From a virus: DNA of 23,950 nucleotides. Positions within the stretch are counted from its first letter, which is position 1, and each line of letters opens with the position of its first letter. The position numbers were made by a program, and so were the translations under genes. The DNA lies in the IMG/VR virus record IMGVR_UViG_3300031951_001189, positions 1-23,950 of that record. One strand, 5' to 3'. The notes below the pieces were generated by a model. That model was not told the DNA's origin. It was given only the letters and a program-made list of their open reading frames with translations, and searched no databases. Below, one piece after another: positions 1 to 23,950 of the stretch.

Positions 1-117
1 TTCAATTATAATAGGTGAATCATCATCATCTTCATCTCGTTTATATTCATTAGTAACACTTTCATTCAAATTGAATTTTTTGAATGTATCTATATATTTC
101 CTCATTACTTTACTCAT
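1..117 (-). CDS. N-terminal part of an unknown protein with a putative capsid-targeting leader (partial)
   Basis: The reading frame opens with ATG at 115-117 and stays open to the left edge, so only the first 39 residues are visible. The start is MSKVMRKYIDTFKKFNLNE, followed by Ser-Val and an acidic stretch (DEDDDD). The basic, amphipathic first 19 residues end in L17-N18-E19 before Ser20, which fits the (L/I)-x-E cleavage rule of T4-type prohead proteases. Seven other proteins in the window have comparable leaders. Function beyond that is unknown because the body of the protein lies outside the window. A hairpin at 172-204 separates it from the gene on its right, so it may have its own promoter in 118-170; no clean TAnnTTTG box was seen there. 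Confidence 0.6.
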   Translation of the reverse strand, partial: MSKVMRKYIDTFKKFNLNESVTNEYKRDEDDDDSPIIIE

Positions 118-171
118 AATTTTACCTTTATATATAAATATCCCTAAATAAAAATTACTAACACATAACAA

Positions 172-204
172 ATGATAAACAACATTAAAACGATTGTTTA
201 TCAT
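172..204 (-). repeat. 11-bp perfect inverted repeat, possible terminator
   Basis: ATGATAAACAA (172-182) and TTGTTTATCAT (194-204) are perfect inverted copies around an 11-base loop. The hairpin lies 46 bases past the stop codon of the minus-strand gene at 251-1498. It could end that transcript or be a protein-binding site. On the minus strand it is followed by TTGTTATG, not by a clean U-tract, so an intrinsic terminator is only one option. The rest of the gap 118-250 is AT-rich with no recognisable gene. Confidence 0.45.
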
Positions 205-250
205 CGGACATTATAAATAAAAGGTAAGAAATTAAATTTGATTAAACAAA

Positions 251-1498
251 TTATTTTTTGTATTTGTAGGAAGTATCTATTGGTCTTTTACCATATTTCT
301 TTTCCATAAGTTTCTGGTGTAATTCCCAATCTAATATAGATTCATTTGTTTGACCTTTTTCGTCAGGAATTAATGAATAAATTTTTGATATTCTTTTCAT
401 AAGTTTTGTTGCAACATAATTAAATCTTTCACATTCGTCTTTAAAAAAGTCTATTTCTCTATTTGCATATTTTGTAACGTGGTTCTGATATTTTTTAAGA
501 AGTCTTGTTTTACTTTCTGATGGTTGTTTAGCACCCATAAATTGTGCAAACGGACCTAACTTTGAAAACAGCATTTCTTGTCTTGTTAAAACATATTTTT
601 CAAAATTTTCCATTTTTGCATTAGATAAATTAACATACACTAATTCTAAAACCATACTAATTTTTTCATCTTCAGATTTTCCTTCAGTTTCTTCACCAAT
701 ATGTTCAAGTAATCCATCAACTCTATCCATTTGTTCTTTTAAACTATTAATTAGATATTCAAATGAAAAATTTTGTATTTGTTTTAATTCTTTAAAAACT
801 TGATCTTCAGTTATAAAATTATAAAATTGTTCTCTTGTTATACCCATCTCAACCATTCTTGATGCTACTTCCGTTGGTCTAACAACATTTTCTTCATTTT
901 GAATAAAATAACTAAATCTCATAAATTCACTTATAACGGGTATTCCAAAATTTAATCCTGATGATGAATAGGCTTGGTAATCTGCAGTTTCACCAGCCAA
1001 TCCTTTTTGTTTTTTACTTCTTCTAAATCTGTGCATTAATTCATGAGACATTACAGATATACTATGTGTTTTATCTTTTACAAAAGCATCATATAAATCA
1101 CTTTCATCCCAATTTTCAGAAACAATAAACTGAATCATTAGATCTATGGATGATGACTCAACATTAACTTGCATCATAATACCTTCTTCAAAATTAAATT
1201 CGTTTCCAACACCCATTGATGCGATTAATGCTTCTTTTCCATCATATTCTTCAAATTCATCAACTTTAACAAATATGTTTAAATTCGTAAAATTAACGTC
1301 AGAAATTGTCATATCAATTTCAATATCTTCAATTTCATATTCACCTTCAATTGATGTAAGGTTTTTTAATTCGTTTTTAACTATTTCATATAATTCTCTA
1401 CCTTCATCTAATATGTTTTCAGGTACACCAACAGCTTCACTTAAAAGTTTTTTTGTTAGTTGGTTAAATTGGTTTTCTGTAATAATGATTTTTCCCAT
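251..1498 (-). CDS. HExxH metalloprotease-like protein with putative capsid-targeting leader
   Basis: 415 residues. Residues 1-21 form a leader (MGKIIITENQF, then LTKKLLSE) that contains two (L/I)-x-E sites, I6-T7-E8 and L19-S20-E21 before Ala22; the second is a textbook T4-type prohead protease site. Residues 152-156 are HELMH, the zinc-binding motif of gluzincin/zincin-type metalloproteases, preceded by a hydrophobic helix-like stretch (SISVMS). Glu210 in RPTEVASRM is a candidate third ligand. The C-terminal half (about 230-380) is helical and charged. There is no signal peptide. I infer an internal virion protein with protease-like activity. The family as a whole was not recognised, so a purely structural role is possible. 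It has its own weak upstream promoter and follows a terminator-like hairpin, which suggests a separate transcript. Confidence 0.75.
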   Translation of the reverse strand: MGKIIITENQFNQLTKKLLSEAVGVPENILDEGRELYEIVKNELKNLTSIEGEYEIEDIEIDMTISDVNFTNLNIFVKVDEFEEYDGKEALIASMGVGNEFNFEEGIMMQVNVESSSIDLMIQFIVSENWDESDLYDAFVKDKTHSISVMSHELMHRFRRSKKQKGLAGETADYQAYSSSGLNFGIPVISEFMRFSYFIQNEENVVRPTEVASRMVEMGITREQFYNFITEDQVFKELKQIQNFSFEYLINSLKEQMDRVDGLLEHIGEETEGKSEDEKISMVLELVYVNLSNAKMENFEKYVLTRQEMLFSKLGPFAQFMGAKQPSESKTRLLKKYQNHVTKYANREIDFFKDECERFNYVATKLMKRISKIYSLIPDEKGQTNESILDWELHQKLMEKKYGKRPIDTSYKYKK

Positions 1499-1503
1499 AA
1501 TAA

Positions 1504-1511
1504 TAAATATA
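1504..1511 (-). promoter_or_regulatory. Weak -7 promoter box (TATATTTA) before the HExxH gene
   Basis: On the minus strand TATATTTA ends five bases before the ATG at 1496-1498. It differs by one base from the Bacteroidota -7 consensus TAnnTTTG, and no TTTG was found at the -33 position. The placement matches four stronger boxes that end four bases before an ATG at 2584, 4822, 8835 and 16227. Confidence 0.35.
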
Positions 1512-1541
1512 TTGGTGTTGTAATTTAACCTACAACACCAA
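1512..1541 (-). terminator. 11-bp hairpin at the end of the metallophosphoesterase gene
   Basis: TTGGTGTTGTA (1512-1522) and TACAACACCAA (1531-1539, extending to 1541) are perfect inverted copies with an 8-base loop that contains the stop codon of the gene at 1525-2178. On the minus strand the stem is followed by the T-rich run TATATTTATT. I read it as an intrinsic terminator or a 3'-end stabilising hairpin, tucked against the next gene's promoter. Confidence 0.55.
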
Positions 1542-2178
1542 CTAATCCGTCCAAATGGTGATCACCTGACATATCAGATCCAACAGGTATTTTATCCATA
1601 ATTTTTATTATTTCAGAAATACTGTATGGGTCCATTCCATTTCCATCCATGCCGACATCAAGTCTTTTTCCATTACCAAATTTACGGTGTGGTGGTAAAT
1701 GTACGTGACCATGAAGGTGAATTACACCTTTGTTTAATCCATTCCAACTTTGTAAAGGATAATGACATAACACAAAGTCACGACCTTCAATATTTACTTC
1801 CAAGTAGTGTTGAACACTTAAAAATCTTCCTCGGACAAAATCTCTATTATTCTCAATATGATGGTCGTGGTTTCCAAGTATTAAATGGATGTTATGACAA
1901 ACCAATCTTTCAAGAAAAATACCAATATTATCAAATCCACCAAATGAAACATCACCTAACATTATTAATGTATCATCTTGACCTACAAAATGGTTAATAC
2001 CATCAACAAGTCTTTGGTTCATTTGTTCAATTGTTTGAAAGTCCCTTGTTGAATCAACCGGTACTTTACCATCTTGCGTTCTCCAATTGGTTACACCTCT
2101 CACAATATTTTTGTGTCCGAAATGTGTGTCGGATGTTATATAAACTTTTCCTGTTGTTAATAATTTTCTAAAACTCAT
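1525..2178 (-). CDS. Calcineurin-like metallophosphoesterase
   Basis: 217 residues with all metal-binding motifs of the calcineurin-like phosphoesterase superfamily in order: SDTHFGHKN (D17, H19), LGDVSFGG (D76), LGNHDHH (N103, H104), LCHYP (H139) and HGHVH (H158, H160), followed by the DVGMDGN segment usual in small phage and bacterial phosphoesterases. It should hydrolyse a phosphomonoester or phosphodiester with two metal ions in the cytoplasm; the substrate cannot be read from sequence. Its start overlaps the stop of the P-loop kinase gene by four bases (2175-2178), so the two are probably translationally coupled and may act on the same substrate, for instance nucleic-acid ends. The C-terminal residues (LVGVVG) are encoded inside a hairpin. 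Confidence 0.9.
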   Translation of the reverse strand: MSFRKLLTTGKVYITSDTHFGHKNIVRGVTNWRTQDGKVPVDSTRDFQTIEQMNQRLVDGINHFVGQDDTLIMLGDVSFGGFDNIGIFLERLVCHNIHLILGNHDHHIENNRDFVRGRFLSVQHYLEVNIEGRDFVLCHYPLQSWNGLNKGVIHLHGHVHLPPHRKFGNGKRLDVGMDGNGMDPYSISEIIKIMDKIPVGSDMSGDHHLDGLVGVVG

Positions 2179-2579
2179 AATTTTATTTCAAAACGATTAC
2201 GCATTTGTTCTAATTTTTCTTCCGGTACTTCATGAACATTAGTTCCTCCATGTCTATTTTCAACGACAATTGAAAACACTTTATAACCATGTCTTTTTGC
2301 CATTTCAAAGTATGGTTCCATTTCCCACTCTTGAGTAAATGTATTTGATACTGCAATTCTATCCACATTGACTTGGTCACCTTTAGTTTGCATCCAAGCT
2401 TCAGTTTGTGCTCTACAATATTCATGAGCCAATTTTATTTTTGATCCATCAAATTTGTAATTACCTTCACCATCAATAAAGTATTGGTCCGCCTCTATAA
2501 TAATAGAACCTAATGTTTTAGCAAAAGTTGTTTTACCACTTCCTGGACAACCTCTCACCAAGTATAATATTTTTTCCAT
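2175..2579 (-). CDS. P-loop kinase, polynucleotide-kinase-like
   Basis: 134 residues. A Walker A motif RGCPGSGKTTFAK lies at about residues 9-21. A second conserved segment, IIEADQYFIDGEGNYKFDGS, fits the Asp-containing strand of small zeta-toxin/polynucleotide-kinase-type P-loop kinases, and RIAVSNTFTQEWEMEPYFE resembles the lid/second-strand region of AAA_33 (NEDD4-binding-protein-2-like) ATPases. Such proteins phosphorylate nucleic-acid 5' ends or small molecules with ATP. It is the first gene of a two-gene unit with the metallophosphoesterase downstream, and its ATG follows a -7 promoter box by only four bases. Kinase-fold assignment is firm; substrate is not. Confidence 0.85.
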   Translation of the reverse strand: MEKILYLVRGCPGSGKTTFAKTLGSIIIEADQYFIDGEGNYKFDGSKIKLAHEYCRAQTEAWMQTKGDQVNVDRIAVSNTFTQEWEMEPYFEMAKRHGYKVFSIVVENRHGGTNVHEVPEEKLEQMRNRFEIKL

Positions 2580-2583
2580 ATTG

Positions 2584-2591
2584 CAAATATA
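2584..2591 (-). promoter_or_regulatory. Bacteroidota -7 promoter box TATATTTG, 4 bases before ATG
   Basis: TATATTTG on the minus strand matches TAnnTTTG exactly and is followed by CAAT and then the ATG at 2577-2579. Transcription from such a box would begin at or within a few bases of the start codon, giving a leaderless or near-leaderless mRNA. No TTTG was seen at -33. Confidence 0.6.
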
Positions 2592-2603
2592 ATAATTTTT
2601 TTT

Positions 2604-4817
2604 TTATTCTTTAACACCATTTTCCAGAACATTGTCAATCGTCCACTTATGATGGTACGAGTTCGGGTTTTTATAGGCGGCGTTAACTTCTTTAACACCA
2701 TTTTCAATAGCGTCATTAATATCTTCAGTAATTATTGAGTTAGTAACCATATGATCTTTTTGTTGATAACTTTCAGCCATCTTATGTTTAATTTCTTTAA
2801 CACCATTTTGAATAACCTCATCAATCAATTCAGGAACATTATAGGTGTTATTTTCATCCATCCATTCAACTGTTGATACAATGTCTCCATTACCAGGTGT
2901 TTTAACTTCTTTAACTCCATTTTCAATAGCATCATCAACTTTACGATTTATACGAAGATGTCTAGCACCTATGTCTTTAACACCATTTTGAATAGTTTGT
3001 TCCGCTCTGTAAATTTGTTTAAAGTGATTCATATATCCTTTGTCCGATTTAACTTGTTTTACACCATTTTTAATTACGTCTTTAACCTCGTCATCATCAT
3101 TACTCCACATCGTATGTTTAACACCATTTTCAATAGTATCTTCAACATTATCCTGCCTCATATTAAAATTCCACCCTAAAACATCTTTTACTCCATTTTG
3201 AATGGTGTCTTCAATAGATTTAATTGGTGGTGAATTGAATGTTCGTGTTTCTTTAACCCCATTTTGAATGGCGTCTCCAACCCCTAAACAACTCCTTAAG
3301 TATACCGACTTCACCTCTTTAACCCCATTTTCTATAACATCTTCAGCAATGATATTATCATCCATGTCAAAGTGTCCAACATCTTTCACTCCATTTTTAA
3401 TTGTTTTATCAACATTCGGTGGTTGCTGACCACCAAATTCAATCGCATTATTAATTTCCCTACTTCTTGGGAAAACCCAAGCTGAGATTTCTTTCACACC
3501 ATTTTGGATGGTTTCGTCAACCGCACCCAATGGATACCACATTCGTGTTTGGGTGTCCTTTACCCCATTTTGTATTGCGTTTTCAACAAAACCAATATCA
3601 ATATCATCTTCAGGTAAGGTGGTTTTCACCCCATTTTGAATTGTGTCTTCAACATTTATATCTCCCTCAAAATAATACGGATAACTTTCTTTCACTCCAT
3701 TTTTAAGGGTATCTTCAAAATCAGGATTTAAGGATTCAAGTACGTCCTTGACATATTTTACCCCATTTTGAAGGGTGTCTTCAACGATATCCTCCAACGG
3801 ACTTGAATCACCATCAATTTCCTTTACCCCATTTTGAATGGCATTTTCAACATTGGTTGTCATAGAAAATGGATTATCTATAATTTCTTTCACTCCATTT
3901 TGAATGGCGTCTTCAACAAACACCCTTCCTTTTATAAAATCAAATAAGGTGTACTTTACCCCATTTTGAATGGCGTTTTCAACACCCATGTCATTCATAA
4001 AATCATCGGGTTCAGTATTTTTCACTCCATTTTGAATGGCTTTATTAACATACAATTTATTTTTTTCCAAAATTGGTTTTGACTCTTTAACCCCAGTTTG
4101 AAGGGTATTATCAACACGATTTCGCATGTTGGAAATTCTTTGTTCGGTGTCCTTTACCCCATTTTGAATGGTATCTTCAACCTCAAACAAGGATTTAAAA
4201 ACTTCCTCAAAGGTGTCCTTTACCCCGTTTTGAATGGTATTTTCAATCCCGGTGGTCCTAACACCGGCTTTAGATCTGGTATGTTTCACCCCATTTTGAA
4301 TGGTGTCTTCAACATCTGTCAAGGTTACGTTGTATGTCCCTGCGGTGTCCTTTACCCCTTTTTGAATGGTATCTTCAACTCGCTTGTAGTAAATCATATT
4401 TTTTTGTTTGGCGTCCTTCACCCCATTTTGAATGGTGTCTTCAACAATACTTGGTAGTATCCGTGTGTATTTTTTGGTGTCCTTTACCCCATTTTGAATG
4501 GTGTTTTCAACCCTCAATGGTTTTCCAGCAGTGCTTAAAGTTTCGTCAACAACATTAATACCCAAAAATCTTGATTCAAACCATTCTTTAATTATATCTT
4601 TTGACTCAACACAATCCATGCTAAGTAAGTTTAATTCAGATTGAAATAGATTATAATTAAACCAAAGAGTTTTTGTGTTTGTAAATTCAATAACCCATCT
4701 TTTTTCTTCTGTGAATATTAACCACATTGATGATTTTGTTACGTACTTATCGGCACCTTCAATTATCGTGTCAAACATGCCGTATATCAATTTTCTTATT
4801 TTAGGTGTTATTTCCAT
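2604..4817 (-). CDS. 737-residue repeat protein: 28 copies of a VEDTIQNGVKDT motif
   Basis: Residues 1-100 form a non-repetitive domain that is rich in aromatic residues (MWLIFTEEKRWVIEF, LWFNYN) and ends in a helix-like IIKEWFESRFLG. From residue 103 to the end the protein is a chain of 28 copies of a motif with consensus VEDTIQNGVKDT. The first 17 copies (including one decayed copy, NAIEFGGQQ) lie exactly 22 residues apart, with ten highly variable residues between motifs; later copies lie 14 to 38 residues apart. The last residues of the protein are themselves a motif copy. There is no signal peptide or membrane segment. A full TTTG-20-TAnnTTTG promoter precedes the ATG by four bases. I do not recognise the family. 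A multivalent binding or scaffold protein, or a length-determining virion protein, are possibilities, but neither is shown. Confidence 0.85.
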   Translation of the reverse strand: MEITPKIRKLIYGMFDTIIEGADKYVTKSSMWLIFTEEKRWVIEFTNTKTLWFNYNLFQSELNLLSMDCVESKDIIKEWFESRFLGINVVDETLSTAGKPLRVENTIQNGVKDTKKYTRILPSIVEDTIQNGVKDAKQKNMIYYKRVEDTIQKGVKDTAGTYNVTLTDVEDTIQNGVKHTRSKAGVRTTGIENTIQNGVKDTFEEVFKSLFEVEDTIQNGVKDTEQRISNMRNRVDNTLQTGVKESKPILEKNKLYVNKAIQNGVKNTEPDDFMNDMGVENAIQNGVKYTLFDFIKGRVFVEDAIQNGVKEIIDNPFSMTTNVENAIQNGVKEIDGDSSPLEDIVEDTLQNGVKYVKDVLESLNPDFEDTLKNGVKESYPYYFEGDINVEDTIQNGVKTTLPEDDIDIGFVENAIQNGVKDTQTRMWYPLGAVDETIQNGVKEISAWVFPRSREINNAIEFGGQQPPNVDKTIKNGVKDVGHFDMDDNIIAEDVIENGVKEVKSVYLRSCLGVGDAIQNGVKETRTFNSPPIKSIEDTIQNGVKDVLGWNFNMRQDNVEDTIENGVKHTMWSNDDDEVKDVIKNGVKQVKSDKGYMNHFKQIYRAEQTIQNGVKDIGARHLRINRKVDDAIENGVKEVKTPGNGDIVSTVEWMDENNTYNVPELIDEVIQNGVKEIKHKMAESYQQKDHMVTNSIITEDINDAIENGVKEVNAAYKNPNSYHHKWTIDNVLENGVKE
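2607..4511 (-). repeat. Coding tandem array, 66-base period, 28 units
   Basis: The plus-strand core (typical form CCCCATTTTGAATGGTGTC) begins at 4487, 4421, 4355, 4289, 4223, 4157, 4091, 4025, 3959, 3893, 3827, 3761, 3695, 3629, 3563, 3497 and 3431 (decayed), all 66 bases apart, then at 3389, 3323, 3257, 3191, 3122, 3062, 2981, 2915, 2801, 2696 and 2615. All irregular steps (42, 60, 69, 81, 105, 114) are multiples of three. About 36 bases are conserved and 30 are variable in each regular unit. The valine and second-glycine codons use GTA/GTG/GTT and GGG/GGA/GGT freely, so conservation is at protein level. At least ten cores contain the small hairpin CCATT-TTG-AATGG. Confidence 0.95.
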
Positions 4818-4821
4818 AATG

Positions 4822-4853
4822 CAAAAGTATGATTATATTTTTATTTAATCAAA
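4822..4853 (-). promoter_or_regulatory. Full Bacteroidota-type promoter for the repeat protein
   Basis: On the minus strand TTTG (4850-4853) is followed after exactly 20 bases by TACTTTTG (4822-4829), which matches TTTG-N20-TAnnTTTG. CATT separates the -7 box from the ATG at 4815-4817, so the transcript should be leaderless or nearly so. The plus-strand operon starts at 4871 from the same 53-base gap, but no clear plus-strand box was seen. Confidence 0.65.
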
Positions 4854-4870
4854 CTATTTATAATATTATT

Positions 4871-5356
4871 ATGGAAAGACTAATTAGAAAAATATTAAAA
4901 GAGGTGGAGGAAGAAAAAAATCTATCAAAATTTCAAAAAACTATATTGGGTTATATTTCTGAAAATGGTATTTTAGAAACAATTAAAATGATTGGTGATA
5001 TTACAAGTTTTAATGAAATATTTCCTGATTACTTTAATAGAAGTAGTAACAAAGTAGAATTAATTAATGAACTCGTTAACGCTAATGATCCTGATGGTTA
5101 TATATATTTTTATGAACTAATTAATTCGGATATTTCATTAGGTCAAGTTGATTCTTATGATAACGGTGACGGCCATACTTTTGAAGAATATATACTTTCA
5201 GTTGGTGATGGTTCTGTTCAGATTGGTGTTTATGAATACGATGAAGACGGTGATATGTATGACGAATCTGTGGATAATTATTATGTTTCTCTTAAAAAAT
5301 TACCAGATAATGAATTAAATAAAGTTTTTAAAGTATTGGTTGATTATTATTTATGA
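4871..5356 (+). CDS. Unknown protein with MERLIRKILKE leader (putative internal virion protein)
   Basis: 161 residues from the ATG at 4871. I prefer this to the in-frame ATG at 4829 because it places the shared leader MERLIRKILKE exactly at the N-terminus, as in the genes at 5353 and 6165. L9-K10-E11 gives an (L/I)-x-E site for a T4-type prohead protease. The body has a helical first half and a very acidic second half (SYDNGDGHTFEEY, EYDEDGDMYDESVD), with no cysteines, membrane segments or known motif. It is first in a five-gene plus-strand operon, and its stop overlaps the next start by four bases (ATGA, 5353-5356). The function beyond the leader is not recognised. Confidence 0.75.
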   Translation: MERLIRKILKEVEEEKNLSKFQKTILGYISENGILETIKMIGDITSFNEIFPDYFNRSSNKVELINELVNANDPDGYIYFYELINSDISLGQVDSYDNGDGHTFEEYILSVGDGSVQIGVYEYDEDGDMYDESVDNYYVSLKKLPDNELNKVFKVLVDYYL

Positions 5357-5742
5357 AAAACTTAATTAGAAAAATATTAAAGGAAGAGGTGATGTATGAT
5401 TTTATTGAATCTGCAATGCCTGAACTTAATAATCTTAAACGAAAATCCAATTTTAGTTCAAATTTGTATGGGTATAATACGATATATTACAATCCTAATG
5501 ATAAAGAATATTACTTTAGAGTTTCTGAAGCAAGAAGAGCGTTAGTTTGGTCTTTTGATGATGACGATGACGATGAAATTACAAAATACAAAGATCTACC
5601 AAAAACTTTATGGATTGATGGTAAAACTTATGATGAAATACAAAATTATATACCAGATGATAATATGATTTTAAAATGGTTTAATAAAAAGTATAAACAA
5701 GACGCAAAGGTTCTTAAACGTAAATCTCCGTTGAAAAAATAG
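5353..5742 (+). CDS. Unknown protein with MKNLIRKILKE leader; paralog of the gene at 6165
   Basis: 129 residues. The leader MKNLIRKILKE ends in L9-K10-E11. The body is clearly paralogous to the gene at 6165-6530: both share PELNNL, a YY-N/D-x-x-D-x-x-Y-F-R-V strand pair, PKTLxID, a Y-x-E-I helix, PDxxMxLKWFNKxY near the end, and similar length. It carries a run of six aspartates (about residues 71-76) and a basic tail (KRKSPLKK). The C-terminal helix with LKWFNKKY could be a partner-binding element. The gene starts within the stop codon of its upstream neighbour and is followed directly by the next ATG at 5743, so it is cotranscribed and probably made in step with the others. Confidence 0.75.
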   Translation: MKNLIRKILKEEVMYDFIESAMPELNNLKRKSNFSSNLYGYNTIYYNPNDKEYYFRVSEARRALVWSFDDDDDDEITKYKDLPKTLWIDGKTYDEIQNYIPDDNMILKWFNKKYKQDAKVLKRKSPLKK

Positions 5743-6168
5743 ATGATGAAAATAATAATTACAGAATCACAATACGATAAATTAGTATCTTCTCTAACGG
5801 GAGAACCTAAACGCAACCCATCTTTATTTTCTAAATTTAAAAATTGGATATCGGGTAATAGTGACAACGAGATTGGTAAAATGTTATTGAAGTCAATTGA
5901 ATCTGGAAATTATGAATTTGATGGGATTGATATTTTATATACTATTTATACTATAAAATTTTCAATAAATAATTTTCCGTTTAAAATAACAAAAGATAAT
6001 GGTAGCACAAAAGATAATATATTTTCTTTATATATGCCATATGTTAAGGAAGAATTAAAAATAAATAAAAACTTATTGAAACATATTTTTGATTTAATGG
6101 CTAAAAATCATATGGATACTGAGGATTATTTAAATATGCATTTAACAGATATGATTAATTCACTATGA
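5743..6168 (+). CDS. Unknown protein with MKIIITESQY leader
   Basis: 141 residues; the start is ATGATG at 5743, so Met1 or Met2 could be used. The leader MMKIIITESQYDKLV is the second leader type in the window, shared with the genes at 251-1498 and 6539-8128. I6-T7-E8 before Ser9 matches the (L/I)-x-E rule. The body (about 25-141) has mixed helices and strands, with no recognised motif, membrane segment or cysteine. It starts immediately after the previous stop and overlaps the next gene by four bases (6165-6168), so it sits inside the operon of leader-bearing proteins. An internal virion protein is inferred from the leader only. Confidence 0.72.
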   Translation: MMKIIITESQYDKLVSSLTGEPKRNPSLFSKFKNWISGNSDNEIGKMLLKSIESGNYEFDGIDILYTIYTIKFSINNFPFKITKDNGSTKDNIFSLYMPYVKEELKINKNLLKHIFDLMAKNHMDTEDYLNMHLTDMINSL

Positions 6169-6530
6169 AAGAACTAATTAGAAAAATATTAAAGGAATCT
6201 GTTATGGAGAATTTAATTGACTCTATATTACCTGAACTTAATAATTTAAGTTCAAAGATTGATAGTACTGGTGAATTTTCACCAAATACAGTTTACTACG
6301 ATAAGGAAACAGATAAACATTATTTTAGAGTCCTTGAACCAAGAATGGTTGGTATATGGGGTGATGATGGGGAACTTAAAAAAGTATTAAAACCTAAAAC
6401 ACTACTTATTGATGCTCGTTATTATAATGAAATTATGAAATATGTTCCTGATGAAGAAATGGTTTTAAAATGGTTTAATAAACAATATGACGAAAACGTT
6501 GAATCTGTTCGTCGTTTTTTATCAATTTAA
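6165..6530 (+). CDS. Unknown protein with MKELIRKILKE leader; paralog of the gene at 5353
   Basis: 121 residues. The leader MKELIRKILKE ends in L9-K10-E11 before Ser12, a good T4-type prohead protease site. The rest aligns end to end with the 129-residue protein at 5353-5742 (PELNNL; VYYDKETDKHYFRVLEPR; PKTLLIDARYYNEI; PDEEMVLKWFNKQY), but lacks the polyaspartate run and the basic tail. The two copies flank the unrelated gene at 5743. This suggests duplication of a two-gene block or insertion of a gene between copies, followed by considerable divergence. Function unknown. Confidence 0.75.
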   Translation: MKELIRKILKESVMENLIDSILPELNNLSSKIDSTGEFSPNTVYYDKETDKHYFRVLEPRMVGIWGDDGELKKVLKPKTLLIDARYYNEIMKYVPDEEMVLKWFNKQYDENVESVRRFLSI

Positions 6531-6538
6531 ATAAAGTA

Positions 6539-8128
6539 ATGAAAATAATATTAACAGAAGAACAATATAAAGAAGTTTTAAATGAAAACATAATTAAGGA
6601 CACATTAAAAGACCTTAAAATAAATGCTGGTATTGTTTTCACATTTGGTGCTGGTATGGGTGCATTTATGGGTCCTGTTAATAGATTGTTATCAGGTTCA
6701 GGATTTAATTTAGAATCATCAGAAGTTGCCCTTTTAATTATTACATCAGTTGCAATTCTTTTAAATGATATATCTAAAAAAGAATTACTTAATAAAGTAG
6801 AAGATAAAAATTTAACAGAACCATTAGATGGTGTTAAAGATTTAATAAAAAATATTACAGATATTATTAGAAGTGTTTTTAAAGTTGGTTTAGGTATGAC
6901 ATATTCTTTAGGTGAGATATTAGGTTTCTCATTTCTTTTAACACCAATAATGAAAATATTAAATCAAATTATAAATGATAGAAACATAACAACAGATAAT
7001 GTAAATATTTTATTAAGTGGTGTAGTTTTATCTGGTTTAGTTTTTACAATTAGAAACATAATTAAAAAAGTTAAAGGTAATATTTCTGATACCAAAGAAG
7101 ATTTAAAAGAAGAAATAGAACCATCCGATAGAGCAATTAAAAATATTTGTGACGCAAAAAAATTCTGTAAAGCACAAGGTAAAATAACCTTTGGTCAATT
7201 AAGGGAGTTGGTTGAATCAGCAAAAACAAGAAGATTATTTTTAAATATCGGTGAAGGTGGATTTAAGGCAACAATAAGAATATTACCTTGGTTTATTCCA
7301 CAATTAGCAATTGCTGGTTTTACCGCATCTTTAATAAGGGCAGTTAATAAAATATTTAAACCAGCATTAGAAGAAACAACAAGTTATAAAACATGGTGGG
7401 GTAAATCCATTATGAAAATATTTAACATGGTTGAAGGTGAGTTGGGTATTGGTGATCCATTATCAAAAATATTTTTTATCTCTGATGGTTTATTAACCAT
7501 GTTAGATGAAAAAGAAAAAGTTAAGTTCGCGAGATATATTGCTGAGGTTGCAAGTGAAAAACCAGATGAAGAAGAAGTACCTGAATTTTTTGTTGAAAAT
7601 GAATTAAGAAATTGGTTAAATGAAAAATTCTTATTAGATCCACCATTACAACCAAAAAATGTAAAACCTGAAAAACTTGATGAGGGTTATTTAATTAAAG
7701 AAAGTTATGTTAGATTAACTGAAGATAATACCGACAACCTTCTTGGTTATTTATATGAGATGGGTTTTGAAAATGATGATGCAATGTATGAGTTAAATAA
7801 CATCACAGAGTTTTATGATAATTTACCTGAAACATTAACATTATATAGAATTGTGTTTGTCGATAGTGAAGATGAAATAGACACACAATACCCAGGTAAT
7901 CACTACTCTATGAATAAGAAAAATTTAATTGATAGTCATTACGGATCTTTAAGAGATAGTTCTTATGGTGAAAACCCTTATATGATTAAAGTTAAAGTTC
8001 AAAAACAACTTATTGATTTTTATGAATCAATAAAAAATAACATTCTTTATCCTAACGAACAAGAAGTAACATTAAAGAATAAAGGTTTTGGTGCCGATAT
8101 TATAGAAATAACACCGATTAATTTATAA
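6539..8128 (+). CDS. Multi-domain protein: leader, hydrophobic segments, C-terminal ADP-ribosyltransferase-like domain
   Basis: 529 residues. The leader MKIILTEEQYKEVLNE has two (L/I)-x-E sites (L5-T6-E7 and L14-N15-E16). Hydrophobic segments follow at about 30-46, 61-77, 115-140, 155-172 and 246-266, with amphipathic stretches between them. A charged central region (about 195-370, CDAKKFC, PEFFVENELRNWL) follows. Residues 430-529 fit the R-S-E layout of ADP-ribosyltransferases: LYRIV (R437), NHYSM (S457) and NEQEV (E507-x-E509). T4 Alt is a packaged, injected ADP-ribosyltransferase that has a gp21-cleaved leader, so the combination makes sense. The transferase call rests on motif order only. 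The hydrophobic part could insert into a membrane to deliver the C-terminal domain. It ends the operon and faces a convergent gene. Confidence 0.72.
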   Translation: MKIILTEEQYKEVLNENIIKDTLKDLKINAGIVFTFGAGMGAFMGPVNRLLSGSGFNLESSEVALLIITSVAILLNDISKKELLNKVEDKNLTEPLDGVKDLIKNITDIIRSVFKVGLGMTYSLGEILGFSFLLTPIMKILNQIINDRNITTDNVNILLSGVVLSGLVFTIRNIIKKVKGNISDTKEDLKEEIEPSDRAIKNICDAKKFCKAQGKITFGQLRELVESAKTRRLFLNIGEGGFKATIRILPWFIPQLAIAGFTASLIRAVNKIFKPALEETTSYKTWWGKSIMKIFNMVEGELGIGDPLSKIFFISDGLLTMLDEKEKVKFARYIAEVASEKPDEEEVPEFFVENELRNWLNEKFLLDPPLQPKNVKPEKLDEGYLIKESYVRLTEDNTDNLLGYLYEMGFENDDAMYELNNITEFYDNLPETLTLYRIVFVDSEDEIDTQYPGNHYSMNKKNLIDSHYGSLRDSSYGENPYMIKVKVQKQLIDFYESIKNNILYPNEQEVTLKNKGFGADIIEITPINL

Positions 8129-8136
8129 CCGGTGTT
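8110..8136. terminator. Hairpin at the convergent gene junction
   Basis: AACACCG (8110-8116) and CGGTGTT (8130-8136) can pair around a 13-base loop that contains the stop of the plus-strand operon; the stop of the minus-strand phosphoesterase gene is at 8135-8137. A U-tract is absent on either strand, so it may be a weak bidirectional terminator. Confidence 0.4.
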
Positions 8137-8830
8137 AATCAACAAACTCTAATTCATTTGTTTCAGGATCCCAATCAACAGTGAGTGGTTTATTACGAAA
8201 CTCATAACGACCATTAAGATTAGCGGCATTTATATAATGAGTAGTACCATCAAAAACATAACCATGACCTTCATGTATATGACCACATACATGTATTTTA
8301 GGTTTTATTTCTTGAACTTTTAGTAATAACTCTTCACAACCGACATTAATGTTGTTGTAAGGAACATAATCCAACTTACCAAATACCGGTCCGTGAGTAA
8401 TAAGTATATCGGTATTCATAGGTATCATATCCCACTTTTCTTTTATCTTTTCACCACGAGGAAGATTGAAAGCCCAATTATGAAACTCAGGTTGCCAAGG
8501 GGCTCCCCATATTTTTATCATATTATCGTAATCTTCACCAACCATCATTAGTTCATCTTCAAGATAATCTATAGTTTTATAACCAGTAAGAAGCCCACGA
8601 AGTTTTTGGTTATCGTCTTGGAATCCAAAGTCGTGATTACCTGCGATAAATATTTTTGTATCGTAGTTATTTATGTTGTCGTACCACTTCATGAAATTTT
8701 CTATTTCAGTTATATAACCACGACTTGTTAAATCACCAGCATGTATAAGCATATCACCACCAGTTAAAAAACCTGTTAGTTTTTCATGTTTAGTGTGAGT
8801 GTCGCTTATAAATGTGATTCTTTTTTTCAT
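8135..8830 (-). CDS. MPPED-like (class III) calcineurin-type phosphoesterase
   Basis: 231 residues from the ATG at 8828-8830. An in-frame ATG 15 bases upstream is rejected because the -7 promoter box TATATTTG overlaps it. Metal-binding motifs appear in order: SDTHTKH (D10, H12), HAGDLTSRG (D33), AGNHDFGF (N65, H66), THGPVFGKLD (H146) and CGHIHEGHG (H184, H186). The HAGDLTSRG and HIHEGHG segments followed by Tyr-Ile-Asn-Ala-Ala are characteristic of the MPPED1/2 (239FB) group, known from animals and bacteria, some members of which cleave cyclic nucleotides weakly in vitro. A phosphodiesterase role is therefore plausible; the real substrate is unknown. It shares no close similarity with the phosphoesterase at 1525 outside the motifs. 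Confidence 0.9.
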   Translation of the reverse strand: MKKRITFISDTHTKHEKLTGFLTGGDMLIHAGDLTSRGYITEIENFMKWYDNINNYDTKIFIAGNHDFGFQDDNQKLRGLLTGYKTIDYLEDELMMVGEDYDNMIKIWGAPWQPEFHNWAFNLPRGEKIKEKWDMIPMNTDILITHGPVFGKLDYVPYNNINVGCEELLLKVQEIKPKIHVCGHIHEGHGYVFDGTTHYINAANLNGRYEFRNKPLTVDWDPETNELEFVD

Positions 8831-8834
8831 ATTA

Positions 8835-8842
8835 CAAATATA
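8835..8842 (-). promoter_or_regulatory. -7 promoter box TATATTTG, 4 bases before ATG
   Basis: TATATTTG on the minus strand is followed by TAAT and then the ATG at 8828-8830. ATTG lies 22 bases upstream as a possible degenerate -33 box. The box decides the start codon of the MPPED-like gene. Confidence 0.6.
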
Positions 8843-8853
8843 CAAAATTTTAT

Positions 8854-9174
8854 TTAATACTTGTCAATTTGATTTTTAATTTTTTTTAATAATTCTTCCG
8901 ATATATTTTCAACACTTAACATTTGTTCCAAAAGTTCTTGTATATCTTTTTTTGACCTTTCTTTTGATTTTTGTCTTGATTGTAATTCTACTTGGTAAAG
9001 ATGGTATGCGACCTCATCAACTTTTTTAAGTTTTTGTAAATATTTCTCAACCCTTTGATCTAACTTTCTTGACCTACTCATATCGGATACTGTTGGTAGT
9101 GCCTTAAATAATTCATCCAACCTACCTTTAAGGTATTGTATTTCTCCGTATTTTAATATTTGTTCGTTTGTCAT
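8854..9174 (-). CDS. Small charged, coiled-coil-like protein
   Basis: 106 residues with no recognised family. It is dominated by charged and leucine residues in a pattern consistent with two long helices (about 10-60 and 70-105), for example RVEKYLQKLKKVDEV and DIQELLEQMLSVENI. No cysteine, membrane segment or signal peptide. Its upstream neighbour is a 27-codon frame one base away, and the chain continues to the P-loop kinase at 9262, so it is probably cotranscribed with them. Its stop lies 24 bases from the start of the MPPED-like gene. Function unknown. Confidence 0.7.
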   Translation of the reverse strand: MTNEQILKYGEIQYLKGRLDELFKALPTVSDMSRSRKLDQRVEKYLQKLKKVDEVAYHLYQVELQSRQKSKERSKKDIQELLEQMLSVENISEELLKKIKNQIDKY

Positions 9175-9175
9175 A

Positions 9176-9259
9176 TTAATTAAATCCCCTTCCTGTGTGA
9201 ATCATTGCATTTATTCTTTGTTGTTCTAACCAACCTAAAAATTTGAATAGTTTTTTCAT
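9176..9259 (-). CDS. 27-residue peptide gene (MKKLFKFLGW...)
   Basis: A frame from ATG at 9257-9259 to TAA at 9176-9178 fills the gap between its neighbours almost exactly: two bases after the P-loop kinase stop and one base before the next ATG. The peptide starts MKKLFKFLGWLEQQ and ends with a His-Thr-Gly-Arg-Gly-Phe tail. Such short aromatic/basic peptides with an HTGRG-like end are seen in other phages. The tight spacing is the main support. Confidence 0.5.
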   Translation of the reverse strand: MKKLFKFLGWLEQQRINAMIHTGRGFN

Positions 9260-9261
9260 AA

Positions 9262-9684
9262 TTAATCAATTACGTCTGCTAGGTATTGTCCTGAACTAAG
9301 CGTTACTTTTTGACAACCTTCTTGGTTATCCATCTCGTCCATCCAATTATCCCAATTTTTATTTAATAAATCAACAAATGCGTCGTTATTACCTCTATCC
9401 TTATACCTTTGGATGTATTCATCTTTGATGTCTCTTTCGGGATAAACTAATACGTAAGGTATTCCTTTTTTAAGTAATGCGTCTCTTACGTCTTTATGTG
9501 ATGATACAAGTATCTTATCTACCTTTGGATCTTTAATGTTTCTTTCAATATGATCTATGTAGTTTGATGGGAAGTTTTTCTTATCAAACTTTGAACTATC
9601 ACTATCCAATACGTTTTTATCTGTGGTGTTAAAATAAGTTGTTTTCCCTACACCAGGGAATGCTGAATATACTTTTGTTTTCAT
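9262..9684 (-). CDS. P-loop kinase-like protein
   Basis: 140 residues with a Walker A motif at the N-terminus (SAFPGVGKTTYF, about residues 7-18). Next come an LDSDSSKFDKK segment that fits the acidic strand of small nucleotide or polynucleotide kinases, a KILVSSHKDVRDALLKKGI strand-helix unit, and a VLVYPERDIKDEYIQRYKDRG segment with an Arg-rich lid. The order resembles deoxynucleotide-kinase or adenylate-kinase-like small kinases. A C-terminal Cys (QEGCQKV) is present without partners. It is not obviously homologous to the kinase at 2175 beyond the fold. In a cluster with a 2H phosphoesterase and an MPPED-like phosphoesterase, nucleotide or nucleic-acid-end processing is the natural guess. 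Confidence 0.75.
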   Translation of the reverse strand: MKTKVYSAFPGVGKTTYFNTTDKNVLDSDSSKFDKKNFPSNYIDHIERNIKDPKVDKILVSSHKDVRDALLKKGIPYVLVYPERDIKDEYIQRYKDRGNNDAFVDLLNKNWDNWMDEMDNQEGCQKVTLSSGQYLADVID

Positions 9685-9686
9685 AG

Positions 9687-9926
9687 TTATACTTTTTCGT
9701 AAGTTAATTCAAAAATGTCCGGTTTACACGGATAAAATTCACCTTTAATTCCTTTGATTATGTAATCTCCTTTATCTGCAGTCATATTACCTTCAAGTGT
9801 TTCAATAACTACACCTGTAAGTGGATGTGATTTAATTTTATCACCACAAAATTCCATTATCTTATCAAGATTTTCTTCTGTTAGTTGGATAGCTTCAATC
9901 TCAACTGGTTTTTTTCTGTACTTCAT
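9687..9926 (-). CDS. PGDYG-family phage protein
   Basis: 79 residues. The start MKYRKKPVEIEAIQLT and the end GDYIIKGIKGEFYPCKPDIF are the conserved halves of a small protein found widely in phages and annotated as PGDYG-domain protein, whose biochemical role is not known to me. The length agrees with the family. Its start overlaps the stop of the 2H phosphoesterase gene by four bases (9923-9926), and the P-loop kinase begins two bases past its stop, so the three form a tight operon. Confidence 0.85.
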   Translation of the reverse strand: MKYRKKPVEIEAIQLTEENLDKIMEFCGDKIKSHPLTGVVIETLEGNMTADKGDYIIKGIKGEFYPCKPDIFELTYEKV

Positions 9927-10429
9927 ATTTCAATATTTTTATTGTCCCCATTTGCCATAGAATATACAACATGGGTCGGATCCAATTTAAACTGTAATCC
10001 TTTTAGTTTATTTACATATTTTTTACCCATACCTGGTTTTAAATAACCGATAGTTAAATGGGGATGGTAGTTAGGAAAAGATGTCGTGTGTGGGTAATTT
10101 TTTAGTTCAAAATTTGTTTCATGTAGGTTTGGCCCACTCGTATCAAATTTTAAAACATCGTAGTTTTCATTTTCAAATAAAGATGGGTTTGTGATTCTAC
10201 AAGTTCCATAATCAAAACCACTAATAGTATCTCTAACATCATCTTCTGTTACATCATCATGTAATCCATAAAGTAATGTTGTGTGTGGTTCATCTTCTAA
10301 ACCAAAACTTCTATCACCATCTTCGGTATAGATATCTTCTTCATCGATTAATGAATGTAGGTTTTTGATTTCAGGAAAATCAAAATACAACATCACACAT
10401 CCATAATCATACGTCTGTTTTTCGCTCAT
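9923..10429 (-). CDS. 2H phosphoesterase (LigT / Acb1-like)
   Basis: 168 residues with the two catalytic HxT/S motifs of the 2H phosphoesterase superfamily, H49-T-T51 (EPHTTLLYGLH) and H124-L-T126 (HPHLTIGYLKPG), about 75 residues apart as expected. Members act on 2'-5' or cyclic phosphodiesters. In T4-like phages one member, Acb1, breaks the cyclic nucleotides of CBASS immunity, and others belong to RNA repair. The phage context and the short length make an anti-CBASS role a fair hypothesis, but the motifs alone cannot tell it from a LigT-like RNA enzyme. It is translationally coupled to the PGDYG gene. No signal peptide or membrane segment. Confidence 0.85.
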   Translation of the reverse strand: MSEKQTYDYGCVMLYFDFPEIKNLHSLIDEEDIYTEDGDRSFGLEDEPHTTLLYGLHDDVTEDDVRDTISGFDYGTCRITNPSLFENENYDVLKFDTSGPNLHETNFELKNYPHTTSFPNYHPHLTIGYLKPGMGKKYVNKLKGLQFKLDPTHVVYSMANGDNKNIEI

Positions 10430-10434
10430 TTTAT

Positions 10435-10641
10435 TTATTTTAATTGAATTATAACTTTATTCATATATCCCTCAAGAAGAAAAAGTTTTCTTCTAATACC
10501 AACTTTATCCATATCCGCTAATAACCTCAAATAGTCGTTTAGTTCTTCAAGTTGTGTTTGTGGTTCAACTTCCTTTTGAATTTCAAGGTCAGGAAATGTG
10601 TTTTTAAGTGCGTTTTTATGTCTATTTGATAGTTCTTTCAT
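10435..10641 (-). CDS. Small protein of unknown function (MKELSNRHKNAL...)
   Basis: 68 residues from the ATG at 10639-10641, chosen because it leaves a two-base gap to the preceding stop. The in-frame ATG at 10671 would add ten residues and overlap the neighbour by 28 bases. The protein is helical and charged (RHKNALKNTFPDLEIQK; LEELNDYLRLLADMDKVG) and ends in a basic/hydrophobic helix. No known motif. It lies in the operon between the 2H phosphoesterase and thymidylate synthase. Confidence 0.65.
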   Translation of the reverse strand: MKELSNRHKNALKNTFPDLEIQKEVEPQTQLEELNDYLRLLADMDKVGIRRKLFLLEGYMNKVIIQLK

Positions 10642-10643
10642 AG

Positions 10644-10892
10644 TTAAACCTTTTCGTAAATTAATCCCCATCTTTCACTTATTTCAGTGAATTTATCGTT
10701 TATTGTTTCTTCTTTAATTCCATTTAAAGATGAGAAATCATTCTCAAATTGTAAACCGTGTTCTCGGTTTGCATCCATAATTTTTTGTTTAAGAACGGAA
10801 AGTTCGTTTGAAGTATAAAATTCTGTTCCGTGATCAATAATTTTCAGTTCCACAAGAATTTTTTTGTCAAAGGTTTTTATTTGGTGTATCAT
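10644..10892 (-). CDS. Small protein of unknown function
   Basis: 82 residues (starts MIHQIKTFDKKILVELKI). It has a short beta-strand-like N-terminus, a central helix (NELSVLKQKIMDANREHG) and the end ISERWGLIYEKV. Its last residues, YEKV, match the end of the PGDYG protein, which is probably chance. It begins two bases past the thymidylate synthase stop and so is in the same operon. No recognised domain, no membrane segment. Confidence 0.65.
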   Translation of the reverse strand: MIHQIKTFDKKILVELKIIDHGTEFYTSNELSVLKQKIMDANREHGLQFENDFSSLNGIKEETINDKFTEISERWGLIYEKV

Positions 10893-10894
10893 AA

Positions 10895-12088
10895 TTAATT
10901 TGATAATGGAGCCTTAATTGATGGGTGTGATTGATAGTTCTCAATTCTAATATGTGATACATGAATATTCTTTAGAAACTCAGAAATATCTTTTGGCGTA
11001 TTTGATGTGTCACCTTGAGTAGAATACCAATCATCTAAAATTAATTTAGGTAGTGGGTATGGTTCTCTACCAATCTGTTCTTCTGCTTGTTCAATATGAT
11101 TTGAATATAAATGCGTATCACCTAGATTACCAATCAATTCATCAGGAATCATATTAACTTCTTTTGCAATGATTTCTAATAACAAGCCGTAAGATGCAAT
11201 GTTGAATGGTAAACCTAAGAATGTATCTACTGAACGTTGATTCCACATTAAAGAGATTGCTCTGTTTGGTGTATTGGATTCGTCACATACTTTGTGAACT
11301 TCATCATCTAAATCCATAGTAACATTACTTTTTATAAAATCAAACAGTTCGTTTGAGTCCAATAAATTAATTTGTTTAGTGTTTTTATAAGTAATTCTTT
11401 CACTGGCCGTCAACTCTCTTGTATAAACTTGAAATCCATAATGACAAGGTGGAAGTACCATTGAATCTAATTCACCAACATTCCAAGCTGAAACCATTAA
11501 TCGTCTTGAGTCCGGATTTGTTTTAAGGTCGTTGATTAGGTTTGTGATTTGGTCTATGACCTTTTCCCCAACTAATGTATGTAGACCGTTGTGTCCTAAT
11601 GTTACATTTTCACCTGTACCCCACTTTCGCCATTGTTTACCGTAAATTGGACCCAATTCACCCCACTTCTTAGCAAACTCATCATCTGTTTTGATTTTGT
11701 TGATGAATTCTTCTTTTGTTAAGATATCCGCACTCATAAAATCATTACTCATTGATATCCATTCATTAGGTAATATATGGTTAGCGTCTTTCTCAAACTG
11801 ACAGGTTTTTTGAAATCTCTTATATGCATCTCCATCCCAAATACGACAACCATTATCAACCAAAAATTTAATGTTTGTGTCACCACGTAAGAACCAAATT
11901 AATTCCGTAACCATCGTCTTGAATGCCATCTTCTTTGTTGTAAGTAATGGAAATCCCTCACTCATTTTATGACGGATCTGCCTACCAAAAACACTAATTG
12001 TTCCGGTCCCTGTACGATCCTCTTTACGGACACCATTATCTAAAATGTACTGTAATAAATCTGTGTATTGTCTATCTAATGTATTCAT
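10895..12088 (-). CDS. thyA: Thymidylate synthase ThyA
   Basis: 397 residues. It converts dUMP to dTMP with methylene-tetrahydrofolate, supplying thymidylate for phage DNA synthesis in the host cytoplasm. The family signature is complete: EDRTGTGT (R25, phosphate binding), FPLLTTKK, ELIWFLRGDTN, the catalytic LPPCHYGFQ (C215), WNQRSVDTFLGLPFNIASY and GDTHLYSNH. The Asn296 in LPFNIASY fits a dUMP-specific synthase rather than a dCMP hydroxymethylase, which has Asp there. The protein is about 130 residues longer than E. coli ThyA, with extra material at about 93-142 and 228-275, before the IYGKQWRKW and MWNQRS blocks. Both insertions are in frame and lack splice-like or intein features, so I regard them as lineage-specific loops. 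Confidence 0.97.
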   Translation of the reverse strand: MNTLDRQYTDLLQYILDNGVRKEDRTGTGTISVFGRQIRHKMSEGFPLLTTKKMAFKTMVTELIWFLRGDTNIKFLVDNGCRIWDGDAYKRFQKTCQFEKDANHILPNEWISMSNDFMSADILTKEEFINKIKTDDEFAKKWGELGPIYGKQWRKWGTGENVTLGHNGLHTLVGEKVIDQITNLINDLKTNPDSRRLMVSAWNVGELDSMVLPPCHYGFQVYTRELTASERITYKNTKQINLLDSNELFDFIKSNVTMDLDDEVHKVCDESNTPNRAISLMWNQRSVDTFLGLPFNIASYGLLLEIIAKEVNMIPDELIGNLGDTHLYSNHIEQAEEQIGREPYPLPKLILDDWYSTQGDTSNTPKDISEFLKNIHVSHIRIENYQSHPSIKAPLSN

Positions 12089-12090
12089 AT

Positions 12091-12312
12091 TTAATATAAT
12101 TTTTTAAAACGATAACTTGGTTGTCCATCCATATCTTTAACCACATCATTCCACTCACTAAATGGACGAGCGTATGTACTACCAAATGAAAGTGATTTAT
12201 AAATCACAAGAGGTTCATTTGTGTCGGTGTGATTACACATACAAACAATTTCATATTGTCCTCCTTTGTAGTGTTGCCACGTCTCTTTTGGTTGGGGATA
12301 ATAATTATTCAT
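12091..12312 (-). CDS. DUF1653-like small protein
   Basis: 73 residues from the ATG at 12310-12312, preferred because the family starts close to this point. An upstream in-frame start would overlap the next gene heavily. The signature is HYKGGQYEIVCMCNHTDTNE, then PLVIYKSLSF and a C-terminal RPFSEW, as in DUF1653 proteins, where the pattern H-Y-K-G-x-x-Y-x-V ... H-x-x-T/D ... V-Y is conserved. The function of this family is not established. The start overlaps the neighbouring gene by eight bases, and thymidylate synthase begins two bases after its stop. Confidence 0.8.
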   Translation of the reverse strand: MNNYYPQPKETWQHYKGGQYEIVCMCNHTDTNEPLVIYKSLSFGSTYARPFSEWNDVVKDMDGQPSYRFKKLY

Positions 12313-12487
12313 AATGTTCCAATTGATTTTCGTTGAAAATATGTAATAATCCGTATTCATCCATTTCACCAATCACCCGTACTTCACCGGCAATTGTTTC
12401 AAATACACCTACAATTGTACATGGAAATTTATAACCTTTTGGTTTGTGAGCCTTGTCTCCCACTTTAAATTTTGTTTCTTTATTCAT
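12305..12487 (-). CDS. Small phage protein with a KVGDKAHKPKGYKF motif
   Basis: 60 residues. The N-terminal segment KVGDKAHKPKGYKFPCTIVG and the later ETIAGEVRVIGE and GLLHIFNENQLE segments resemble a small SH3-like or KOW-like beta-barrel protein common in phage genomes and usually annotated as hypothetical. It overlaps the DUF1653-like gene by eight bases and continues the operon. The role is unknown; a nucleic-acid-binding barrel would be a guess. Confidence 0.7.
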   Translation of the reverse strand: MNKETKFKVGDKAHKPKGYKFPCTIVGVFETIAGEVRVIGEMDEYGLLHIFNENQLEHYE

Positions 12488-12495
12488 CTTTTATT

Positions 12496-12723
12496 TTATT
12501 TGTATATTGATGGTCTTGAATTAAGTCTTTGACTCAATAATGTTTCCTTGAAACACTTAACAAATTCTTCTTTTATGTCTTCAACAACATTATTAGTACC
12601 CCACACCATAACATCTTTCTTAACCCTATCTTTCCAGTGATAGTTTGTTGGGTAGTTGTATAAAAGGAAGTTCTCCATTTCCTCCATAGTAAAGGAAAGT
12701 TCTATTTTAATTTGTTCACTCAT
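12496..12723 (-). CDS. Small protein of unknown function
   Basis: 75 residues (starts MSEQIKIELSFTMEEMENF). An N-terminal strand is followed by aromatic-rich helices (FLLYNYPTNYHWKDRVKK) and a C-terminal helical part. No known motif or membrane segment. It overlaps the gene at 12716 by eight bases, which supports operon membership. Confidence 0.65.
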   Translation of the reverse strand: MSEQIKIELSFTMEEMENFLLYNYPTNYHWKDRVKKDVMVWGTNNVVEDIKEEFVKCFKETLLSQRLNSRPSIYK

Positions 12724-13162
12724 AATCTTTATAATAGTATTTATCTAACAATTCTCTACATTTTTTTGTAACATATTCCAATGTCCAATTTTGTTTAAAA
12801 CCATCTTTAAATCCTTCTTCACCTTTTGACATCCATTCAATTGCAAATGCGAAGTTTTCAAAGTCTTTTTCCATTTGGCTTAAGTAAGAATTTGCTTCAA
12901 GTAATTCTGTAATATCATAACCATTCTTATGTAACCATAAAACCACTTTGGAATTATCAAAATGTAATATGCAATTGTCCTGTCCATCATGAAACTCAAT
13001 ACCTATAATTGACCGACCACCAAATGTTATCTGTTGTTTACCATTTTCAGTGATTACTGGTTCAAATGATAGTTTCTTAAACCAATAATATTTCTCATTT
13101 GGATAGACAAATTTTAATATTTCCTTTGCCTCGTCTTCAGTAAGTTCTTTAATGTTTTTCAT
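12716..13162 (-). CDS. Unknown phage protein with NGYD and GFKxGFK motifs
   Basis: 148 residues. It shares two local motifs with the 169-residue protein at 15713-16222: NGYDITELLE (compare NGYDLDKLAE) and EEGFKDGFKQ (compare EYGFKNGFKK), in the same order and with similar spacing. This suggests a distant duplicated family. The N-terminal third has a strand-rich region (GGRSIIGIEFHDGQDNC); the C-terminal third is helical and lysine-rich, ending DKYYYKDYE. It lies in the middle of an unbroken minus-strand operon. Function unknown. Confidence 0.7.
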   Translation of the reverse strand: MKNIKELTEDEAKEILKFVYPNEKYYWFKKLSFEPVITENGKQQITFGGRSIIGIEFHDGQDNCILHFDNSKVVLWLHKNGYDITELLEANSYLSQMEKDFENFAFAIEWMSKGEEGFKDGFKQNWTLEYVTKKCRELLDKYYYKDYE

Positions 13163-13165
13163 TTC

Positions 13166-13384
13166 TTACCAACTTATTTGCCAATAACCGTCTCTTTGTA
13201 TGTCAAACCATTTAACACTATAACCCAATTTATTTAGATGGTTTCTTGCCGGTTCTGATAATGTATCTTTATAAATTGAGAAATTACCCAACATTGCAGC
13301 CTTTTTAATTTCAGCAATTGTATCCTCAATCTCTGGAGTTATTTTAATTTCTTCTGCGAGCTTTCTTGCTTCTTGTGCTTTCAT
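13166..13384 (-). CDS. Small protein of unknown function
   Basis: 72 residues. It starts MKAQEARKLAEEIKI, has a helical middle with a KKAAMLGNFSIYKDTLSEPA segment, and ends WFDIQRDGYWQISW. The pattern of an N-terminal helix, a small-residue loop and a final Trp-x-x-x-x-Trp with a strand resembles small phage proteins of unknown function. It overlaps the gene at 13381 by four bases (13381-13384), so it is translationally coupled to it. Confidence 0.68.
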   Translation of the reverse strand: MKAQEARKLAEEIKITPEIEDTIAEIKKAAMLGNFSIYKDTLSEPARNHLNKLGYSVKWFDIQRDGYWQISW

Positions 13385-13599
13385 CTTGTTATTATTTTAC
13401 AATTATTTATATCTATGTCGTGTGATTTTCCATCAACCTTAACTCTGTAATACATTCCATAAAAATTCTGCCATTCTTTAACAACTTCAAATTGTTCTCC
13501 GGTTTTAAATCTTTTTTCAACAAGTCCTGGTCTATAATAATTCAATAGTTCATGACGATAGTGTTCACACAAACAATCTTTTTTAACTTCTATTACCAT
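13381..13599 (-). CDS. Small protein of unknown function
   Basis: 72 residues with a beta-rich composition. It starts MVIEVKKDCLCEHYRHELLN, with two cysteines in a C-x-C arrangement, has a central FKTGEQFEVVKEWQ segment and a KVDGKSHDIDINN end. The spacing of glycine and strand segments could fit a small SH3-like barrel, but no family was identified. It overlaps a 29-residue frame upstream (13593-13682) by seven bases. Confidence 0.65.
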   Translation of the reverse strand: MVIEVKKDCLCEHYRHELLNYYRPGLVEKRFKTGEQFEVVKEWQNFYGMYYRVKVDGKSHDIDINNCKIITR

Positions 13600-13682
13600 A
13601 TTTTAAATTTTGATTTAATTTTCATCCAAACTATTTCGGGGTGATTCCGTAACCACCAAAAAAATATATAAAATTTTTTCAT
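13593..13682 (-). CDS. 29-residue aromatic-basic peptide
   Basis: A short frame from ATG at 13680-13682 to TAA at 13593-13595 encodes a peptide that starts MKKFYIFFWWLRNHPEIVW and ends with a lysine-rich helix. Its start overlaps the stop of the next small gene by four bases (13679-13682) and its end overlaps the start of the gene at 13381. Such chained overlaps are unlikely by chance in a gap that otherwise has no gene. Function unknown. Confidence 0.5.
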   Translation of the reverse strand: MKKFYIFFWWLRNHPEIVWMKIKSKFKIW

Positions 13683-13801
13683 AATCTTTCTTCAATTTCT
13701 TCTGATAAAATGTGTAATATAACACCAGGTATACATAAAACAAACGGCACAATCAATAATGCGACCGATATAATTTTAATAGCCCAATATAGTATTTTCA
13801 T
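13679..13801 (-). CDS. 40-residue single-pass membrane peptide
   Basis: ATG at 13799-13801, TGA at 13679-13681. The peptide (starts MKILYWAIKIISVALLIVPF) has one long hydrophobic stretch at about residues 8-30 followed by an acidic tail (LSEEIEERL). It overlaps its neighbours by four bases on each side (ATGA at 13679-13682 and 13798-13801). It is probably an inner-membrane micro-protein of the phage; role unknown. Confidence 0.6.
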   Translation of the reverse strand: MKILYWAIKIISVALLIVPFVLCIPGVILHILSEEIEERL

Positions 13802-13920
13802 TTTTTCTTATTTTTCCATTCGTTATAGAAATATTGAGCAACCCAACTAAAAAAAACTAGAAAGACTATTGCCCAACCGACTAATAAAAATTTAAAGAAT
13901 GGCTCCATATCTATTATCAT
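13798..13920 (-). CDS. 40-residue single-pass membrane peptide
   Basis: ATG at 13918-13920, TGA at 13798-13800. The peptide starts MIIDMEPFFKFLLVGWAIVF, has one membrane segment at about 10-30 and a basic tail (NEWKNKKK), so the C-terminus should be cytoplasmic. An internal in-frame ATG at 13906-13908 is an alternative start. It overlaps the lipoprotein gene upstream and the next peptide gene downstream by four bases each. No function is known. Confidence 0.6.
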   Translation of the reverse strand: MIIDMEPFFKFLLVGWAIVFLVFFSWVAQYFYNEWKNKKK

Positions 13921-14570
13921 TTTTTATTTAATGTTATTTTATTTGTTAATAATTTAGGGTTGTAAATTACAGAATCTGGTGTTGTTTTTATCATGGTTGC
14001 CATACCACTTTTTGATATAACTGACTTATTATTTTCTACCTTACCTATCTTGTTTGAAAATCTTGTTATTGAAACATACGAACCTTCTTTTAATTTATCA
14101 ACTTCTTTGAATGTATAGTTTTTAATGTAGTCTCCATAAAACGCTGGTATATTTCTACATAAAACATTATTGTTATAGTTTATCCAATCATAATTATAAT
14201 CTCCGTTTTGATAAAAAGTTTTAACGGTTTCTTTTAATGCAAGTTCTAAGTTTTCAACATTATTAAAATCTAACTGTAATTTAATAATATAATTAACATA
14301 ATCCTCAGTTATTAAAACATTGGTGATCCCTTCTTGTTCTTTTAATTTAATTCTTATTAAATTAATTTTCTGTTTTATTTCAGGAGTCTTTAAAACTTTT
14401 TTACCATCCAAACTATCTAAACTTAAAAATGCCCCGACCTTAGTTTTACTAGCACTTAAATTTATTGTGTATTTAAAAGTACCAGAACCATTTTGATTTA
14501 TTTTTAAATCATCAATAATTTCAATACAAGAAGTTAAAAAGAAAACAATAAAAAAATAAAACCATTTCAT
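13917..14570 (-). CDS. Lipoprotein of unknown function
   Basis: 217 residues. The N-terminus is a typical type II signal peptide: MKWFYFFIVFFLTSC with the lipobox L-T-S-C (Cys15), so it should be exported, lipidated and anchored on the host membrane. The mature start (IEIIDDLKINQNGSGTF) resembles Bacteroidota lipoproteins in which an N-terminal strand pair contains NxxGSG. The rest is strand- and lysine-rich, without recognised motif. Phage lipoproteins include some that block superinfection, such as Llp of T5, but this is only a precedent. It lies at the head of the small membrane-peptide chain. Confidence 0.75.
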   Translation of the reverse strand: MKWFYFFIVFFLTSCIEIIDDLKINQNGSGTFKYTINLSASKTKVGAFLSLDSLDGKKVLKTPEIKQKINLIRIKLKEQEGITNVLITEDYVNYIIKLQLDFNNVENLELALKETVKTFYQNGDYNYDWINYNNNVLCRNIPAFYGDYIKNYTFKEVDKLKEGSYVSITRFSNKIGKVENNKSVISKSGMATMIKTTPDSVIYNPKLLTNKITLNKK

Positions 14571-14576
14571 AATTTA

Positions 14577-14693
14577 TTACTCTTCTTCCTCTTTTATTTC
14601 TTGTTCGTCATCAACATCAATAACAATCTTTACTGTTTCAGGAAATATCATATTCATTCCCACACCTAAATTTACTTCAATTACTTTTTCCAT
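14577..14693 (-). CDS. 38-residue acidic peptide
   Basis: ATG at 14691-14693, TAA at 14577-14579, six bases before the lipoprotein gene begins. The peptide starts MEKVIEVNLGVGMNMIFPE and ends in a very acidic tail (DVDDEQEIKEEEE). It lies between two well-supported genes in the same direction with small gaps. No homologous family recognised. It might be a small adaptor; its reality rests on gap filling and codon composition similar to its neighbours. Confidence 0.45.
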   Translation of the reverse strand: MEKVIEVNLGVGMNMIFPETVKIVIDVDDEQEIKEEEE

Positions 14694-14705
14694 ACTTTTT
14701 TAATT

Positions 14706-14897
14706 TTAAAATAATAATCCAATCGCTAATCCTAATGCAAAACCTGATACAAATATTGAAACAATAAATGTTATTAAATATTTTTTAATCTTATTAAAAT
14801 TAAAAAATCCGTTATTACTTTGAGGGTTTTGAAACCCTTTCATCATGTTTTCTAAGTTTTTAAACATGTTTGGATCAAATGGGTTGTTGTAGTTCAT
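14706..14897 (-). CDS. Small single-pass membrane protein
   Basis: 63 residues. The N-terminal half is Asn/Phe/Gln-rich and hydrophilic (NNPFDPNMFKNLENMM) and likely cytoplasmic. The C-terminal half is one membrane segment (YLITFIVSIFVSGFALG) that ends with a Gly/Leu-rich tail. Its start overlaps the upstream gene by four bases (14894-14897). Function unknown. Confidence 0.68.
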   Translation of the reverse strand: MNYNNPFDPNMFKNLENMMKGFQNPQSNNGFFNFNKIKKYLITFIVSIFVSGFALGLAIGLLF

Positions 14898-15484
14898 ATT
14901 TTCTTTTCTTTTATAATTTTATATTTGTTAAGTTTTAACCATTCTAAAAAATCAATTGCTTTCCATTCATTTGGATCTAACTCACCTAATGGTCCATCAC
15001 CAAACTGATCAATAAATCCTTGTAAATAATCACGTTCAATTTCAAATCCACCTTCTTCACTTTTAATAATTTTAGTTCTAACCATTTCAATAGCACAAGG
15101 TTCGCACTGAACAGCTCTTTTATCGCCGATGAATTCTTTTTTACATGTTATACACCCTTTATGCCAATAATGACCAGGAGCGAACCCACCGATTGGGTAT
15201 TTGTTTTTTTCGTGTCTTTCAGTTGCAATTGAAATAGATTCCTTTGGTGTTCCAAAATCTTCGTTATATACTTTTAAAATAACTGCAACATCTGTATCCA
15301 TAACATCAAACTCATTTGTGCCTTCAGCAATTGTATCAACTTCAAAATCAACAAAAGCAAACCCTTGTTTTTCAACCATCTCAATAAGTTGATTTTCATT
15401 TGGTCCGTTAGGTTTTAACGGTAAATCACTATATTGATTTTTTACCACATATTTTTCTCCGTCGTGGATTACTTTACCAATCAT
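14894..15484 (-). CDS. Protein with a central zinc-ribbon-like CxxC...CxxC motif
   Basis: 196 residues. Two CxxC pairs, GCITCKKEF and VQCEPCAIEM, lie about 16 residues apart in the middle (about 117-140), with a WHKG segment directly before them, a layout typical of a small zinc-ribbon module. The N-terminal 100 residues have mixed strands and acidic segments (EVDTIAEGTNEFDVMDTD); the C-terminus has a helix with a lysine tail (LKLNKYKIIKEKKI). No DNA-binding or catalytic motif was recognised beyond the cysteines. It is coupled to the genes on both sides by four-base overlaps. Confidence 0.7.
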   Translation of the reverse strand: MIGKVIHDGEKYVVKNQYSDLPLKPNGPNENQLIEMVEKQGFAFVDFEVDTIAEGTNEFDVMDTDVAVILKVYNEDFGTPKESISIATERHEKNKYPIGGFAPGHYWHKGCITCKKEFIGDKRAVQCEPCAIEMVRTKIIKSEEGGFEIERDYLQGFIDQFGDGPLGELDPNEWKAIDFLEWLKLNKYKIIKEKKI

Positions 15485-15708
15485 TTTCTTAATTGATTTC
15501 TTTTATAAACTATTTTATTCTCAAGTGGCCAAATAACATCGTATTGAAGGTTACTCCAGTATTTATCTGGAGTATTTTTCATCAATTGTTTTCTAAAATT
15601 TGTAACTAATTTACTTGCGGTAAACGTTTGTTGGTATGTCTCACAAGAATCAATTACCTTTTCGACCCATTTTGCCAAGTCTCCGTAGTGTGTACTTCTA
15701 TTTTCCAT
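15481..15708 (-). CDS. Small phage protein of unknown function
   Basis: 75 residues with the segment WVEKVIDSCETYQQTFTASK, then NFRKQL and YDVIWPLENK. Proteins with this W-x-x-K-V-I-x-S-C-x-T pattern are common in large phages and annotated as hypothetical. The single conserved Cys within a helix is notable. It is cotranscribed with the zinc-ribbon protein downstream (four-base overlap) and starts four bases after the gene at 15713. Confidence 0.72.
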   Translation of the reverse strand: MENRSTHYGDLAKWVEKVIDSCETYQQTFTASKLVTNFRKQLMKNTPDKYWSNLQYDVIWPLENKIVYKRNQLRK

Positions 15709-15712
15709 ATTA

Positions 15713-16222
15713 TTAAATTTTTTTAAGTATCAAACAACCATCCTCATCTAATTTTGGTTGTTCTTTTGGTTTGTCTTCAGTATAAGAGGTTGAAAATCCA
15801 CCTAATGATTGGTCATAGAAACAAGGTTCCATTTTAATCTCAACTTCAATTTCGGTTGATTCTCGGAGGGATTGGATAAATTCTGCAAAAGTACCTTTAT
15901 TGTATGTACAAAAATCCCAAAGATTACCCATATCCTCCAAAGTAAACACCTTGTCTTTATTCAACTCAATTGCTTTTTTGAATCCATTTTTAAATCCATA
16001 TTCAGTATCATCTTGTGCTGTTGGATATATTGAATGGTATTTAGCAAAATCTTCTGCCAACTTATCCAAGTCATAACCATTCTTAATGTCGATACAATTT
16101 TTAACCGATAATTTATCTGTAATAGCCATTAGAGGACCGCCTTCTGTAGATGCAAATAACTTACCATCAACTGTAAGTGAATACATATCCGAATTTGGTG
16201 CTTTATATAATTTTCCTTTCAT
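15713..16222 (-). CDS. Unknown phage protein with NGYD and GFKxGFK motifs (paralog-like to 12716)
   Basis: 169 residues. It contains NGYDLDKLAE (about 48-57) and EYGFKNGFKK (about 79-88), the counterparts of two motifs in the gene at 12716. The N-terminus (KLYKAPNSDMYSLTVDGKLF) has a strand-turn-strand appearance. The C-terminus has IEVEIKMEPCFYDQSLGG and an acidic/basic tail. A -7 promoter box TATATTTG lies four bases before its ATG, and it is the first gene of the long minus-strand run down to about 8135. Function unknown. Confidence 0.72.
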   Translation of the reverse strand: MKGKLYKAPNSDMYSLTVDGKLFASTEGGPLMAITDKLSVKNCIDIKNGYDLDKLAEDFAKYHSIYPTAQDDTEYGFKNGFKKAIELNKDKVFTLEDMGNLWDFCTYNKGTFAEFIQSLRESTEIEVEIKMEPCFYDQSLGGFSTSYTEDKPKEQPKLDEDGCLILKKI

Positions 16223-16226
16223 AACA

Positions 16227-16234
16227 CAAATATA
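16227..16234 (-). promoter_or_regulatory. -7 promoter box TATATTTG, 4 bases before ATG
   Basis: TATATTTG on the minus strand is followed by TGTT and the ATG at 16220-16222. ATTG lies 20 bases further upstream as a degenerate -33 box. Together with the terminator at 16241-16279 it marks the head of a separate transcript. Confidence 0.6.
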
Positions 16235-16240
16235 AAAAAA

Positions 16241-16279
16241 TTAAATTAAAAAAACAATCCCACCTATAAAGATGGGATT
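16241..16279 (-). terminator. Rho-independent terminator of the zinc-ribbon gene
   Basis: On the minus strand AATCCCA and TGGGATT (plus coordinates 16273-16279 and 16256-16262) pair around a 10-base loop and are followed by GTTTTTTT. It lies 30 bases beyond the stop codon at 16309. Confidence 0.8.
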
Positions 16280-16308
16280 TAATATTTTGAAACCTTGTTG
16301 TTTATTTA

Positions 16309-17337
16309 TTAGTCAATAACGATTGCTCTTAACGAGTCAGATGTTAATGAATCTGATTTTATGTAAATTAATTTATTTTCATGTCTCTTTAAGAAATTAT
16401 CTAAAGTATCATTATAGGTTGACATAAGATATTGTTTACCATCAATCATTATATTAACATCCATCGTATAATGAATTTCAGTTTTGGTTCTAACCATTTG
16501 ATGACCACATTCAGGACAAAACTTCCAAGATGATTTTTTAATCTTTGTTGAACACTTTGGACATCTATCAATCAAGTCTTTCTTCTCAAATGGTTTTTGA
16601 GATTCTGGTAATATCTTCCAAGTTGATGTTGATACGGTCCAGGAATTGAAATTTTTACTTACGGTTTTAAATGTTTGATTACTTGAAGATCCCATCTCAA
16701 CTCTTCCAGTTTCAACTGATTTAGATTTTTTTGCAAAACTTCTTGGTTTTTGGTCGTATTTTGACTCATACTTATTCGATCTTGGATTATTACTGAAACT
16801 TAATTTACTACTACTACTATTACTAAAAGTAATGTCCGTATCTGGTCGATAAGTGTAATCAACATTTGAAGTCCAGAAATTGTTTCCAATAACGTTATTA
16901 GTTGATGTAAGATGAGTAACACCAAAACCACCGGTATTAACATAAGTTGGGTTCCAATTTAAATTATTGTTTAATCTACCAATAATTATATCTTCTTCCT
17001 CATAAAACAAAACTTCAACATCTCCGTTGTTTGCAATTGCTTTTTTTGTTTCATTTGAATTATCAACGGTATAAGTTTCAAACTTAAATTTGCGAGGGAC
17101 ATCAATGTACCTTTCAAGAAATATTCTTTCACCTGGACGTAAAACAATTCCACCTCCGTTAATAAATTCTCCGTTTATTTTGATTTTTGATAAGACGGTT
17201 TTTCTTGATCCATTATAGAGCTCAATTTCAAACTCCGATCCGTCTTTTAAGTAAACATTCTCTCCGAACTGTTTAACTCTTTGTTTGTCTTTTGTGATAT
17301 ACGCACACGGCTTATCACTTACTTGATTGTAAATCAT
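16309..17337 (-). CDS. Protein with beta-rich N-domain, Ser/Asn-rich linker and C-terminal zinc ribbon
   Basis: 342 residues. The N-terminal domain (about 25-115) has KDGSEFEIELYN, then a GIVLRPGERIFLERYID segment and a FKFETYTVDN segment, which look like a compact beta-sandwich; similar domains occur in large-virus and jumbo-phage proteins of unknown function. A low-complexity, Ser/Asn/Lys-rich region (about 120-240) follows. Residues 259-277 form a zinc ribbon (C259, C262, C274, C277; CPKC...CPECG). The C-terminus is a short alpha/beta end (HYTMDVNIMIDG). An AAGGAAA purine stretch lies just before the ATG, a rare Shine-Dalgarno-like site here. The transcript ends at a strong terminator at 16241-16279, so it is a single-gene unit. 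A structural or decoration role is possible but not shown. Confidence 0.75.
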   Translation of the reverse strand: MIYNQVSDKPCAYITKDKQRVKQFGENVYLKDGSEFEIELYNGSRKTVLSKIKINGEFINGGGIVLRPGERIFLERYIDVPRKFKFETYTVDNSNETKKAIANNGDVEVLFYEEEDIIIGRLNNNLNWNPTYVNTGGFGVTHLTSTNNVIGNNFWTSNVDYTYRPDTDITFSNSSSSKLSFSNNPRSNKYESKYDQKPRSFAKKSKSVETGRVEMGSSSNQTFKTVSKNFNSWTVSTSTWKILPESQKPFEKKDLIDRCPKCSTKIKKSSWKFCPECGHQMVRTKTEIHYTMDVNIMIDGKQYLMSTYNDTLDNFLKRHENKLIYIKSDSLTSDSLRAIVID

Positions 17338-17469
17338 TTTCCTTATTTTTATTTAGTTTATTTTATTGGTGACCGATTTGTTGGTTTTATCCAACTCAAA
17401 TGTTTCAAGAACACTCGGACCCCAGTAACAAGGTTTCAAGTATAAATATAGGATAGTTTTGTTTTATTG

Positions 17470-17504
17470 TAAATAAAAAACCCCAACTTTCATAATTGGG
17501 GTTT
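17470..17504 (-). terminator. Rho-independent terminator of the gene at 17510
   Basis: AAACCCCAA (17478-17486) and TTGGGGTTT (17496-17504) form a nine-base-pair stem; on the minus strand it is followed by a T-rich run ending at about 17470. The 132 bases between here and the gene at 16309-17337 contain no gene that I can support; TATACTTG around 17445 is a weak candidate -7 box. Confidence 0.85.
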
Positions 17505-17509
17505 GAATC

Positions 17510-17761
17510 TTATTTCTCAATAGGTTTGACCATCTTTATATTAACTGTTGGTGTGTCCATCCATTGTCCGTTACACATTTTTATGGTACTCATTCCACTT
17601 TCATATGATAATACCTGTGTTGCTTCAATTTGTGACCCATCATTTAATATTACTAATTCATCACAAACTTTATTATTTTGGGATGAGAGATATACAAAAT
17701 AACCAAATGTTACAGATGTTAATATTATCATTAAAATTATGCCGATACTTTTTCTTATCAT
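17510..17761 (-). CDS. Small membrane-anchored protein
   Basis: 83 residues. An N-terminal membrane anchor (SIGIILMIILTSVTFGYFVY, about 5-24) is followed by a hydrophilic domain of about 55 residues with two cysteines (KVCDELV and KMCNGQW), which could form a disulfide outside the cytoplasm. The domain has a strand pattern (ELVILNDGSQIEATQVLSY) like small beta folds. It starts two bases after the stop of the SPFH gene, and a strong terminator follows its stop. It is probably the last gene of the SPFH transcript. Confidence 0.72.
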   Translation of the reverse strand: MIRKSIGIILMIILTSVTFGYFVYLSSQNNKVCDELVILNDGSQIEATQVLSYESGMSTIKMCNGQWMDTPTVNIKMVKPIEK

Positions 17762-17762
17762 A

Positions 17763-18710
17763 TTATTTAATATTTAAGAATGTTCCTGATCCACCTGCAA
17801 CTGTTGTAGGTAATACTCCATTCCAAGATTGTGCTTTCAAATACTCAACATAGATCGGTGTAATCTCTTTTTGTTTTAATCTCATTGCCAATGCGGCCGC
17901 GTTTGCATCAATTATAACTTTTGCAGAATCACCACGAGCGATTGCGATTTTTTCTTGAGCTTCAGCCTCTGCAACTAACTTACGTTGCATCGCTGCCTGT
18001 GCCTCTTGAACCGCCTTTGTTTTAGATTCAATCGCCTGTTGTAATGCTTTTGGTGGTGTGATGTTAGTTCTTAACTGTGACACTTCAAACCATTTAGATA
18101 ATCTTTTATTACATTCAGCAACAATTGCCGCTTCAAATTGTTCTCTATTATTAAAGATTGCATCAACCTCCCACTTATTAGCCACGTCATTTACTGAAGA
18201 GACAATAGCATTCATTAACCATCCTTGTTCAACTTGTTTAATATCTAATCTTAAATTCTCAAACATATTACCAATAGCCGTTGGTTTAAGTGAGTAGTTA
18301 AAACTTGGTTTAATTGTTGCTGCAAATCCACCCTTTGTAATCACAGTTTGATCTTTATACTCAATATGTTGTTGATATGTAGGGAACTCTAGTAACTGCT
18401 CAATCCAAGTATTATACATAACCCAACCTGTTTTATATTCGTAATTTGACACACCACGATTATCACCAGTTAAGTTAACTTTAATACCAACGTGTCCTGC
18501 ATCAACTCTATCTAATGCAAATGGCTGGATTATTGAAATTAAAAGACCTACTATGAAAATACCAATTGGTTTCATAATCCACATAGTATTAAACATCTCT
18601 TTACTATCACCCCATCTATCTTCCTTTACCACATACATTTGTTCTCTTGTTGTAAATGCTATTAATCCTGCAATCACCAATCCTAAAATAAAAATTAAAG
18701 TACTAATCAT
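17763..18710 (-). CDS. SPFH/prohibitin-family membrane protein
   Basis: 315 residues. Two hydrophobic segments at about 4-20 and 48-63 anchor it in the membrane. The SPFH domain runs from about 65 to 225, with the typical DAGHVGIKVNL start and the TGWVMYNTWIEQLLEFPTY segment, and ends in an Ala/Glu/Lys-rich helix (about 230-280: KALQQAIESKTKAVQEAQAA, VAEAEAQEKIAIARG). The C-terminus ends TTVAGGSGTFLNIK. SPFH proteins assemble into ring-like oligomers on membranes and control membrane proteins or proteases. In phages their job is not established. It overlaps the gene at 18703 by eight bases, so a membrane partner is likely to be made together with it. Confidence 0.9.
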   Translation of the reverse strand: MISTLIFILGLVIAGLIAFTTREQMYVVKEDRWGDSKEMFNTMWIMKPIGIFIVGLLISIIQPFALDRVDAGHVGIKVNLTGDNRGVSNYEYKTGWVMYNTWIEQLLEFPTYQQHIEYKDQTVITKGGFAATIKPSFNYSLKPTAIGNMFENLRLDIKQVEQGWLMNAIVSSVNDVANKWEVDAIFNNREQFEAAIVAECNKRLSKWFEVSQLRTNITPPKALQQAIESKTKAVQEAQAAMQRKLVAEAEAQEKIAIARGDSAKVIIDANAAALAMRLKQKEITPIYVEYLKAQSWNGVLPTTVAGGSGTFLNIK

Positions 18711-18894
18711 TTTTTTCTGTTTTTTTAAATAATTTTATTGTTTCGTTTATTACATACATAAGGACCCCTACAACACCAACAAAACTTAACAGTTGGAGGA
18801 ACCCGTTTACTTCTCTACTGACGACATATTCGCCAAACATTGTTCCGATTGCGATGAAGCCTAACCACATCAGAAACATTTTAAAATACTTCAT
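18703..18894 (-). CDS. Small two-pass membrane protein
   Basis: 63 residues. Two hydrophobic segments, about residues 5-21 (MFLMWLGFIAIGTMFG) and 33-49 (LLSFVGVVGVLMYVI), with a short loop that contains YVVSREVN. The C-terminus is lysine- and acid-rich (KLFKKTEKND). It overlaps the start of the SPFH gene by eight bases, which suggests a partner or accessory of the SPFH ring. No homolog was recognised. Confidence 0.7.
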   Translation of the reverse strand: MKYFKMFLMWLGFIAIGTMFGEYVVSREVNGFLQLLSFVGVVGVLMYVINETIKLFKKTEKND

Positions 18895-18909
18895 TTCATT
18901 TTTTATATT

Positions 18910-19281
18910 TTAATCGTTAATAAAAACACATTCATTAAAAGGATAAACTTGTCCTGACCTTGAAGAAATAACATCTAATTCAATATTATACCCAATAATG
19001 TTTATTTTTTCTGCTTTAAAGTCTTCACCTTTTTTTGGTACTTTAAACTTTAATGGTTTATCAAATACTATCCCTTGTCTATATGATATTCTTTTAACAG
19101 TATCGGTCCATGTTGATAAACCGTACTTCCCATTATACCTAAACTTTCTACCGACAAATCTTGGAATGTCAAAACTTTCATCTTCTACATCTTTCGATAA
19201 TGGATTCTTTTCTCCTGTTAATTCTTCGTAGTAAGGGTTAAGTTCTCCGGTGTATGGATCGTGTGTTGGTATGTTCTTCAT
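18910..19281 (-). CDS. Hypothetical phage protein with HDPYTGELNPYYEELTG start
   Basis: 123 residues. The N-terminus MKNIPTHDPYTGELNPYYEE is a peptide pattern seen in hypothetical proteins of large phages. Strand-rich segments follow (FVGRKFRYNGKYG, RISYRQGIVFDKPLKF, INIIGYNIELDVI) and end with PFNECVFIND. No catalytic motif or membrane segment; one Cys near the end. It follows the gene at 19284 by two bases. Function unknown. Confidence 0.7.
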   Translation of the reverse strand: MKNIPTHDPYTGELNPYYEELTGEKNPLSKDVEDESFDIPRFVGRKFRYNGKYGLSTWTDTVKRISYRQGIVFDKPLKFKVPKKGEDFKAEKINIIGYNIELDVISSRSGQVYPFNECVFIND

Positions 19282-19283
19282 TA

Positions 19284-19469
19284 TTACTTATTATAAAGTA
19301 CGTAAAGTCTTTGAGCGATTTCTTTTAGTTGTAATTCTAATTTTGAGATCTTTTGTTTATCTTCTTCAGTTAATTCAAACTTATCTGCTTTAATGTCTGC
19401 AATTTCATTAATGATTCTTCTATGTTGTTCCATTAATGCTCCTTGTAAAATTCTACTGTCTTGTTCCAT
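19284..19469 (-). CDS. Small coiled-coil-like protein
   Basis: 61 residues. Apart from the first few residues, the sequence is helical with regular hydrophobic spacing (RRIINEIADIKADK; KISKLELQLKEIAQRLYVLY), consistent with a helical hairpin or coiled-coil dimer. No cysteine, no membrane segment. It lies between two hypothetical genes in a minus-strand operon. Function unknown. Confidence 0.65.
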   Translation of the reverse strand: MEQDSRILQGALMEQHRRIINEIADIKADKFELTEEDKQKISKLELQLKEIAQRLYVLYNK

Positions 19470-19479
19470 TTTTTTATTT

Positions 19480-19731
19480 TTATTTTTTTATTATTGCCTT
19501 TGTTAATTGGTTAATTAACCCTTGTACTTCACCAAATTCAGTAAAACGAATTTGTGGGTCTGTATTAAAAACTTCAACATACCACTTGTCATCTTTTATT
19601 TCTTCGTTTGTTGGTGTAATAAAAGTTAATCCATCTACTATATCAAGTACATAGTAGTAGGAATCGTCTTCATCGTGTTCTTTAATTTCTTCACTTTTAA
19701 ATCCTAAAAGTATTAACTCTCTTTCTGTCAT
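19480..19731 (-). CDS. Small phage protein of unknown function
   Basis: 83 residues. It has MTERELILLGFKSEEI at the start, SYYYVLDIVDGLTFI in the middle and PQIRFTEFGEVQGLINQLT near the end. The combination LGF ... YY-x-L-D-I ... L-x-x-L is found in small phage hypothetical proteins. Its start overlaps the stop of the lipoprotein gene by four bases (19728-19731). No catalytic motif, no membrane segment. Confidence 0.7.
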   Translation of the reverse strand: MTERELILLGFKSEEIKEHDEDDSYYYVLDIVDGLTFITPTNEEIKDDKWYVEVFNTDPQIRFTEFGEVQGLINQLTKAIIKK

Positions 19732-19976
19732 TTTATTAGTTTTAATTTTTTTAAATCTCCGTTTTTATTTGTTTTATATTTAACTCTAACAGTATCAACA
19801 ACTAAATAATATTCATTATCAATATTTAAACAATTCCACTCACATGTTTCGTGATAATATAAGTGAACGTGAATTTTATCTAACTTTTTACATTTCAAAT
19901 ATGTAAAATCTTTATATTGCCAGTTTGAACAACTAGACATTATTATAAGTGTAAGTATAAAAATAATATTTTTCAT
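19728..19976 (-). CDS. Small lipoprotein
   Basis: 82 residues from the ATG at 19974-19976; the longer frame would begin with TTG and is not preferred. The signal peptide MKNIIFILTLIIMSSC ends in the lipobox I-M-S-S-C, so Cys16 would be lipidated after export. The mature part (about 66 residues) has three more cysteines (YLKCKKLD, HETCEWNCLN), which is unusual for a small lipoprotein and may form disulfides or bind metal. It lies in a run of small membrane or exported proteins. Function unknown; surface exclusion is one possibility known from other phage lipoproteins. Confidence 0.7.
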   Translation of the reverse strand: MKNIIFILTLIIMSSCSNWQYKDFTYLKCKKLDKIHVHLYYHETCEWNCLNIDNEYYLVVDTVRVKYKTNKNGDLKKLKLIK

Positions 19977-19978
19977 AA

Positions 19979-20245
19979 TCAAATACCTCTTGAGGTTAAT
20001 TCTTCTAATACATCATTAACCACTTTCATATAATTTTCTTGTTTTTTTTTGTGGTAAAGATATAATAAAAGAGAAATTGGGTATATAATTAAAAAACTAA
20101 CAATTCCAACAAAATTAAATAATAATAATATAGATTGTATTAACCCAACAATCGCCAAAACAACTGTTGCATATAAATGTTTGTCAGCTCTTGCCAAATT
20201 TTTCCAAGCCAATTCTAAAAGTTCACTATCGTTTAATTCTTTCAT
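19979..20245 (-). CDS. Small two-pass membrane protein
   Basis: 88 residues. An N-terminal charged helix (MKELNDSELLELAWKNLARA) is followed by two long hydrophobic stretches at about 25-45 (ATVVLAIVGLIQSILLLF) and 47-64 (GIVSFLIIYPISLLLYLY), and a basic/charged C-terminal helix (HKKKQENYMKVVNDVLEEL). Both ends are predicted to be cytoplasmic. It lies two bases upstream of the lipoprotein gene. No function was recognised; a role in membrane remodelling or exclusion would be a guess. Confidence 0.7.
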   Translation of the reverse strand: MKELNDSELLELAWKNLARADKHLYATVVLAIVGLIQSILLLFNFVGIVSFLIIYPISLLLYLYHKKKQENYMKVVNDVLEELTSRGI

Positions 20246-20255
20246 ATTAATTTTA

Positions 20256-20459
20256 TTATAATTTTTTTAAACAAATTAACTGATTTGAAAATATGTTGTC
20301 TTCAACATTGTGTTTTCCTAAATTATATGTGGTAAAAGTACCGTCAAGATTGTCAATTCTTAACATTAAAAAACCAAGATCAGATACAAAAATTTTCTCC
20401 AATTCACCTTTACCTTTTGGTGTTTCAATTATTGGGTTATTATTTATTGATTTTATCAT
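20256..20459 (-). CDS. Small protein of unknown function
   Basis: 67 residues, probably beta-rich. It starts MIKSINNNPIIETPKGKGEL and has a LGFLMLRIDNLDGTFTTYNL segment that resembles a short beta-hairpin. The single Cys is near the end (QLICLKKL). It overlaps the gene at 20440 by 20 bases, in a different frame, more than most pairs here, so the true start may be slightly further in. Function unknown. Confidence 0.55.
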   Translation of the reverse strand: MIKSINNNPIIETPKGKGELEKIFVSDLGFLMLRIDNLDGTFTTYNLGKHNVEDNIFSNQLICLKKL

Positions 20460-20865
20460 AAATTGTATGTAAGGTATTTTTTATTTGTGATTTAATCTGA
20501 TCCTCATAAGTCAATCTTTCGTCCTCAACTTTTTGATCATAAAGTTTTTTTATTTTATCAATATCTCTTTCACTTAAAGTGACAACATAATGATATACGT
20601 GATTTGTAATTTCAACTTTAGTATCTTCAATTATTACAAAAATATCAACAGTTTTATTAACAATATATCTTTTTTCTGATAGTGGTGCAATTGTAAATTT
20701 TGAGTCAGGATGTAAAATCATTTTTCTAACTATAGCACAAGATATTGGTTCGTAACCATTTACAATTTCAGGTGCTTTAAAAACTTTGTGATTTCTATTC
20801 CATTTACGTAAACGGACTTTCATTCTTTTGACTTGTCGTCTTAACCAAGATTTAAATTTTGACAT
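20440..20865 (-). CDS. Basic N-terminus protein of unknown function
   Basis: 141 residues. The first 25 residues are strongly basic (MSKFKSWLRRQVKRMKVRLR, then KWNRNH), suggesting nucleic-acid or membrane-surface contact. The middle has strands (YEPISCAIVRKMILH, SEKRYIVNKTVDIFVII) and the C-terminal third is a charged helix (RDIDKIKKLYDQKVEDER). No motif was recognised. A full TTTG-20-TAnnTTTG promoter precedes it, with 16 bases between the -7 box and the ATG, so it starts the transcript that runs down the lipoprotein and SPFH genes. Confidence 0.7.
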   Translation of the reverse strand: MSKFKSWLRRQVKRMKVRLRKWNRNHKVFKAPEIVNGYEPISCAIVRKMILHPDSKFTIAPLSEKRYIVNKTVDIFVIIEDTKVEITNHVYHYVVTLSERDIDKIKKLYDQKVEDERLTYEDQIKSQIKNTLHTIYDKINK

Positions 20866-20881
20866 ATTGTTTATTTTAGAA

Positions 20882-20913
20882 CAAAGGTATTAAACCTTTT
20901 TTGAATAAACAAA
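20882..20913 (-). promoter_or_regulatory. Full Bacteroidota-type promoter
   Basis: On the minus strand TTTG (20910-20913) and TACCTTTG (20882-20889) are separated by exactly 20 bases, matching TTTG-N20-TAnnTTTG. The ATG of the gene at 20440-20865 lies 16 bases past the -7 box, leaving a normal short leader. Confidence 0.7.
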
Positions 20914-20915
20914 CA

Positions 20916-21572
20916 TTATTTAAATTTTTTTACTCTTTCTTTTTGTCTCATTTCATTTGCGTATGATGTCCAAACCTTTTTTACTTTTGGCCAATCTGTT
21001 TTTGGGTTTTTGAATTTTCTTTTGTTTTCTTTAAACCATTCTTCCATGGCGTCAGATAATGATATTTTTTTGGTATTAGATCTTTTTATAAGTCCTCTAA
21101 CGTATGCAGGTATTTCAACTTTTGATGTGAGATATTTAAAATTATACTCTTCATCCTCGTCATCAAAATCATCTTGTCTTTCAATATCCATGTCTTCAAA
21201 ATTTTGTTGCTCAACATGTTCCAACTCGTGTTCAATTGTTTCTTTAACTTCAGCAACTAAATCCTCCATACTTTCAGGAAAATGTTGTGGGTTAAATGTT
21301 ATTTCCATATATATTTCTTGCATATCTGCTTCTGCATGAATTGAAAAGGGATCGTCTAAATCAACATCTTCTAAAAAATAACATTTAAAATCAAAAGAAG
21401 CATATTCATCACCTCTTTCAAAAGTTAAATCATAAAGTTCAAAATCTTCGTCTTTTTTAAATTGGTTTATAACCATTCTAGAAAGTTTTAATGAAATTTC
21501 GTCAGTTTTTCTTTCATTAATTAACTTTTTTTTAATTCTGTATATTAGATTTTCAATTAAAATATTTTTCAT
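20916..21572 (-). CDS. Second HExxH metalloprotease-like protein with putative capsid-targeting leader
   Basis: 218 residues. The N-terminus MKNILIENLIYRIKKKLINE contains two (L/I)-x-E sites (L5-I6-E7 and I18-N19-E20 before Arg21), so it resembles the other leader-bearing proteins of the window. HELEH at 115-119 (KETIEHELEHVEQQ) is a zinc-metalloprotease motif, and Glu153 in SKVEIPAYVRG is a candidate third ligand about 34 residues later. The region 120-145 is very acidic (QDDFDDEDEEY). The C-terminal 50 residues are basic and helical (KENKRKFKNPKTDWPKVKK). The architecture repeats that of the 415-residue protein at 251-1498, although the rest is not obviously similar. I infer an internal, injected protease-like protein. 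Confidence 0.75.
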   Translation of the reverse strand: MKNILIENLIYRIKKKLINERKTDEISLKLSRMVINQFKKDEDFELYDLTFERGDEYASFDFKCYFLEDVDLDDPFSIHAEADMQEIYMEITFNPQHFPESMEDLVAEVKETIEHELEHVEQQNFEDMDIERQDDFDDEDEEYNFKYLTSKVEIPAYVRGLIKRSNTKKISLSDAMEEWFKENKRKFKNPKTDWPKVKKVWTSYANEMRQKERVKKFK

Positions 21573-22180
21573 TATTCTAAGTGTGACATTAATACACCAC
21601 CTAAAGTACCGGCATGTATCATAATATTATTTATTACGTCATCTTCTAATTTAGTTTTTCTTTTTGTGTAGTCAATACCTAAAGTTCCGATAAATCTATC
21701 ATCAATAGTTTTAATTGCAAATAAATATGAAGATTTTGTTCCATTTTCTTCTGCAAAATATTTTAATCCATAAGTTGCCGTAGTTTCATCTTTAAAATCA
21801 GCAATTTCTATAACATCACCATCAACTAGAGCGTTAAATGATTTTGAAAATAAATTTACAGGTATATTTTGAAGATTATTTTGTATTGATGATACCCCAA
21901 CATTAACTACCTCATATATTACTGAAAATTTAGTTATAGATTTACCTGTTGGGTAAAAATGCCCTCCGTTATGAAATTGTGTAATCCAAACCCTATCAGC
22001 CCTTGTTCCTTCTCTTATTTCATCCATTCTATGTGTTACTAACTCACTTATTTTTAAGGCTTCAGTAACCATATCAGGTTTTTCTTTTTTTTCTATTTTG
22101 TTTCTAACAAAAAGAACAATAATTGGCCCAATAACTCCTGTTACAAAGGCTATCGCTAATTCAATCCATCCACTTATCAT
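21572..22180 (-). CDS. Membrane-anchored GAF-like protein
   Basis: 202 residues. One N-terminal membrane segment (WIELAIAFVTGVIGPIIVLF, about 5-24) is followed by a short basic linker (RNKIEKKEK), a helix (KISELVTHRMDEIREGTRAD) and a GAF-like domain from about residue 60 to the end. Features of the domain are VWITQFHNGGHFYPTGKSIT, then ADFKDETTATYGLKYFAE and a final GTLGIDYTKRKTKL segment. GAF domains bind small ligands such as cyclic nucleotides. It overlaps the next gene by one base (TAATG) and lies beside the lysis module, so a role as a sensor of host or membrane state is conceivable but unproven. Similar proteins appear in other Bacteroidota phages. Confidence 0.75.
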   Translation of the reverse strand: MISGWIELAIAFVTGVIGPIIVLFVRNKIEKKEKPDMVTEALKISELVTHRMDEIREGTRADRVWITQFHNGGHFYPTGKSITKFSVIYEVVNVGVSSIQNNLQNIPVNLFSKSFNALVDGDVIEIADFKDETTATYGLKYFAEENGTKSSYLFAIKTIDDRFIGTLGIDYTKRKTKLEDDVINNIMIHAGTLGGVLMSHLE

Positions 22181-22212
22181 ACGTACTTTTACTTAATAAA
22201 TATAACTTAATT

Positions 22213-22238
22213 TAAAAAACCCCACCTTTTGAGTGGGG
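22213..22238 (-). terminator. Rho-independent terminator after the holin gene
   Basis: On the minus strand CCCCAC (22233-22238 on the plus strand reads GTGGGG) pairs with GTGGGG (22220-22225 on the plus strand reads CCCCAC) around a seven-base loop, then comes TTTTTT (22214-22219). It separates the holin transcript from the GAF-like gene. Confidence 0.85.
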
Positions 22239-22264
22239 CTCAAATAAAAAAAGTCAATTGTTAA

Positions 22265-22432
22265 TTATTTTTTTACAATAACTGACCAAATAGCACCAGT
22301 TAATGTCATAACACCACCGATAATTTCTGTAACCATAGCATCATCAGCCCAACCTTTCATAACAACAATACCACCAACAAAGGTTAAAGCGTGTCTAACA
22401 ATACCTAATACTTGTTCTTTTGTAAGTTTCAT
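22265..22432 (-). CDS. Phage holin, Pam3-gp28-like
   Basis: 55 residues, ATG at 22430-22432 and TAA at 22265-22267. The start MKLTKEQVLGIVRHALTFVG matches the Pam3-gp28 family of small phage holins. It has two short hydrophobic segments (about 8-24 and 35-52), with a GWADDAMVTEI loop between them and a basic end (VIVKK). Holins assemble in the inner membrane and open it at a set time so that the endolysin reaches the peptidoglycan. It lies 62 bases from the divergent endolysin gene and is followed by a strong terminator, so it makes a single-gene transcript. Confidence 0.85.
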   Translation of the reverse strand: MKLTKEQVLGIVRHALTFVGGIVVMKGWADDAMVTEIIGGVMTLTGAIWSVIVKK

Positions 22433-22461
22433 AATAGAAAATTTAAAAGTTTATTTACATA

Positions 22462-22473
22462 TAAATATATTTA
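22462..22473. promoter_or_regulatory. Palindromic -7-like element between holin and endolysin
   Basis: TAAATATATTTA is a perfect palindrome in the 62-base gap between the divergent start codons. It offers TATATTTA on both strands, one base off the TAnnTTTG consensus. It may be a bidirectional promoter that couples the timing of the two lysis genes. No -33 box is evident. Confidence 0.35.
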
Positions 22474-22494
22474 TAATTAAATAAAATTAAAATT

Positions 22495-23376
22495 ATGAGT
22501 GTAGTATTAAAAAAAGGAAGTAAGGGTGAGGCGGTAAAAACCCTACAAGAATTCCTTAAAATCACAGTTGATGGTGACTTCGGACCAAAAACCGAAACCG
22601 CAGTTAAAAATTACCAAAAGAAAAATGGATTAACAGTTGATGGTGTTGTTGGTCCAAGAACTTGGGCACACATGGGTATTTTAAATACTGATAATGCAGA
22701 AAACATTGAAGTTGCAAACGCATTAAGTATTAAAAAATATTACATGACAGAAGGAACTTACTTTAAAGGTCCTGTTCCTAAAAAATGGATTTTCTTACAT
22801 CACACAGCAGGTGGTCCTAACCCTTATCAAGTTGCTGATATGTGGGCAAGAGATAACAGAGGAAATGTTGGTACTGAATATATTTTAGGTGGTCAGTCTG
22901 TTGATGGTAAGAATGTTAAATTTGATGGTGAGTTAGTTCAATGTTTTCCTGAAGGAGGTTATGGATGGCATACAGGTACAGGAAACTCTGTAATGCATAG
23001 AAACTCTGTCGCAATTGAAGTATGTTCTATGGGTCAAATTGTTAATGGTAAAACTTATGTTAATACACCGGCAGATCCAAGTCAAGTTATTAAATTAGCA
23101 AAACCATTTAGAGGTTTCCAATACTGGCATAACTATTCTGAAGCACAATTAAAATCTTTAGAGAATTGGATTAAATTTGTTGCTGAAAAATATTCTATTG
23201 ATCCAAGAGTTGGTTTGGTTGAATATGTTAGAGCAAAAGGCGCTGATGGTTTTGATGTGTTAGATGTTGCAAGAGCTGAAAAAGTACCAGGTCTTTATAC
23301 ACATACAAACGTTATTAGAGGAAAAGTGGATATGTACCCACACCCAGATTTAATAGATATGTTATTAAGTTTATAA
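22495..23376 (+). CDS. Endolysin: peptidoglycan-binding domain plus N-acetylmuramoyl-L-alanine amidase
   Basis: 293 residues. Residues 5-60 are a PG_binding_1 domain with the two short repeats VKTLQEFLKITVDGDFGPKT and YQKKNGLTVDGVVGPRTW. Residues 95-290 are an Amidase_2 (T7 lysozyme/PGRP-type) domain: IFLHHTAGG (H102/H103), GGYGWHTG, NSVAIEVCSMG, YTHTNVIRGKVDMYPHP (H270, D279 or H283 as zinc ligands). It cleaves the bond between N-acetylmuramic acid and the peptide stem to release progeny. There is no signal peptide, so export depends on the holin encoded divergently. The length is at the upper end for the family, with an insertion at about 200-250. A strong terminator follows. Confidence 0.96.
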   Translation: MSVVLKKGSKGEAVKTLQEFLKITVDGDFGPKTETAVKNYQKKNGLTVDGVVGPRTWAHMGILNTDNAENIEVANALSIKKYYMTEGTYFKGPVPKKWIFLHHTAGGPNPYQVADMWARDNRGNVGTEYILGGQSVDGKNVKFDGELVQCFPEGGYGWHTGTGNSVMHRNSVAIEVCSMGQIVNGKTYVNTPADPSQVIKLAKPFRGFQYWHNYSEAQLKSLENWIKFVAEKYSIDPRVGLVEYVRAKGADGFDVLDVARAEKVPGLYTHTNVIRGKVDMYPHPDLIDMLLSL

Positions 23377-23380
23377 ATAA

Positions 23381-23406
23381 AAAGGGACTTTTAAGTCCCT
23401 TTTTTT
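23381..23406 (+). terminator. Rho-independent terminator of the endolysin gene
   Basis: AAAGGGACTT (23381-23390) and AAGTCCCTTT (23393-23402) form a ten-base-pair stem with a TT loop, followed by TTTT. Strong intrinsic terminator five bases after the stop codon. Confidence 0.92.
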
Positions 23407-23485
23407 ATCTCTTATGTGTCATATAAGACACAAACATGATACCTAACAATACTATAGGTACCAAACATGCGATAATTACTTCCAT
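23405..23485 (-). CDS. 26-residue membrane micro-protein
   Basis: ATG at 23483-23485 and TAA at 23405-23407, the stop overlapping the end of the endolysin terminator. The peptide starts MEVIIACLVPIVLLGIMF and is a single hydrophobic segment with a short charged end (THKR). Position next to the lysis genes invites a role in lysis timing, but the only evidence is its length and hydrophobicity. It could also be a chance frame. The remainder of the stretch to 23580 contains only AT-rich sequence and the hairpin at 23547. Confidence 0.4.
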   Translation of the reverse strand: MEVIIACLVPIVLLGIMFVSYMTHKR

Positions 23486-23546
23486 TGTGTTTTTTTTTAA
23501 ATAAATAATAAATACTAATAACTAAAACTATACCAATTGAGCAAAT

Positions 23547-23567
23547 GGTTGGTATTATTTACCAACC
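23547..23567 (-). terminator. 8-bp perfect hairpin after the zinc-finger gene
   Basis: GGTTGGTA (23547-23554) and TACCAACC (23560-23567) pair around a five-base loop, 15 bases past the stop codon at 23583. On the minus strand the stem is followed by ATTTGCTC, without a proper U-tract, so it may be a weak terminator or a 3'-end protection element. Confidence 0.45.
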
Positions 23568-23582
23568 ACCTCTCACATTTTA

Positions 23583-23950
23583 TTAAAACATCTTTAACAA
23601 GATGTCAGCGGTTCCTTCCCACTTTTTGATTTGTGATTTAGGAACCCAAAACTCCATCTCACCTATTTCTTCTACACGTTTCAAATACTCCTCACGGAAA
23701 CGATCCGCTTGACTTTTATCTGTGATATATTCAACTCCCATGTGTTTAGAACAAGTCTTACCCATCTTAGTTAACATAGAGAATTCATCAGTCAAAGTCT
23801 TTCCACAACAAACACAGATATCTCCACGTTTAACTGTCATTTTACCTGAGAACTTAACCGCCTTAGGGGAAATTCCTAAAACTTTAGTAATATCCAAAAG
23901 TGTAGGATTAAACTTCAATCCGTAAGTCTCTTTCAATCTTTGTCCTATTC
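23583..23950 (-). CDS. DUF6011-like zinc-finger protein (partial at its N-terminus)
   Basis: The frame remains open through the right edge, so the start lies outside the window; an internal TTG at 23934-23936 is unlikely to be the real start. The visible part has 121 residues. CVCCGKTLTDEF followed by GKTCSKHMG gives a C-x2-C ... C-x3-H arrangement with the K-T-L-T-D core of DUF6011-type small zinc fingers found in many phages and plasmids. An N-terminal LLDITKVLGISPKAVKFSG helix and a C-terminal FWVPKSQIKKWEG segment flank it. Function unknown; a structural zinc site is likely. Confidence 0.75.
   Translation of the reverse strand, partial: IGQRLKETYGLKFNPTLLDITKVLGISPKAVKFSGKMTVKRGDICVCCGKTLTDEFSMLTKMGKTCSKHMGVEYITDKSQADRFREEYLKRVEEIGEMEFWVPKSQIKKWEGTADILLKMF

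Follow-up and report, generated by a model that had tools for sequence, protein, structure and literature searches.

We find that an uncultured phage gene encodes a conserved N-terminal domain followed by a long array of short peptide cassettes, and that phages very probably acquire, drop and reshuffle these cassettes among one another, the junctions lying in a conserved core of the repeat. Our tentative explanation of the whole is a phage library of interchangeable peptides, exchanged by recombination and serving as a putative multi-target binder. The window, that is, the whole stretch of DNA analysed, covers a virus record 23,950 bases long and contains the gene and its parts at the following positions.

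2604..4817, minus strand: cassette-array gene, 737 amino acids, stop codon at 2604-2606, with full-length relatives L001 and L002
4548..4817, minus strand: N-terminal domain, residues 1 to about 90, delimited by 73-sequence alignment A1 and AlphaFold2
3414..4511, minus strand: regular N-proximal stretch of the array (residues 103-468), in which 17 motif copies follow one another at exact 66-base steps
2607..3413, minus strand: irregular C-proximal stretch of the array (residues 469-737), with decayed motifs, variable spacing and cassettes widely common to other phages
4482..4499, minus strand: first of about 27 joint cores, codons for IQNGVK, within which phage-to-phage exchanges fall

The original prediction, of a 737-residue reading frame with 28 copies of one motif, 17 of them exactly 66 bases apart, holds on the minus strand; plus-strand translation of 2604-4817 meets many stops and the frame is open on the minus strand only. 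A run of 738 stop-free codons has p ~ 4e-24 at this base composition. The consensus motif, VEDTIQNGVKDT, is found 28 times between residues 103 and 737 when matched loosely, with a recognisable NGVK-type core in 27 of the 28 copies; the one degenerate copy is INNAIEFGGQQP, at residue 455. Copies 1-17 start exactly 22 residues (66 bases) apart, at residues 103-455, and the spacings after copy 17 are 14, 22, 22, 22, 23, 20, 27, 22, 38, 35 and 27 residues. A position-specific matrix detected 26 sites in the window protein, compared with 0.115 on average, and never more than 1, across 200 shuffles. Motif copies diverge at about 19-22% of bases. Spacers within one array are unrelated, with a mean nucleotide identity of 0.284 for within-array pairs versus 0.278 between arrays, and the positions of ten-residue spacers have scarcely any residue preference (0.08-0.33 bits, 459 unique examples). 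The description of a kept motif and a free spacer is thus accurate within one array, whereas across phages the same spacers are conserved.

The array family occurs in about 100 uncultured viral contigs among the matches listed. A degenerate motif DNA pattern matched at least 120 stretches of a viral collection and a search with the N-terminal domain recovered 75 loci there; from both searches we drew at least 115 distinct reading frames and at least 1044 motif-spacer units, 72% of the 1044 at exactly 22 residues. Arrays hold 5-29 motif copies, and nearly all motif-bearing reading frames either have the N-terminal domain or run off the end of their contig. One candidate member, L095, was discarded as a chance match. 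The full-length relatives, from two viral contigs, are 470 (L001) and 468 (L002) residues long and repeat the spacers of the window without change of order, differing by the loss or gain of entire units. Two array genes lie together in each of the loci L053, L058, L088, L093, L028 and L029, so some phages have paralogous arrays. Locus L230 (G023:8600-9500) is a decayed array, in which the domain reading frame ends after one motif and further cassettes lie in another frame. All relatives are metagenomic assemblies, in which short common cores could in principle yield chimeras; identical arrays recur in many independent samples (one reading frame in 22 loci, another in 7), which speaks against assembly chimeras without excluding them.

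As the original prediction supposed, no known family with such a layout was found in Pfam, NCBIfam, PHROGs, PDB or the searchable literature. The array protein had no match above the curated cut-offs of Pfam or NCBIfam, and the only repeat-family match was to PHROG 3806, of unknown function, over residues 539-674 (E 1.7e-9); two relatives, L184 and L016, had no PHROG match. The motif string was absent from the searchable literature, which is largely without subscription papers, and searches there for similar layouts returned nothing relevant. Against the PADLOC defence families the window protein had no match and L184 a single weak one (E 5.6e-4). The motif DNA pattern gave 36 stretches in 84,980 prokaryote species, each a single chance match in an unrelated gene. 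The N-terminal domain was not found among 50,697 phage records (best E 0.6), and 397 genomes from a single bacterial family gave nothing convincing, the one match being weak and partial (E 5.6e-4).

The evidence for exchange comes from comparing arrays. Across 1,229 array pairs with less than 30% of cassettes in common, there were 1,478 common cassettes and only 12 conserved adjacencies. We then profiled the flanks of a common cassette in 931 pairs with low-overlap arrays and different neighbours. Identity was 0.815 over the final 6 bases of the upstream motif (baseline 0.551) and 0.756 over bases 7-12 of the downstream motif (baseline 0.556), staying above baseline through the first twelve bases of the latter; in the core between those motif ends it was at baseline. 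A common cassette carries along two codons before it and four after it and the central IQNGVK core stays behind, which places the exchange in the core. The profile defines the exchanged unit as xT-spacer-VEDT with junctions within IQNGVK, about 16 residues in all: two residues, the spacer (usually exactly 10) and VEDT-like residues. Homologous recombination is a reasonably likely cause of the exchange. In its favour, one family contig encodes a UvsX-like recombinase (PHROG 97, E 6e-14); against it, motif copies differ by about 19-22% of bases, so that recombination has only a short uniform stretch to work on.

We found that the spacers themselves are conserved. Among the matches listed, 648 spacers across the family fell into 464 clusters, some present in more than 20 loci; widespread examples are EDGDWLDGDER (29 loci), HDDxYHHKGR (25) and GTLRRT (22). 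Spacers recur in otherwise unrelated arrays beside new neighbours. Comparison of spacer alleles gave a pN/pS of 0.31 overall and of 0.36-0.40 in four subsets (N-proximal, C-proximal, close arrays and distant arrays); the allele pairs are non-independent, so these ratios are estimates, their direction being equal in every subset. Within what sequence can demonstrate, each cassette is kept by purifying selection on its peptide. Comparison within arrays placed 0.36% of spacer pairs at 60% or more identity versus 0.03% in the background; apart from these pairs within-array identity equals background, and simple tandem duplication with later spacer divergence was rejected. These results probably invert the roles first proposed for motif and spacer. 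Rather than passive rulers, spacers are individually conserved (pN/pS about 0.3-0.4) and recur in different arrays and places; they, not the motif, are the conserved and exchanged part, and the motif core, read originally as a contact point, is a joint preserved in part at the DNA level. Multivalent binding continues to be the most natural putative function, stripped of the motif as its contact.

The genes and signals around the array gene bear on its role and host.

2175-2579, minus strand: small P-loop kinase-like protein (AAA_33; PHROG 2071)
251-1498, minus strand: 415-residue protein with the HExxH-type stretch SHELMHRF and relatives near 21 array loci
10895-12088, minus strand: thymidylate synthase, 397 residues, with a Pfam match in two stretches
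4822..4829, minus strand: candidate -7 promoter box TACTTTTG (TAnnTTTG), 4 bases before the start codon
4850..4853, minus strand: candidate -33 element TTTG, 20 bases upstream of the -7 box

Recurrent neighbours of array genes are thymidylate synthase, phosphoesterases, a small P-loop kinase and small unknown genes, which points to an accessory rather than a virion module. The kinase-like gene directly follows the array gene in 13 loci, at a median distance of 21 bases. The split Pfam match of the thymidylate synthase indicates an insertion. The 415-residue protein had no Pfam or NCBIfam match and is possibly a metallopeptidase. Unrelated proteins of the window (4871-8128, plus strand; 251-1498, minus strand) begin with MKxLIRKILKE or MKIIITExQY tags and the array protein is without one; phage T4 has a capsid-targeting sequence, and by analogy the tags may be a targeting signal of that kind. 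TAnnTTTG with an upstream TTTG is the Bacteroidota-type promoter consensus. The same arrangement precedes 23 of 71 distinct array-gene upstream regions, with a spacing of 20 between TTTG and the -7 box in 13 regions. In 23 of the 71 array genes the box ends 2-6 bases before the start codon, so near that leaderless or nearly leaderless transcripts are predicted. No known RNA elements were detected in the window. For both its thymidylate synthase and its Band-7 gene, the window is most similar to Flavobacterium phages (54.6% identity for the former, with Flavobacterium phage immuto as best cultured match, and 47.2% for the latter); because of these affinities and the promoter type, the host is probably a Flavobacterium-like bacterium.

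The N-terminal domain keeps nine residues invariant in the 73-sequence alignment A1 (W32, I34, W41, E44, L51, W52, N54, F58 and W79). AlphaFold2 predicts a helix, four strands and two helices, with a mean pLDDT of 85 and about 92-96 over residues 11-80. The domain had no match in Pfam, PHROG, PDB sequences or PDB folds. In one relative, L012, the array reading frame has a partial duplication inside the domain (TLWYNYTIELTEGKTLWYNYNFF). Relatives of the domain that have no array were found in the same phages, and two products of the window are probably its paralogues.

5353..5742, plus strand: probable array-less paralogue of the N-terminal domain; profile-profile comparison of A1 with A3, probability 98.7%, a score partly due to members of A3 that were found with A1
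6165..6530, plus strand: second probable array-less paralogue of that domain, from the profile-profile comparison and from 48% identity with the 5353-5742 product

The fold of the repeat unit is less clear-cut. The motif has a helical moment of 0.54, reached by 0.5% of shuffles, and its strand moment is not significant. In many members the final helix of the N-terminal domain passes without a break into the first motif (YITKWVEDTIQNGVK), and the IQNGVK core probably forms the end of an amphipathic helix that originated as a copy of that final helix. A helix plus loop is weakly favoured for the unit. The structure prediction that had been proposed as a check runs counter to this at low confidence: the five-unit AlphaFold2 model is all beta, with a strand-turn-strand in each unit, at a best pLDDT of 65 and down to 31 in other models. 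Foldseek gave it no PDB match below E 0.02 (probability 0.12 for the best), the weak matches being beta-solenoids and amyloids, including FapC, CsgA and ice-binding proteins. The beta model and the strict 22-residue period are what would be expected of a structural rod or fibre, in which the units stack as a solenoid or helical rod with the motif as core and the spacers as surface loops. Such a protein might be a scaffold, a virion or fibre component or a functional amyloid, and exchange would vary its length or surface. The fixed ten-residue spacer length also suggests a structural role, as free binding motifs would not need it. We nevertheless consider a rod or fibre unlikely. Repetitive inputs to structure prediction often give spurious solenoids, the motif prefers helix over strand, the C-proximal spacing is irregular, and the recurrent neighbours, of nucleotide metabolism, phosphoesterase, kinase and small unknown types, are not tail or head genes.

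The core is a joint conserved partly as DNA, to judge from its non-preferred codons. Gly is encoded there by GGG at a frequency of 0.79 (0.11 in other genes), Val by GTG at 0.66 (0.12) and Thr by ACC at 0.89 (0.15). The DNA of the core is unusually uniform and holds an imperfect palindrome. These features could also mark a recombination-prone or selfish core multiplying in a dispensable frame, whose protein would have little function. A copy number ranging from 5 to 29 would suit such an element, as would the codon content of young spacers: unique N-proximal spacers have a coding score of 0.104, close to random stop-free phage DNA (0.095), with common spacers at 0.220 and in-frame gene fragments at 0.288. 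A repeat maintained mainly at the DNA level is nonetheless quite improbable, given the peptide-level purifying selection on spacers and the well conserved N-terminal domain. The frame is, moreover, always kept: all 606 occurrences of the exact 21-base core in the retrieved loci are in frame within array reading frames, and none was found outside them in the viral collection.

Arrays are polarized. In 44 non-redundant complete arrays, the proportion of cassettes common to another array rises from 23% in the N-proximal fifth to 61% in the C-proximal fifth, a trend reached by 0 of 500 permutations and persisting with exact 22-residue units alone. From the N-proximal to the C-proximal end, motif DNA identity to the consensus falls from 29.8/36 to 25.7/36 and exact 22-residue spacing from 0.87 to 0.44. 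These gradients show from sequence that cassette turnover is highest beside the N-terminal domain; together with the codon scores, they fit new cassettes entering N-proximally, followed by selection. Spacers had no above-chance match in 1.7 Mb of related phage DNA and no match in 397 genomes of one bacterial family, and the 22-base cores of two window spacers were nowhere in the viral collection. Copying from neighbouring phage DNA, with chance-level matches only, was rejected as a source, as was copying from elsewhere in the array or the opposite strand, with a few matches of 14-26 bases in no pattern.

A polarity of novelty, a 36-base repeat and a 30-base spacer resemble a CRISPR array, and adaptation machinery could in principle insert a spacer and a repeat copy at a leader end next to the N-terminal domain; 36 + 30 = 66 would keep the reading frame, and the young spacers are frame-blind in codon content. 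Acquisition of this kind is very unlikely. Adjacent motifs are barely more alike (DNA identity 0.81) than motifs of other arrays (0.775), which speaks against copying of the neighbouring repeat as in CRISPR adaptation, exchange points fall within the core and spacers are selected as peptides. Furthermore, 21 family contigs hold no Cas1, limited searches of phage DNA, the viral collection and 397 bacterial genomes gave no protospacer, and no host array bearing this repeat turned up in 84,980 species. A tail tape-measure protein or fragment, hinted at by tblastn matches to Enterococcus and Bacillus phage tape-measure proteins (E 8e-7 to 2e-4), is so improbable that we rejected it on profile and neighbourhood: identity is only 23-25% and confined to the repeats, PHROG 5493 matches only at E 0.065, no tail genes were recognised in the window, the genes that recur beside the array are metabolic ones and small ones of no known type, and 5-29 motif copies make the length too variable to set that of a tail.

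We return to the interchangeable-peptide library, which would consist of the conserved domain and its 5 to 29 motif copies, with neighbouring cassettes joined through the conserved IQNGVK core. When related phages occupy one cell, the phage's own UvsX-type recombinase would make new junctions through homologous recombination within the uniform core of roughly 20 bases. Early in infection, a cytoplasmic array protein might then display its spacer peptides as short binding motifs. Their putative targets would be numerous and diverse proteins of the host or of rival phages, most likely ones involved in defence. That the spacers are such binding motifs is a doubtful part of the proposal. We propose that, as targets differ between host strains, the best cassette set shifts and the array keeps being reassorted. 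If the peptides do bind, the arrays amount to several hundred short peptides already tested in nature (464 clusters sampled), which could help to identify targets of host defence or takeover in Bacteroidota, and how phages assemble multi-target inhibitors becomes a directly testable question.

We know of no described protein family in which individually conserved short peptides are freely reassorted through a built-in joint with CRISPR-like polarity. Diversity-generating retroelements also produce hypervariable protein segments in phages; the array gene instead swaps whole spacers and has no scaffold of constant residues, and such an element was rejected as no reverse transcriptase was found in the 21 family contigs. 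Curli CsgA, FapC and beta-solenoids have a period near 22 residues and a weak likeness to the low-confidence model, but there is no significant fold match, the motif favours helix and array spacers are unconserved within an array. Polymorphic toxins and other cassette-recombining proteins likewise have a constant N-terminal part and swap downstream parts through homologous stretches (PMC3482391), whereas array cassettes are about 16 residues long, many per protein and without a toxin domain. False-CRISPR elements are protein-coding tandem repeats that resemble CRISPR, described as without diverse spacers (PMC5294841); the array gene has the same CRISPR-like pattern inside a reading frame, but its spacers are fully diverse (459 unique ten-residue spacers sampled).

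CRISPR arrays proper have the 36-base repeat, the unrelated 30-base spacers, the unique units at one end and the common, decayed units at the other. Unlike them, the array gene is protein-coding and in frame, with peptide-selected spacers and junctions inside the repeat. CRISPR repeats are near-identical and their locus is non-coding, whereas motif DNA identity is 81% between adjacent copies and 77.5% with other arrays, and the array gene is one open frame under peptide-level purifying selection. We thus rejected a CRISPR array on its diverged repeats, its coding locus and the lack of Cas1 in 21 family contigs (controls were positive; the records may be fragments); the scanned genes of the window include no cas genes. 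An open-ended, heritable peptide repertoire is a more speculative, rather unlikely extension of our explanation: new 30-base cassettes would be added beside the N-terminal domain and tried out as peptides in the course of infection, and useful ones kept and spread between phages, recording past hosts or rivals. If so, the array would be a protein counterpart of the RNA-based log of encounters that a CRISPR array keeps.
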